Shown: positions 1 to 64,000 of the stretch, in pieces
Layout: every line of letters starts with the position of its first letter
Position numbering within the stretch: the stretch's first letter is position 1
NCBI GenBank assembly: GCA_030448185.1
Contig: JAUJNL010000019.1
Coordinates: forward strand, 18,369 to 82,368
Source: Cytophagales bacterium
GTDB taxonomy: Bacteria; Bacteroidota; Bacteroidia; Cytophagales; 172606-1
DNA: 64,000 nucleotides
Reading direction: 5' to 3'
Program-made: the position numbers and the translations under genes
Notes under the pieces: generated by a model
Told to the model about the DNA's origin: nothing
Databases searched by the model: none
Seen by the model: the letters and a program-made list of their open reading frames with translations, nothing else

Positions 1-96
1 GTCCTTAAGAGAAATTAGTCGCAGGCTATATTATTGCGTATTTACTGCTGACTAACATCTGTGTTGCGAGCTACAATTAACTACAAAACCAACATC

Positions 97-131
97 AACC
101 GCTTTAATTTAACATTAAAGCGGTCTTTTTT
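97..131 (+). terminator. Rho-independent terminator
   Basis: A 10-bp stem (ACCGCTTTAA / TTAAAGCGGT) with a short loop is followed directly by CTTTTTT. This is a classical intrinsic terminator for a plus-strand gene whose body lies left of the window. Confidence 0.75.
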
Positions 132-141
132 ATTTTCTCTC

Positions 142-161
142 CGCCCCAATTCGCCCCAATT
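142..161. repeat. Two tandem copies of a 10-bp unit
   Basis: The unit CGCCCCAATT occurs twice head to tail directly after the terminator. It is too short to call a functional iteron and may be a simple slippage duplication. Confidence 0.5.
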
Positions 162-339
162 CATTATACTCCAAGCCGAACATCGACTGAAAGGAGCAGG
201 GAAGTGTATCTCCTGAATCTGGTTTATTGTCCCAAAGGCGTATGGTAGTTACCAAGTAGCCTGCACACCAATGATTGATTCAGTCAGTATGGAAAGTACG
301 GCGCTACATATCTTTTAAGTATAATTATTTATTATAAAT

Positions 340-1005
340 TTGATAAACAAGCTTCTGCCCACGCTGGTGAATACGGAAAAGGCCCAAATCCAAATACTGC
401 CACTGCTACACAGTGTGTGTACACTGGACGACGAGAAAGCATTCGAAACGCTTTTCCGGTTGTTCTATAGCCGGCTTTTCCGGTTCGCCCAACAGTACGT
501 GCATTCCAGGGAACTGGCCGAAGAGGTGGTATCTGATGTGTTTGTAAAGCTATGGAATAACCGGAAGGAGATGCTCCGCATTGAAAAGCTGGAAACTTAT
601 CTCTTTACCGCGGTAAAAAACCAGTCGCTTAATTACTTTCATCAGGCATCCAGTCACGCTGGCTCTGCCTTACCCGATTCTTCTTCCGATCATCTGGTTT
701 ATACTTTTGATCCGGGCTGCGAACTCGAATGGAAAGAGTTACAGGCTGGTCTTGAAACCGCCATTGACAAGCTGCCTGTTCAGTGCCGGATGGTTTTTAA
801 GCTTATTAAGGAGGAAGGGCTTTCGTACAAGGAAACGGCAGAAATTCTGAATATATCTCCCCGCACCGTCGAAACCCAACTCGTCAGAGCCCTACGAAAA
901 ATAAGTGTTGCCCTGTCCCCGCACCGTACCGATAGCCTGCCTAGTGACCGGAAAATTTATTGCGTACTGGTGCCAATCGGGCCGTTATTAGCCATTTTTA
1001 AATAA
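340..1005 (+). CDS. ECF RNA polymerase sigma factor, FecI-like
   Basis: A sigma-70 family extracytoplasmic-function factor of 221 aa. Region 2 covers about residues 35-100 (LFYSRLFRFAQQYV, then LAEEVVSDVFVKLW) and region 4 about 130-195, with the helix-turn-helix stretch YKETAEILNISPRTVETQL. The track start is a TTG; no good ATG lies between it and region 2, so TTG is plausible but unproven. The gene sits 94 bp ahead of a FecR-type anti-sigma gene and a SusC/SusD pair. In Bacteroidota that arrangement means cell-surface signalling: substrate binding at SusC is relayed through FecR and releases this sigma factor to transcribe the locus. The C-terminal tail after about residue 195 is not conserved in the family as I know it. 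Confidence 0.88.
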   Translation: MINKLLPTLVNTEKAQIQILPLLHSVCTLDDEKAFETLFRLFYSRLFRFAQQYVHSRELAEEVVSDVFVKLWNNRKEMLRIEKLETYLFTAVKNQSLNYFHQASSHAGSALPDSSSDHLVYTFDPGCELEWKELQAGLETAIDKLPVQCRMVFKLIKEEGLSYKETAEILNISPRTVETQLVRALRKISVALSPHRTDSLPSDRKIYCVLVPIGPLLAIFK

Positions 1006-1099
1006 TTTTTCTACTTTTTTTGATAACCCTTGTCCGTAATCTCCCAATAATAGCTGCTGTCTATATCCCTGTAAGGAACATGATACCCTTCTGATAGCT

Positions 1100-2155
1100 A
1101 TGGAACGTTTATGGGTACTGACGGCCCGATCGTTGGCCGGTGAAGCTACCCCGGCAGAAGCAGAAGAACTGAAGCATCTGCTGGAAAAGCACCCCGATGA
1201 TAAAGTGCGGTATGAGGCCTTGCAGGACTACTGGCATCATTCCTACAGGGCTGAAGAACCTGATGTTGACCAGGCCTATCTCAGCACCCTTTCAAAAATC
1301 CGGAGTCAGGCGGCGTTAGCGGAAATACCGATGCCAGCAGTCGCCAGAAAAGCTCCTCTTTTCGAGCCCATCCGGAATTTTGCTCCGGGTAGCAGCTATG
1401 CTGCTGATCGGAGTGGGCTTGGGCTATATAGGATTGCTGGCCAATGATGCAATCAGAAAAGGCTTTTTATCGGGCTGGGTCGAAAATCATACCCCGCAGG
1501 GCAAGCGTTCCCGGATGGTATTGGCCGATGGCAGTATTGTCCACCTGAATGCCGGCAGCACAATCAGATACCCGGCTTCGTTTGACCGGAAACGAGAAGT
1601 GTACCTGTCGGGAGAAGCTTTTTTTGAAGTAGTAAAAAACCCCAGTAGGCCCTTCCTGATTCACCTCGACAACGGGACGGTTAAAGTACTGGGCACCTCG
1701 TTCAATGTAAAGCCTTTGCCGGGGAAAAATTGATCGAAACTTCGGTCGTGACCGGAAAAGTAGCTTTTATCCCGGAAGCAAAAACCTTTTTCAGCGCACC
1801 TGCTGACACCCTGTTGCTGACGCCAAACTATAAAGCGGTTTTCCAGACGGCCAACGGAGACTTACGCAAGGAAAAAACCGACAGTCGGCTCGACAAGGCC
1901 TGGACGGAAGGCAAACTGGTATTCAGGAATATGCCCTTCGGCGAAATAGGAAAAATACTGGAAAGAACGTACGGGAAAAGCGTTGTTTTTGCGGACGAAA
2001 ACCTTAAAAACTGCCGCCTGACGGGAACCTTCCAAAATAATTCTCTGCAGGAAGTTATGTTTTTCCTGTCCAAGACCAAAGATTATACCTATACCATTCA
2101 CGGTGACCAGTTGCTTATCTCTGGCGCCGCCTGTAATGCCGCCCCGGGCAAATAG
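1100..2155 (+). CDS. FecR family anti-sigma factor (two frameshifts)
   Basis: Three overlapping ORFs (1100-1447, 1380-1733, 1730-2155) together make one FecR protein of about 350 aa. The N-terminal cytoplasmic part would hold the sigma factor. A transmembrane helix follows (VAAMLLIGVGLGYIGLL). The periplasmic FecR domain has the family signature RSRMVLADGSIVHLNAGSTI and YLSGEAFFEVVKNPSRPF, and a DUF4974-type C-terminal domain ends the protein (FGEIGKILERTYGKSVVF). The second break lies in an A-run: restoring one A before GCCTTTGCC gives continuous NVKAFAGEKLIETS. The first break is near 1380. Both look like one-base consensus errors. The gene follows the ECF sigma gene and precedes susC, so it probably inhibits the sigma factor until the receptor signals. 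Confidence 0.85.
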
Positions 2156-2228
2156 GGAGCGCAGCCTTACATAAGTTTCTCATTAAGGTGAATAGAAAGC
2201 ATTTACAATGTTTTAATCCTTATAAATT

Positions 2229-5200
2229 ATGAAAAAGAACAAGTACTGCTTTGGGGAAACTCCCGCTATATTCCGGAGTCAGCAGTGGGTTGTCAGCACA
2301 ATCCTGCTGTTTTGGCTGATGGTAGCTACGTGGCCCATGTACGGGCAATCTTATGGGCCGGTGCTGACCCTTCACAATAGAAATCAGCAGGGTAATCAGC
2401 TCAATGTAATTATTCGGAACCAGCCACTACAGGTTATTCTGGAAGAGTTGGAGAAAAAAGCAGGCGTAGTGTTTGTGTACACTAATGACGAGGTGAACAC
2501 CAGCCAGAAAGCCTCTCTGATTGTCAGAAATCAGACTCTGGAAAGGGTGCTGGAAGAGCTGCTGGCGCCGCTGGGCATCGGGTACGAACAGATTAGTAAT
2601 AAGGTGGTTCTGACCGCTAGAAAGAATGGTTCCGGACGGATAAAGCGCGATAAATCAGGTAATTATGCCCCTGCTGGAACTACCATCCAAACCTCACTGC
2701 CCGAAGCTCAGGCGCTTACCGTAACGGGCCGGATTACCTCCGAAACCGGGCAGGCAATGGTCGGAGTAAGCGTTTCCGAGAAAGGTACCACCAACGGAAC
2801 GGCTACTGATGCCCAAGGCGGATACAAACTCACCGTGGCGGACGAAAAATCGGTCATCGTGTTCAGTTTCATTGGTTATACGCCCGAAGAAGTGGTGGTG
2901 GGTAATCGTACCGTAGTGGATATAACCTTAGTGCCGGATATTAAATCGCTGAGTGAAGTAGTCGTAGTGGGCTACGGAACCGTTAGAAAGAGTGATTTGA
3001 CGGGTTCGGTGTCCTCCATCTCCGCCGAGCAGATCAAGAAAACGGTAAACACTTCCCTGGATCAGGCCCTGGCCGGCCGGGCCGCTGGCGTACAGGTAAC
3101 CCAAACCTCCGGACAACCCGGGGGAGCCGTTTCCATCCGCATCCGCGGGGGCAACTCCATTAATGGCGGCAATGAACCGCTTTACGTAATTGATGGCTTT
3201 CCGGTGTATAACAATAATAATGAAACCAGTGCTGGGGCAAACCGTGGCCCTAATCTTAACGCCCTGGCCAGCCTGAACCCCAATGATATCGAATCCATTG
3301 AGGTACTCAAAGATGCTTCGGCTACGGCTATTTACGGTACGCGGGGCGCCAACGGCGTAGTTATTATTACCACCAAACGGGGCAAAGCCGGGCAGAATAA
3401 CATTGATTTTGAATCCTATTATGGAGTACAGCAGCCGCAGGGGCTCATCCCCATGATGAATGCCCGGGAGTACGCCCAGATGGTCAACGAAGGACGGGCA
3501 AATGATGGACTGGCGCCCTATTATACCGACGAACAGGTAGCCGCTTTCGGGGAGGGCACCAACTGGCAGAAGGAGCTGTTTCGTAATGCGCCGATTCAGA
3601 ACTACCAGCTTACCTTTTCCGGCGGCGATGCCAAGACCCGTTACGCCATTTCTACGAGTTATTTTGATCAGCAGGGCATTATTATAAACTCTGACTTCAA
3701 ACGTCTCTCCACCCGAATCAACCTCGACCGTAACCTGTCGGACCGTTTCCGGATTGGCAACAGCCTCACCCTCAGCCGTACTAAAGCCAACCAGGTAGTG
3801 ACGGATACGGACGGGGGAGGCAACACCGGCGTAGTACTGGGCGCTTTGCTGATGCAACCCACCTTGCCGGTGTACAACGCCGATGGGACGTACCTGCTGA
3901 GAAGTGACCTGGGTGAATTTGGCAACCCCATTGCGTACGCCAACGAACTGACCAATGAAAGTACTACTTACCGCGGTCTGGGAAATGTATTTGCTGAGTA
4001 TGATCTTATCAAAGACCTCACGGCCCGCGTGAGTTTCGGCGCAGACGTGCTATTCAATAAGGAAAATCTATACATTCCCTCCAACATTTTTGCCGGCGTG
4101 GCTACCAACGGTCGGGGCAGCGTAGCTTCGGCGCTCAATACCGTATGGTTGAATGAAAACACGCTGAGTTATAAGCATTCCTTTAATGAGCGGCATTCTA
4201 TTAATGCCGTGGCCGGATTTACCGTCCAAAACTCCCGTTCGGAATCGGTGCGGGCCAACTCGCAGAACTTTCCCAACAACATTCTGGGCGCTGATGATTT
4301 GGCTTCCGGCGCAACGCCCACTTTTCCGGCTACCGGGGCCCGCACCTGGGGTTTGGTTTCGTACCTGGGGCGGGTAAATTATAACCTGGCGGATAAGTAC
4401 CTGATCACGTTTACGGGTCGGGCTGACGGCTCGTCTCGCTTCGGCTCCGGTAACAAATACGCCTTTTTCCCCTCAGGGGCCGTAGCCTGGCGGCTGATTA
4501 ATGAGTCTTTTATGCAAAGCCAGAAGCTGTTTCACGACCTGAAGATCCGGGCCAGCGTGGGTATTACCGGCAACCAGGAAATCGGGCAGTTTCAGTCGCT
4601 GGCTACGCTTGATCCGGTTACGTACATCATCGGAAACCAGGTAGTAATCGGGTATACCCCCGGGCGGTTTGCCAACCCCAATCTGCGCTGGGAAAAAACG
4701 GCGCAGGCTGACGCCGGTGTAGACGCCGGTTTCCTGAAAGGAAGGTTTAATCTGACGGTTGATGCGTATTATAAGCAGACCAACGACTTGCTGCTGGCCG
4801 TGACCGTACCGTATACGTCGGGTTTTGCTACTTCCCTGCAAAACATCGGCCGGTCCGAAAACAAAGGTTTGGAAATCGGGGTAAATTCGGTGAACCTGGA
4901 AGGACCGTTGAAATGGACTACCGATTTCAATATTGCTTTTAACCGGAATAAGATACTCGACCTGGGGCAGATCAATGAGTTCTTTGCGGGCGGCAATTCT
5001 GGCCACCTTAAAGTAGTCAATCCCACGCTGATCCGGGTGGGACAACCTACCGGGCAGTTTTACGGATACGTGTCAGACGGTATCTTCCGGGACCAGGAAG
5101 AAGTAAACACATCGGCTCAGAAAACCGCCAAACCCGGTGACCGCCGCTATAAAGACCTCAACGAAGATGGTCGAATCACGGCCGACGACCGTACCTATAT

Positions 5201-5703
5201 TGGCAGTGCCCAGCCCAAGTTCATCGGCGGCATCACCAATACCTTCACCTTCAAAGGATTTGAGCTAAGTGTGTTTTTCCAGTACTCCTACGGCAACAAA
5301 ATTTTCAATTACAACAAGATCGAACTGGAACTGCCCGCCGGAATTCAGAATGTAAAAAAGGACCTGGTAAACCGCTGGTCACCTGACAACCCGGATGGGA
5401 AGTACCCCCGTGCCACTACCAACCGGACCATCGAATTCTCGGACCAGTACATTGAGGATGGTTCTTTTCTGCGGGCCCGCAATGTGAGCCTTTCGTATCA
5501 GTTGCCCCAGGCATTGGTCCAAAAATGCGTTTGCGGTCAGCAAGGGTGTACGTAAGCGGCCAGAACCTGTTTACCATTACCAACTACAGCGGTTATGACC
5601 CCGAAGTAAGCCGGTACGGACAAACCAACCTCAACATTGGCCAGGACTACGGTGGTATCCCCTGTCCCGCACCTTGCTGCTAGGCCTGAACCTGGGATTT
5701 TAA
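2229..5703 (+). CDS. SusC/RagA family TonB-dependent outer-membrane receptor
   Basis: TonB-linked glycan importer of about 1,157 aa after correction. In order: signal peptide (about 15-40), STN domain (about 58-128, typical of receptors that signal to FecR), a CarboxypepD_reg-like domain (about 163-235), the plug (about 255-380, with LYVIDGFPV and DASATAIYGTRGANGVVIITT) and the beta-barrel. The track ORF stops at 5555. Reading on with one-base shifts near 5520 and 5655 gives SGQNLFTITNYSGYDPEVS and a proper barrel end LLLGLNLGF with stop at 5701-5703. The end therefore looks damaged only by indels in the consensus. It pairs with the SusD gene 58 bp downstream. The substrate cannot be named from sequence, but the neighbouring sulfatases suggest a sulfated glycan. 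Confidence 0.92.
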
Positions 5704-5761
5704 ATCTAGCTTACTCCTTAATCTGATTCATTGGCAAAGACGCTTTCAAAAAGAAAATTAT

Positions 5762-7227
5762 ATGAAAAAAATTATGACTATTTCGCTTTGCTTGCTGCGC
5801 TTACCTCATGCAGCGACTACCTGGAAGAAGCTCCGGAAGATACACTGGTCACTACCCGCTTTTACAAAACGGAGAGTGATGCGCTTTCGGCAGTCAGCGC
5901 CGTGTATGCCCGCCTCAACAAAGGCATGTATAACCGTAATTTTTACCTGTACACCGACCTCCTGACCGACGACTGTACCGCCGCGTGGGTGTTAACAATC
6001 CATTCATCCGGGCCCTGGATAACTTTACCCATGCTCCCGTAAATGACCGCCTGGAAAATGGCTGGCAAGAACATTATGACGGGATCAACCGGGCTAACGC
6101 CGCCATTAAATACGTACCCGCCATTAGCATGAATCCGGAACTGCGTGACCGGCTGGTGGCCGAGGCAAAATTTATCCGGGCCTTGTTTTACTTTAATCTG
6201 GTCCGGTTGTTTGGTGCGGTACCTTTGGTGCTGGAGCCAACAGTTACTGCTGAGGGACTGGGAGTTACGCAGGCACCGGTTGAATCAGTGTATGAACAGA
6301 TTATGAAAGACCCGCAAGACGCGGAAAAGGTGTTACCGCTGACTCACGGTTCCCAGAATCTGGGGCCGGGCCACCAAAGGCCGCCGCCGCCCTGCTGGCT
6401 AAAGTTTACCTGACCCGCAAAGAGTGGAATTTGGCCGCGCAGCAATGCCTGAAAGTAATGGACAGCAAGGTCTATGATCTGTGGGATGACTACGCTAAAA
6501 TTTTTAATACAGCGACTGAAAACGAACGCGAAGCTATATTTTCAGTGCAGTTTATGAGTAACGTCCAGAATGGCAATAGCATGATGATCTTATCCATGCC
6601 GCGCAAATAAAGTTCCCGGCCTTACCGGAAACGAAGCGGATATTCCTACCAACGATCTGGTAAAAGCCTACGAAACGGGCGACCGGCGGAAGGAAGTAAC
6701 GATCCAAAACTCTCTGGAAGTAAGGGGAACGATTTATACGTTTACCAATTGCTTTTTTAAATACTATGATCCGCTACTTTACGCGCAGTAACGACTCGGG
6801 CGTGAATTATCCCATTCTGCGCTACGCGGATGTGCTGCTCATGTATGCCGAGGCTTTGAACGAACTAAACGGTCCTACTACGGAAGCTTATATGGCCATT
6901 AACCAGGTGCGTCAGCGGGCCCGGATGAATAACGTCAATGTGTTGACTGATCTAAAGGACTTAAGCCAGACCCAGTTCCGGGAAGCCGTTTTTAAGGAAC
7001 GCCGGTTGGAGTTTGCCTTTGAGGGTCAGCGCTGGTTTGATCTGGTTCGTTCGGGACAAATGGTACTGGTAATGCAGGCACATGGAAAAACCAGTGCCCA
7101 GAAATTTCATGAATTACTGCCCATTCCACAGCGGGAAATAGATGCCAATCCTGCTTTGCAACAAAACGACGGATATAAATACCAATTATTCGTCTCATAC
7201 TTGTACTCGTCATTTTGTAAGGAATAA
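5762..7227 (+). CDS. SusD/RagB family nutrient-binding lipoprotein (several frameshifts)
   Basis: Surface glycan-binding partner of SusC. The start I chose is the ATG at 5762 (MKKIMTI), after which a frame change gives a lipobox, ALTSC, with mature SDYLEEAPEDTLV, the usual SusD beginning. Family landmarks follow in different frames: LENGWQEHYDGINRANAAI, FIRALFYFNLVRLFGAVPLV, then YPILRYADVLLMYAEALNEL, and near the end RRLEFAFEGQRWFDLVRSG and LLPIPQREIDANPALQQN. At least five one-base breaks (about 5800, 5980, 6370, 6600, 6760) scatter it over three frames. The order and spacing of the motifs are normal, so I read this as one gene with consensus errors, not a dead gene, although true decay cannot be excluded. 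The last 15 residues after NDGYK look unlike the usual family end. Confidence 0.82.
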
Positions 7228-7303
7228 TTAGTTTGTTTATCTTCCCTTTTTGCGCTGTGTTTCACCATTCTCCCAATTTATTTTACCAAAATTCTATTAT
7301 TCA

Positions 7304-8904
7304 ATGAGTTATTTTAAAAGAAGGAATTACTTTCTCTATAGCCTGGTGATCAGCTGGTTTGTGTTCGATGGTATCGGCGCAAACGAAAGCGCCGCTTCCG
7401 CCCTCCGCGATTCAGAAACTGCCTGGAGCCAAGCCCCGTAACGTGGTGTTTATCCTCACCGATGACCACCGCTACGATGCCTTGGGCTTTCTTAATAAAC
7501 AGTCTTTTATCAAAACGCCTAACCTGGACAAGTTGGCGAAGGGTGGAGCTTACCTGCCTAATGCCTTCGTGACGACGGCCCTTTGTTCGCCTTCGCGGGC
7601 TTCGATCTTAACGGGTCTTTATGCCCATAAGCACCGGGTGGTAGATAACAACAATCCCGTCTCGGAGGAGCTGGTCTTCTATCCGCAATATTTACAACAA
7701 GCCGGGTATGCTACCGGTTTCTTCGGCAAGTGGCACATGGGCGGGGAAGGCGACGACCCGCAGCGGGGCTTTGACTACTGGGTCAGTTTCAAGGGGCAGG
7801 GCAGCTATCTGCCGGAGAAAAACGGGCTGGACGTAAACGGCAAGCAGGTACCGCAAAAAGGTTACATTACCGATGAACTTACCGACTATGCCCCTGATTG
7901 GCTCAAAAGCCGCAAAGACGACAAACCCTTTATGCTCTATCTTTCCCATAAAGGCGTCCACGCCGACTTTGTACCCGCCCAAAGACACCAGGCCGCACCC
8001 AAAAATGAGAAATTCGTGCCGCCGGCTACGATGAATCCCGCTAATATTCAGGAAGCGCCCATGTGGGTACAGAACCAGCGTAACTCCTGGCACGGCGTGG
8101 AGTATCCGTACCACTCTGATTTAGACATTGAGGCCTATTACAAACGTTACGCCGAAACCCTGTTGGGGGTGGACGAATCCGTGGGCCGGGTGATGGACTA
8201 TCTGAGCGGGAAAGGCTTGCTGGAATCAACCCTGATTATTTACATGGGCGACAATGGGTTTCACTTCGGTGAGCAGGGCCTCATTGACAAACGTACCGCT
8301 TACGAAGCTTCCATGCGGGTACCCATGCTTGCCCACTGTCCGCAACTGATTAAACCCGGCACCACCGTAAATGAAGTCGTAGCTAATATTGACATTGCCC
8401 CTACCATCCTGGAAGCGGCCGGCCTCCAAACGCCTAAACACATGGACGGGAAGAGTTTTCTGCCCTTAACCCAGGGCAAGCAGATCGCCTGGCGGGACGG
8501 CTTGCTTATGAATACTACTGGGAGCGCAACTTCCCCAGACGCCTACCATTCACGCCCTTCGCGGAGACCGCTACAAGTACATTCACTACCAGGGCATCTG
8601 GGACACGGATGAACTCTACGACTTAGAGGCCGACCCCGGCGAAAGCAAGAACCCGGTCCGCAGCCCGGAGCACCAGCAGGTAGTCAAAGACATGAATAAG
8701 CAGCTTTTTGAAGTGCTGGGGCAAACGGACGGAATGTACATTCCCCTGAACCCCGACCGGGCGGCCAGCAGAATAAGCGGCACCCCGACCGCAGTAAAGC
8801 GGCCGAATTTCCCGGCTATATGCTGGGCGAAAAGGAGCCAAATGGCGAAGCTAAACCAGCGAAGGGCGCTTCCGGAGCGGCCCTCCGGCACCAAGAAACA
8901 GTAA
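7304..8904 (+). CDS. Secreted arylsulfatase, formylglycine type (frameshifts)
   Basis: Sulfatase of the alkaline-phosphatase superfamily. The signal peptide begins at ATG 7304 (MSYFKRRNYFLYSLVISWF) and continues after a one-base shift as SMVSAQ. The core has NVVFILTDDHRYDALG (metal-binding Asp pair), the maturation motif CSPSRASILTG (Cys converted to formylglycine), GKWHMGG, and LIIYMGDNGFHFGEQG. After about 8505 the frame changes; the other frame reads YWERNFPQTPTIHALRGDRY and DELYDLEADPGESKN, the usual sulfatase end. A further shift near 8760 leaves the exact stop uncertain (8904 or about 8943). It probably removes sulfate from the glycan handled by the adjacent SusC/SusD. Confidence 0.85.
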
Positions 8905-8943
8905 GTGCAGCGCCGGGGATTGATCCGTATTGCGTAAATTAAT

Positions 8944-8962
8944 GGGGCATTCGGAATGCCTC
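8944..8962. repeat. Small hairpin with GCATT-NNN-AATGC core
   Basis: A perfect six-base stem GGCATT / AATGCC with loop CGG lies in the gap after the sulfatase. It has no T-run, so it is a weak terminator candidate. Its core matches the hairpins of the 13.8-kb repeat element. Confidence 0.5.
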
Positions 8963-9046
8963 GTTTGGCTATCTGCTGGAATGGGGCGGAAAGAAAATCC
9001 GGTCACTTCCGCCCCAGTAAGCGATTAGAAAAGATATTTGTACTAT

Positions 9047-9600
9047 ATGAAAAGAAGAAATGCTCTCAAATCTCTGGCCTTGACCCTCGGGGGCACCCTT
9101 ACCTTGCCGGCCTGGGCTACCGGCTGGACTCCGGGTGGCTTGCCTGCCCGGGAATTGCCCCTGACCGCGGGACAGCAAATGCTGCTGGCGGAAGTGGTAG
9201 AAGCCATCATTCCGGCTACTGATACTCCCGGCGCTAAAGAACTGGGTGTAGCTCAGTTTATCCGGGTTATGATAGCTGATTGTTACGATAGATCTGCCCG
9301 GGAAACCTTCCGGCAGGGGCTGGAGCAGTTCAACGAGCAAACCCGGCAGCAGACCGGCAAAGCATTTCTGGATTGCAATCTGGCCCAGCGAACGGCTGTG
9401 CTGCAAAACCTGGACGCGGCGCATACGAAGTGTTCCCGGCGGGAAAAATGATTTTTATCCTTTTCCTCAAAAGACTCACCGTTCAGGGGTACCTCCACTC
9501 GGAATACGTTATGACGAACCTGTTGAAATACGAGCTCATTCCCTCCCGGTTTGATGGGGCATTTCCGGTGAAATCCTTAAAAGAATCTACTCAGAAATAA
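9047..9600 (+). CDS. Gluconate 2-dehydrogenase subunit 3-like protein (Tat-exported)
   Basis: Small partner subunit of a periplasmic sugar dehydrogenase. The start ATG at 9047 gives MKRRNALKSLALTLGG, a twin-arginine-like leader; the track start (TTG 9038) adds three residues and is less likely. The body contains LLAEVVEAIIPATDTPGAKE and FIRVMIADCY, typical of the family. A one-base shift near 9420-9440 moves the reading into the frame that supplies FLKRLTVQGYLHSEYVMTN and ELIPSRFDG, the conserved C-terminus, ending at 9600. The stop overlaps the start of the GMC oxidoreductase by one base (TAATG), so the two are translationally coupled and very likely form one complex. Confidence 0.85.
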
Positions 9601-11312
9601 TGACTTATTTAAACCTAAAAAGCACCGCGGCACGCACGTACGATGCCATTGTCATCGGCTCGGGCATCAGCGGCGGCTGGGCCGCTAAAGAACTCACCGA
9701 AAAAGGCTTGCACACCCTGGTGCTGGAACGGGGCCGCAGTGTGCAACACGTCACCGACTACCCTACCACGATGATGAACCCGTGGGAATTTACCCACCGC
9801 GGGGAAGTACCACTAGAGATCACTAAGGCCAATCCGGTGGTAAGCCGCTGCTACGCATTCAGAGAAGACTCCCAGCACTTTTTCGTGAAGGACAATGAAC
9901 ATCCTTACGTGCAGGAGCAACCCTTCGACTGGATCAGAGGTTATCAGGTAGGCGGCAAATCGCTGCTGTGGGCCCGGCATACCCAGCGGTGGAGTGACTT
10001 TGATTTTGAAGGCCCGGTCCGCGACGGTTTTGCCGTGGACTGGCCTATCCGCTACCAGGACATTGCTCCCTGGTACAGCTACGTAGAGAAATTCGCCGGG
10101 ATTTCCGGCAACAAGGATGGTTTGGCCGAACTGCCCGACGGGGAGTTTTTAAAGCCTTTTCCCCTCACCAAGGTCGAGCAGTATTTCAAGGAGCAGGTAG
10201 CCCGGCAGTACCAGGACCGCCACGTAATCATTGCCCGCTGCGCCCATCTCTCCGACCCCCAGCCTGTGCACCTGGAACAAGGCCGGGCCCAGTGTCAGAA
10301 CCGGGTACTCTGTCAGCGGGGCTGTCCGTTTGGCGGCTACTTCAGCAGCAATGCCTCCACTTTGCCTTGGGCGGCTAAAACCGGCAAAATGACCTTGCGG
10401 CCCGACTCGGTAGTGCATTCGCTGATTTTTGACGAGCAGAAAAACAAAGTCACCGGCGTACGGGTGGTGGATGCCCATACCAAAGAAGTGACCGAGTTCT
10501 ATGCCCGCATTATCTTTGTGAATGCGGCCGCTTTGAATACCAACCTGATCTTGCTCAATTCCACTTCCCGCCGCTTCCCCAAAGGGCTGGGCAATGACAA
10601 TGGATTGCTGGGCCAGTACGTGGCTTTTCATAATTACCGGGCCAAAATCTCGGCCGACTACGAGGGCTTCCTGGAATACACCACTGATGGCCGCCGGCCT
10701 ACCAGCGGGTACATCCCCCGGTTCCGGAACGTATTCAAGCAGGAAACGGATTTTCTGCGGGGCTACGCCGCCGGATTAAGCGCCTTCCGAAGTTCGGTTA
10801 CCAACCAACAGGGCGTGGGGGCCGGTTTGAAGCAGCAGTTGCTCAACCCCACTTTGGGGCCCTGGCGGGTAAGCAGCCACATGATGGGCGAAACCATCCC
10901 GAAAGCGACCAATTATGTCAGTCTCGATGCTTCCACCAAAGACAATTGGGGCATGCCCCTGCTCAAAACCAGCATTGCCTATGACGATAATGATGAAAAG
11001 ATGATTGCGGACTATTTTACGCAGCTTTCCGATATGTTTACCAAAGCCGGTTTTACCAATATCCAAACCCGGGATACGAAGCAGGCTCCCGGGCTGGATA
11101 TTCACGAAATGGGCGGGGTACGCATGGGCAAAGCCCCCCAAACGTCCCTGCTCAACAAGTGGAATCAGTTGCACGCCTGCAAGAATGTGTTTGTCACTGA
11201 CGGGGCCTGTATGACTTCCACCGGTACGCAGAACCCGTCCCTGACCTACATGGCCCTGACGGCCCGGGCCGCCGACTTTGCCGTCAAGGAAATGAAAAAA
11301 GGAAACCTGTAG
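9600..11312 (+). CDS. GMC family FAD-dependent sugar oxidoreductase
   Basis: Intact 570-aa glucose-methanol-choline oxidoreductase. The N-terminal dinucleotide fold begins YDAIVIGSGISGGWAAKEL (GxGxxG at about residues 20-25). Central cysteines CQRGCPFGGYF lie at about residue 240. The C-terminal GMC domain carries HEMGGVRMG and VTDGACMTSTGTQNPSLTYMA, which supply the active-site His and Asn regions. Relatives oxidise sugar hydroxyls, including C3 oxidation of glycosides. Coupling to the upstream subunit-3 gene supports a membrane-associated periplasmic dehydrogenase exported with its Tat-bearing partner, since this protein has no leader of its own. Two sulfatases flank the pair. Confidence 0.92.
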   Translation: MTYLNLKSTAARTYDAIVIGSGISGGWAAKELTEKGLHTLVLERGRSVQHVTDYPTTMMNPWEFTHRGEVPLEITKANPVVSRCYAFREDSQHFFVKDNEHPYVQEQPFDWIRGYQVGGKSLLWARHTQRWSDFDFEGPVRDGFAVDWPIRYQDIAPWYSYVEKFAGISGNKDGLAELPDGEFLKPFPLTKVEQYFKEQVARQYQDRHVIIARCAHLSDPQPVHLEQGRAQCQNRVLCQRGCPFGGYFSSNASTLPWAAKTGKMTLRPDSVVHSLIFDEQKNKVTGVRVVDAHTKEVTEFYARIIFVNAAALNTNLILLNSTSRRFPKGLGNDNGLLGQYVAFHNYRAKISADYEGFLEYTTDGRRPTSGYIPRFRNVFKQETDFLRGYAAGLSAFRSSVTNQQGVGAGLKQQLLNPTLGPWRVSSHMMGETIPKATNYVSLDASTKDNWGMPLLKTSIAYDDNDEKMIADYFTQLSDMFTKAGFTNIQTRDTKQAPGLDIHEMGGVRMGKAPQTSLLNKWNQLHACKNVFVTDGACMTSTGTQNPSLTYMALTARAADFAVKEMKKGNL

Positions 11313-11362
11313 GGGGAATCTTTTTATGTTCCTCCTCTTGTCTAACCTGAATTTGTAAACGA

Positions 11363-12865
11363 ATGACCCGTATCCTGTTCGCCTGTATTGTTTTACTTGC
11401 CTTGGCGGGCTTCCGGCTGTTGTCCGGAAAAAACCAATTGGCTTCTCAGGAAGTAGTCCAGTCCAAGCCAGGTTCCTACAACGTACTGTTCATCGCGGTA
11501 GACGACCTGCGGCCTGAATTGGGCTGCTACGGAGCCCGTCACATCAAATCTCCCAACATTGACCGCTTAGCGGCCGAAGGGATGGTGTTCCAAAGGGCTT
11601 ATTGCCAGCAAGCCGTTTGTTCGCCTTCCCGCACCAGCTTGCTCACCGGTCTGCGTCCCGATTCCACCCGGGTATACGATTTAGAAACCCATTTCCGGAA
11701 GACAATTCCCAATGTAGTTACCCTACCGCAACATTTTAAGGAGAACGGATACTACACGGCAGCAATGGGCAAGATCTACCACGGCAATCTCAATGATACC
11801 CTGTCGTGGAGTGAACCCTGGTGGCGGCCCCAATCAAAACGTAAAGCGCCCCGGGGCTATGTTTCCGCCGAAAATGTTACCCTCGATACGGCTAAAAATT
11901 CCCGGGGTTATGCCTTTGAATCGGCTGATGAACCCGATAGCATCTACCAGGACGGGATGACTGCCGACCGGGCCATCCAAACGCTGCGCAGAATTAAAGA
12001 CAAGCCCTTTTTCCTGGCCGTAGGTTTTTTAAAGCCGCATTTACCCTTTGTGGCCCCAAAGAAATACTGGGATCTCTATGACCCGGCTACGATAAAAGTA
12101 CCGCCGGTACAGGAACCGCAGGCAATCTCGCCGTATGCTTTAGCCCGTTTTGGCGAACTGAGGGCATATACGGGGATTCCTAAAAAAGGACTACTCACGG
12201 AGGCACAATCCCGGCAGTTGATCCACGGGTACTACGCCTGCGTAAGTTACATGGATGCTCAGGTAGGACGGGTGCTGGATGAATTAAAAAAGCAGGGACT
12301 GGATAAGAATACGATTGTGATTTTGTGGGGGGACCACGGCTGGAAACTGGGTGAATACGGAGAATGGTGTAAACACACCAATTTTGAAGTAGATGCTAAG
12401 GCCGCTTTACTAGTCAAAGCTCCACAAATGAAAGCCAAAGGCAAACCAACCAAAAATCTAGTTGAGTTTGTAGACATTTACCCGACCCTCTGCGAATTGG
12501 CTGGTCTGAAGAAACCATCTCACTTGCAGGGTATAAGCTTCGCGCCTTTGCTCGATAACCCCACGGCTAAAGGTAAAGCTGCCGTATATAGCCAGTATCC
12601 CCGCAAAATGGTAATGGGCTACACAGTGAAAACGGACCGTTACCGGCTGGTACGCTGGCAACTGAGAAGCAATCCCGATTCAGTTGCTGCCTACGATTTA
12701 TTCGACCACGTGAAAGATCCCGGTGAAATGCGGAACGTTGCTGCCGAACCCGCTTATCAGTCCGTACGCGAAGAACTAGACCAGCTTTTAGTCAAAAATA
12801 TCCGAACCTGGTCAAAGTCCGCCAGGTCCCTACCCAACGGCAAAAGCAAGTCGCCGGTAAAGTAA
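11363..12865 (+). CDS. Iduronate-2-sulfatase-like secreted sulfatase
   Basis: Intact 500-aa sulfatase with a signal peptide (MTRILFACIVLLALAGF). It opens with NVLFIAVDDLRPELGCYGA and carries the formylglycine motif CSPSRTSLLTG at about residue 86. LPQHFKENGYYTAAMGKIYH, GFLKPHLPFVAPKKYWDLY and VILWGDHGWKLGEYGEWCKHTNFE are characteristic of the iduronate-sulfatase subgroup. It lies 50 bp downstream of the GMC gene on the same strand and is probably part of the same locus. Actual substrate specificity cannot be settled from motifs. Confidence 0.9.
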   Translation: MTRILFACIVLLALAGFRLLSGKNQLASQEVVQSKPGSYNVLFIAVDDLRPELGCYGARHIKSPNIDRLAAEGMVFQRAYCQQAVCSPSRTSLLTGLRPDSTRVYDLETHFRKTIPNVVTLPQHFKENGYYTAAMGKIYHGNLNDTLSWSEPWWRPQSKRKAPRGYVSAENVTLDTAKNSRGYAFESADEPDSIYQDGMTADRAIQTLRRIKDKPFFLAVGFLKPHLPFVAPKKYWDLYDPATIKVPPVQEPQAISPYALARFGELRAYTGIPKKGLLTEAQSRQLIHGYYACVSYMDAQVGRVLDELKKQGLDKNTIVILWGDHGWKLGEYGEWCKHTNFEVDAKAALLVKAPQMKAKGKPTKNLVEFVDIYPTLCELAGLKKPSHLQGISFAPLLDNPTAKGKAAVYSQYPRKMVMGYTVKTDRYRLVRWQLRSNPDSVAAYDLFDHVKDPGEMRNVAAEPAYQSVREELDQLLVKNIRTWSKSARSLPNGKSKSPVK

Positions 12866-12998
12866 GAAGCTGTTTTTAACAGGATAAAACTGTATAAAAT
12901 CGTTCCCTACCCCTTCTGCCATCAGCACGTAGCTTCCCCTAAGGGAAACTTTGGCTGAAAAATCCTTGTGAACCACTAAACTCCCATCCCTGCTGGTG

Positions 12999-13208
12999 AT
13001 GGCTAAAAATACCCCTAAAGGCTGGCAGATCAGTATCGCTAATCCCCGGAATGAACCTTTGACGGTACACGTGGAGGTAAATCAAAAGCTGGATTGCGAG
13101 GACTGTAAGCCGGTAGCCAAAAATACGACCCAATGCACCGTGCAGCTTCCATCCGGGCCTTTTGCCGGACAAACGGTTACCATAAATTTACGGAAAATGA
13201 AGGAATAA
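12999..13208 (+). CDS. Unrecognised small protein or C-terminal fragment
   Basis: A 69-aa frame beginning at ATG 12999 (MAKNTPKGWQISIANPRNEP). It has no signal peptide, contains a CEDC pair, and is rich in alternating hydrophobic residues, suggesting a small beta domain. The same frame is open upstream of the ATG without a convincing start (KLPSLLVMAKN), so it may be the tail of a longer gene lost to frameshift or deletion. I do not recognise the family. Confidence 0.35.
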   Translation: MAKNTPKGWQISIANPRNEPLTVHVEVNQKLDCEDCKPVAKNTTQCTVQLPSGPFAGQTVTINLRKMKE

Positions 13209-13274
13209 ACGGGAAACAGGTTTCATGTGGGTGAAATCAACAAAGCGGCAAATAAACTAAAATAAGTATATTCA

Positions 13275-13712
13275 ATGATGCTGATGAAAAACACCCTTTA
13301 TCTGCTGGCCGGATTGCTGGCACTCAGCCTGTCGGTACAGGCGCAGACCAAAGAAGAAAAGGCAGTAGCTGCTGCCGTAGAAACAATGCGTAAGGCCATG
13401 ATTGATCCCCAAAAGGCGCAACTAGAGCGTCTCGCTGCCAATGAGCTCAGTTATGGTCACTCCAGCGGTAAGATCGAAGACAAAGCTGCCTTTGTGGAAG
13501 CATTGGTCAGTGGCAAGTCCGATTTTCAAACTATTGACCTAACCGAACAAACCATCAAAATTGCCGGTACTACGGCGCTGGTTCGCCATAAATTGTCGGC
13601 TACTACCCTGGATGGCGGCAAACCGGGCACGGTCAACCTGGGCATTTTGCTGGTCTGGCAACAACAACAGGGTCAGTGGAAACTACTGGCCCGGCAAGCC
13701 TATAAGCTATAG
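13275..13712 (+). CDS. Secreted DUF4440 / NTF2-like fold protein
   Basis: A 145-aa protein with a clear signal peptide (LYLLAGLLALSLSVQAQ). The mature part fits the small cone-shaped NTF2-like fold: an N-terminal helix (AVAAAVETMRKAMID), LAANELSYGHSSGKIEDKAAF, then strands ending LVWQQQQGQWKLLARQAYKL. Proteins of this family in Bacteroidota are common periplasmic or secreted proteins of unknown ligand. It follows the sulfatase block on the same strand but is separated by a gap, so membership in the locus is uncertain. Confidence 0.8.
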   Translation: MMLMKNTLYLLAGLLALSLSVQAQTKEEKAVAAAVETMRKAMIDPQKAQLERLAANELSYGHSSGKIEDKAAFVEALVSGKSDFQTIDLTEQTIKIAGTTALVRHKLSATTLDGGKPGTVNLGILLVWQQQQGQWKLLARQAYKL

Positions 13713-13758
13713 AAGAAAAAAACTGATTCTTCACCTTGCCCCTTCCAACTGCTAGTAC

Positions 13759-13904
13759 TAGTACACCGCCAATTTAGTTTTTATAAAATCGTGCATCCGC
13801 ATTTGGAATGCGGATGCACAGAGAAGCGCATTTTAAATACGCCTTTCCGAAGTTCCGCATTGAAAATGCGGAACAACTCAAAAAATTAAATTGGCGGGGT
13901 ACTA
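13759..13904. repeat. MITE/REP-like element: 18-bp inverted ends around three hairpins
   Basis: The element is bounded by 18-bp inverted repeats that match at 17 of 18 positions (TAGTACACCGCCAATTTA at 13759-13776 and its complement at 13887-13904). Inside are three hairpins: 13791-13819 (13-bp perfect stem, loop TGG), 13826-13842 (7-bp stem with one G-T pair) and 13852-13874 (10-bp perfect stem, loop GAA). All three have a GCATT-NNN-AATGC type core. No protein is encoded. This looks like a small non-autonomous mobile element or a structured REP cluster. Confidence 0.75.
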
Positions 13905-14034
13905 ATGCAGCAAGAACGAGTTAAATGATAGATCTCGCAACTTTTAAGTTTTTGATATTCAATGAATTGGTGAAAAATAAAACTGTCAGATAACTCATAC
14001 TTAATGCACTAGTTATGGGAAGGGGTGTCCCTTT

Positions 14035-14211
14035 ATGCTTCGCTTGTTCCTCCTGTATACCTGTACAGCTCCCGAAAAGCAAACGGCTGATTCGGCCTTT
14101 TACCAGGACCGCATTGGCCTCAACTTTGTCCGTCTCGACGCAGGCGGTCCCGGAAATTATGATTTTACCCACAATAGCCCCTGGCTCGTAGAGCAGTACA
14201 GGGCAGCTTAA
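14035..14211 (+). CDS. Small 58-aa ORF, possible lipoprotein remnant
   Basis: ATG at 14035 gives MLRLFLLYTCTAPEKQTADS and runs to a TAA at 14211, only 13 bp before the next gene. The short hydrophobic start followed by TCTAPEK resembles a minimal lipoprotein leader, and FVRLDAGGPGNYDFTHNSPW looks like real protein. It is below the ORF-track cutoff. It may be the tail of a longer damaged gene. Family not recognised. Confidence 0.35.
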   Translation: MLRLFLLYTCTAPEKQTADSAFYQDRIGLNFVRLDAGGPGNYDFTHNSPWLVEQYRAA

Positions 14212-14224
14212 AAATGCTTTTCCC

Positions 14225-15418
14225 ATGCCCTACGGCCCAGCCCATCAGTTATCCCAGGCAGTACCGCATACGGCTTCCCTCAGGGTCAATTCTATTGATA
14301 TTCTGCGGGGGTTAGTCATGGTAGTAATGGCCCTCGACCACGTACGTGAGTTTTGGAGTGCTACGCCCTACCGGCCCGAAGACCTTAGCCAAACCTCAGT
14401 CTTCCTGTTTTTCACCCGCTGGGTAACTCACTTCTGTGCCCCTACTTTTGTGTTTCTATCCGGCATCAGCGTATTTTTATACGGGCAAAATAGAGGTTCC
14501 CGCCGGAAGCTGAGCACTTTTCTGCTTACCCGGGGTCTTTGGCTCATTCTGTTAGAAATTCTGGTGATTAACTTTTTCTGGCAGTTTGGTTACCAACTCA
14601 TCTTAATTCAAGTGATCTGGGTAATTGGCTGGTCCATGATCCTGCTGGCTGGACTTATCTGGTTGCCCCGCTGGGTATTAGCCCTTCTGGTCCTGGGAAT
14701 GATTGCCGGTCATAACCTGCTGCCCCCGATTCAACCGGTTACGGAGGCTAACGTAGGACTCGCCATCCTGCACAATACTCCCTTTTTTCTGCAAGCTGCG
14801 CCCCTACCGCCCATTTTGGTGGCTTACACGTTGGTGCCCTGGGTGGGGGTAATGGCTGCCGGCTACCTAATGGGTCCTTGGTTTACCTATCCTGTACCGG
14901 AACGGAAGCGTTTACTACAACTTGCTGGCGGGGGACTGCTGTTGATTTTCGTGGTGTTGCGGGCCCTGAACGGGTATGGTGATCCTGCTCAGTGGAGTAC
15001 GCAACCCCGAGGCGTTAGCTATACGGTTCTCTCGTTTCTTAACGTATCCAAATACCCGCCCTCATTGTTGTTCCTGTGCCTGACCCTGGGAGTAGCCCTG
15101 CTCCTGCTGGCTGCTTTTGAGGAAGCTGCCAATCGGGTGCTTGAGTGGCTGCGCACCTTCGGACGGGTGCCTTTCTTCTTCTATCTGCTGCACATTCCGC
15201 TCATCAGCGGAACTGCCTTACTGTGGACGTACTTTACCTTCGGAAAGGTTACAAATTTTTCGTTTAGCCCCGTCACGGACTGGCCAAGGGAGTACGAGCC
15301 CAATCTGTTACGAGCTTACCTGGTCTGGCTGTTAATCATACTTACCTTATACCTACCTTGCCGCTGGTACAGCCGGTTTAGAAAGGAGCACGACTACTGG
15401 TGGTTTTCGTACCTGTGA
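14225..15418 (+). CDS. DUF1624 / heparan-alpha-glucosaminide N-acetyltransferase-like membrane protein
   Basis: A 397-aa polytopic membrane protein with about ten helices. The N-terminus has the DUF1624 signature NSIDILRGLVMVVMALDHVREF and then FCAPTFVFLSGISVFLYG. A late motif FGRVPFFFYLLHIPLI is also typical. Family members are predicted to transfer acyl groups from acyl-CoA across the membrane to sugars, as the eukaryotic lysosomal enzyme does; the substrate here is unknown. The ATG at 14225 is the first in frame and follows a short ORF closely. No frameshift was found. Confidence 0.82.
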   Translation: MPYGPAHQLSQAVPHTASLRVNSIDILRGLVMVVMALDHVREFWSATPYRPEDLSQTSVFLFFTRWVTHFCAPTFVFLSGISVFLYGQNRGSRRKLSTFLLTRGLWLILLEILVINFFWQFGYQLILIQVIWVIGWSMILLAGLIWLPRWVLALLVLGMIAGHNLLPPIQPVTEANVGLAILHNTPFFLQAAPLPPILVAYTLVPWVGVMAAGYLMGPWFTYPVPERKRLLQLAGGGLLLIFVVLRALNGYGDPAQWSTQPRGVSYTVLSFLNVSKYPPSLLFLCLTLGVALLLLAAFEEAANRVLEWLRTFGRVPFFFYLLHIPLISGTALLWTYFTFGKVTNFSFSPVTDWPREYEPNLLRAYLVWLLIILTLYLPCRWYSRFRKEHDYWWFSYL

Positions 15419-15561
15419 TAGTTCTTTGAATTTTAACAGGATCAACAGAAGAAAGGAACCGGAACAATCACGATGATCAATAAGAACAGTCACAGAGTCT
15501 TCGTCCACGGAGACTGTCGGGTGGTTTTATATTGGACAACCCTTCCCGTAAAAGCAGGCTA

Positions 15562-15954
15562 CTAACTGCTGGAAGCATTGGTGGTAAACTGCTTAATTAA
15601 CTCATCGAGCAATTCCTGGCTGTAGCCGATACGGCGGGCATAGCGCTGACAAAGTGCATACTCCCGGTCATGAATCTGCCCGTCTTCTGCCATCATCAGC
15701 ACCAGCGTTTGCAGCTCCAGGGTCTTCTGCAGTCCTTCCTGGGGAATCACAAAAGTTAACTGATTCAGATTCTCAGCAATGCGAATGCCTTCTTCGGCAC
15801 TAATTCCTAACTTATTGCCAATAGTAAGCAAGAAATTGCTTTCCTTACCATCGAGTTTACCGTCAGCAGCGGCCAGCAGAATCAGATTCTGATAAAAAGC
15901 CAACTTCTTCTCCTGGGTATCCAGCACATGTTCAAGGGTTTGTCGCTCCTGCAT
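15562..15954 (-). CDS. TerB-like helical protein
   Basis: The ATG at 15954 is preferred over the track start at 16020 because GGAAAG lies just upstream of it. The 130-aa product is all-helical, with two acidic repeats, LILLAAADGKLDGKE and MMAEDGQIHDRE, matching the TerB/DUF533-like fold in which such loops bind metal. It has no leader, so it is cytoplasmic. The role is unknown; the tellurite-resistance name of the family says little about function. Confidence 0.65.
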   Translation of the reverse strand: MQERQTLEHVLDTQEKKLAFYQNLILLAAADGKLDGKESNFLLTIGNKLGISAEEGIRIAENLNQLTFVIPQEGLQKTLELQTLVLMMAEDGQIHDREYALCQRYARRIGYSQELLDELIKQFTTNASSS

Positions 15955-16097
15955 ATCTTTCCTGTTAATAATTAAAAAATACTCGATTGATAGTTTTTCT
16001 ACGTTTCCCGAAATAGTCAACGGGCCCTAGAATAGAAAGTTGCCGGTGAGGACCGATCCGCGGGTGTTTTCCAATTAACCATAGAACCCCTTAAACC

Positions 16098-16131
16098 AAA
16101 AAAGCCCGATACGAATTCGTACCGGGCTTTT
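16098..16131 (-). terminator. Intrinsic terminator behind the phytase-like gene
   Basis: AAAAGCCCG pairs with CGGGCTTTT around a central TACGAATTCGTA palindrome, flanked by A and T runs. It lies 22 bp beyond the stop of the minus-strand giant gene, so it most likely ends that transcript. The symmetrical runs would let it work in both directions. Confidence 0.75.
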
Positions 16132-16152
16132 GATCCTAACTGAATAGAGGAC

Positions 16153-19100
16153 TTACTCTTTCACAATCTTCACTACCTGCTGGGCACGATGCGTATATAC
16201 TTTGAGCAGGTAGAACCGGCTGGGCAAGCCCCCCAGATTCAATTGGATTGACTGCTCCCCGTTCAGCATCGTTTCCGTTTCGAAATAGGTTTTGCGGCCC
16301 ATTACATCGTACACTTTAACCGTAACCGGCCCGGTCAGGGATTTGCTAAACTGAAGCGTTAATTGGTCCCGAACGGGGTTTGGCGAAACTGATACCTGCC
16401 AGGGTTGTCCTTCCGGATTGACTCCTTTCTGGCTGCCGGCCGCTGCTACCCGGGCCGTGGAAGCACCAGGTTGTGTCGTAACCAGGCTGAAGTTCACCGC
16501 ATACGCAGTGCCTGCTTCCATTTTTCCTCCTTTTTTGAAATAAGGAGTAGCCTTTACCAAATACTTCCCGTCCACTGGCTTCCAACCTTTCCCGACAGCA
16601 CCTTCATCCCCGAAAAGCTCGTAAGGCTGCTGGGTATCAGCAGCGTAAATTTCCTTCTCATTCAAGCTGAATTCTACTTTCACCATTCGGCGGGGACTTG
16701 TTTCGGCTTGGATATTCAGGTTCGTTGCAGCCGTCACGCCAAGGGCCGACAGATTAATTACGTCACCCTCCCGGATTTCGGTCAATACTTTGTTCTTGGT
16801 CACGTCTACCAGGAACAATTTAGCCACGGCTGGTTCGTCTACTACTTCAAAGGTTATTTCCTTCATGGCACCCGCGGCACCCTTTCCTTCTGCTTCCGTA
16901 TAAGGGGTAGCTTGTAACCGGTATTTTCCAACTTTCAGGTCGAAAGGCAGGTATTCAGAGCCTTGGTTAGTATCCCCAAACAAAGCATAGGGCAGGAAAT
17001 TTTCCGTCCGGTTCGCTTCCGTCTCCGGACCCGTAAAGTTAAACTTCACGCTGCCTACCTGCTGAGGAGCCGTTTCAGCCCGTATATTCACCTGTTTGCC
17101 GGGTAAATTCCGGAGGTTAATCACGTCATCTTCCTTAATTTCCCGCAGATCGGCAGCCGTTCGGGCATCAACCAATACCAAGCGATTGATTTTGGCGGAG
17201 TTTACGACTGTAAAAGAAATGGTGAGTGGAATACCAGCTGTTCCTTTGTCTGAAGCTTCGCTGTAAGGAGTAGCCGTAAGCGTAAACTCGCCTGCTTCCG
17301 GCGTCCAGGCCTGGTAATCACTATCGTTATTACCGGCTAATGCGTAGTACGCGAAATTTTCGGTACTGAAAACTTCGCTGTTCAATTGGAATACCACGCT
17401 GCCCACGGTATCCGGGCTCACATTGGCCCGGATGTTTAGGCGGGTGGTAGCCAGTTGGGCAAAATCAATAAGGGCGCCATCCTTCAGCGTAGTAATATCC
17501 TCATCCGTGTCGGCATTCACCAGCGTATAGCTAATTATGCTTTGTGGCTTGCTCACCCCGAAAATAGATGTCGTTCCGCTTACTTCATTGGCAACTACCA
17601 GCAGCGGCTGCCCATTGGGACTTTCCTTGGCATTGATAAATACCAAACCTTCCGGGCCTAAATCACCGGCCGTTCCGGCTTTCGGATCTCCCGCAAAATT
17701 GCGGTTATTGAAGTACTGCACAAACTGGGATTGATCCGGATGGGTTACGTCATAGACCATGATTCCGCCAATGCGTTCCAGTCCCACAAAGGCGTAGGTA
17801 CGGCCGTTGAGGGTTCCCGTGACCACGCCCTCCGGCTCGGGACCTTTGTCATCGCTGCGGACATCGAAATTATTGGCGTCGTTATTGGAATTGAAAAACT
17901 TCGGAAAATCAATGGCGGTAATTTTCTCAAATTCGTCGCCGCTATCGTATACCCGGTTGCCGTAGGCATCCCAGATGGTAAATGACCGTGCACCATAAGC
18001 GACCAATTGGTCATAATCCCCATCTCCATCGGTGTCCGCATCTATTTTCGAAACTGTCAGGCGACCCAACTGCTCCGGATTCTTGAGGGATGCATCCGGG
18101 AAGGCGGTGGGGTCCAGGTTCAGGCTACCTACTCTGGCATCCTCATTACGGACGTCGCCTTCGTTGGCCGTTACGTAATAGGTCTTGCCGTTGGCCTGGA
18201 AAGTAGCTACGGCATCAGGCATATAAGCGCCTTTTACGGGCCAGTTCTGCAAATTAATGCCATTGTCGCGGTCACTGGCATCGAGGGTATTGCCCTTTGA
18301 GAAGGTAATAATGCCTAACCCTACCGTGGCTAAGTCCGGTCCGTTTACGCCGAAATCGTTGTCGTTAATTACCGCCAGGGAACCATCCGGCAGTAGGGTA
18401 AGTCCTTCTACCTTGTCGCCGGGCAGGTACCCAATGGAAGGCAGATTCAGCACTTTGGTTTTCTTCACCGGCTTGATGCCCAGGGCTGCCAGTTCGTCCA
18501 CCGTAGATTGCTCCAGGGTTTTTCCGGCCGGTAAGGCGGGGGCTCCTGCCGCTAAAAGATTCGTGGCTCCTTTCAGGTCAAACTGGAAAATGTATTTTTT
18601 GTTCTCGGGCTTGGCTTCATCGTCCCGTTCGACGGCGTAGAAGGTTTTGGTTTTGGCATCGTAAGTGGCATCTCCCATTTTGTCTACGTTGGTCAGGCGC
18701 AGATTAGGCTTTTCCAGCACGTAGAGGTATTCGGCTACCGGCGTGCCATTTTCCGGGTTAATGCCTACGATCCGGATGATATTGGAATTATCCGAGGCGG
18801 CCCGGTTCGGATTGGCCAGCGGCGTCTGGATAAAGGCGTACAAAATGTTTTGCTCGGCATCCAGCGCCATCGCTTCGAATCCCCGGTTGGAACGCCGTTT
18901 GGCGTATTCGGCGGGCAGCGTTTCCTCGCCGTACGTTCCGGCAGGCTGGGCCGGACTGGCTAACGCAGCGGTTCCTTTGGGCACAAACCGGTTCAGCAGC
19001 ACACCGTCTTTCCCGAAGTGGTAAATGGCTGGGCGGTACTCGTCCACCATCCAGTACGAACCATCCTTAGCTACGGCAACTCCTTCCAGATCAGCGCCAA

Positions 19101-19761
19101 AAGGGTCGTAGGGCAAAAGATTACCCGCTTCGTCAATCGGTTTTTCGTCCACGCCGGGAATATTCGGGAAACCAGTAATGGCCTTTAATTGGTCACCGTC
19201 TTTCCGCTTCAGCGGCGTTTTCTCCAGAATGGAAATGGCGCCGGTGTTTTTGTCGAGAGCAAAACGAATCACTTCGGCTACGTAATCCGGCTTCAGGAAC
19301 GGGCGGCCATTGGGTGATTCTTCGCCGTTGGGACCACGGTCGGGTACGGTCACAAAAATGTACTGGCCATTTTCCTCTTTCTCGAAGAACAACCCCGACA
19401 AACCGCCGAACAGAATGGGATCACCGTTCTGCTTCTGACCGATGGCCGGTTCATTGAAATTATACTGCTTCAGTTGGGCTGGCCCGCGACTGTAATCTTT
19501 GTAGCCCAGCGGAATAATATCCACGAAACTGGCCTTGGGAATCTCCAGCACGGCAAAGGCATTGGCCTCCTGCAAAGTCACAAACGCAGTTTTACTATCG
19601 GGAGACACGGCAATGTACTCCGGTTCAAAGTCTTCAGTTACCCGCTTGCCGGGGAATACCCGTACGCCTTTGGCCCGCAACTCTTCTTCTTTGCCAACGT
19701 AAGCGTTAAAGGTTATGGTCGACACTTCTACCAATCCAAAGCCGAAGGTTAAATCAATCAT
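16153..19761 (-). CDS. Choice-of-anchor I / phytase-like esterase with T9SS sorting domain (3' part of a giant gene)
   Basis: A 1,202-aa frame, probably the continuation of the PhoD-like ORF upstream. From the start it carries the end of a choice-of-anchor I segment (EYIAVSPDSKTAFVTLQEAN). An inserted esterase-like phytase domain follows at about 70-480 (FVTVPDRGPNGEESPNGRPF, GVAVAKDGSYWMVDEYRPAI), then the rest of choice-of-anchor I at about 490-760 (YYVTANEGDVRNED, GPEPEGVV). Three related beta-domain repeats at about 765-1110 each begin with a phrase like LVDARTAADLREI and contain TATPYSEA or ATPYTEAEG. A type A T9SS domain closes it (VSVSPNPVRDQLTL, VKVYDVMGR). It is therefore a secreted, surface-released enzyme, probably acting on phosphate esters. 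The ATG at 19761 is likely internal, see the next entry. Confidence 0.82.
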   Translation of the reverse strand: MIDLTFGFGLVEVSTITFNAYVGKEEELRAKGVRVFPGKRVTEDFEPEYIAVSPDSKTAFVTLQEANAFAVLEIPKASFVDIIPLGYKDYSRGPAQLKQYNFNEPAIGQKQNGDPILFGGLSGLFFEKEENGQYIFVTVPDRGPNGEESPNGRPFLKPDYVAEVIRFALDKNTGAISILEKTPLKRKDGDQLKAITGFPNIPGVDEKPIDEAGNLLPYDPFGADLEGVAVAKDGSYWMVDEYRPAIYHFGKDGVLLNRFVPKGTAALASPAQPAGTYGEETLPAEYAKRRSNRGFEAMALDAEQNILYAFIQTPLANPNRAASDNSNIIRIVGINPENGTPVAEYLYVLEKPNLRLTNVDKMGDATYDAKTKTFYAVERDDEAKPENKKYIFQFDLKGATNLLAAGAPALPAGKTLEQSTVDELAALGIKPVKKTKVLNLPSIGYLPGDKVEGLTLLPDGSLAVINDNDFGVNGPDLATVGLGIITFSKGNTLDASDRDNGINLQNWPVKGAYMPDAVATFQANGKTYYVTANEGDVRNEDARVGSLNLDPTAFPDASLKNPEQLGRLTVSKIDADTDGDGDYDQLVAYGARSFTIWDAYGNRVYDSGDEFEKITAIDFPKFFNSNNDANNFDVRSDDKGPEPEGVVTGTLNGRTYAFVGLERIGGIMVYDVTHPDQSQFVQYFNNRNFAGDPKAGTAGDLGPEGLVFINAKESPNGQPLLVVANEVSGTTSIFGVSKPQSIISYTLVNADTDEDITTLKDGALIDFAQLATTRLNIRANVSPDTVGSVVFQLNSEVFSTENFAYYALAGNNDSDYQAWTPEAGEFTLTATPYSEASDKGTAGIPLTISFTVVNSAKINRLVLVDARTAADLREIKEDDVINLRNLPGKQVNIRAETAPQQVGSVKFNFTGPETEANRTENFLPYALFGDTNQGSEYLPFDLKVGKYRLQATPYTEAEGKGAAGAMKEITFEVVDEPAVAKLFLVDVTKNKVLTEIREGDVINLSALGVTAATNLNIQAETSPRRMVKVEFSLNEKEIYAADTQQPYELFGDEGAVGKGWKPVDGKYLVKATPYFKKGGKMEAGTAYAVNFSLVTTQPGASTARVAAAGSQKGVNPEGQPWQVSVSPNPVRDQLTLQFSKSLTGPVTVKVYDVMGRKTYFETETMLNGEQSIQLNLGGLPSRFYLLKVYTHRAQQVVKIVKE

Positions 19762-19779
19762 AGAAACCGAGACTTCCAG

Positions 19780-21936
19780 TTACAGTGACGGGCCGAGTTC
19801 GCCTTCGTTGGCCACCAGCACGTGCCGGCCATCGGGAGTGAAGGTGAGCATATCAGGCAGGGCGCCAACGGGCACGGTATGCAGCGGGGCCACGGTTCCA
19901 TTAGCCAGATCGGAAGGGAAAAAGGTTACTACTCCCGGTGCCTGATTGCCAGCGGCATCTTTCTTTTCAACCGCTACGGCGACTAGTCCGTTTTTCACGG
20001 CTACGCTGTTGGGCGTACCTCCAGTCAATGCTTTTATATCAATGGCAAACAATTTGGTGGGTTTGGCCGGGTTTTGAATGTCGAGCACATCCACGGAACC
20101 GTTGGCATTGACCACGAAAAGCCGCTTGGTTTTGGGATCGTAGGCCGGTATTTCGGCGGTGCCGCCATCAAATACGCCAGTGGCATACGTTCCCAGTAAT
20201 TGGATATCCAGTCCTTGGGCCGTGCCGGCCGTGGTTGGCCGACCGGGAGCCGGCGCCGGCGTTTGGGTTTTACCGGGGCTTTCGGCGCCCGCCTTCTGCA
20301 ACCGGTTCTGCCCATCGAGGGTATAGTAGCCGGCGTCAAATTTTTCCGGACTGTTGGGCTTCAGAATGGTTTCTACGAAATACCAATCGGCCTGGGCCTT
20401 TTCGGGGGTTAAGTCGAGAATAAAATACCCGTGGCGGTCCAGGTCCACGTACTTCATGTGTGGATTCGGATTTACCCCGGCAAAAGGGCCTGCCTGTTCC
20501 GGCAGGGGTTTATTGATTTGGAATTCAAAACCCGCGGCACCCTGGGCATCCAGGTTTTCGTCGAAATTAGCCGAAGAAATACTGGGCGTGGCAAACTCTA
20601 CGGCTACTGAGCCGGCACCCGTGGCTGGGTTGTAATTGGGACCACCCTGACTGAAAGCAGATGGACGGGCAGCTACGTCAAAAGCGAAGGAGGAATGGAA
20701 GTCACCCGTCAGAATTACCGTGTTATCAATTTTATTTTGGGTGATAAAATCAATCACTCTCTGGCGTTCGGCGGGATACCCGTCCCAGATGTCCAGGAAA
20801 ATACTCTCCAGTTGCTGCGGCGTGCCCAGTTGCGGAGACGAGGCCCAACCCACGTTGAATTCGCTGAAAATAATCTGATTGCCGATAATTTTCCACTTGG
20901 CTTTTGAACTTTTCAACTTTTCAAACAGCCACTCCCGCTGCGTCTGGCCGAGCAGCGTCCGATCGGGGGCATACAGGGCCGGATTGGTTACGTCGTTGAT
21001 CTGCGGATCTCGTCCCTCGATCCGGGTGTCAATCATAATCAAGTCTACCAAGTCGCCGTAAGGCATTACCCGGTAAATGGGCATGGCGCTGCGGATGGGC
21101 ATCCATTCTTCGTACACCTGCCGGGAAACGTTTTTGCGGACGTCCCAGGAACCTTCGGTTTCGGGCTGGTGGTTTTGGGCGCCGTCTTTGTTGGCATCAT
21201 TCGCCGATTCGTGGTCGTCCCATACGGTAATGAACGGATGCTGCTGGTGCGCCCGGCGCAGATCAGGGTCCAGGCGGTAGTGGGCGTAGCGCTGCCGGTA
21301 ATCCTGCAAAGTTACAATCTCGTTCTTGGGTTGCACGGACCTTTCACCCGTAGTAAGTAAGCTCTTAGCCCCGTATTGTCCTTCGGCTTGCTCATAGATG
21401 TAATCTCCCAGGTGCACCACGGCGTCCAGGTCACTGCGGTCGGCAATGCGGCCAAACGCACTGAAATAGCCCCCTTCGTAGTTATTACAAGAGACCACGG
21501 CAAACCGCAGATGGGAAACGTCGCCAGTAGGAGTCGTTTTGGTCCGTCCGACCAGTGAGTTTTTACCCAGGGCTGTAAATCCGTAGTAGTACGCGGTATT
21601 GGCATTAAGCCCGGTTACGTCCACTTTCACGGTATAATCACGGTCGGCGTTGGTCGTGACGATGCCCGTACGAACCACCTGGGTCAGGCTGGGGTCAGTA
21701 GCTACTTTCCAGGTTACGGCTACGGAACCTTGTGATTCAGGCGTAACCCGCGTCCAGATAATGACCCGGTCGGCCATGGGGTCGCCGGAAGCAACGCCGT
21801 GGTAAAAAGGTTTAAGCGACTCATCGTAATGCTGGGCATAACCAGGCACGGACAATGACATCCAGAACAGCAGGCATAGACCAACGAGTCCTTGCCGCCA
21901 ACCCAAAGTTGGGCAAGTGAGTAAAACTTTGAACAT
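19780..21936 (-). CDS. PhoD-like alkaline phosphatase fused to choice-of-anchor I (5' part of a giant gene)
   Basis: A 718-aa frame with a signal peptide (LVGLCLLFWMSLSVPGYAQ), an Fn3-like PhoD N-terminal domain (FYHGVASGDPMADRVIIWTR), and the PhoD metallophosphatase domain at about 145-560 (DAVVHLGDYIYEQ, FITVWDDHESANDAN, VILTGDFHSSFAFDV). From about residue 600 a choice-of-anchor I domain starts (LLGTYATGVFDGGTAEIPAY) and runs to LVANEGELGPSL, where a TAA at 19780-19782 ends the frame. The next ORF is in the same frame and picks up that domain six codons later. The two most likely form one protein of about 1,930 aa interrupted by a nonsense change or a consensus error. The role would be extracellular phosphate scavenging. 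Confidence 0.85.
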   Translation of the reverse strand: MFKVLLTCPTLGWRQGLVGLCLLFWMSLSVPGYAQHYDESLKPFYHGVASGDPMADRVIIWTRVTPESQGSVAVTWKVATDPSLTQVVRTGIVTTNADRDYTVKVDVTGLNANTAYYYGFTALGKNSLVGRTKTTPTGDVSHLRFAVVSCNNYEGGYFSAFGRIADRSDLDAVVHLGDYIYEQAEGQYGAKSLLTTGERSVQPKNEIVTLQDYRQRYAHYRLDPDLRRAHQQHPFITVWDDHESANDANKDGAQNHQPETEGSWDVRKNVSRQVYEEWMPIRSAMPIYRVMPYGDLVDLIMIDTRIEGRDPQINDVTNPALYAPDRTLLGQTQREWLFEKLKSSKAKWKIIGNQIIFSEFNVGWASSPQLGTPQQLESIFLDIWDGYPAERQRVIDFITQNKIDNTVILTGDFHSSFAFDVAARPSAFSQGGPNYNPATGAGSVAVEFATPSISSANFDENLDAQGAAGFEFQINKPLPEQAGPFAGVNPNPHMKYVDLDRHGYFILDLTPEKAQADWYFVETILKPNSPEKFDAGYYTLDGQNRLQKAGAESPGKTQTPAPAPGRPTTAGTAQGLDIQLLGTYATGVFDGGTAEIPAYDPKTKRLFVVNANGSVDVLDIQNPAKPTKLFAIDIKALTGGTPNSVAVKNGLVAVAVEKKDAAGNQAPGVVTFFPSDLANGTVAPLHTVPVGALPDMLTFTPDGRHVLVANEGELGPSL

Positions 21937-22180
21937 GAATGTTAGGTTAAAAGGTGGCTAGCAATAAAACATGCAAATGCATTCCCTTTCCGGGAAGCTA
22001 CCCGAGGAATGCAAGTGCCGTAAAATCACCCCGAAAATTGAGCAATTAGTTTTGCCAGTCCGTTACCAAAAAATTATAAAACTGTTAAGGTTGATCACCA
22101 TATAGTTTCGAAAAGTAGCCTTCTTATAGAATGGGGCTTGAAAAAAGTGGGAGGAGTTTTGCTTTTGCCAGCTGTTGAAT

Positions 22181-22864
22181 TTACACTTCAAGGTGTAACC
22201 TCTCCTTTAGCTCCGTTTGCCCCTTCGGCGTGATCCATATTTGCCGGGAGTTTTTTACCCTTCTGATCCAGTCTTCTTGTAACATCATCCGCAGAAGCGA
22301 TGCGCCCAGTGCCCCGGCTACATGATGTCTTCTTTCACTCCAGTCCAGACAGGGATGGGCAAAGGATCGTTTCTGGCATTTAATTTCTTCCACTCGGATA
22401 CCAAGGGATCTGAACCAGCCATAGCCGCAGGCACTTACTTCATACTTTTTTTCGACCGCACGGAGTATGCCTTGTCGGATCAATGCAGCCGTAATTTCTA
22501 CCCCGGCACGGCCGGCAAGGTGGTCGTAACACGTTCTGGCGTAGGTAACTCCGTTTGGAGTGGGTCGTTCTTTTCTTTGTTCGGAAGGTATTTGTACCAG
22601 GCTGGCCATGGATTCGACAACCTGGGCTACTTCCGCATTAGCCAATCTGAAATACCGGTGTTTACCCTGTTTTTCTACGGTTAGCAGATGAGCCTCCACT
22701 AATTTAGCCAAATGGTTACTGGCCGATTGGCAAGAAACATCCGCGCATAACGATAACTCAGTGGCGGTATAGGCCCTGCCGTCCAGCAAATTCCATAGCA
22801 TCACGGAGCGGACTTTATCTCCTAAAAGAGCGGCCATCTGGCTGAATTGATTTTCAAATTCCAT
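22181..22864 (-). CDS. ArsR-family winged-helix transcriptional regulator
   Basis: A 227-aa regulator. The N-terminal 90 residues form an ArsR winged helix: MLWNLLDGRAYTATELSLCADVSCQSASNHLAKLVEAHLL contains the recognition helix, followed by the wing VEKQGKHRYFRLAN. The C-terminal half has several cysteines (about residues 110, 145 and 170), which could be redox or metal sensors, but the classical ELCVCDL metal site is absent. It is the last gene of an OsmC-ACT-ArsR operon (gap 9 bp to the ACT gene). Given the perfect inverted repeat in the operon promoter, it probably autoregulates, and an oxidative or electrophile signal would fit the OsmC partner. Confidence 0.82.
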   Translation of the reverse strand: MEFENQFSQMAALLGDKVRSVMLWNLLDGRAYTATELSLCADVSCQSASNHLAKLVEAHLLTVEKQGKHRYFRLANAEVAQVVESMASLVQIPSEQRKERPTPNGVTYARTCYDHLAGRAGVEITAALIRQGILRAVEKKYEVSACGYGWFRSLGIRVEEIKCQKRSFAHPCLDWSERRHHVAGALGASLLRMMLQEDWIRRVKNSRQIWITPKGQTELKERLHLEV

Positions 22865-22873
22865 CTGCTTTGG

Positions 22874-23269
22874 TTATTGATATAGGCCTTTGCTCCAGTT
22901 TTCGGAAACCACTTGCCCCTTTTCAAAATTATCTACTACCAGTATGAGCTGGTTGGAGTGATCACTGTAGATTACCTTAATATTCACTCCGGCCTGCTCC
23001 ATTAAACGGGCTATTTTCCCCAGCTGCCCGGGTTGATCTTGCTTGAGTCGCTGAACCAGAACCGGACTTTCGCCAATCACCTCAATTCCTTTGCTTTCCA
23101 GGGCATGTCGGGCAGCAACGGTATCTTCAAAGAGAAAATGGGCAATTCCTTCTGCATCTGCCACCCAAGCTCCACCGCCTTCGATACTTACGCCTGCGCT
23201 TGCCAAGGCTTCTCCCATCTCGGCTAGTGCGCCCGGACGGTTTTCCAATCGTAGGGCTAAATCTTTCAT
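22874..23269 (-). CDS. Tandem ACT-domain protein
   Basis: A 131-aa protein made of two ACT domains. The first begins with the typical DLALRLENRPGALAEMGEALASAGVSIEG; the second is RLKQDQPGQLGKIARLMEQAGVNIKVIYSDHSNQLILVVDN. No catalytic domain is attached, so it is a free-standing ligand-binding protein, probably sensing an amino acid. It sits 12 bp downstream of the OsmC gene and 9 bp upstream of the ArsR regulator, so the three are cotranscribed. The true ligand is not predictable from sequence. Confidence 0.82.
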   Translation of the reverse strand: MKDLALRLENRPGALAEMGEALASAGVSIEGGGAWVADAEGIAHFLFEDTVAARHALESKGIEVIGESPVLVQRLKQDQPGQLGKIARLMEQAGVNIKVIYSDHSNQLILVVDNFEKGQVVSENWSKGLYQ

Positions 23270-23281
23270 AAAAGCAAGGGG

Positions 23282-23743
23282 TTATGATCCAATGATATGG
23301 ATTACTGCTTTCACGGAGTTGGCCAGAAAGCACTTTTCGTGCGCAGATTGGTGCAGCGCAGCAATTTGCTCTCTGGTAGGAAGGTTGGCACCCGAAAACG
23401 TTACGTTGGGTCTCAGCGTCACGACTGTAATTGCCATTCTCCCGTTCTCATCTTTGCTCATCAGGCCTTCCGCCTGGTCCTCATACCTTTCTACCTGGTA
23501 GTGCTTACCAGCCGCAAGGGATAAGAAAAACAGCATGTGGCAACTGGCAAGCGATGCGACAAAAGCCTCCTCCGGGTCAACGGCTGATGCATCGGACAGC
23601 GGCACTGGAACCACTTGGGGCGAGGCGGAGGCCGGTAGTTCTACTCCCCCATCAAAGCTCCAGGTATGAGCTCTGCTATACTTGTTGTCGGTGAAAGGCT
23701 CTTCGGGTTTCTTCTTCCAGAATACCCGTGCGGTATAGTGCAT
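23282..23743 (-). CDS. OsmC family peroxiredoxin-like protein
   Basis: A 153-aa OsmC/Ohr fold protein. It has the first-half signature ASAVDPEEAFVASLASCHMLFFLSLAA, which contains the resolving-type cysteine, and the second reactive cysteine in HQSAHEKCFLANSVKA. Such proteins reduce organic hydroperoxides with lipoyl or thiol electron donors. It is the first gene of the minus-strand operon with the ACT protein and ArsR regulator. The TAnnTTTG box with TSS predicted about 18 bp upstream makes this the regulated target of the operator described separately. Confidence 0.88.
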   Translation of the reverse strand: MHYTARVFWKKKPEEPFTDNKYSRAHTWSFDGGVELPASASPQVVPVPLSDASAVDPEEAFVASLASCHMLFFLSLAAGKHYQVERYEDQAEGLMSKDENGRMAITVVTLRPNVTFSGANLPTREQIAALHQSAHEKCFLANSVKAVIHIIGS

Positions 23744-23767
23744 CTGCGGCTTTTATTTAGTCTGGTA

Positions 23768-23816
23768 CAAAAGTATACGCTCCTCTTTTATGATACTTCA
23801 TTTTAGAATGAAGTAT
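23768..23816 (-). promoter_or_regulatory. Promoter with palindromic operator for the osmC operon
   Basis: On the minus strand TACTTTTG (23768-23775) matches the Bacteroidota -7 box TAnnTTTG, 25 bp ahead of the OsmC start. About 19 bp further upstream, where the -33 element should be, lies a perfect 10-4-10 inverted repeat, ATACTTCATT-TTAG-AATGAAGTAT (23793-23816). Such a dyad is the right size for a dimeric winged-helix repressor, and an ArsR gene closes the operon. The same gap also carries the upstream region of divergent dinB. Confidence 0.65.
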
Positions 23817-23908
23817 GAAATACAGCGGCAAAATAATGCTTAGTTTCGCTATAGGTTAGCATTGCCCTCGGCACCAGAGAAGGCCAGTTAACCGGGTTGC
23901 ATCGATGC

Positions 23909-24997
23909 ATGGACAAGGAACAAGTACATACGCCCCGTAAAATCATTCACATTGATATGGACGCTTTCTACGCTTCCGTTGAGCAGCGTGACTTTCCTTC
24001 CTTGCGAGGCAAACCTGTAGCGGTAGGGGGTAGCGGGCAGCGAGGGGTGGTGGCAGCGGCGAGTTACGAAGCCCGGGCCTTCGGGGTGCGTTCGGCCATG
24101 TCCTCTAAGATAGCCTATCAGAAATGTCCCGGGTTACTCTTCCAAAAACCCCGTTTTGAGGTGTATCGCGAAGTATCCAGACAAATACGGGAGGTGTTTT
24201 TCCAGTATACCGACCTGGTGGAACCCTTGTCATTGGACGAGGCGTACCTGGATGTAACCCATAATAAAGCAGGAATTCGGTCAGCCCGGCAAATAGCCCA
24301 GCAAATCAAGGAAGAAATTCTAGCCAGAACCCGCCTTACGGCTTCGGCTGGCGTCTCAATAAATAAATTTCTGGCCAAACTGGCTTCCGCCTACCAGAAA
24401 CCCAACGGACTTACTGTGGTTACGCCCGGGCAAGCGGAAGCCTTTGTTGCCGGCTTGCCCATTGAGAAGTTTTACGGGGTAGGCCCGGTAACGGCCCAGA
24501 AGATGCAAGCCTTGGGAATTAAACAGGGCCAGGATTTAAGGCAATGGTCGGAAGACGACTTGGTGGGGCAATTCGGAAAAGCCGGACGTTTTTTTTACGG
24601 CATTGCCCGGGGCATTGACTCCCGGCTCGTGGAGCCTAACCGGTTGCGTAAGTCGCTGGGGGCCGAAACTACTTTTCCCGAGGATTTGTGCGACATATCG
24701 CAGTTGCAGCAGGCCTTGTTTACCATTGCCGGGGAGGTATCGGGGAGTTTAGCCAAGTACGGCCTGCAGGGAAGAACCCTTACCCTGAAAGTAAAATACG
24801 CCGACTTTACCCAGATTACCCGCAGCCGCACCGTCACTTTCCCACTTAATACGGCCTCACAACTACTGCCCTTAACCGAACTCCTGCTCAAGGAAGTGGA
24901 CACGAGTAAAGCCATACGCTTACTGGGACTAACGGTTTCCGGCCTGGAAGCTACCACTCCCCTACTGGGTACCCAGCTCCCCTTGCCTTTTGAATAA
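23909..24997 (+). CDS. dinB: DNA polymerase IV, Y-family translesion polymerase
   Basis: Intact Y-family polymerase of 362 aa from ATG 23909; the track start TTG 23897 adds MHRC and is less likely. Catalytic motifs are present: HIDMDAFYASVEQRD (metal-binding Asp and steric residues) and SLDEAYLDVT (Asp-Glu pair). They are followed by GVSINKFLAKLAS, helix-hairpin-helix IEKFYGVGPVTAQKMQALGI, and the little-finger domain. The C-terminus ends QLPLPFE, which resembles a QLxLF sliding-clamp-binding motif. It copies past damaged bases with low fidelity. No LexA-like box was recognised upstream. Confidence 0.93.
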   Translation: MDKEQVHTPRKIIHIDMDAFYASVEQRDFPSLRGKPVAVGGSGQRGVVAAASYEARAFGVRSAMSSKIAYQKCPGLLFQKPRFEVYREVSRQIREVFFQYTDLVEPLSLDEAYLDVTHNKAGIRSARQIAQQIKEEILARTRLTASAGVSINKFLAKLASAYQKPNGLTVVTPGQAEAFVAGLPIEKFYGVGPVTAQKMQALGIKQGQDLRQWSEDDLVGQFGKAGRFFYGIARGIDSRLVEPNRLRKSLGAETTFPEDLCDISQLQQALFTIAGEVSGSLAKYGLQGRTLTLKVKYADFTQITRSRTVTFPLNTASQLLPLTELLLKEVDTSKAIRLLGLTVSGLEATTPLLGTQLPLPFE

Positions 24998-25177
24998 GGC
25001 TATGCGGAAGGATTTTCTGCCATCCATAGAACAACTTTCTCCTATCTTACCCTAAGCAAGTCTTTCTCTCACCATGCAAGGTTTATTAACTGAGGAATGG
25101 TTACCGGGTTCCGCAAAAACATGCGGGCAACGGAATCTTTCTCATTTCATTGCAACAGGTAATGAAACTTAATCTGA

Positions 25178-25339
25178 TTACTTTTCTTCAAGCGTCTCCC
25201 CTTCTTGGGCTAACCCTTCTTCATCCTCATCCCAAGACAGCTCTTCCTCAAAGTCTTCTTTGCCAAAACCATGAGAGGCACTGCCGGTTACAGTAATCTC
25301 TTCGGCGTCAATTTCCTTTTTTTCTTCTTTAGGCGACAT
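25178..25339 (-). CDS. Small highly acidic protein (53 aa)
   Basis: Below the ORF-track cutoff. ATG at 25339 gives MSPKEEKKEIDAEEITVTGS, then ASHGFGKEDFEEELSWDEDE and ends EGETLEEK. About 40 percent of the residues are Asp or Glu. Coding-like features are the clean single frame and the sensible amino-acid use over 53 codons in otherwise empty DNA. It has no leader or membrane helix. I do not recognise a family. The ribosome-binding site is weak. Confidence 0.5.
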   Translation of the reverse strand: MSPKEEKKEIDAEEITVTGSASHGFGKEDFEEELSWDEDEEGLAQEGETLEEK

Positions 25340-25575
25340 ACAATTGAGTGGTTTGATCCATCACTAGGGAAATAAATACCCAGTGGGTATTTGGGTATTA
25401 AAATTAAATAAGTTCTTTCCGGGCTTTGTAATGTCTCAACGGCTTGGGTTATGATTGTTTTCAATACGGTTTTTACCGCAAATGGGTTTACTGCTCTTTA
25501 TTCATACTCCAAATGCTCATTCCGGCTCAAAACAGAAGCTGAAAGGACAATTCCAACTTTTATTTATAAGAATTG

Positions 25576-26208
25576 ATGAAGATGAATAAAAATAAGCTGT
25601 TCCGCTGGTGGAGTGACTACTCGTCGCAAATGGGAAATTGGGGCGTGCATTTTATGGATGTAATCCGCTGGATGCTGGGTGAGCAGGCACCCGTAGCCAT
25701 CAGCGCCCACGGCGGCAGATTCGCCCTGGATCACGATGGCGATATTCCCGATACGGCGCAAGTTACGTACGAATTCGCCTCGGGCTGTATTGCTTCCTTC
25801 TGCATCTACGAAGCCAGCAGCGGTGCTTTATTCCCGGAAGGAGAAGTAGAACTGCGCGGAACCAAAGGAACCTTGTACGCCAGTGAAAGCAAGTATCAAA
25901 TCATTCCAACTACTAACGGACAGTTTCAGACGGGAGGCCCGAAGATGGAAAAAGAGGAGTTTAACCCGAAAAACCAACTGCTCAGCGATGGCAGCAGCGA
26001 CGACAGCACGGCCAGGCTGGTGCGCAACTTCCTGGATTGCGTAAAGTCGCACCAAACCCCACTTTGTTCACTGGAGGAAGGACACCGGTCTACCAGTTTT
26101 GCGCACCTGGCTAATATTGCCCTGGCTACCAAGGAATGCTTGCAATGGGACCCGGTAAGGGAACGCTTTACCAACAGCGAAGCCAATCAAAGATGGACGA
26201 TTGCATAA
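25576..26208 (+). pseudogene. 5'-truncated Gfo/Idh/MocA oxidoreductase
   Basis: Only the C-terminal half of a Gfo/Idh/MocA family enzyme remains (about 210 aa). It starts inside the conserved stretch SQMGNWGVHFMDVIRWMLG, and continues GDIPDTAQVTYEF, LRGTKGTLYAS and LVRNFLDCVKSHQTP. The N-terminal NAD(P)-binding Rossmann domain is missing and the upstream 200 bp do not encode it in any frame. The frame is otherwise clean, so this is a genuine truncation. Its 3' end abuts a second remnant on the opposite strand. Confidence 0.8.
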
Positions 26209-26296
26209 TTGGGTCCGGTGCCTGGGCAAAGCCAACTACCGTTAGCGTAATGCACACGGTAATGCAGGCAATACCCATATCTCTTTTAGTAATCAT
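26168..26296 (-). pseudogene. N-terminal remnant of a secreted cupin-like protein
   Basis: A 42-aa frame from ATG 26296: MITKRDMGIACITVCITLTV forms a signal peptide ending VGFAQ, then PIMQSSIFDW, which resembles the start of small secreted cupin proteins that begin SSVFDW. After that the frame collapses and overlaps the end of the convergent oxidoreductase fragment. The join indicates a deletion that removed the rest of this gene. The cupin assignment rests on a very short stretch. Confidence 0.4.
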
Positions 26297-26418
26297 ACAT
26301 TGAATTTTTAGTTTAAAGAAAACCTACCAGACGGGTATTAACTTGCCCTGAAAACTGAGATTATGGGATACTTCTTTCAGGGCAAGTCACAAACAATCAA
26401 AAACGACAGTACATCGTT

Positions 26419-27759
26419 TTATACCGTGATGTCCCAACCTTTTTCGTATTCGCGGCGCCACAAGTCCATGGCTTCCTTATCGTTGAGAATATGTCCGTTC
26501 TTCTGATCACAGTTTAGTACCCTGCCGGTGCGTTGGGCAATATTACCTAACTGGCACAATAGTACGCTCTTATGACCGATTTCAATGTCGCCATTCGGGC
26601 GTTTGCCGTTTCGGACACAATCCAGAAAGTTGCTGATATGAAACGCATCTAACCGGTCTCCCGGGCCGGCAGGATCCAGGGTATTGGTTTTCACTTCATC
26701 TTTCACCTCTTTGATTACTTTGTTGCCAGGGTCATATACCGTGTAGCCATTATCACCGGTAGTAACGATGGTACCTTTGTCACCGTAGAAAATGGCGCCC
26801 CGGCCGCTGCCTTCAATGGGATAGTTATTACAACTGCGACCTTCCCATTGAATAGAGATCCGGTTGGGGAAGTCCATGATGATTACCTGGGTATCGGGTG
26901 TTTCCCAATCGTCCTGATAGGCATATCGTCCTCCGGAAGAAGAAACCCGCGTCGGATACTCTACTCCAAGGCCCCAGCGCATTACGTCAATTTCATGGGT
27001 TCCGTTATTCAAAGCTTCGCCGGTTCCCCAGTTCCAGAACCAATGCCAGTTGTAATGAATCAGATTATCCTTGTAAGGCCGGCGTGGCGCAGGTCCTTGC
27101 CACAGTTCATAATCCAGGTGTGCCGGTACGGCAACCAGTTTACCCACGCCAATCGGCTTGCGGTTATTGGTATACCAGCCTTTGGCAAAATAGGCCCGGC
27201 CAATAATGCCGCTCTGCAATTCCTGTACGCATTCCATAATCTTGGGCCAGGAGCGTCGCTGGTTTCCCATTTGTACCACCCGGTTGTATTTGCGGGCTGC
27301 TTCCACCAGCAATTCACCCTCATACGGATTGTGGCTGCAAGGTTTTTCTACGTACACGTGTTTACCCGCCTGACAGGCCATAATGGCACCCGGTGCGTGC
27401 CAATGGTCCGGGGTGGCCATGTATACGCCATCCAATGATTTATCCTCCAGCGCCTTGCGGAAATCTTTGGCTCCTTTCGGTTTAGTCTTGGCGACTTCCG
27501 TGATGCCTGCCATTGTTTTAGCCATGGCATTGGCGTCTACGTCGCATACGTAAGTAACCTCACAATTGGGTTGTTTGGCAAAATTTTTCGCCATCCCATT
27601 TCCGCGTCCATTTACCCCAATGGCGGCTATCCGGACTCTGTCGTTGGCCCCAATGATCCTGGCATAACTTTTTGCGGACATGCCAAAAGCCAATCCGGCT
27701 GATCCCAAACCGGCTTTTTTTATAAAATCCCGGCGGGAATTATCTTTTTCTGTTTGCAT
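26419..27759 (-). CDS. Gfo/Idh/MocA family oxidoreductase with Tat leader
   Basis: Intact 446-aa secreted sugar oxidoreductase. The N-terminus has a twin-arginine signal (NSRRDFIKKAGLGSAGLAFG). The Rossmann domain follows with VRIAAIGVNGRGNGMAKNF (nucleotide-binding glycines), DGVYMATPDHWHAPGAIMAC and HVYVEKPCSHNPYEGELL, where EKP is the family motif. The C-terminal domain contains WHWFWNWGTGEALNNGTHEIDVMRWGL. Relatives oxidise or reduce sugar hydroxyls, often working with DUF1080 3-keto-glycoside hydrolases; a fragment of such a gene lies directly upstream on the same strand. Confidence 0.9.
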   Translation of the reverse strand: MQTEKDNSRRDFIKKAGLGSAGLAFGMSAKSYARIIGANDRVRIAAIGVNGRGNGMAKNFAKQPNCEVTYVCDVDANAMAKTMAGITEVAKTKPKGAKDFRKALEDKSLDGVYMATPDHWHAPGAIMACQAGKHVYVEKPCSHNPYEGELLVEAARKYNRVVQMGNQRRSWPKIMECVQELQSGIIGRAYFAKGWYTNNRKPIGVGKLVAVPAHLDYELWQGPAPRRPYKDNLIHYNWHWFWNWGTGEALNNGTHEIDVMRWGLGVEYPTRVSSSGGRYAYQDDWETPDTQVIIMDFPNRISIQWEGRSCNNYPIEGSGRGAIFYGDKGTIVTTGDNGYTVYDPGNKVIKEVKDEVKTNTLDPAGPGDRLDAFHISNFLDCVRNGKRPNGDIEIGHKSVLLCQLGNIAQRTGRVLNCDQKNGHILNDKEAMDLWRREYEKGWDITV

Positions 27760-27830
27760 AGGATAGAGTGGATTTTTGTTTCATTCCTTAATTAAACGGT
27801 ATTTTTAATAAAAGTAAGGGGCAGCATACA

Positions 27831-28265
27831 TTAAGAATTCGGCAGGGTTCTGATTTTTATATTCCGGTAGTGAACCGTATCGCCGTGGCCCTGTAACAGA
27901 ATATGGCCTTGGGGCATTTCGCCAAACCTTTCAAATCCTTGTATTTACTGGCGGCCACCAGCTTCCGGAGCTCATTGCTACCCCTTTCGTACTCAAGCAC
28001 TTTGCTGCCATTCAACCAATGTTCTACGTGGGTGCCTCTTACCCTAATTTTTACTGCATTCCATTCTCCTATTCTCCTACGGGTTTTGCTTGTTTATTGT
28101 TGGCGGGGATCAGGTCGTACAAAGAAGCAAGAGTCCGGTTGCCATTGACGCCTAATTTTGCATCGGCATGGTTCGCATGATCGATGATCTGATATTCTAA
28201 CCCAAGATAATTACCAGTTTGGTTCGGAAAATTATTTAAGTAGTTCTTTACAATTACTTTAGACT
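27831..28265 (-). pseudogene. 5'-truncated DUF1080 3-keto-disaccharide hydrolase
   Basis: Reading the minus strand gives [51 protein letters not shown] and [20 protein letters not shown], the C-terminal two thirds of a DUF1080 (3-keto-disaccharide hydrolase) domain, ending at 27831. An eight-base duplication near 28070 (GGAGAATA repeated) breaks the frame. The 5' end is lost at about 28265, just before the hairpin and IS element at 28271. The missing N-terminal part is not found on the far side of the insertion elements, so DNA was deleted. Confidence 0.75.
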
Positions 28266-28270
28266 ATCCT

Positions 28271-28305
28271 CTTAAATGTCATTCCCTCCGGGAATGACAT
28301 TTAAG
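28271..28305. repeat. Perfect 16-bp hairpin at the left edge of the IS5-like element
   Basis: CTTAAATGTCATTCCC and its exact complement are separated by only TCC. Its CATTCC/GGAATG core resembles the other small hairpins in the window. The right arm runs into the target duplication and first base of the adjacent IS element. Confidence 0.7.
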
Positions 28306-28403
28306 AAACTGTTTTAAAAGGGTAATGGCAGAGAAAAATAGGCTAGGGAGTAAAGTACTCAAAGAGGTTAAGTTTGTAGTGCCAACTAACAGATAAAACC
28401 CCA

Positions 28404-29333
28404 ATGAGTACCCAACAAAAGAATGGAAAACGTCGCAAGTATCCAAACCTCTACGACAAAGATCGGCTACGTGATATGAGTGAGAACGGGTGGAAAAAGT
28501 TAAAGCCGTATTTACCGGGGGAAAAGTCGGATGCACAAAAAGGAGGCCGCACCCCGTATTGTTAAAAGAAGTACTTAACGGAATACTGTACGTAGTCAAG
28601 ACCGGTTGTTCCTGGAGAAGTCTGCCGCATGATTTACCCAACTGGTCTACGGTTTATGGCTATTTCAACCGATGGAGTAAAAAAGTGGGCTGTACCTGAT
28701 ACCTGTGGAACATGGGCTACCGGCAAGAAATTCACGCATTTTTAGTCCGGAAAGTGCGCAAAAAGATGCAAAGGAAGTCTACCCCAAGTGCGGGGAGTTT
28801 GGATTCACAAAGTGTGAAGACGACTGCTTGCGGGGGAAAGCACCGGGGATTTGATGCAGGCAAGCTGATTAAAGGCCGCAAACGTTTTATTCTTACCGAT
28901 AGTCAAGGATTACTCTTAGCCGTTTGGAATGGAGCGTAGATGCTCCAATGTGCGGCAAGTGTATCCGAAAAACAAGGCGCTAAACAGTTATTGCGTTATA
29001 TCAAACGAGTAGCTTGTTTACAAGGATTGTGTCAAGGAATCAAACTTGTTTGGGTAGATGGTGGCTACCGGGGAGCAGACTTACTGGAGTACGTCGAAAA
29101 ACTCTGGCAATGGACCTTAGAGGTGGTCTTAAGAACCGATGATAAGAAAGGTTTTAAACTCCTGCCCCGAAGGTGGGTCGTAGAGAGAACTGAACCTGCT
29201 ACGCGTGCAGCATCGGCTCCATGCTTGGTTGCTCAATGCCCGAAGATTAAACAAAGATTACGAAAAAAACAGAAAAAACAGCCAGTCCATGGTCTACCTG
29301 GCTATGATTTCTATTATGCTTAATCGCCTTTAA
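28404..29333 (+). pseudogene. IS5-family transposase, interrupted
   Basis: Family sequence is spread over several frames. It starts MSTQQKNGKRRKYP and [20 protein letters not shown], continues [20 protein letters not shown] and SLDSQSVKTTACGGKHRGFD (first catalytic Asp), then LVWVDGGYRGADLL (second Asp) and RRWVVER (Glu region). The natural end QSMVYLAMISIMLNRL can be read in another frame with stop at 29333. Interruptions are a one-base change near 28560, a short insertion near 28694-28706, an in-frame TAG inside a small hairpin at 28930-28947, and about 28 extra bases near 29192-29219. Not expected to give active transposase. Confidence 0.72.
28447..28468 (+). repeat. 22-nt string shared with the IS701-like element (copy 1)
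   Basis: The 22 bases beginning ACCTCTACGACAAAGATCGG and ending CT occur again, identical and in the same orientation, at 30394-30415. Here they encode NLYDKDR within an in-frame stretch near the transposase start. Confidence 0.85.
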
Positions 29334-29429
29334 TTACCCTTTAAAACCGTTTCTAAGCTGGACTTTTGCATTAAGCAGCCCAAACCAATGCTTGCTGGAA
29401 AAGCTGTAATTGTTGTCTAGGTATTTTTA

Positions 29430-30856
29430 TTATATCACCTTCAAAATAGGATGTTGAAAAGTCTTTGTGTTCCATAAAGCTTGTTTAACTGAAGCAATGG
29501 CATCCGAAAAGGTTGGCCATTGCTTTTGGTACCAGGCTGAAGTTTTGGTAACCAGCTTTCCTTTCAAGTGCAGCGCCTGCGCCATAAGTGTTATCAGTGA
29601 AAACAGCCCCAGTAATATCGGAGTAGTACGGGCAATGGCTTTGGACCTGATACGTTGTTCATCTTCGGATACAGACCATTGTCTTTGGGTTTCTACGCCT
29701 AAATGGGCTCTTACTTCTTGAAAAGTAACTTCCATCGCCCAACGACGAGCAAAATAAGTAACGGACCCAAATAGTCTAAATGTCTAGCTCCATTTGCTCA
29801 GCAGTCAGTGCCATATCCGTTGAAAGTAAAGCACTTGTTTCCAGTTTGCCTTCCGGGTCTTTGAGCAGTACCCACCGAATTGCTACTGGTACTTTACCGG
29901 AATGATACCACAGGGCGGTCCCCGTGGCTACTTGCATGGTTTTCTCCTCATAGCCATACCAGTGCGAAAAGACCAAAGTTTGCCAGACAGTAGTCGTGTC
30001 TTGGGCTACTTGTTGTAAAGTAGGTAGTCATTTGCCTTTCATTCTAGGACGACCATTTTGTCCTTTTTTTCTTTCCGGTACCGGTTCATACCAAGCCGCC
30101 TCTAGCCGGAGACGAGTAATAAAGGTTACTTTGCCTTCCAGTGCCGAAAGTAAGTCAATCACCGAGTAACTACTATCGCCTACGGCAATGATTCTTCTAT
30201 CCGGCAACCATCGTTTTATTTGCAGAAGCATAGATCCTATACATTCTGTAAGTATGGCTAGAGTCTGGCCCAATCAGTTATTTTCTTATGGCTTTTCCCT
30301 GTTGCTTGTTATACCGTTCACTGGGAGCCAGTACCGAAAGAAAAGGTAAGGCCCAGATTCTATTGGCCCAACTCACTGGCACTAACAGCATAGACCTCTA
30401 CGACAAAGATCGGCTCTGCACTCATCCACCTTAAGCCACTGCTTTTGACAAAATGAGCCCCACTACTTCTCACACTATCTCGGTAAATACCCCTTTGCTT
30501 AATCATCTTGCCCCATCTTCTTTCGAATCTCATACGTTGTAGAACTTCGGCTTTAGGGTTTCATCGATTCCAATAATGATTTCTCCTACTGGTAGAAAGC
30601 AAGCCAACAAGAGCAACAGTAAAATACGGGCAGCAGCTAAAACCCGCCACTCCACCAAACTCAGTACCCGGTGATACTTATGAAATCTTTTCTCCTCACT
30701 TAGTCCCATAATCCGCAACACCGCGCTTACCGTTCGTTTGCCAGGAGCTAAAATTGCCCCGCTTAGCAGTACCTTTACATGGACAAATACCGACTTGGAA
30801 AATAACTCCTGAAACGGGAGTATTACTGCGAAGAACTCATCGGGATAAGATTGCAT
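29430..30856 (-). pseudogene. IS701-family DDE transposase, interrupted
   Basis: Family blocks appear in order on the minus strand: VSAVLRIMGLSEEKRFHKYH, IGIDET (first Asp), HFVKSSGLRWMS, WLPDRRIIAVGDSSYSVIDL (second Asp), PERKKGQNGRPRMKGK, VFSHWYGYEEKTMQVATGTA, AIRWVLLKDPEGK, and MEVTFQEVRAHLGVETQRQW (Glu region). Between blocks I find an exact 22-nt insertion (30394-30415) whose removal restores WMSAAMLLVPVSW, about 29 extra bases at 30232-30262, a TGA at 30028-30030 where Arg is expected, about 28 extra bases at 29763-29791 with a stop, and 27 extra in-frame bases at about 29648-29674. Not functional as read. Confidence 0.72.
30394..30415 (+). repeat. 22-nt string shared with the IS5-like element (copy 2)
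   Basis: Exact second copy of the string at 28447-28468. Deleting it from the IS701-like transposase restores the reading frame through a recognisable family block, so here it is a clean insertion. Confidence 0.85.
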
Positions 30857-31171
30857 GGGAAAACTTGTTTGGCGATAAGTTTTCTACTGCATCCTTTTCC
30901 ATTGAGTTCTTTTTTTGTACTTTTTCCCCTCCCAAAATGCGAAAGTCCAGCTAAAAGCGTCTCACAAAAGGGTGATTAAGTATAAACTTCTCGCTGGAAT
31001 AAAATCTTGCTGGAGTAGATTCCTGTTTACCGCTTAAGCTCCCTGCCTGATTGGGGAAAGGCACCTAACAAAATAAAATTAAAACAAGTAGTTCTTTAGA
31101 AGAATCTTGCCAGTAACCGGCAAAAACAATAGTTTACAAACCGATAGATGTATTCTCCTAACCACCCTTAC

Positions 31172-32073
31172 AATGGCTACTAAAAGCAGAGATTGATTAC
31201 TCTTACTCTACCATGGACCAGATCTGGCGGTTAAGCGTAGGAGAAATGGCCGATTTTACCGGTGCTAAATACGATGGGGATTTTCGCTTTCCTTAGAGGA
31301 GGCGCAGCGAAAAAAACACGAGTTTATTGCCACAAACCTCAATATTGGCTTTGGCAGCAAAGTCTTGGATATGGGTTGCGGCTGGGGACCTTTTCTCAAT
31401 TATCTGCGTGAGGTTGGCGCAAAAGGGATTGGCCTTACTTTGTCTCAGGGGCAGTATGCTGCCTGCCAACGCCAGGGTTTCGAAGTCTATATCCAGGACT
31501 GCCGTAGGGTGACTCCTGAGGATTATGGTACGTTTGATGCGGTAGCTTCGGTAGGGGCTTTCGAACATTTTTGTTCAGTAGAAGACTACAAAGCCGGCAG
31601 ACAAGACCAGGTGTATAGGCAGTTTTTTAAAACTGTCAGTGATTTGCTTCCCTGGGGAGGCAGGTGTTTTATCCAGACGATGGTATTTGACCAAGGCATG
31701 ATTGACCTGGATAAGTTTGATATTAATGCATCCAAAGACTCTGCTGAATATTTAATGGCCCTGGCGGCTAATGAGTTTCCTGGTTCGTGGCTGCCCTACG
31801 GCAAGGAGCAGATCATCAATAATGCCCGGCCCTACTTTAACCTGGTAACCCACCACAGTGGTAAGGCAGACTATATTGAAACCATTAAAGTATGGCGCCG
31901 GCGACTCAAACGCTTCGGCTGGCAAAAATACCTGGCTTACCTTCGCTGACTCCCCAGTTTGTAACCGATGTCCGGATGAGAAACCGCTTGAAAAACCTGC
32001 AGATTGCTCCCATTCGGGTAGCTTTCGAGAAAGAATCTGGGATCACTTCCGCCTGGTGTTTGAAAAGATTTGA
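31172..32073 (+). CDS. Cyclopropane-fatty-acyl-phospholipid synthase-type methyltransferase (frameshifts)
   Basis: SAM-dependent methyltransferase of the CFA/mycolic-acid synthase group, about 300 aa. ATG 31172 begins MATKSR; after a one-base shift it continues DYSYSTMDQIWRLSVGEMAD. A missing T near 31290 restores DFSLSLEEAQRKKHEFI. The core, intact at 31365-31949, has the SAM site VLDMGCGWGPFLNYLREVG and ASVGAFEHFCSVEDYKAGRQ, a hallmark of this subgroup. The C-terminus FVTDVRMRNRLKNLQ and WDHFRLVFEKI lies in two further frames and stops at 32073. Probable role: modification of unsaturated membrane lipids. It sits between two mobile elements and could have been carried in by transfer. Confidence 0.78.
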
Positions 32074-32124
32074 AGCTGGCCGATGGGCTGGGCTTACCCC
32101 GTTAGAGTGGTTCTCCCGCAGCTT

Positions 32125-32975
32125 TGATACGGTTGGTGAAATCAGGAAAGGCCGAAATCGCCGTAGTTAGAGGCATCCTTCAAGGTGAATTTCCATACAG
32201 TAGCGGACTGGGAGGTGTTGACTACTTAAGCTTCCAGCAGTTGAGGCTCAGCGTAAATAAGTCAATTATGTCCCTTGAGTCCAGTACCAATTCCCGCTAT
32301 ACCCGCAGAGACAGTTCGCGTAGCCCGTGCTGCTTTTCCTCAGGGCAATATTTACATCCAGCTTAAAGACGAGTTGGGCAGTGTGTATGAGGTAGATTGG
32401 CAAAAACAGCAAGTCACTTGCCCGGAGGGAAGAATCAGTACCAGTTGGTCGGCCTACACTCACCCTAATGGCAAAGAGATGGTCAAAATTAAATTCGCTT
32501 GAGAAAGATTGTATCGCTGGACCCTCGACCAGGCCGGGCCTAGCCCATCCTGAGCTATCGGAGATCCAGTCTGGGGTCCGTAGAAGCTGGTCTAAATGTA
32601 CCACGGCGGCCCGACGAACCGTTACGTTCTCGTAAAGAAGAACCTCATCAAGCTTTGGCTGCTCGGGGAAGAGAAAACTGTAGAACCATACAAGACTTCA
32701 GTATGCCAGGCGAGCCGGCATGCGGACCAAAAGCTTCAGCTTGGATCCGCTCAGGCACTATTTCCCAAGGAGTACGGGCTTTTGGACTACGACGAGCTAG
32801 ATATATAGGAATGGCTAAAACGCATTTGTAACACGTCCTTACCGCTACCGCTATTAATTTCACTCGTATTAGTAACTGGCGCTGGGATCTTCCTTGGGAA
32901 AAGACCCGTACCTAGAGCCTTCCAGAAGCTGATGCAACCCGTAGTAGCTGTTTCCTGATTTCGCCAACCGTATCA
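32125..32975 (+). mobile_element. IS1182-family element with large internal deletion
   Basis: Inverted ends TGATACGGTTGGTGAAATCA (left) and TGATACGGTTGGCGAAATCA (right, read inward) bound 851 bp, about half the length of a full element. The enclosed transposase has lost its central part. The right end cuts into a LytTR-domain reading frame. Confidence 0.75.
32268..32958 (+). pseudogene. IS1182-family transposase remnant
   Basis: ATG 32268 begins MSL; one base later the family start PVPIPAIPAETVRVARAAFP and GNIYIQLKDELGSVYE is read. It then jumps directly to VDWQKQQVTCPEGRISTSWS and AYTHPNGKEMVKIKFA, which belong to the middle of the protein, so about 1 kb is missing. Later blocks CTTAARRTVTF, ISQGVRAFGLRR and TATAINFTRISNWRWDLP lie in changing frames down to MQPVVAVS and a stop at 32958. 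Two extra segments interrupt this part: 32519-32579, with GGACCC/GGGTCC ends, and 32722-32750, with GCGGA/TCCGC ends. Confidence 0.72.
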
Positions 32976-32978
32976 GGT

Positions 32979-33176
32979 TTGGTGCTGAACCAAGAAAAGC
33001 TGCCAGACTATTTTATCCGAATCAGCCGTTCCATTATTGTTAACCGAAAGTGCATCCGGGAGATACAGCGGTATATGGGCGGCCGGTACGCTTTTATTTT
33101 ACACGGAAAAGAGCCGGTGAAGCTGATTTCCGGTACAAGCTACGTAGATCAGGTCCGGGCACTATGGGACCTCTGA
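32979..33176 (+). pseudogene. LytTR DNA-binding domain, 5'-truncated
   Basis: The 65 codons read KLPDYFIRISRSIIVNRKCI and RYMGGRYAFILHGKEPVKLI, then SGTSYVDQVRALWDL: the C-terminal two thirds of a LytTR domain as found in two-component response regulators. The 5' part is cut by the right end of the IS1182-like element, and no receiver domain is present to its left. A remnant is more likely than a short functional protein. Confidence 0.65.
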
Positions 33177-33281
33177 GGGCATCAGCCCGGCAAATGTTTA
33201 ATTTTTAATGGCCAATGCTAAAAAAAGCATCAGTATCTTTGGGAGCCATGATTAATTCGTGAAAGTTTAAACGCTACCCCG

Positions 33282-34304
33282 TTGCCTTTTTCCTACGCCG
33301 ATACACTGAATCTGATTTCTAAACTGACACCCAAGCGGGTAAGGAACGGGCTTCAGGTAGTTTCCAGCTATTATTTTTCCCGTTTGACGGGCCGGGCCAC
33401 ACACTGGGGACTGCCAACCAGTATCTCCTTTGAACCAACTACGTCCTGCAACCTCCGCTGCCCTGAATGTCCCAGTGGACTGCGTTCTTTTACCCGCCCT
33501 ACGGGTATGTTGTCAGCTGATTTGTTTAAGCAAACCATTGACGAACTCCACCAGTCATTGCTTTACCTTACCTTTTACTTTCAGGGGGAACCTTATCTGC
33601 ATCCTGCGTTTCTGGAGATGGTGCAGTATGCTGCGGCAAAAAAAATTTACACCTCCACCTCTACCAATGCGCATTATCTGACGGACGCCAATGCCCGCAA
33701 GACAGTAGAATCCGGACTGGACCGGCTTATTATTTCCATTGATGGCACTACTCAGGAGACGTACCAGCAATATCGCATTGGGGGAAAACTCGAAAAAGTG
33801 CTGGAAGGGGTTAAAAATGTCATCCGTTGGAAAAAGGAATTAAAGTCGCAGACCCCGCACGTGGTGTTTCAGTTTTTGGTCGTGAAGCCCAACGAACACC
33901 AGATTGGGGAGGTTTATCAATTAGCCAGGCAATTAGGCGTGGATGCCGTCGGATTAAAAACGGCGCAGATTTACGACTACCAAAATGGCTCTCCGCTGAT
34001 TCCCAGTCTTAACCAATATTCGAGGTACCGGCAGGAAGCTGATGGCCGGTATTCCATCAAGAATCAGCTGCTCAGCCATTGCTGGCGGATGTGGCATTCC
34101 TGCGTAATTACCTGGGATGGCCTGATCGTGCCCTGCTGCTTCGATAAAGATGCCCATTACCGGTTGGGCGACTTGAAAACGGCTTCCTTTGCAAGCCAAT
34201 GGGCAAGTGAGCCCTACCGCAACTTTCGTCAAACCATCCTCCGCTCCCGCAGTGAAATAGAGATGTGCCGCAACTGCACCGAGGGCACTAAGGTCTGGGC
34301 TTAA
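33282..34304 (+). CDS. Radical SAM protein with SPASM-like C-terminus
   Basis: A 340-aa radical S-adenosylmethionine enzyme. The iron-sulfur motif is CNLRCPEC at about residue 55 (CxxxCxxC), after SISFEPTTS. Downstream are the GE-type stretch YFQGEPYLHP, STNAHYL and IISIDGTTQETYQQYRIGGK. The C-terminal cysteines (CWRMWHSC, VPCCFD, MCRNC) form a SPASM/twitch cluster for an extra iron-sulfur centre. Such enzymes modify peptides or transfer small groups; no precursor peptide is evident nearby, so the substrate is unknown. The only start in reach is TTG 33282; the true start may lie upstream beyond an error. Gene body shows no breaks. Confidence 0.85.
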   Translation: MPFSYADTLNLISKLTPKRVRNGLQVVSSYYFSRLTGRATHWGLPTSISFEPTTSCNLRCPECPSGLRSFTRPTGMLSADLFKQTIDELHQSLLYLTFYFQGEPYLHPAFLEMVQYAAAKKIYTSTSTNAHYLTDANARKTVESGLDRLIISIDGTTQETYQQYRIGGKLEKVLEGVKNVIRWKKELKSQTPHVVFQFLVVKPNEHQIGEVYQLARQLGVDAVGLKTAQIYDYQNGSPLIPSLNQYSRYRQEADGRYSIKNQLLSHCWRMWHSCVITWDGLIVPCCFDKDAHYRLGDLKTASFASQWASEPYRNFRQTILRSRSEIEMCRNCTEGTKVWA

Positions 34305-34513
34305 CTGCTCGTCTCTTAAAAATTAGGTTCTATCGAATGAAAACAAGTTTTCATCGAAGGACCAAGGTACGTTTTCAGTTGACAAGACTGGTTTTACCGG
34401 GTGAATCTCCCCCTTTCCGGGTGCTACCTTACGTTTTCTTACTTGTACGTTCCGTTCGCCTGGTTGGGTCGCTGGGGTATTTAGCAATAGGTAGCTCAAA
34501 CACCCGAAACGAT

Positions 34514-35968
34514 ATGAAAAAAATTTGTACTTCTACCCGCCCAACCACCAACCATAAGCCTTTTACCCGCCTGATGCACCTAGTGCTCTGTGGTAGTATT
34601 GCTTTCTCTCTTCACGCTCAAAAAGTTCCTTTTTCGGAAAAAGGGTTATATGGTATAAAAGACAATACGACTGGTACTACGGTTGCAATCCCTAAATATG
34701 ATATGGTGTATGACTTCCGGGAAGGACTGGCTAAGGTAGTCAAAGATGGCAGAGCCGGTTTTGTGGATACTACCGGAACAGAAGTAATACCAGTGGCTTA
34801 CGAATATGTATCCTCCTTCTCCGATGGGGCAGCCCGTTTTGAGTTAAACAACAAATGGGGTTTTATTAATATTAAGGGCAAGGTAGTGATCCCGGCCACC
34901 TATGATTTAGCGTCTTCTTTCTCCGAAGGCTTAGCTATGGTAGAGCGGAAAGGTAAAAAAGGCTTTATTGACAAGAAAGGGATGGTCGTTATTCCGTTGG
35001 CGTACGATGATATTACCTACTTCTCTGAAGACCTGGCTGGCGCCCGTCGAGGCAACAAATGGGGATATATCAGTAAGAATGGTACGGTAGCCATTCCGTT
35101 TAATTACGAAGAAGTAACCCCTTTCCTGGATGGCCAGGCACTGGTAAAAAAGGGGTATCACTGGGCGATTATTAATAAAAACGGCCTTCAAAACTCCACT
35201 CTGTATTACGAGAATATCTCCTCTTTCTCCGAAGGAATGGCAATGGCCGAAAATGACGAACACCGTTTCGGATACATAGACCATAGTGGCCAGGTAGTCA
35301 TTCCTTTCGAGTATGATCAGATCAACTCTTTTGAAAAGGGTTTGGCACTGGTAAAGAAAGATGATGCTTATTCGATCATTGATACGCTGGGCAATATCAC
35401 AGTTGCCCTTCCTTATGAAGAGGTTTCTAACTTTGCTGATGAGTTTGCCAAAGCCCGTAAAGGCGAAAAGTGGGGCTTTATCGATAAAAAGGGGACGATA
35501 GTAATTCCAATAGTGTATGATGAGGTAGGTCACTTCGCTGATGGTTGGGCTATTGTGACAAAAGGAGCCAAACAAGGCTTTATTGATCAAACGGGTAAGA
35601 TAGCTATTCCGGCAATGTACGACAAAGTATATCCTTTCGTAAATGGCTTGGCAATTGTGCGAAAAGGTGGTAAAACCGGCTTTATCAACCGTCAGAACCA
35701 GGTAGTGGTACCTATCAGCTTCGATGACGCATACGACTTTTCTGAAGGATTAGCCGGCGTGAAACAAGGCAACAAGTTCGGATTCGTGGATCATACCGGC
35801 AAAGTGGTGATTCCGGTAGAGTATGATGAAATCCACTATTTTGCCGATGGACTGGTGAAAGTAGGTAAAGACACTAAAATATTCTATATCAATAAGGAAA
35901 ACAAGTGCGTATCCTACAAGAACTTTGGGTGCAATTCAGATGGCATTGCCGATGCAGGGAATAAGTAG
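34514..35968 (+). CDS. Secreted WG-repeat protein
   Basis: About 484 aa from ATG 34514 (the track start at 34337 adds 59 residues that precede the signal peptide). The leader is HLVLCGSIAFSLHAQ. The rest is about 12 WG-type repeats of roughly 35 aa, each with a WGFID-like strand, a VVIPxxYD turn and a FxEGLAxV end, for example KWGFIDKKGTIVIPIVYDEV. Predicted to fold as a solenoid or propeller at the cell surface or periplasm, used for binding. No enzymatic motif. It follows the radical SAM gene by about 200 bp on the same strand, without clear functional link. Confidence 0.88.
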   Translation: MKKICTSTRPTTNHKPFTRLMHLVLCGSIAFSLHAQKVPFSEKGLYGIKDNTTGTTVAIPKYDMVYDFREGLAKVVKDGRAGFVDTTGTEVIPVAYEYVSSFSDGAARFELNNKWGFINIKGKVVIPATYDLASSFSEGLAMVERKGKKGFIDKKGMVVIPLAYDDITYFSEDLAGARRGNKWGYISKNGTVAIPFNYEEVTPFLDGQALVKKGYHWAIINKNGLQNSTLYYENISSFSEGMAMAENDEHRFGYIDHSGQVVIPFEYDQINSFEKGLALVKKDDAYSIIDTLGNITVALPYEEVSNFADEFAKARKGEKWGFIDKKGTIVIPIVYDEVGHFADGWAIVTKGAKQGFIDQTGKIAIPAMYDKVYPFVNGLAIVRKGGKTGFINRQNQVVVPISFDDAYDFSEGLAGVKQGNKFGFVDHTGKVVIPVEYDEIHYFADGLVKVGKDTKIFYINKENKCVSYKNFGCNSDGIADAGNK

Positions 35969-36020
35969 CAAACCAACCACTTGCGCCAGAGCCGGAACAG
36001 TCAAAAGCTGCTTCCGGCTT

Positions 36021-36209
36021 TTACTTTGGGGTTGTAGCTATTTTTTTACGGGCTATCTCGGCCTCTATTTTGTTAAAGTCAATGCTGCTGCAAGCTCCGC
36101 AACCTTTGGCACAACCCGTGTTTTTGGGCTGAAAGGCGTTACGCACCTGAACCAATAGGTAAATCAGGGCAACCAGGAAAATCAAGCCAATGATCAGGTG
36201 TTCAAGCAT
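36021..36209 (-). CDS. FeoB-associated Cys-rich membrane protein-like
   Basis: A 62-aa protein with one transmembrane helix at the N-terminus (LIIGLIFLVALIYLLVQV) and a cysteine cluster GCAKGCGACSS, followed by a basic tail. This matches the small FeoB-associated Cys-rich family found next to iron transporters in Bacteroidota. No feoB lies in this window, so any link to iron uptake is only by family. It is 8 bp downstream of the next small membrane-protein gene. Confidence 0.7.
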   Translation of the reverse strand: MLEHLIIGLIFLVALIYLLVQVRNAFQPKNTGCAKGCGACSSIDFNKIEAEIARKKIATTPK

Positions 36210-36217
36210 AGGGTATT

Positions 36218-36352
36218 TTAATTAAACAAACTGATAATCAAGGCAACTACCCCCAGAATCAGGTATATAAGCACTTCCAGATATAAGGCTCCGCCGATAA
36301 ATCTGCCCGTAGCAGAAAGCCAGGAATTTGCTGATTGTTTGCGGTTATTCAT
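36218..36352 (-). CDS. Small membrane protein (44 aa)
   Basis: Start chosen at ATG 36352 (MNNRKQSANSWLSATGRFIG) rather than the track start, which adds an unlikely 28-residue leader. One membrane helix, LYLEVLIYLILGVVALIISLF, ends the protein. It lies just upstream of the Cys-rich membrane protein on the same strand, probably in one transcript. Family not recognised. Confidence 0.5.
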   Translation of the reverse strand: MNNRKQSANSWLSATGRFIGGALYLEVLIYLILGVVALIISLFN

Positions 36353-36449
36353 AGTATAAATACGTTCTATTTGCTTTAACGGAAAAAGCATCCATTTCAT
36401 TCGGCAAGTCCGATAATAATAGTATCGAAAAAACATCCCTGGCAGTTGT

Positions 36450-37255
36450 TTACTTCATCGGCTGCCAGTGCCGATTAATCACTTCCAGGATTCCCTGTTG
36501 AATAGGCTCTGCTGCCGATGCAATAATTTGTCCGCCGAATAAATAGGTATTTCCGCCCTTAAAATCGGTGACCATGCCGCCAGCCTCTTGCACCAGCAAC
36601 ACACCGGCTGACATATCCCAGGAGTTAAGATTGTATTCGTAAAAGGCCTCAAAACGGCCACAAGCTACGTAAGCCAGATCTATGGCTGCCGAACCGAGCC
36701 GACGCAGACCGTGAGAACGCAGCAGCAGCTCACGCAGAATGGCTAGATAAATGTCCATTTTTCCGGAGTCAGCATACGGAAATCCGGTTGCAATCAGGCT
36801 CTCCTCCAGCCGGATAGTTTTGGATACTTTGATCGGCTGCCCATTGCAATAGGCCCCGCCGTCCTTCCAGGCGTAAAAGCACTCATTCAGATTTAACTCC
36901 TGAATTACGCCAGCTAATACATATTCCTTATGAGCAAAACCAACGCTTATACATAAAATGGGTAATCCGTGAATAAAATTAGTCGTTCCATCAAAGAGGG
37001 TCGTAGTCCAGTTCAAGGTATCGGAACGGTCCGTAGTAGTTTGTTCTTCGGTGATAAACCCTGCTTCCGGTAAGATTTGCCGCAAACCTTGCACCAGTAA
37101 TTTTTCGGCTTCTTTGTCAGCATATGACACTAGGTTATTGGCGGCACCTTTGTATTCTACGTGGCTCAGATCAAAGGCAGCCGCTTCCGGTTTTGATAAT
37201 TGACCGCTTTTTTGGTCAGTTCAGTTACTTGCAGACAAATGGCTTGAAGGTTCAC
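36450..37255 (-). CDS. Inositol monophosphatase family protein (frameshifts)
   Basis: About 265 aa when the N-terminal part (VNLQAICLQVTELTKKA, then SKPEAAAFDLSHVEYKGAAN) is joined to the track ORF through a one-base shift near 37200; GTG 37255 is the probable start. Landmarks: LPEAGFITEEQ (metal-binding Glu), FDGTTNFIHGLPI, LRRLGSAAIDLAYVACGR and SWDMSAGVLLVQEAGG. The usual DPLDGTTN motif reads TTLFDGTTN, but shifting one base in and one base out over eight codons gives YDPLDGTTN, so the missing active-site Asp is probably a double indel error. It removes phosphate from inositol phosphates or related sugars. Confidence 0.82.
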
Positions 37256-37431
37256 GGGCAGGTTTGTTTTAATGACGAAATTTAGAAATGCGAATTTGAG
37301 AATTATCTACTTTATAAAAGAGTGTCAGACAATGGCAAATTTTGAATGCTAACTATTAAATTAAGTAGCCATAATTTATTGAGAGATAACTTGTTGGCTC
37401 TACCCATTAGGCATTAAGCCTTTAAAATTTA

Positions 37432-39110
37432 TCATTTTTTAGAAGCAAGCGCCACTCTCCTGCTACGCCGCCTCATCACGGCTTTTACTAAGGTAAACAG
37501 CAACATTGCCAGGCCGGCCCCGGAAAACCAAAACGGCCAATTACATCTCCATACCGGACGTAGAAGGTAACCTCATCATTAGCGGCAAACTCGCCCGGAT
37601 GGCGGCCTGTTCCCAATATTTAGTTGCTGAATATCGCCCGCTGGTCCACAAAAGCCGAAATACCCGTATTGGCCGACCGGGCTATGCACCGTCTGGTTTC
37701 AATGGCCCGTAACGATCAAAGCCAGGTGTTGCCGGTGTCCCGGTGTATTGCCCCACCAGCCATCATTGGTAATAATCGTAATAAATTGAGCTCCGGCCCA
37801 CACAGTATTCAGTCATAAACTCGCCATAAATGGATTCGTAGCAAATAGCCGGTGCCAGACCAATATCCTGTTCGTGTTTGAAAACAGTTCGTTCTTTTTT
37901 GCCTGCCATAGCCTCCTGAAGTTCCTCCCAAATCAAAAATCAGTTGGGTGAGAAACCCAAAAACTTCCGGGTAAAGGCAGGATCTCCACGCCGGGCACCA
38001 GCTTGGATTTATGGTAGAATACCAGAGGCTGATCCGGACGGACAAATAAGGCTGTATTATATACGTCAAAGTAGCCGAGATCACTGCGAAAACGGGCCGT
38101 AACAGACCTCTTCTTTACTGTTGAAATGCCAGGCTGGTTACCCCCGTGACCAACGATACCTGGGGGTGTCGGCGGACAAATTCCTTTATCTGGTTAATGA
38201 CCCCTTCGTTTTCAATTTCTTCCTCCCAGAACGTACCATCAATGGCGGTTTCCGGCCAGATTACAAACCGGGTATTGGGTGTAATCTGCGCTTCTGACAA
38301 GCTGATGAACCGGCTTACCCTGATCCTCAAAGGGAATAAAATGAGCAGTTCCGGCAAACTTTTCGGTATATGGGTCAATATTAGGCTGCACCACGACAAA
38401 CTCAACAGCTTCTGCTTTCTTCAGCACACCGTGGGCATAATACAAGTAATAAGATAGTAGAATGGGCGTAATGGTTACCACAATCACGTAGAAATCAGCT
38501 CCGGCGGGCTGCTGGAGAATAGATACCCCGGTGACGGATGAGGGCAAAAAACGCAAACAGATTTGCCAGTAACACCCATAGGGTTCCCCCAGAACACCCG
38601 TGTACTCGTACCACTGCACCCAATGAAGGCGTAAACATGAACCCATTGCCTAAAGTCAGCCACGGCCAGGATAAATCCCAGTTCAGATGAATGTATTCAA
38701 AGGCGATCCAGTACAGCAGCAATGACAAGTACCCAATCCGGGGCGTGGTTACGCGTTTGGTGTAGTGAAACAGCATCAGTGGAATACACTGCAGAAAAGA
38801 ATTGGCAATAATGGCGAAAATACCCCCGGCTGCCGTGGCTGCTCCCGCTTCAATAGTATTAAGTGTCCACCAGGTGGTCAGCGTATTCCAGACAAATAGG
38901 CTCAGATAGGCGTATTTGAAGAATTTGCGTCCGGGGCAGGCAAAATCCGGAATAAAATACTGGCCTCCAGGCGGAGCAGAGGGACAAAAGCAAACAGCAG
39001 GGTAATGAAAGCGGTTTGATCAGCCAGCCCAACGATAACAGTACACCGGTCATGATGGCCAGCAACGGGTAATACCAGCGACTATTTCTGATGGCTACTA
39101 ACAACAACAA
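37432..39110 (-). CDS. lnt: Apolipoprotein N-acyltransferase (many frameshifts)
   Basis: An N-terminal membrane domain (TGVLLSLGW, LLLYWIAFEYIHLNWDLSWPW) is followed by the nitrilase domain: FVIWPETAIDGTF (catalytic Glu), KLVPGVEILP (Lys) and APAICYESIYGEF (Cys). The end reads TNDGWWGNTPGH, EVTFYVRYGDVIGRFGF and VALASKK with stop at 37432. These pieces lie in changing frames with at least eight one-base breaks over 1.7 kb. The complete motif order argues for one intact gene with a poor consensus. The enzyme adds the third acyl chain to lipoproteins at the inner membrane. It is the last gene of rsmI-lnb-lnt. Confidence 0.78.
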
Positions 39111-39132
39111 TGGGGTTTAAAATAAACAATCG

Positions 39133-40333
39133 CTATACCTGTATTCTTTTTTCAGGTTGTCTGGCGCTTGTCTTCATATGATAATATAAAAACAGGGCTC
39201 TAGCGCCTAAGGCAAAGATCAAAGGGATGAGTTCCCCATCTATTTCCTGCGGTAACCACGGGAAGCTTTTCCAAGAGCCCGGCCAGAAGCATACCAGAAA
39301 GCCAGCCAGTATCCAGCGATGATTCCTTTGCTACGGGCCATACCTAAAAGTAAGCAATGTCCCGGAAATGCCCATACCAGGTTCCAGTTGTTTTTTTTAG
39401 TGACTGAGTGGTCGGTACCAATCCCACAAAAACAACAGCAAAAGACCTAACACTGCGGTAAAGCCGAATAGGAAAGCATCCAGACCGGGAGTCTTTTTTC
39501 TCCTTTTCAGGTCGAAAAAAGTAATGACCAACACCACTAATAGCAGGAGTAATGAGAACTGGTCTGAGAACGGTTGACTGGACTGGAACAGGACTAGCCT
39601 CAAATAAAGTCATTGTTTGGCTTACCAGCTGCACTGGTTTGCCTGTTTGCAGCAGCGTGGCTGACTCGAATCCTCCCATCAGAAAGTCGGGCAGAAACAT
39701 AGCCTGATACGGCGTAGCTATCCGGTCGGACGGCATGCCCTGCCCGATATCCATGCCAAAATCGGCCCCAATACTTGTCAATAGGTATATATCGAGTAGT
39801 TGCCGGAAGGTATACGTTTTATCCAGCTTCAGATGAAACTGCAAGGAATCTCCGCAAGTTCGTTTAAGCGCATCGCGGATGCGGGTGGAGCAGTTATCGT
39901 AAAAAAAATCGTACCGGTAGTTGCGGTTTTCGGGTAGGGCATTCCATTCCAGAAAGGCAAACAGCCGCTGTTTTTGGACTACCGGCAAGGCAGAACCTGC
40001 TCGGTCAGGCTGCGGTTCTGCTGCTGTGCCTCCCAGTACATATGGGTGAATGGAGCCGTAGACAGCAGGTAGTCTAATTTGCCCCGCACAAACTTTACGT
40101 AAAACCCGGCTCCCCGAAGTCAAAAGTGCCGTAATTGTATACCTTGTCAGCCCATTCATAGGATCCATAACGCGGATAGCACTGTGGCCAAATGTCGAAT
40201 AGAGTTCCTCGCCGGGGGATAAGGTAAGCAGACTTACCTGAGCGGCTGGGGACAAGGTGGGTGCAACCGTCTGAGCGAACAGCCAGCCGGGATAGACTAT
40301 TAGCAGCAATAGAAGCTTAAGATTTCTTTTCAT
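39133..40333 (-). CDS. Lnb-type (DUF4105) lipoprotein N-acyltransferase candidate (frameshifts)
   Basis: ATG 40333 gives a signal peptide (LLLLLIVYPGWLFAQ). The periplasmic Lnb/DUF4105 domain has LLTLSPGEELYSTFGHSAIR, then in a second frame VYNYGTFDFGEPGFYVKFVR, and back in the first frame RYDFFYDNCSTRIRDAL; His and Cys here are the proposed catalytic residues of the family. The track ORF is thus wrong for about 60 codons in the middle, caused by two compensating indels. A third shift near 39600 opens the C-terminal membrane helices (LLLLLVVLVITFF, GLLLLFLW) and the stop at 39133. Start overlaps the rsmI stop (ATGA). Confidence 0.75.
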
Positions 40334-41009
40334 TTTTTTCCGTCCACTACAATCACAATTTCACCTTTGACCGTGTGTGCACCAAAATGGGCTATTATTT
40401 CCTGCAAAGAGCCGTTGACGGTCTCTTCGTACAGCTTCGTCAGTTCCCGGGATACGAAGCCAGCCGTTCCGGGCCGAAGACTTCGGCAAACTGGGTAAGC
40501 GTTTTAACCAGCCGGTACGGCGATTCGTAGAAAATCATGGTACGTTCTTCTTCCGTCAGGAATTGCAGGCGGGTCTGACGGCCTTTTTTCTGGGGCAAAA
40601 ATCCCTCAAATACAAAACGGTCACTGGGTAAGCCGGATTTTACCAAGGCAGGTACAAAAGCCGTAGGTCCAGGCAGGCATTCTACCGTTACCTCATTCTG
40701 CAAACACGCCCTTACCAGCAGGAAACCCGGATCAGAAATGGCCGGTGTACCCGCATCGGATACCAAGGCCATTTTCTCCCCTTTCCGCATCCGTTCGATC
40801 AGATGATTGACAGTTTGGTGTTCATTGAATGCGTGGTGACTTTGCAACGGCTTCTGGATTTGCAGGTGTTTGAGCAGCATACCTGTATTCCGGGTGTCTT
40901 CGGCCAGAATTACATCCACTTCCTTTAGTATCCGGAGGGCCCGCAGCGTAATGTCTTCCAGATTACCAATAGGCGTCGGGACAAGGTAAAGTGATGTCTC
41001 CTGGGGCAT
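40330..41009 (-). CDS. rsmI: 16S rRNA (cytidine-1402-2'-O)-methyltransferase
   Basis: Tetrapyrrole-methylase fold enzyme that methylates the ribose of C1402 in 16S rRNA. It has SLYLVPTPIGNLEDITLRAL at the start, VDVILAEDTRNTGMLLKHL, KMALVSDAGTPAISDPGFLL and CLPGPTAFVPAL, all characteristic. The track ORF stops at 40440 because of a one-base shift; the next frame supplies RELTKLYEETVNGSLQEI and HTVKGEIVIVVDGKK with stop at 40330-40332. The stop overlaps the lnb start by four bases, so the two are translationally coupled. Confidence 0.9.
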
Positions 41010-41051
41010 AGGTTAATGCGATGATTAGAGAATGTACTTATGGGCGGATTA

Positions 41052-41162
41052 TTGTTGAATTGTTTTTATCCTAAATGATTCTTTGCTAAGGCTTATCTGA
41101 GCTTTTTTCAGCCATTTAACCATTTAGCAATTCAACCATATAGCCATATAACAATTCAACAA
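41052..41162. repeat. Inverted 13-mer enclosing AACCAT/AATTCAAC-type repeats
   Basis: TTGTTGAATTGTT (41052-41064) and its exact complement (41150-41162) bound a segment containing degenerate units such as CCATTTAACCATTTAGCAAT and CAACCATATAGCCATATAAC. It fills the gap upstream of rsmI. No protein is encoded. It may form a long stem or be a remnant of a small repeat element. Confidence 0.5.
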
Positions 41163-41168
41163 AGTCAT

Positions 41169-41405
41169 TCATCCTTGGTAAAGCTTATCTATTTTCTCAG
41201 CCAGTTTACGATCGCGGTCAGTCACCGTATTACCGGCATCGTGCGTGTTGAGTTCAATGTCTACTCGGTTGTACACATTGTACCAGTTGGGGTGGTGGTT
41301 CATTTTTTCGGCTTCCAAAGCCACCTTGGTCATAAAGGCAAAAGCCTCCACGAAATTCTTAAACTGAAAGGATCTTTTCAGCTTATTATCTTCTTCTTTC
41401 CACAT
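41169..41405 (-). CDS. 4a-hydroxytetrahydrobiopterin dehydratase (PCD/DCoH family)
   Basis: A 78-aa protein, slightly short for the family but complete in motif: [20 protein letters not shown], then [20 protein letters not shown], which contains the catalytic HHP and the WxxxYNxV pattern, and [20 protein letters not shown]. It dehydrates the pterin carbinolamine produced by aromatic amino-acid hydroxylases; no hydroxylase gene is seen here. Start ATG 41405 is the only sensible one. Orphan location between rsmI and the divergent DUF72 gene. Confidence 0.85.
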
Positions 41406-41549
41406 GGCTGTAAGTAGGTTTTAGTTGAATAGGCTGGTCAAAGTTGAACAAAACCAGAAACATAAAAAACTGGTTTTAGTGCAAAGTACTCCGAAAAGGG
41501 GGTAAAACTTCGGCAAATTCTGAAAATTTACGTATTACTCAATTGGATT

Positions 41550-42458
41550 ATGGATTTTGGTAAGTTAAAAGATATATCGAAGGTTGACTTCTCGCTGCCT
41601 CCCGATGCAGCGGGTACCGGGCAACTATTACGTCAATTCTCTAAAACGGATTCACTGAAAGTATACGTGGGCTGCCCGATCTGGACCCCCAAGGAATGGG
41701 TAGGAAAAATTTATCCGGCTACGGCTAAAGAGAAGGACTTTTTGTACCACTATACCAGGCAGTTTAACACCATTGAGCTGAACACTACGCATTACCGCAT
41801 TCCCGATCCGGAAACGATTATCCGCTGGAAAGCTGCTTCTGCTCAAGGCTTTACCTTCTGTCCCAAGTGGCCCCAGATTATCAGTCATGAGCTGGGGCTG
41901 GTGAATGCAGAGGGAATCAGCCGGGAGTTTCGTGAATCCATCCGGGGATTAGGTGAACATCTGGGTATTTCGTTTTTGCAATTACCGCCCCAATTTTCGC
42001 CCCGTCAGGCCCCGGTGCTGGCGGCTTTTCTGGAGAAACTTCCCGCGGACATCCCTTTAGCCGTCGAATTCCGGCACGAGGGCTGGTTTATTCCTTCCCG
42101 GGAAGCAGAAGATGTTTTTGCCTTACTTGAAGATTTAAAAATCAGCACTATTTTAACCGATGTAGCGGGCCGCCGCGACGCCCTGCATATGCGGTTGACT
42201 ACTCCGACTGCTTTAATCCGTTTTGTGGGCAATGGTCTGCATCCCAGCGATTACCGGCGGGTAGACGACTGGGTGCAACGCTTCGGAGAATGGTTTGAGC
42301 AAGGACTACAGACTTTATACTTCTTCGTACACGAACCAGACAACGTAACTTCACCGGAGCTGGCTCTTTACCTGATCCGGGAATTGAATAAGCGGTATAA
42401 ATTGAAATTGGCTGAACCACGAATTACGGTTCAGCCAATTCAGGGAAGTCTGTTTTAA
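41550..42458 (+). CDS. DUF72 (YecE-like) TIM-barrel protein
   Basis: Intact 302-aa protein. It carries the DUF72 hallmarks KVYVGCPIWTPKEWVGKIYP, NTIELNTTHYRIP, FTFCPKWPQIISH, GISFLQLPPQFSP and LAVEFRHEGWF, and near the end TLYFFVHEPDN. The family has a TIM-barrel fold and no established biochemical activity. Monocistronic by position, with the pterin dehydratase divergent upstream and the collagen-like gene convergent downstream. Confidence 0.88.
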   Translation: MDFGKLKDISKVDFSLPPDAAGTGQLLRQFSKTDSLKVYVGCPIWTPKEWVGKIYPATAKEKDFLYHYTRQFNTIELNTTHYRIPDPETIIRWKAASAQGFTFCPKWPQIISHELGLVNAEGISREFRESIRGLGEHLGISFLQLPPQFSPRQAPVLAAFLEKLPADIPLAVEFRHEGWFIPSREAEDVFALLEDLKISTILTDVAGRRDALHMRLTTPTALIRFVGNGLHPSDYRRVDDWVQRFGEWFEQGLQTLYFFVHEPDNVTSPELALYLIRELNKRYKLKLAEPRITVQPIQGSLF

Positions 42459-42523
42459 ATCTAAAATAACTGATTTTACTTTTTACAGTACAATCATATT
42501 TGATTGACTGTCTTCTTATACCA

Positions 42524-44365
42524 TTAATTCACTAGTACAATCCACGCTGAGCCATTCCATTGTTTGATTCTGCCAGTGGATGTGTCTAACCACAACATGC
42601 CTGTAAGGGGTGAAGTTGGAGCAGTAGTACTCACATTCATCTGTCCGCCCTGGCGGCTTCCATTCAGAGCGGCAGGAGCAGCTACTTCCTCAGTATAGGT
42701 AACCACGATTGAATATATACGATGCCTGATTTTAAAAACATCTGACAGATTTTCGTATGCATACCTTTGCATATCTACCATCAGCCTGTAGGTATAATTT
42801 TGATTATCAACCACCTGATTAACATTAGGGGGAACTGTTTGAGAACCATCACCAGGAGTACCTGAAGAACTCCAGCTGGCAATCGGCTGATTTATAGCTC
42901 CTCCAATGGGTTTGCGGTAGAGCCGTACATCGATGTTACCGTCTACCTCATCATCATAAAAATTTATTTTGATATTTTGAATAGTAGCCCCGTGCGGGAG
43001 ATGAACCGGAGCTGCTACCTTTGTATCGATGTCTTCATCGGATATGAATAAAAACCCAGCCTCGTAATCATAGTATTTGATTACATCGTATCTCTTCCCG
43101 GTACCTACGAAATCAGTAGGATCTATCGAATAAAATCTGGTGATGTGGGAGGAAGGTGCCGATGGAACGTTGGGAGCACTCCACTTACTACCATCCCAGG
43201 TAAGGACTTTTTCCGTTGTCGGCAGTTGTAATACTGCTAAGAGCCGCATCCAGAGCCTTACTTTGTAACTGATTAGCGTTCCAGATAGCTGTAGTGTTCT
43301 GAGCATTAAAAGTAGTGCCAGTTAATGAGAGCCCCGTGCCAGTTGTATAAGTAGTATTATTATCAGCAGCCGGAGCCCAGGTAGTTCCATCCCATTTTAA
43401 GGCTTGACCAGTAGTGGCACTCATCTGACTGATCTTTTCACCAGTAATGGCTCCGTTCCCAATCTTACCATTTGTAACCGCATTGGGGCTAGATCAACGG
43501 TAGCAACGGTAGCATCCTGAATTTGAGTACTAGTGACAGCACCAGGGTTAATTTTATTTGTAGTAATAGAGTTATTCAGAATCGTTAATACTCCAGCACT
43601 ATTCATAGTGGCATCACCACTCAATACCTGCTCCTGGGCTTGATTAGAGGCATTTCCTACTAATATTCGTCCAGTGGTCAGGGTGGATGAAGCAAAATTG
43701 CTTTTATTTTCCCATTGGGGTGTGCCAGAGGTATTGGTTGTCAACACCTTATTGGCATCGGTGCTCCCGGCTGAACTCATTTTACCAACGGTAATCGCCC
43801 CAGAGGCCAGCTCGTTGTTGCCAATGGCGCCTGCTTTGATCTGCAAGGCTGAAAATGTACCCGTTATGTCGCCGTCAGCTGTAGAGAGGTTAGTAATATC
43901 ATCACTGGCATTGGTATCTCCCGTATTCGTAATAGCACTACCACTGATACTGATGCCTGTACCTGCAGAATACATTGTATTATTGTCCGTATCAGCAACC
44001 CAAGAAGTGCCGTTCCATTTCAGCACTTTGTTATTGTCTGCCACTCCCAATATGGGGGTAGCTACCGGATTACCCTGAATTTTAGCAATAGCAGTAGTAT
44101 TCAAGCTCCCGGTAACATCCCCGCCTGCGGTAGCATCAAGCGTTGAACCAGATACACTAAGTCCGGAAGTTGCTCCTAATGCTATGGCTCCGGTTGCCCC
44201 GCCAACACTAGTTACCCCGGCGTTTGCAACCGGACTCAGGTCTACATCTTTGTTTACTCCGTTCTCCGTAATTCTTAGGGTATTCCCAATCAAAGCAGCA
44301 GAACTAATTAACTCGTTACTCGTACTTTCATCAGGGTGTGTAACTGTGTGTGACGAACCCGTCAA
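42524..44365 (-). CDS. C-terminal part of giant collagen-like secreted protein (frameshifts)
   Basis: Continuation of the collagen-like gene upstream, in the same frame after a TAG at 44384-44386. It is built of low-complexity modules of a phage tail-fibre or adhesin type: SGSTLDATAGGDVTGSLNTT, VLKWNGTSWVADTDNNTMYS, then ALKWDGTTWAPAADNNTTYT and LTWDGSKWSAPNVPSA. Frame changes near 43480 and 43200 link the three track ORFs. The last 180 residues form a distinct beta-rich head (RFYSIDPTDFVGTGKRYDVI) and end TGMLWLDTSTGRIKQWNGSA. It is probably the exposed tip of a surface fibre. No sorting domain of type A is visible at the end. Confidence 0.72.
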
Positions 44366-44383
44366 CCCTAAAGCTGCTCCTGT

Positions 44384-47302
44384 CTAGGTCAGAGACTGGA
44401 TTTCATTAGTTGGGCTATTATCGGCATCAGCTGGCAGAACGGCTGGTCTCCACTGATTAGCTGCACTATTCCAAGTAAGTACCTGTCCGTCGGTAGCACC
44501 CATTTGCCCTATTTTTTCCCCGCTGACTGCTCCAGCCGCAATTACGGGATTAGGATAACTCCCGGTCAAGTCACCTCCTGCAGGACCAGTAGCTGGTCCA
44601 ATTAATGAGATCCCACTTCCCCAGTTACCTCCAGACTTAGGGCCATACAAAACGCTGGAAGAAGTATTCAGGTAGAAATCTCCGTCTGATCCTATAGAGG
44701 CAGCAGGCACTGTTGTACCACTTAGAATAGTCTTTCCATCCACCCCATTACTGCCAGCAGCACCCGCCACTCCTTGAGGTCCGGCAGGTCCCTGCGGACC
44801 AGTTGCGCCAGCAGGCCCTTGCGGTCCACTTGCACCGGCAGGTCCGATGGCTCCTACAGGTCCTTGTGGCCCTATTTCTCCTTGTGGTCCAACTGGTCCT
44901 TGAGCACCTGTATCACCTTTATCTCCTTTTACTCCTTGAATACCCGCAAGCCCTTGCGGCCCTATTTCTCCTTGTGGTCCGGTATCTCCCTTGTCCCCTT
45001 TTGCTCCTTGAGGACCAACGGGACCAACTTCACCTTGTGGTCCCTCGGGTCCCTGAGGACCAGCAGGTCCTGCTATTCCAGGATCCCCCTTATCTCCTTT
45101 TACTCCCTGCAGACCAGCAGGACCCTGTGGGCCTTGGATTCCCTCAGGTCCTACTTCCCCTTGCGGACCAACAGGGCCAGCAGGCCCTTGTGGACCCACT
45201 TCCCCTTGTGGTCCCTGCGGGCCAGCGGGGCCTTGAGGTCCGGTGTCTCCCTTGTCTCCTTGAGGTCCAACCGGTCCTGCTAAACCAGTATCACCTTTAT
45301 CTCCTTTTGATCCTTGGATACCTGCTACTCCCTGCGGACCGATAGGCCCTATTTCACCTTGTGGTCCTTGCGGACCAACTTCACCTTGGGGACCAGTTGC
45401 GCCAACAGGGCCAGCAGGCCCTTGTGGACCCATATCGCCTTTATCCCCTTTCAAACCCTGAGGGCCAGTTAACCCTTGAGGTCCAACTGGTCCTTGAGGA
45501 CCAACATCTCCTCTATCACCCTTGTCCCCTTTTGCTCCTTGAGGGCCTACCATCGATACACCGCTTCCCCAATTGCCAGCTGTTTTGGGTCCGAACAAAA
45601 CATTATTACTAACATTTATGTAAAAATCCCCATCAGCTCCTGCACTTCCAGTAGGGTTACCAGTTCCGTTTAAGATAGTGCGTCCATCAGCTCCTGCTGA
45701 ACCAGTCGCACCCGGGCTTCCAGGAATTCCTTGCGGTCCCTGGAGGCCAACCGGACCTTGCATTCCTTGTGAACCTGTTGGTCCTTGAGGACCAATTAAA
45801 GAAATACCACTTCCCCAACCACCTGATATCTTGGGTCCAAACAGCACACTGGTATTTGTATTAATATAAAAATCCCCATCATTACCGGTGGTACCAGGAT
45901 CAGTTGTCCCATTTAGAATTGTCCGTCCGCTTATACCCGCAAGCCCTTGCGGCCCTATTTCTCCTTGTGGTCCGGTATCTCCCTTGTCCCCTTTTACTCC
46001 TTGTGGCCCGGTTAACCCTTGTGGGCCTTGGATACCCTGAGGCCCAATATCTCCCTTATCTCCTTTTGGCCCTTGCGGTCCGACTTCTCCCTGAGAACCC
46101 GTATCTCCTTTTGCTCCCTGAGCTCCGGCAGGCCCTTGGGGGCCAGCTATTCCTTGTAATCCCTGATCGCCTTTGGCTCCCTGCGGCCCCATCAATTCAA
46201 TTCCTGTTCCCCAACCACTTGCGGATTTAGGTCCGAAAAGAGTAGCGGTACTTCTATTCAAATAGAAGTCGCCGGTAGTTCCCTCATCGGTTGGGTTCGC
46301 AATGCCACTTAAAATAGTCTTTCCATCTGCCCCATTACTACCAGCAGCGCCAGCCACTCCCTGAGGCCCGGCAGGTCCGATGGCTCCTGCGGGTCCTTGT
46401 GGCCCTATTTCTCCTTGTGGTCCAACTGGTCCTTGAGCACCTGTATCACCTTTATCTCCTTTTACTCCTTGAATACCCGCAAGCCCCTGCAGCCCTTGCG
46501 GTCCGGTTGCACCAGTCGGACCAACTGGACCAACTTCGCCTTTATCCCCTTTCAAACCCTGAGGGCCAGTTAACCCCTGCGGGCCTACTTCTCCTTGAGG
46601 GCCAACATCTCCTTTATCACCCTTGTCCCCTTTTGCACCAGTCGTACCAACTTCGCCTTGTGGCCCCTCGGGTCCCTGAGGACCAGCAGGTCCTGCTATT
46701 CCAGGATCCCCCTTATCTCCTTTTACTCCCTGCAGACCAGCAGGACCCTGTGGGCCTTGGATTCCCTCAGGTCCTACTTCCCCTTGCGGACCAACAGGGC
46801 CAGCAGGCCCTTGTGGACCCTTCAAACTCATCCTTAATTGATACAATTCACCGACCCGTTCATATACTTCTCCATTTGTTGTATTCAGATAAAAATCACC
46901 TTCCTTTCCAATTGAGTTGTCTGGAAGGCTGACTCCGGTTCGCCAAGTGGTTCCAGTGGCGGTAGTACCGTTTCCTCCCAACTCAATCCACTGGGTATCT
47001 TTCCAGTAATAGAACTTCTTTTCAGAAGCGTCAAAAACTAGTAAACCATTTTCTTTAGGGGAGAGGGAAGTAGTAAATGCAGGTGCCGTACGCTGAGCCG
47101 TAGTTAGACGGGGAACCAGCAATCCTTGATTGCCAGCAGGAGAAACCAGGTCTAACACAGCGTAACTATTGGGCTGGTTCGTTCCTATTCCAACCGAATT
47201 TTGCCCTTTCGCCTCTTCATACGTCCCGGATAATACCATTAAGCAAAGAATAGCAAAAAGGGTCTGAGAATAACTCAGTTTAACGGAGTAAAAATGATAC
47301 AT
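44384..47302 (-). CDS. Giant collagen-like (Gly-X-Y) repeat surface protein, N-terminal part
   Basis: A 972-aa frame with a signal peptide ([19 protein letters not shown]) and an N-terminal module common in Bacteroidota fibre proteins ([20 protein letters not shown]). From about residue 155, collagen triple-helix repeats dominate ([20 protein letters not shown]), with many GDKGD triplets. Four copies of a 45-residue spacer interrupt the collagen blocks, each like [20 protein letters not shown] followed by LFGPK and a [13 protein letters not shown] end. The frame stops at a TAG at 44384, six codons before the in-frame continuation, so the full product would be about 1,590 aa. It is likely an extended surface filament or adhesin. 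Internal 180-bp near-identical duplications show recombination. Confidence 0.85.
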
Positions 47303-47868
47303 GCAGGTATATCTTCAGGTAGAAATGATAAAAACAACAAAGTGATTTTTGATTAGGTCGATTCAATCATCGAATAATTTTTATCTGTTTAAGGCAGTAA
47401 ACTTGCTTTACAGGCCTGCCTGATAAGCTGATAAAAACGCCCATTCATTTTTCACCTTGAGCGTATATTCAAGTATTTTTTTATTTGGTGACTATCTAGG
47501 TTATTCAGTTTTGATAGTGTGATGTAATAAGCTCCTTTATTTGGATTGGCCCCTACACCAAACCAGGCCTCCCTCAGGATATTGTACTCTCAATTTTTCC
47601 TTATTTGCTGCTTATCCACCCCGTTGTCTTATTTAAATTTGGCCTGCTTCACGTATTCCTTTATAATTTGAGGATGTCAGTAAAAATAGATGAATGCATC
47701 TGGCTGAATCTTCCTTTTTAGCCAGCTATCATACAATACCTTAAAACGCCAGCATCTTTATCTTTTCCCCGTTTGGGAGGCTTTAAACATCTACCCTCTT
47801 TCATGCGTTGGATGATAACACAAACTATGCACGGCGTGAGTCCTTTTATTAACTAACCTTCAACCACT
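47303..47868. other. Gene-free interval
   Basis: About 565 bp of AT-rich DNA between the divergent collagen-like and FAD/Rieske genes. I see no ORF, no RNA gene signature and only a weak six-base hairpin (CTGGCT/AGCCAG) near 47700. It must contain both promoters, but I cannot point to a convincing -33/-7 pair. Confidence 0.4.
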
Positions 47869-49388
47869 ATGCAGTCGAATAAAACTTCCCTTTGGGTACA
47901 AACCGGACAATATCCATCATTTCCTACGTTGGATGCCGACCTTAATGCAGAAGTAGTTATCGTAGGGGGTGGCATTACAGGCCTTACAACCGCTTATCTT
48001 CTTTTAAAGAAAGGAATACCGGTAATTGTGCTGGAAGCCGAGAAAATCGGGCATGGTACTACCGGCTTCAGCACCGGCCATCTTACCGCCGGCATTGATG
48101 CTGACTACAGCTTCCTCCAATCGCGGTTTGGTCCCGAAACAGCCCGGCAGGTAGCTCAATCTATGATGGAAGCCATTAATTGTGTGGAACGGATCTGCCT
48201 GGACGAAAACCTGGATGCTGATTTTGCCCGGATACCTGCTTATCAATTTACGGAAGACCCAAAGCAAGTAAAAGAACTGGAGGATGAAATAAAAGCTGCG
48301 CAGGAAGCTGGTTTGTCCTGTGAAGCAATAGACGCCGTTCCTTTACCCTTTTCAGTAGTGAAAGCTTTTAGATTGGACAATCAGGCCGACTTTCATCCTT
48401 TGAAGTTTGTTCAAGGACTATCCCAATGCATCCGGTATATGGGTGGACTTATTTTTGAAAATACCCGGGTAACGGACGTGGACGACAGTGAACCTTGCGT
48501 GGTCAGTACGCACAACGGACCAAAAGTAAGAGCCCGGCAAGTCATACTGGCTACGCATACGCCGGTTCAGTTTAATATGGTGCAAACCGAATTGCTACCC
48601 TATCAGTCTTACGTAGTAGTAGCCCAACTGAATGGACAAGAAATAGCCAAAGGTTTATACTGGGATACACTTGAATTTTACCACTACATCCGCACCTACG
48701 AAGCGGATGGAAAAAAATACCTGGTTGTCGGTGGAGAAGACCACAAAACCGGGGACCGGGAAAGGGATATTAATGAGCATTTCGAACGGCTGGAGGACTA
48801 TATCCGCACCCATTTCGGAAATCTACCCATTACGCACCGCTGGTCGGCTGAATTTTCTATTCGGCTGATGGATTGCCTTTCATTGGCCGGAGTCCCTTTG
48901 GAAAAAATAAATTCATTGCTACGGGTTTTACCGGCGATGGGCTGGTATTTAGTGTCGCTTCGGCCCTGCTGCTTACTGATCTGCTTACCGGGGTGGATAA
49001 TCCATTGGCTAAAGTATACGATCCGGCCCGGTTCAATCTGGCTGCTTCCGCCACTGATCTGGTTGAGCAAAACCTTGACTTTGCGTACCGTTTCATCAAA
49101 GATCGCTTGGTGACTGATGCTAAAAGTGTAAGTGAAGTACCTAAAGGGGAAGGACGCATTATCCGGATGGGCTTGAAACAATCAGCCGTTTACCGGGACG
49201 AAAATGACCAGCTGCATTTTCTTTCCCCAATCTGCACGCATATGCATTGTATTGTGCAATGGAATAATGCGGAGAAATCATGGGATTGTCCCTGTCACGG
49301 CGGTAGATTTAAAGCTACTGGTGAGGTACTAACCGGTCCTCCGGTGGAAGCACTCCTGCGCCAGGAAGTGGAGATAAAAAATGAATAA
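47869..49388 (+). CDS. FAD-dependent oxidoreductase with C-terminal Rieske domain (one frameshift)
   Basis: The N-terminal DAO-type FAD fold starts AEVVIVGGGITGLTTAYLLL and has a later GHGTTGFSTGHLTAGID. The frame changes near 48850; the second frame gives GLPFIGRSPFGKNKFIATGF and GDGLVFSVASALLL, then a Rieske [2Fe-2S] domain with both ligand pairs: CTHMHCIVQWNN and CPCHGGRF. Total about 506 aa, the normal length of this two-domain family. Substrate unknown; relatives are predicted amine or glycine-type oxidoreductases that pass electrons to the Rieske centre. Cytosolic by lack of leader. Confidence 0.85.
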
Positions 49389-49399
49389 CAAACGTCTAA

Positions 49400-49561
49400 A
49401 CCGCTGATGGAAATGATGAAGGGATTGTCGTGATAAAATAAGCTGAATCATGATTCGCAAGATTTGCCGGAAAAGTGCTTGAATTTATATATTCCTGTTT
49501 TTCTGTAAATTCTGATTCAGGAATGAATCATCTTCATCCTTTCATCATTTCCATCAACGGT
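49400..49561. repeat. 26-bp inverted repeat between convergent genes
   Basis: ACCGCTGATGGAAATGATGA at 49400 continues for six more bases, and its complement lies at 49536-49561; 24 of 26 positions agree. The arms are 110 bp apart and sit exactly in the gap between two convergent genes. It could act as a bidirectional transcription stop or be the ends of a small degenerate element. Confidence 0.6.
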
Positions 49562-49566
49562 TCGGA

Positions 49567-50236
49567 CTACTCTTCTCCTATTCTCTTTACCAGTTCTTTT
49601 TTGTCAAACAGCAGACTCCAGATGGCTATGGTCTGGTTTGGTTTAAGATTTACCAGGCTATCCAGGCTATATTTTGCTGATAGCGCTTCCCAGTCCTTCT
49701 GGCTAAGTTCCTTCCCGACGCTGCCGTGGCATTTCAGACACATCTGGTTAGAGAGACTGATTGGAGCCGTGTAGAGCATATAGGTATCGTTCTGCTGCAC
49801 ATTAGGATCAACCGGCTGGTTATTCTGGACGCTGTACTGGTACGCATCGAGCAACTCTTTTTCCTTATTATTAAGCTTTACTGATACTGGCTGTCCAATG
49901 AATCGTATCCGTTTTATCTCTACGGCGTATTCCTTTTCCAGCGAATCGGTAGCTGATAACTGGTTCAGCTGGCAAAACCGGGCTGCGTTGACCAATCCTT
50001 CCTGATCAATAGCAGCGGACAACTTACGGGAGATCGCATTCTGTAACGCAGTTGAAATCGTTTCGCCATTCTGAAAAGCTTTCTCTGCGATTTGTGAGGG
50101 CGTAATGTGTCACACCTCCCGGTTCCGGATTTCTTTAGCCAGTTCCGGGCTGGAAACTGTTTTTGTTCTTTCTCCGCAACCGGTTAGTATACCTAACGCA
50201 GTCAAAGCCAATAAAAAGAATAGGTTGAAGCATCAT
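49567..50236 (-). CDS. DUF3365 haem-binding lipoprotein (one frameshift, one in-frame stop)
   Basis: ATG at 50236 or 50233, followed by a one-base shift, gives a lipoprotein leader FNLFFLLALTALGILTGCGE with lipobox LTGC. The frame then runs TVSSPELAKEIRNREV, meets TGA at 50110-50112, and continues in frame HITPSQIAEKAFQNGETIST and the track ORF. The mature protein contains a single c-type haem site MCLKCHGSVG and the DUF3365/Tll0287 features AARFCQLNQ and NKEKELLDAYQ. CGA (Arg) to TGA is the simplest reading of the stop. Likely a periplasmic haem sensor or electron carrier. It lies downstream of the GAF-PAS sensor gene, but a terminator separates them. Confidence 0.75.
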
Positions 50237-50250
50237 TTTCTCGAAAAAAC

Positions 50251-50285
50251 AAAAGCCCCGGCAAGTTACTTCTGCCGGGGTTTTT
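50251..50285 (-). terminator. Intrinsic terminator of the sensor gene
   Basis: An 8-bp GC-rich stem CCCCGGCA / TGCCGGGG with a 9-nt loop, flanked by A and T runs. It lies 19 bp beyond the stop of the minus-strand HAMP-GAF-PAS gene and immediately upstream of the DUF3365 lipoprotein start. Confidence 0.75.
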
Positions 50286-50303
50286 ACAAAATCATGCTTC
50301 TAG

Positions 50304-52242
50304 TTAAACATCAATCTGCTGCAACTGGGGTTGCCACTCACCTACATTATCCAGAATCATCAGGTATTTTACTACCTGTCCATAGTGATCCAGTAAGGCA
50401 CTTGCCGAAGCTTTTTTACCGCGACGGGCTTTCCACTACGGGGTTTGATTGATGCCGCTGCGATCCAGACCTGTCCTGATTGAGCAGGTTTTTCATCTGG
50501 TCCATTTTTCCTTTGGCATCCACCAGCGACTCAAGCGACTTACCCAACATCTCCGATGTATCATAGCCTAATTGGGTAGCTGCCATCTGATTGGCGTAAA
50601 TAATTCTATGGTTACGGTCAAATTCCAAGATCAACTGCGTAGCATTAAAAAGCTGTTCACGGGCCTCCGTATCACGCTGAGCACGCTGCATCTCCTCCTG
50701 CGTAGCCTGCAGTTCTTCCATATTCTGACGCATTTCCTCTTCCTGGGCCCCGCATCTGCTCGGTTAGCATGGTAGATTCTTCCAGTAGCCGCCCGGTGCG
50801 TTCGTTTACCTTGGCCGATGAAACGGTAGAAGCAATACTTTCGGCAATTTTCTCCACAAATTCGACCTCGTGTGACTCAAATTCATTAAACGAAGCAACT
50901 TCTACTACTCCGTACGTCTGGTCATTAACCTTTAGCGGTACAATAAGTACACTGCGTGGATTAGACTCGCCAAGACCAGAGGTAATGGTAATATAATTAT
51001 CGGGAACCTCCGTCAGATAAATCCGCTCCCCTTCCTGCCAGGCTTGGCCGGTTAACCCTTCTCCCACGTATATTTTCTGCTCAGGTATTTCTTCTTATCC
51101 CAGGCATAACAAGCCTTCAGTTCCAGAAATGGCTCTCCCGCTTCACTGTTAATAATAAATATGCCTCCCTGATTGGATCGGGTATATTTGACCAGGTTAG
51201 AGATGATATCATCACACAGCTGATTAAAGTCGCTGCTGTTACGACGCAGAATCTCTCCAAACCGGGCTTGCCCTTCCGTAGCCCAGTTACGGCGCTTATC
51301 TTCGTCAGCTACGCGTTTGAGATTATCCCGCATTTCTAGTAAAGCATTTCCCAATACATCTTTATCACTCAAAGGCTGATGATCCGCTTCGTAATTGCCA
51401 TTACCAATATTAGCGGCAAAGGTAGAAGTAGAGCGTAATCCGGCAACCAATTTATCCACCGCCTGGGCCATTTCACCAATTTCATCTTTTGCTTTCGGCC
51501 AGTTTGCGATTTTCGGGTAGTTCACCCGTACTCAGTTGTTGAATTACGTCGCGAATATGATTGATGGGCTTGGTAATCGAACGGGTCAGCAGCAAGGCGG
51601 CAGTAATTCCGATCAATACCAGTACGACTCCGATAATGATGGTTACGTTCTGTACGCTGTTGCTTGATTTTAGTACTTCACTGTCGGCAGTCTTAGCTTC
51701 TGCCGTTTTCTGCACCAGCAATTCATTTACCTGGTCCATTATTTTGTTGGAAAGCGGCAATACTTCGCCTTCCAGACGAGTAGTATTTTCCATCTTAGTC
51801 AGACCGCTGTTTTCCTCGTAATCTTCAAAGCTGCTAGTTCGGTCATGATTACTTTTTCAATAGTAAGCAGACTATCGAAATTGTTCAGTGTAGAATCCAG
51901 CACCAGTTGCTGACGCATGCCCCACGTTTTCTTTAAGGTATTGAGTTTTTCCTTCGGGGCCGGGTATTCCACTTCGTGCAGTTTCTTGAGGGCTTCCTTA
52001 TCCTCAGCATTCGTTTGCAGGTAGATCCAGTTGGTCGTGTACATTTCTCGAATTAGTGGCTAGTAGCTTAAACTCATTGAGAATGTCGCGGGGAAGGACA
52101 CACAATTTCTCCGTTTTCCCGGATGATGGATGCACTCTTTTGCAGGAAATGAAAATAAACACGATGGTAAGTGCCGAATACGACAAGCGTGGAAAAGCCT
52201 CCACTAATCTTCTGACCAATACGGGAAGTGAAACTTCTTCAT
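50304..52242 (-). CDS. HAMP-GAF-PAS membrane sensor protein (many frameshifts)
   Basis: ATG 52242 (MKK) opens a first membrane helix around [14 protein letters not shown] periplasmic four-helix sensor follows ([40 protein letters not shown]), then a second helix ([20 protein letters not shown]), HAMP ([20 protein letters not shown]), GAF ([20 protein letters not shown]), a coiled coil ([20 protein letters not shown]) and PAS ([20 protein letters not shown]). The protein ends [12 protein letters not shown] at 50304. At least six breaks are needed to join the track ORFs. There is no histidine-kinase domain; the architecture resembles methyl-accepting or regulatory sensors of gliding bacteria, and output is unknown. 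Confidence 0.75.
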
Positions 52243-52544
52243 AGATGCGACTTGAGTATCAAAAATCTCTCTCAGTTACGATTCACTCAGGGATTAAAGT
52301 AAAATTCACGGTAAATCTCCTGGCAATATCTGCATTATTCAATCAACCTGTTGAATAACTATTTTCGTACTTGAGAGAGGACACGTAAGTTCTGTTCCGT
52401 AATCAGGAAACTCAGGCAGTAATTACGGGAAGGTATTTGAAAATTTTTGGAGGGATATCAATTCTGGTCAGTACCCACTGCTTACCTTATTCACCAGCCG
52501 GTTTTCGTCTTGTCTTTGAGTGATGCTTTCAGACGATAAAAGCA
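52243..52544. other. Upstream region of the sensor gene
   Basis: About 300 bp without an ORF. It contains a spaced inverted match TCTCTCTCA / TTGAGAGAGG around 52270-52380 and must hold the sensor promoter, but I cannot assign boxes with confidence. Confidence 0.3.
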
Positions 52545-52584
52545 ATAAAAAAGCAGGCGTTTGCCTCGCTGTTTGCTTTTTTAT
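52545..52584 (-). terminator. Intrinsic terminator behind lpdA
   Basis: ATAAAAAAGCA pairs exactly with TGCTTTTTTAT around a GC-containing loop. It lies about 100 bp beyond the lpdA stop on the minus strand and can end that transcript. Confidence 0.65.
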
Positions 52585-52681
52585 GTAGCGCAAATACTAT
52601 TTTTTTCCGCCGCTCAACTGCTACCCAAAGCTAAATTATTTAGGTAAAACCGTTTGTTTTCTTACAACGGTCAAAACACTT

Positions 52682-54536
<1,855 letters not shown>

Positions 54537-57437
54537 ATGCAACCCATGAGAGTAGTATGGATAGGCTTGGGCGCCCTGGCACTGGGCATCTCAGCTTACA
54601 CACTTAAAAATGACCTGGTGTCAAGCACCGCCAATAAGTATTATTCGGAGGAAACCCAATTGTATCTTCCGGAAGACTTGGAAGCAACCGTCTGGGCCGA
54701 ATCACCCAACTTCTACAATCCGACCAATATGGACGTAGATGCCAAAGGAAGAATCTGGGTAACGGAAGCTGTTAATTACCGCTTGTATAACAATAAGCCC
54801 GAAAACCGGCTGACGCATCCGGAAGGTGACCGGGTCGTGATTCTGGAAGATAAAAATGGCGACGGCACAGCGGAGAGTTCAAAAGTCTTCGTGCAGGATA
54901 AGGACTTAGTAGCGCCGCTGGGCATTGCCGTGATCGGCAACAAAGTAATCGTATCGAGTGCTCCTTCCATCATTGTATACACCGACGAAAACGGCGACGA
55001 TAAGCCCGATAAGAAAGAAGTATTCCTGACCGGGTTCGGCGGCCTGGACCACGACCACAGTCTGCACGCCGTATTAGCCGGACCAGATGGCAAATGGTAC
55101 TTTAACGCCGGTAATGCCGGTCCGCACCTGGTGACCGACAAAGGAGGCTGGAATTTAAAATCGGGCAGTTTGTACAACGGCGGTTCTCCTTACAATAAAT
55201 CCAACAAGCCCGGCTACGTCAGTGATGATGGTAAAGTATGGGTGGGCGGCTTAGCCTTGCGGGTGAACCCGGACGGAAAAGGGCTTACCGTACTCGGGCA
55301 TAACTTCCGGAACTCCTATGAACTAACCGTAGACTCGTACGGCAACGTCTGGCAAAATGACAACGATGACGACGGAAACATGGGTTGCCGCGTAACCTGG
55401 GTAATGGAAGGAGCCAACCAGGGTTATTTCAGTACCGATGGTTCGCGTAAGTGGCAAGCCGACCGCCGGCCGGGACAACAGACTGTGACGTCTCACTGGC
55501 ATCAGGAAGATCCGGGAGTAATGCCCTTCGGCGATAATACCGGAGCCGGTGCGCCCACGGGTATTGTCCGGAACGAAAGTGACCTGCTGGGTGAAAAATA
55601 CCGGGGCTTGCTGCTAAGCTGCGAATCGGGCCGGAATGTCATATATGGGTATTTGCCCGAGGCAAACGGAGCTGGTTTCAATCTGAAAAGAACCAATTTT
55701 ATCACTTCCCTCCAGAATTTCGATGCCAATACGGCTACCACTAAAGCTACCGGCACGGATAAAACCAAGTGGTTCCGGCCCAGCGACGTTGCCATCGGCG
55801 CCGACGGAGCTATTTACGTAACCGACTGGTACGATGCTGTAGTGGGTGGTCACCGCATGAACGACAGTACCGGGCGGGGTCGTATCTACCGCATTGCACC
55901 CAAAGGCCGTAAGCTTAAAACCCCCAAGATTAATCTGAAAACGACCAAGGGACAGCTCGAAGCGTTGCTAAATCCGGCCATTAATGTGCGTCACGTAGCC
56001 TTTGTATTATTGCAGGAAAAAGGAGCCAAAGTGGTAAAGGACGTAAGCAAACTGCTGGCTTCCCCCAATCCGTTTCACCGGGCAAGAGCGGTGTGGCTAC
56101 TCTCTAAACTGGGCCCCGAAGGCGTGACCCAAGTGGAAGCCTTACTGAAAGATTCCAATCCTGATATCCGAATTACGGCTTTCCGGGCACTGCGGCAGGT
56201 GAAACCCGATATTTTACCCTATGCCAGCCAATTGAGCAAAGATCCTTCTCCGGCCGTGCGCCGGGAAGTGGCTGTTGCCTTACGGGATCTGCCCCTCGAA
56301 AAAGTAAAGGATGTGGCCGTAGCACTTGCCTCTCAGTATGACGGTCAGGACCGCTGGTACGTAGAAGCCGTAGGATTAGCCCTACTCAATAAAGAAGAAC
56401 AAGTGTATCCCGAACTTCAGGCCAAGCTTGGTGGCGAACCGGTCAGCTGGACACCTCAATTCGAGGGACTGGCCTGGCGACTACACCCCAAATCTGCCAT
56501 TGAAGCATTCAAACTACGGGCCGCTTCGCCTCAGCTTACCGAAGAACAACGGAAAAAAGCCATGGTCGCCCTGGCTTTTATCAAAGACCAGCAAGCCGAC
56601 GATGCTATGACTGAACTGTCGAAAAGCACTTTACCCGATGTGCAGGAGCAGGCTCTTTGGTGGTTGAGGTTCAGGAAGTCCAATGACTGGAGTAACTTCA
56701 ACATTGATCTACCCGCCTCAGCACTGGCCGCCAATCCGGAGACCCAAAAGAAAATGCTGGAACTTAAGGCGAAAGTAGCCGGCAGCGACGTACCCATGAA
56801 AGAGAAAATTGCCGCGGCCACGGAAATGGCCAAAGACCGGACCGGCGGAGAAATGCTGATTGGTATGGCTAATGAAAAAAAGTTGCCCAAAGAAGTAATC
56901 GAAGAAGTAAGCAAGGTGATTTTCACCAACCCCGATCAGTCGGTGCGGGTGCTGGCCAGCGACTATTTTAAACGTCCCGGTGGAGAGGCATCTTTGTCAA
57001 TCCCTAAAATTGCCAAACTATCCGGTGAGCCGCTACAAGGAAAAGTCGTTTTTCAGACTCGCTGCACCTCCTGCCACCGCATCGCCAAAGAAGGCAATGA
57101 TGTAGGCCCTGAACTCACTCTTATTCGGAAGAAGTTTGATAAATCGGGTTTGCTGGATGCCATTGTAAATCCCAGTGCCGGCATGGCTTTCGGCTACGAA
57201 TCCTGGCTGATTACAAAAAAGGACGGTACGACAGCTTCCGGGTTCTTGCAGGCCGACGGAGAAACGGTGGTATTAAAAGACCCAGGCGGTCAGCTTTACC
57301 ACCTAAAAGCCAACGAAATAGCTTCGCGTAAGCAATTTGCGACCAGCATTATGCCGGAGCCTACTGCTTTAGGCCTGAACGAACAGGATCTGGCAAACGT
57401 AGCCGAATACCTGCTGACGCTGAAAGCAGAGAAGTAA
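54537..57437 (+). CDS. PVC-type haem-binding CxxCH dehydrogenase-like protein
   Basis: Intact 966-aa exported protein with an N-terminal hydrophobic leader (VVWIGLGALALGISAYTL). The first 420 residues form the PVC-type propeller domain (FYNPTNMDVDAKGRIWVTEA, GGLDHDHSLHAVLAGPDGKW, SDVAIGADGAIYVTDWYDAV). Then HEAT repeats at about 475-720 (HRARAVWLLSKLGPEGVTQV), and a C-terminal cytochrome c domain with CTSCHRIAKEGNDVGPELT at about residue 844. Such proteins are common in Planctomycetes and Cytophagales and are thought to oxidise sugars or polyols with electrons leaving through the haem. No frameshift. Confidence 0.88.
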   Translation: MQPMRVVWIGLGALALGISAYTLKNDLVSSTANKYYSEETQLYLPEDLEATVWAESPNFYNPTNMDVDAKGRIWVTEAVNYRLYNNKPENRLTHPEGDRVVILEDKNGDGTAESSKVFVQDKDLVAPLGIAVIGNKVIVSSAPSIIVYTDENGDDKPDKKEVFLTGFGGLDHDHSLHAVLAGPDGKWYFNAGNAGPHLVTDKGGWNLKSGSLYNGGSPYNKSNKPGYVSDDGKVWVGGLALRVNPDGKGLTVLGHNFRNSYELTVDSYGNVWQNDNDDDGNMGCRVTWVMEGANQGYFSTDGSRKWQADRRPGQQTVTSHWHQEDPGVMPFGDNTGAGAPTGIVRNESDLLGEKYRGLLLSCESGRNVIYGYLPEANGAGFNLKRTNFITSLQNFDANTATTKATGTDKTKWFRPSDVAIGADGAIYVTDWYDAVVGGHRMNDSTGRGRIYRIAPKGRKLKTPKINLKTTKGQLEALLNPAINVRHVAFVLLQEKGAKVVKDVSKLLASPNPFHRARAVWLLSKLGPEGVTQVEALLKDSNPDIRITAFRALRQVKPDILPYASQLSKDPSPAVRREVAVALRDLPLEKVKDVAVALASQYDGQDRWYVEAVGLALLNKEEQVYPELQAKLGGEPVSWTPQFEGLAWRLHPKSAIEAFKLRAASPQLTEEQRKKAMVALAFIKDQQADDAMTELSKSTLPDVQEQALWWLRFRKSNDWSNFNIDLPASALAANPETQKKMLELKAKVAGSDVPMKEKIAAATEMAKDRTGGEMLIGMANEKKLPKEVIEEVSKVIFTNPDQSVRVLASDYFKRPGGEASLSIPKIAKLSGEPLQGKVVFQTRCTSCHRIAKEGNDVGPELTLIRKKFDKSGLLDAIVNPSAGMAFGYESWLITKKDGTTASGFLQADGETVVLKDPGGQLYHLKANEIASRKQFATSIMPEPTALGLNEQDLANVAEYLLTLKAEK

Positions 57438-57454
57438 ATGCGCTAATATGAACT

Positions 57455-57498
57455 AAAACAAAATGCGGAAGGCCTAAAAACCTTCCGCATTTTGTTTT
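57455..57498. terminator. Bidirectional terminator, 18-bp stem
   Basis: AAAACAAAATGCGGAAGG and its exact complement are separated by CCTAAAAA. It sits between the stop of the PVC-type gene and the stop of convergent hslV, with A and T runs on both sides, so it can end both transcripts. Confidence 0.85.
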
Positions 57499-57514
57499 AC
57501 AGACCTAAATCATT

Positions 57515-58051
57515 CTACATTGTCTCAATAATCAGATTATGGTTGGTATAAATGCAGATGTCAGCGGCAATGTGCAGGCTTTCGGCAACCATTTCCTCGG
57601 CTGTCAGGTGCGGAGCGTGTTTCTTGAGGGCCGTGGCGGCTGATTGGGCAAACATGCTGCCTGAACCAATAGAAGCAATACCAGTATCTGGCTCCAGCAC
57701 GTCACCGGTACCGGACAACACTAAAAGCTCATCTTTGGCTGCCGCAATCAGCATGGCTTCGAGGCGGCGCAGGTAGCGGTCCGTACGCCAGTCTTTAGCG
57801 AGCTCAATGGCGGCTCTTTTCATATTTCCGCCAAACGCCCCCAGTTTTTCCTCGAAGCGCTCCATTAACGAAAACGCATCGGCAGTAGAGCCGGCAAAGC
57901 CGATAATTACTTTTCCGTTGGATAGCTTCCGGATTTTGCGGACATTACTTTTAGCGACTGTATTGCCCATCGTGGCCTGGCCGTCGGCGCCAATGGCAAC
58001 TTGTCCATTGTGCAGAATGGCCAGCACGGTTGTTGAATGAATCTTTTCCAT
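57515..58051 (-). CDS. hslV: ATP-dependent protease proteolytic subunit HslV
   Basis: Complete 178-aa HslV (ClpQ). The catalytic Thr lies in MEKIHSTTVLAILHNGQVAI: the mature N-terminus is TTVLA after removal of six residues, slightly more leader than usual. GADGQATMGNTVAKSNVRKI, VIIGFAGSTADAFSLMERFE and DTGIASIGSGSMFAQSAATA are diagnostic. It forms the proteasome-like core used with the HslU ATPase, which is not in this window. Confidence 0.95.
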   Translation of the reverse strand: MEKIHSTTVLAILHNGQVAIGADGQATMGNTVAKSNVRKIRKLSNGKVIIGFAGSTADAFSLMERFEEKLGAFGGNMKRAAIELAKDWRTDRYLRRLEAMLIAAAKDELLVLSGTGDVLEPDTGIASIGSGSMFAQSAATALKKHAPHLTAEEMVAESLHIAADICIYTNHNLIIETM

Positions 58052-58369
58052 AGTATATGAATAGTTGGCAGGAACTTAACCTCAAGGGTTAATGAGGCTG
58101 ATCTGCTAAATGATCAGAAATTGTTCCAATTGGTAAAATAGCAGTGAAACTAAAGCATCCGGTTAAAATGTCTGGTATTACCGCCATTATTACCGGAACC
58201 GGGCATCCAGAGACGCCATGACTTAGGTTCTCCACGTTCAACTACTGACTCTTGTAGTCATCCTAAGAAGCAAAGTCCTATTAATTGAAAATGCTAAATT
58301 TCAAATGCTAAGTGCTCTAATTAAGCATATAACATTTAAAATTTAGCATTCAGAACTTAGCATTTTCTA
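58052..58369. repeat. Intergenic region with AATGCTAA inverted repeats
   Basis: 318 bp between hslV and the E2 gene, both minus. From 58287 to 58367 the sequence contains GAAAATGCTAAATTTCAAAT and near its end CTTAGCATTTTC, that is, AATGCTAA-type units twice in each orientation. The arms form an imperfect stem directly after the E2 stop, so it may serve as its transcription stop. The rest shows nothing I can identify. Confidence 0.5.
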
Positions 58370-60151
58370 TCACACCAGCATCCGCATCGGGTCTTCCAGC
58401 AAGCTCTTCAGGGTTTGCAGGAAGGCAGCCGCAGTAGCTCCATCCACGACGCGATGGTCGCAGCTCAGCGTTACCTTCATAATGTTGCCGATCTTGATTT
58501 CGCCGTCCTTCACGATTGGCGTCTGTTTAATACCACCCACGGCCAGGATACAGGAATCCGGAGGATTGATGATGGCAGTAAATTCATCGATGCCAAACAT
58601 GCCCAGATTGGAAATGGTGAACGTATTACCCTCCATTTCTTTGGGCTGAAGTTTTTTATTCTTGGCCTTACCGCCCAGGTCTTTGGCTTCAGCGGAAATC
58701 TGAGAGAGTTGTTTGGTATCGGCAAACCGAATGACAGGCACTAAAAGCCCTTCCTCCACGGCTACGGCCATGCCAATGTGCACGTACTGGTTGTAGCGGA
58801 TTTTATCTCCCCGCCAGGATGAATTGATTTTCGGATGTTTCTGCAGCGCTACGGCTGATGCCTTAATCACCAGATCATTGAAGGAAATCTTTACGGGAGA
58901 ATACTCATTCATACCTTCGCGGGCCGTCATTGCCTTATCCATGTTGATTTCCATAGTCAGGTAGAAATGCGGAGCCCCAAACTTACTTTCGGCCAGACGA
59001 CGGGCAATGGTTTTGCGCATCTGCGATACAGGCACTTCCTCAAAGCGTTCCTCGCCGGCAGCAACCGGGAAGGCAACTGCCGGAGTTGCTTTTTCCGCAG
59101 GCTTAGCTTCGGGTTGAGCCTCTACTTTCGCCGGTTGTGGCTGGGCTTGCGGCACAAAGGATTCAATGTCACGCTTCACGATCCGGCCGCTTTCTCCCGA
59201 ACCCTTAATCTGCCGTACGTCGAAGCCTTTCTCTTCGGCCAAACGCTTAGCCAGCGGAGAAACCTTCAGCCGCTCATTGCTGTCATTGGCAGCAGGTGGT
59301 TCAACGGTGGCCGGAGTAGAAGCCTGGTTAGCGGCGCCATTAGTTCCCGGAGCAGTCATGCCCGGTGCCGTTATATTATTGGGTCCTACATTGGAGCCTT
59401 CTGCTTTAGGTCCGTAGGTAGCCGTTTCTTGCTTTATATTTTCGACTGCCTTATTCTGGTCCGTTACGGGTTCCGGGGCCGGCTGATCCAACACTGCCTG
59501 ATAATTAGCTCCTTTTTCACCAATAATAGCCAAGATCCCATCAATAATGACCGAATCGCCCTGCTTTACCCCCGCGTACAAGAGGGTACCGCTTTCGGGA
59601 GATTCAAAATCCATGGTTGCTTTGTCAGTCTCGATCTCGGCTAGTAAATCACCTGATTTAACGGAGTCGCCAACCTGCTTGTGCCAGGCTACTACCGTAC
59701 CTTCAGTCATGGTATCACTCATTTTGGGCATCCGTACCACGGTAGCATTCACATTAGCCGGAGGCGCGGCAGAAACGGCCGGGGCAGTTGCCGGAGCAGT
59801 AGTGCGTTGAGAGCCGTTGCCATTTCCTGTAGTTGGTGAATTTGTCTGCGCTGCGGGCTGAGGCGCAGCGGCTCCACCAGATTCGCCTTTGAGCAACGCT
59901 TCAATATTTTCACCTTGTTTGCCGATAATGGCCAGGATGCCATCAATGGCCACTGCCTCCTTCTCCTTAGGCCCCACGTACAAGAGGGTACCGCTCTCGG
60001 GAGATTCAAAATCCATGGTCGCTTTGTCAGTCTCGATCTCGGCCAGCAATTCGCCGGACTTTACACTATCTCCGACTTTCTTATGCCAGGCTGCAATGAC
60101 ACCCTCGGTCATGGTGTCACTCATTTTGGGCATTCTGATGATCTCAGCCAT
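58370..60151 (-). CDS. Pyruvate dehydrogenase complex E2, dihydrolipoamide acetyltransferase
   Basis: Intact 593 aa. Two N-terminal lipoyl domains (about 1-80 and 140-215), each with the lipoylated lysine in LLAEIETDKATMDFESPESG, joined by Ala/Pro-rich linkers. A peripheral-subunit-binding domain follows (KVSPLAKRLAEEKGFDVRQI, GSGESGRIVKRDIE), then the acetyltransferase core with FNDLVIKASAVAL and the catalytic DHRVVDGATAAAF. It moves acetyl groups from E1 to CoA. The E1 genes are not nearby. The two lipoyl domains are almost identical at DNA level. Confidence 0.93.
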   Translation of the reverse strand: MAEIIRMPKMSDTMTEGVIAAWHKKVGDSVKSGELLAEIETDKATMDFESPESGTLLYVGPKEKEAVAIDGILAIIGKQGENIEALLKGESGGAAAPQPAAQTNSPTTGNGNGSQRTTAPATAPAVSAAPPANVNATVVRMPKMSDTMTEGTVVAWHKQVGDSVKSGDLLAEIETDKATMDFESPESGTLLYAGVKQGDSVIIDGILAIIGEKGANYQAVLDQPAPEPVTDQNKAVENIKQETATYGPKAEGSNVGPNNITAPGMTAPGTNGAANQASTPATVEPPAANDSNERLKVSPLAKRLAEEKGFDVRQIKGSGESGRIVKRDIESFVPQAQPQPAKVEAQPEAKPAEKATPAVAFPVAAGEERFEEVPVSQMRKTIARRLAESKFGAPHFYLTMEINMDKAMTAREGMNEYSPVKISFNDLVIKASAVALQKHPKINSSWRGDKIRYNQYVHIGMAVAVEEGLLVPVIRFADTKQLSQISAEAKDLGGKAKNKKLQPKEMEGNTFTISNLGMFGIDEFTAIINPPDSCILAVGGIKQTPIVKDGEIKIGNIMKVTLSCDHRVVDGATAAAFLQTLKSLLEDPMRMLV

Positions 60152-60179
60152 TTTAGTAAGGACAATTGGTGGTTTGGGT

Positions 60180-60210
60180 CAAAATTAGGATAAAGCCAAG
60201 CGCCATTCAA
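60180..60210 (-). promoter_or_regulatory. Probable promoter of the E2 gene
   Basis: On the minus strand TAATTTTG (60180-60187) matches the Bacteroidota -7 consensus TAnnTTTG, 28 bp upstream of the start codon. TTG lies 20 bases further upstream (60208-60210), close to the expected -33 spacing. Sequence match only. Confidence 0.5.
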
Positions 60211-60439
60211 GAAAACACGAGGCATTTTATGCAAGGGGCCTTTCAAGATACGAGGCTCTTGCTGAAAGTGGGCGTAAAAATACGGAAAGTGGAGGAAAGA
60301 AAAAGGCTACTTCTTGCTAAAGGAATGGTTTAATCAAGCCTGTTCGCAACAGGAAGGCGCTGAACTGAATTGGGTTAGTTCTTTTTTAGTTTATATTTCT
60401 TCGTCTCTATCTTTTTCAAATACGAACAGTTTACCGAAA

Positions 60440-60753
60440 TTTCACCTTCTAATGCCCAAAAACCGATCAGCAAGGCCGCTTGTTTCGCTTAAATTATTAT
60501 ACTGAAACTTGTGGCGGAAGATGCCGGGGTGGTAACGGTGACTTTTAAGGACAATGGAGTAGGAATAGATGTAGAACGGTGCCGGGAAAATCTTTTCTAC
60601 CCCTATAAACACTTTCATACGCACGTACCCGGCAAAGGACTGGGACTATATATGGTCAAATCCCAGGTGGAAGCCATGAAAGAAAGTATTCACATTGAAA
60701 GTGCCCCTGAAATGGGAACTACCTTTATCATTACATTTAAGAAATCATTTTAA
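60440..60753 (+). pseudogene. C-terminal remnant of a sensor histidine kinase
   Basis: The HATPase domain end is readable: an N-box-like SNAQK and KYRSARP stretch in broken frames near 60440-60500, then AEDAGVVTVTFKDNGVGIDV, FYPYKHFHTHVPGKGLGLYM (G2 box) and MGTTFIITFKKSF. Everything N-terminal of the ATPase domain is missing; the 200 bp upstream do not encode it. The frame from 60511 is intact, but a protein lacking the phosphoacceptor and N-box would not be a kinase. Confidence 0.65.
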
Positions 60754-60870
60754 CGGTCAATGACTTCCTGGGCGCAGTGGCGGGGATAACATAATCAACC
60801 TGCACGACAATCCAACGGAGGCGTTTTTAGAAGAATTATTTGGTAATTGGCAATAAAATCAAGTGAAGCA

Positions 60871-61269
60871 ATGAAAGTACTAAGCTTTATCCCTATTTTA
60901 TTTTTGTTTACCCATTGCGACCAGCACGAAAGAGTTACCCGAACCTACGTATTAGAAAACGCAACCGGCTATGTCCTTAAGTTTGATTCTTATATTGACG
61001 GGAAGGTCCGTGAAAGTTATTCATTAGAAACCGGCGCAGTACGAGGATTTAAATACGAAGATAGTATCGGGAAAGCGGCTCAACCCTATAAAGTCCTCGA
61101 ATCTGATTCGATCATTGTCTTTTTTGATAACAAAAAGCGACAAGTGTATAACCAACTCGCCCCAACGGATAGAAACATCTTCGATGATGCGGCTTACAGA
61201 GTAGAAAGCAAGGAAGTGTACCGGTTTACTTTTACTGAGGAAGACTATCGGAATGCCAAGGACTTGTAA
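60871..61269 (+). CDS. Small lipoprotein of unknown function
   Basis: ATG 60871 gives MKVLSFIPILFLFTHCDQHE, a signal peptide with lipobox FTHC, so a lipoprotein of 132 aa; the track start TTG 60847 is too far upstream for a good leader. The mature part is probably beta-rich (VLENATGYVLKFDSYIDGKV, DSIIVFFDNKKRQVYNQLAP). No family recognised. It follows the kinase remnant on the same strand. Confidence 0.65.
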   Translation: MKVLSFIPILFLFTHCDQHERVTRTYVLENATGYVLKFDSYIDGKVRESYSLETGAVRGFKYEDSIGKAAQPYKVLESDSIIVFFDNKKRQVYNQLAPTDRNIFDDAAYRVESKEVYRFTFTEEDYRNAKDL

Positions 61270-61296
61270 GCAGCTCCCTAACGGGTGAAAACAGCT

Positions 61297-61791
61297 TCAG
61301 CGATTACGCTTCCGGTCGGCAGTGATTCCGCCGCTGGTCAGTACATTCAGCTGAATTACGTCGGCTTCAAAAACATTAGCTTCCCTTATTTCAATGAATA
61401 GTACGGCTACTCCGGGGCCTAAATCGCTGCCGGCTAGTAAGGGTATTTCCACAGCAAAAGATTTTTCAGGCCCCACCGGATGCAGGCCAATGGGCTCCGG
61501 CACTTGCAAGCCGGGCAAATTTTCGGCTAAGGAGGCTGTCACGTACAACCGCTGCGATTCAGCTTTGCTGCGGTTCGTAATTTTAAAACGGATGTAGGTT
61601 TGTTCAGCCGGTTCAATGGTATGGTTCCCATCGGCATCCTCAAATCTGACGTCTTCGTAACCCAGATATGTACGCGGCGTTTTGCCCGGTTTCACTTCCA
61701 GGTGGATAGGTTCACTCCGCTTTGACAGCGACTGGGCCAGGCTAAGCGAAGGCATCAGCAATAATCCGATTATAAACGATTTACCAAGCAT
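61297..61791 (-). CDS. Secreted protein of unknown function (164 aa)
   Basis: A signal peptide (SFIIGLLLMPSLSLAQ) is followed by a beta-sandwich-like segment: FEDADGNHTIEPAEQTYIRF, KITNRSKAESQRLYVTASLA and FAVEIPLLAGSDLGPGVAVL. This resembles the CARDB/NPCBM-type adhesive folds that sit beside caspase-like or surface proteins in Cytophagales, but I cannot name it. It is 69 bp downstream of the next minus-strand gene and probably cotranscribed. Confidence 0.65.
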   Translation of the reverse strand: MLGKSFIIGLLLMPSLSLAQSLSKRSEPIHLEVKPGKTPRTYLGYEDVRFEDADGNHTIEPAEQTYIRFKITNRSKAESQRLYVTASLAENLPGLQVPEPIGLHPVGPEKSFAVEIPLLAGSDLGPGVAVLFIEIREANVFEADVIQLNVLTSGGITADRKRNR

Positions 61792-61860
61792 AGCTGAGAT
61801 TTTATTTTTAAAGGAAGCTTCTTTAGGGGTAGCCGGACTAAAACCGGATAAGCAAAAAAT

Positions 61861-62490
61861 TTACTTCAAATAACGAGGTACTCTCCGTTTGATGACAAAC
61901 AGGCCACTTCTGGATTTGTACTTTGATTTATCTCCCCACCCACTTATTTCCAATTGATAATTATTTGCCTCCGGAATACTCTTTGGTACGGTCCACTTAT
62001 AGCTTCCGTTGTTAGCGGCTACGGCAATCGGTACGGGCTGATTTTCTTCCCGGAGCAAGGTCAGCAGGAGGTTTTCGTCGGGCAAACCTCCCTCCCACAC
62101 CAAAGTGTATGTGTGCCCACGCTGTAAATGGGTAAGACTCTGCGGGAATTTTATGGTAACCGGCGAAAACAGAATACGGACCCTCACTTCAAAGGCAATA
62201 TCTCCGGAGTACTGCTCTAATTCATCTTTCACCCCCCACTCTATTTTTTTCATTTTGCCTGCCAGCACATCGGCACCTACCGCACCTCTCACGTGCCGCA
62301 GCGGCTCCTGATATTGGTTGTGAGAGCCAAATACTTCTACAAAAAACACCTGTCCGGGCTGGGCACTCTCCAGATTATAGTAAATAGAAACAAAATCACC
62401 CGTAACCAAAGCCTGCACGTAAGACACTTCCTGGGTAAAGCCCTGTACAATGTATAAAAACAGGATGAAAACAAGATAGCAGGTTTTCAT
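61861..62490 (-). CDS. Secreted protein with Kre9/KNH-like domain
   Basis: Start placed at ATG 62490 (MKTCYLVFILFLYIVQGFTQ, a signal peptide) instead of the track start, which adds 34 residues. The 209-aa protein has a Bacteroidota-specific N-terminal half and a C-terminal segment, TIKFPQSLTHLQRGHTYTLV and YKWTVPKSIPEANNYQLEIS, matching the Ser-Thr-rich GPI-anchored (Kre9/KNH) beta-sandwich. Function unknown; likely periplasmic or surface binding. Confidence 0.65.
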   Translation of the reverse strand: MKTCYLVFILFLYIVQGFTQEVSYVQALVTGDFVSIYYNLESAQPGQVFFVEVFGSHNQYQEPLRHVRGAVGADVLAGKMKKIEWGVKDELEQYSGDIAFEVRVRILFSPVTIKFPQSLTHLQRGHTYTLVWEGGLPDENLLLTLLREENQPVPIAVAANNGSYKWTVPKSIPEANNYQLEISGWGDKSKYKSRSGLFVIKRRVPRYLK

Positions 62491-62599
62491 TACGTATAGA
62501 ACGTCTAAAAGGAAGTGTCTTGCCAATATACGAATCAAAATTACAGCTGGATTTAACCCAGGAGCAAAATTCCCAATTAATTTACCATCCACATTTTCC

Positions 62600-62607
62600 T
62601 ATCTTTG
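62600..62607 (+). promoter_or_regulatory. Candidate -7 box for the carboxylase gene
   Basis: TATCTTTG matches TAnnTTTG and lies 28 bp before the start codon. The -33 position shows only a weak AT-rich match, so this is a half-supported promoter. Confidence 0.4.
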
Positions 62608-62634
62608 TTTACACCTATTTTGAATTGTAAGCGC

Positions 62635-64000
62635 ATGAGCCTCGATTTTGCCCGCAACGAAGACCTCAATAAGCAACTACTGTATCAATTACAGCACCAT
62701 TTGAAAAAAGCACAATCAGGCGGCGGCGAAAAGCGCATTGCCGATCACCACGCCAAGGGAAAGCTTACGGCCCGAGAACGCATTGGTACCCTAATCGATA
62801 AAGACAGTTATTTTCTGGAGATCGGTGCATTTGCCGGCGAGGGTATGTATGAGGCAGAGGGCGGCTGTCCGTCGGGCGGGGTAGTGACCGGAATCGGATA
62901 TATACACGGCCGGCCCTGCGTACTGGTAGCCAATGATGCGACCGTAAAGGCGGGTGCCTGGTTTCCGATTACGGCGAAAAAAAACCTGCGGGCCCAGGAA
63001 ATTTCCATCGAAAACCGCCTGCCCATTATTTATCTGGTAGACAGCGCCGGCGTTTATCTCCCTTTGCAAGATGAAGTGTTTCCGGACAAGGAGCATTTTG
63101 GCCGCATCTTCCGTAATAATGCCGTGATGTCTTCCATGGGCATTATCCAGATTGCGGCTATCATGGGACCATGTGTAGCGGGTGGTGCGTATCTGCCTAT
63201 CATGTCGGATGAAGCCATGATCGTAGATAAAACGGGCTCTGTTTTTCTGGCCGGGTCTTACCTGGTTAAAGCGGCTATTGGGGAAGACGTGGATAATGAG
63301 ACCTTGGGCGGCGCTACTACCCACACGGAGATCTCCGGAGTAACGGACAACAAATACGCCAATGACCAGGAATGTCTGGAGGCTATTCGCCGGACGGTAG
63401 AAAAATTGGGTGATTTTCCGAAGGCTGGTTTCAACCGGACTGCACCACAACTACCCCGTGAAAAGCCCGAAGAAATTTATGGCATCCTTCCGGCCGACCG
63501 GTCGAAGCCTTATGATATGCTTGTGATTATCAAGCGATTGGCAGACAACTCCGAATTTGATGAATATAAGATGTCTTACGGCAAAAGCTTACTCTGCGGT
63601 TTGGCCCGGATTGATGGCTGGGCGGTAGGCATCGTTGCCAACCAGCGAAAGGTAATTAAGTCGGGCAAGGGAGAAATGCAGATGGGCGGAGTGATTTACT
63701 CCGATTCGGCCGACAAAGCGGCCCGCTTTATTATGAACTGCAATCAGAAGCACATTCCGCTGGTATTTCTGCAGGATGTGTCCGGGTTTATGGTGGGCAG
63801 TCGCGCCGAACACGGCGGCATCATTAAGGACGGCGCTAAAATGGTAAATGCCATGGCAAATTCAGTGGTGCCCAAGTTTACGGTGCTGATCGGCAACTCC
63901 TACGGCGCGGGTAATTATGCCATGTGCGGCAAAGCCTATGACCCCCGGCTAATCTACGCCTGGCCTACTGCCCAACTGGCCGTCATGAGCGGCGCTTCAG
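62635..64000 (+). CDS. Acyl-CoA carboxylase beta subunit (carboxyltransferase), partial
   Basis: Runs off the window, hence absent from the ORF track; 455 codons are visible from ATG 62635 (MSLDFARNEDLNKQLLYQLQ). Carboxyltransferase motifs: HHAKGKLTARERIGTLIDKD, GGVVTGIGYIHGRPCVLVAN, MGPCVAGGAYLPIMSDEAMI, and the C-terminal half VFLQDVSGFMVGSRAEHGGI with IGNSYGAGNYAMCGKAYDPR. The pattern is closest to methylcrotonyl-CoA carboxylase beta subunits rather than propionyl-CoA ones, based on the AEHGGI and NYAMCGKAY stretches; exact substrate is uncertain. It moves carboxyl from biotin to the acyl-CoA in branched amino-acid breakdown. No break in the visible part. Confidence 0.88.
   Translation, partial: MSLDFARNEDLNKQLLYQLQHHLKKAQSGGGEKRIADHHAKGKLTARERIGTLIDKDSYFLEIGAFAGEGMYEAEGGCPSGGVVTGIGYIHGRPCVLVANDATVKAGAWFPITAKKNLRAQEISIENRLPIIYLVDSAGVYLPLQDEVFPDKEHFGRIFRNNAVMSSMGIIQIAAIMGPCVAGGAYLPIMSDEAMIVDKTGSVFLAGSYLVKAAIGEDVDNETLGGATTHTEISGVTDNKYANDQECLEAIRRTVEKLGDFPKAGFNRTAPQLPREKPEEIYGILPADRSKPYDMLVIIKRLADNSEFDEYKMSYGKSLLCGLARIDGWAVGIVANQRKVIKSGKGEMQMGGVIYSDSADKAARFIMNCNQKHIPLVFLQDVSGFMVGSRAEHGGIIKDGAKMVNAMANSVVPKFTVLIGNSYGAGNYAMCGKAYDPRLIYAWPTAQLAVMSGAS

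Follow-up and report, generated by a model that had tools for sequence, protein, structure and literature searches.

The 146-bp element at positions 13759 to 13904 of the window, i.e., the whole stretch of 64,000 nucleotides analysed here, is best read as a non-autonomous MITE of the IS630 type with a captured cluster of RAYT-type REP hairpins inside, a reading to which a probability of about 0.8 is assigned. The initial annotation had likened it to a MITE or to a REP cluster that RAYT-type or IS transposases mobilise, and the evidence supports both at once, with a shell ending like IS630 and an interior made of a clade-type hairpin array. The element itself is real and mobile. In this finding, two known kinds are nested, a RAYT-type REP array lying within an IS630 MITE. 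The source assembly (Bacteroidota) comprises 6.4 Mb in 207 contigs and is 75% complete. The following features make up the element:

13759 to 13904, no strand: whole element, family A, 146 bp including its ends; eight genome copies are bounded at exactly these ends and two more are truncated
13759 to 13760, no strand: left copy of the TA target duplication; an outer TA lies on both sides of every two-ended copy, and the flanks of the C159 copy give an open response-regulator frame when joined at one TA
13759 to 13776, plus strand: left terminal inverted repeat TAGTACACCGCCAATTTA, agreeing at 16 of 18 positions with the left end of the IS630 copy at C73:30544
13791 to 13819, no strand: REP-like hairpin GTGCATCCGCATT-TGG-AATGCGGATGCAC, which is module hairpin H3 read on the minus strand
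13826 to 13842, no strand: middle hairpin GCGCATT-TTA-AATACGC (H2), with one mismatch in the window copy
13852 to 13874, no strand: hairpin GTTCCGCATT-GAA-AATGCGGAAC, which is module hairpin H1 read on the minus strand
13887 to 13904, minus strand: right terminal inverted repeat TAAATTGGCGGGGTACTA, with the right TA at 13903 to 13904

The coordinates and layout first proposed for the element proved correct, including inverted ends that pair at 17 of 18 positions, and no ORF of at least 60 aa was found inside it, as had been claimed. The hairpin at 13791 to 13819 has a stem of 13 bp and that at 13852 to 13874 one of 10 bp, each closed by a 3-nt loop, and the hairpin centres follow each other at 28 to 29 nt. 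The description as three tight hairpins with one core holds exactly for two of the three only, because the middle hairpin has a single C/A mismatch in the window copy; another copy (L005) features the matched AATGC. Folded as a single strand, the region reaches -77.8 kcal/mol compared with -37.1 ± 3.7 kcal/mol for dinucleotide shuffles (z = -11; 0 of 200 shuffles as good). Moreover, the H2 stem differs among element families by compensatory changes (GCG/CGC, GGG/CCC, CAG/CTG), and over the whole structure three pairs changed on both sides, a value as high in 9 of 500 shuffles. Such a very stable fold with paired changes in the middle stem would also suit a structured non-coding RNA gene or a cis-regulatory RNA that was repeated by chance. 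Nevertheless, this explanation is highly improbable: the Rfam 15 covariance models gave no match above the gathering score in the 64-kb window, both strands fold alike, copies occur in both orientations between unrelated flanks, one of them sits within a gene, and losses, inversions and 19-nt enlargements of hairpins occur freely.

The mobility of the element becomes evident from its copies and their insertion sites. Searches, as distinct from a full repeat annotation of the genome, yielded 10 near-full copies of family A (91-100% identity, 146-148 bp) on 10 contigs, in both orientations and with unrelated flanks, eight of them with both ends and two truncated. TA flanks both outer ends in all family A copies with two ends. 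In the C159 copy, the insertion splits a response-regulator gene, and an open frame is regained when the flanks are put together with only one TA. In seven genomes of the same family or order, this gene runs without interruption through all 55 of the 55 aa tested; in the own genome, it is present as two separate pieces (aa 1-40 and 32-55). The C159 insertion is thus an IS630-type insertion with TA duplication. The counting of copies and the comparison of ends and target duplications, as suggested in the initial annotation, accordingly revealed a multi-copy element with constant ends and duplicated TA. Single-copy occurrence without relatives in sister genomes had been named there as the outcome that would speak against the proposal; its first part fails in the own genome, which holds the 10 near-full copies and about 78 more module loci, yet the family A element was absent from the 58 relatives searched, two of the same genus included. 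At two loci, L007 (C205) and L017 (C70), truncated copies of families A and B lie between two copies of a terminator-like hairpin of 36-40 bp (CCACCAAGCTCAACA..GTTGAGCTTGGTGG; AAAAAAGGACTGCGGCCGACAGTCCTTTTTT), and this flanking duplication reaches well past any target duplication.

The ends of family A consist of TA followed by GTACMCCGCCAATTTA and match two full-length copies of the IS630 family in the own genome, which identifies the shell as a MITE derived from IS630, with duplication of its TA target. These copies, each of about 1.3 kb (C73:30544-31843 and C126:55961), were recovered by searching the genome with the 18-bp end, so that the transposase gene with the same ends which the initial annotation had recommended to look for does exist. 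Their ends read TAGTACAC(A/G)ACCAATTTA, and short and full-length elements additionally have subterminal bases in common on each side separately, with GTTTTTA past the left end and AATTAAATT before the right one. The two ORFs of the full-length copies match IS630 (NF033545), HTH_29/HTH_32 and DDE_3. Both copies are broken between their two ORFs, which disrupts the transposase frames, and an intact IS630 helper with matching ends was not among these two full-length copies found in the 75%-complete assembly.

Being short, non-coding and multi-copy, with ends shared with IS630 and a TA duplication, the element has the properties of a MITE. MITEs derived from IS630/Tc1 are about 150 bp long and ORF-less, have terminal inverted repeats in common with an IS630-family element, target TA and occur in multiple copies. 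Bacterial representatives have been named Correia/NEMIS, RUP and Nezha (PMC2817692, PMC3733652). The window element resembles these in its length of about 150 bp, the lack of an ORF, the IS630 terminal inverted repeats, the TA target and the multiple copies. In contrast to them, it encloses three RAYT-type REP hairpins in a phased array, where IS630/Tc1 MITEs contain leftover IS DNA or just one fold. A further difference from IS630/Tc1 MITEs is that this interior is also present in MITEs of other IS families.

The possibility that the whole element is a REPIN or BIME moved by a RAYT, with merely incidental terminal inverted repeats, has to be weighed against these ends. The interior is indeed REP-like, and relatives feature REP singlets and doublets without outer repeats. 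Nevertheless, the copies are bounded exactly by TA-flanked 18-bp repeats common to full-length IS630, the empty site shows a TA duplication, and other shells have 8-bp duplications, while a target duplication is not expected from Y1 transposases. This alternative is accordingly regarded as very unlikely.

The nested organization is illustrated by the distribution of the interior over several element families. A covariance model built of the three hairpins and their spacers detected 88 module loci in the own genome (149 hits with both strands counted), and the pattern CCGCATTN(3-4)AATGCGG gave 93 matches there vs. one for a reversed control pattern. The module is held in three types of ends, i.e., IS630-like (family A and also family C), ISKra4-like (family B) and those of a DDE_Tnp_1 IS (family E), and some modules are without recognisable ends. 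Family B comprises about 40 short elements of 112-190 bp with ends GGGTGTACGACAAA and 8-bp duplications (e.g., GGCTATCA, AGGAAAAG), and its full-length relatives of 1.2 kb encode an ISKra4-like transposase. Thus, family B shares its ends and the 8-bp duplications with an element of the ISKra4 family, whereas family A has IS630 ends, and only the interior module is common to both. Family C features IS630-like ends TARTACTACTTTAACAC and overlies family B, since remnants of family B ends sit just within its own. Family E has ends TGAGGGGYGGTC and 8-bp duplications; its full-length form of 1083 bp encodes an intact DDE_Tnp_1 transposase of 322 aa, and its short forms carry as many as four hairpins, in two doublets inverted relative to each other, the stem CGGATTTGTAATCCG among them. 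Every short element located by its ends contains at least one module hairpin compared with none in the full-length family E elements, a statement whose unbiased part comes from the end-pattern searches, because some of the loci had been collected with the module itself as the query.

Further variation was observed within the module. A 19-nt insert, AGCTTCGCTGAGAATAGTT or a near form of it, occupies a constant place in the loop of many H1 and H3 hairpins and of one H2 and occurs in families B, C and E as well as in free modules (e.g., L206 2016-2048, L033 1430-1462 and L183 314-346). Two copies of family B (L192 and L193, at C39:16437 and C138:5588) carry the stretch that lies between H1 and H3 in inverted orientation, as if by recombination between inverted hairpins. 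Besides, one family B element (L203 430-700, on C36) contains a long tandem run of AAACAACACGAACAAAGTTT units, with B-type ends 1.33 kb apart.

The window holds other structured or repetitive stretches as well. At 28236 to 28306 lies a dispersed repeat, TAAGTAGTTCTTTACAATTACTTTAGAC followed by a perfect 17-bp hairpin TCTTAAATGTCATTCCCTCCGGGAATGACATTTAAGA, and related stretches turned up five times or more among the sampled loci; in appearance it is another MITE shell, this one having a different (CCCGGAGGG) palindrome. Positions 44718 to 46820 of the minus strand contain long collagen-like Gly-X-Y coding repeats with an internal duplication of 1.6 kb. A perfect hairpin with a 19-bp stem (TAAAACAAAATGCGGAAGG..CCTTCCGCATTTTGTTTTA) at 57454 to 57499 is probably a bidirectional terminator.

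The class to which the hairpins belong was recognized by means of the relatives. Weak covariance hits in the 58 relatives, whose interpretation as chance matches was dropped on reading them, turned out to be hairpin arrays with different stems and the same apex (ATT-TGY-AAT) and spacing. Since REP arrays of a shared apex were thus present in relatives, the flanks of RAYT genes were tested. In a survey of 148 genomes of the order with NF047646, ATT-NNN-AAT hairpins were located beside 7 of 10 RAYTs in one clade vs. 0 of 17 others. On the RAYT tree, the hairpin label needs a single change, a number as low in 3 of 500 label shuffles, with moderate branch support (81/32). An alignment of the clade was then scanned against species-representative genomes, which yielded 146 relatives, 80 of which were kept. 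Counting ATT-NNN-AAT hairpins with a stem of at least 7 bp no more than 300 bp from the RAYT gene, 56 of these 80 members (in named genomes) have such hairpins, 39 of them on both sides. The hairpin density amounts to 4.37 per kb near the RAYT gene vs. 0.083 per kb at more than 600 bp distance, a 53-fold difference, and the centre spacing in the flanks peaks sharply at 28-32 nt. The H1 hairpin of the window element (13852 to 13874) has the same form as REPs beside RAYT genes, e.g., GTTCGACATTTGTAATGTCGAAC. The triple-hairpin layout that could not be named initially is hence a phased ATT-NNN-AAT REP array.

Like the hairpins of REP/REPIN/BIME and RAYT systems, those of the window element are short stem-loops (about 20-30 nt) in phased clusters. 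In contrast to these systems, the array is enclosed in, and apparently spread by, the ends of a DDE transposon, is not accompanied by a cognate RAYT found in the own genome, and has a 19-nt loop insert in many module copies. The hairpin feet read GGTT/TGTT in the window element and GCT(C/G) in the RAYT flanks, and the GTAG/GTGG foot of classical REPs is absent from the module hairpins. For RAYT subclass 2.6 of Bacteroidetes, GTAG is likewise reported to be lacking, and the REPs were noted only as "atypical" (PMC6006769); as far as that article cites it, this subclass corresponds to RAYT group 5 of Bertels et al. The clade proteins, with about 178 aa and the motifs NH.H and YIHLNP, fit subclass 2.6. 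Judged by length, motifs and host phylum rather than by a joint tree, the clade hairpins are probably the "atypical" REPs of this subclass, which the window hairpins resemble in lacking the GTAG foot while sharing the apex and spacing of the clade flanks.

The exact H1 sequence (GTTCCGCATTNNNAATGCGGAAC) had no match in any other species representative scanned, and the idea of the module as a widespread exact sequence was rejected in view of this and of the missing family A in the 58 relatives. REP clusters in relatives have inverted flanks of at least 9 bp in 4 of 13 cases vs. 6 of 156 mismatched pairs, which is suggestive of REP arrays within terminal repeats in other genomes, the four of 13 clusters being too few for a claim. 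The best case comes from a distant relative (G023; L126 1470-1590), in which 12-bp inverted repeats TGCTTTGGAAAG enclose two REPs of this class as a doublet; it is perhaps another REP inside a MITE.

The own genome encodes three RAYTs (L060, L061 and L063), each with a distinct set of flanking palindromes (GCGGAACTTAGTTCCGTG and GAGGAAGTTTCTTCCGC; GAGTCAGGTTTGAGAACCTGACTC; CGCTTGCCTTTGGCGAGTGAC and CAGAGGGCCTCTGG) and none belonging to the clade, and no RAYT flanked by the ATT-NNN-AAT class was found in this 75%-complete assembly. Therefore, the cognate RAYT is either absent from the genome or located within its missing quarter. All PF01797 hits were examined for a Y1/HUH transposase of the own genome as the mover, and this candidate was rejected, the RAYTs carrying different hairpins. 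The same applies to an IS200-like gene (L056), which lies near a degenerate family E copy but is flanked by the different CCCGGAGGG palindrome.

The failure to find a cognate RAYT in the own genome also speaks for an ordinary IS630 MITE in which snap-back duplication or selection for folding produced the internal palindromes independently, and these merely resemble RAYT REPs. In line with this, MITEs often fold, the GTAG foot is missing, and stems of the GCATT version are rarely found elsewhere. Such an independent origin is nevertheless considered unlikely, as the same module with its apex and phasing occurs in three unrelated IS shells and without recognisable ends, and the apex and the 28-32-nt phasing are those of RAYT-flanking arrays, with the 53-fold enrichment near RAYT genes.

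For the preferred reading, a captured REP cluster within an IS630 MITE, we infer the mover protein and the entry route of the REPs as follows, and any benefit of the hairpins to the element is conjectural. An IS630-family transposase acting in trans would bind the 16-bp ends, excise the element and insert it at TA, thereby duplicating the TA. Instead of IS630 sequence, the interior consists of three REP-like hairpins with ATT-NNN-AAT apex at about 29 nt from centre to centre, of the class found beside the Bacteroidota-specific RAYT (Y1/HUH) clade, probably subclass 2.6. REP DNA probably took the place of, or inserted into, the central part of an IS630 copy, and both a RAYT insertion into an IS remnant and a closing of IS ends around a REP are possible routes. 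After the capture, the element would have been spread by the DDE transposase and not by a RAYT, with the REPs riding along. Independent uptakes of the module would account for families B and E, in which it sits between ISKra4-type ends and between those of a DDE_Tnp_1 IS, respectively; family B was later overlain by IS630-like ends, giving rise to family C.

The occurrence of one REP class in the shells of three unrelated IS types suggests either that REPs often inserted into IS remnants and amplification followed, or that the hairpins are of advantage. A stronger version treats the REP arrays as cargo with a function: in this lineage, short derivatives of three or more unrelated types of transposon would each have gained this REP class on their own, and only the forms equipped with it would have become numerous, since phased hairpins aid the element. 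This version is rather doubtful. Possible benefits are, for example, that the two ends are folded together, that the element excises more readily while the DNA is single-stranded, or that transcription nearby is insulated. REPs, as substrates of HUH enzymes, and MITEs, as substrates of DDE enzymes, are regarded as distinct classes of small bacterial repeats, and if the functional-cargo reading were true, a convergent "REP-in-MITE" way of life would join HUH and DDE transposition. With one REP class in MITEs of three unrelated ends within one genome, it becomes testable whether the hairpins help the element or were merely captured. Moreover, a usable definition of REPs is obtained for the Bacteroidota RAYT clade, i.e., stems of 7-13 bp closed by ATT-NNN-AAT, every 28-32 nt. 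It is this definition of the REP class, together with the REP-in-MITE pattern, that deserves to be followed further.
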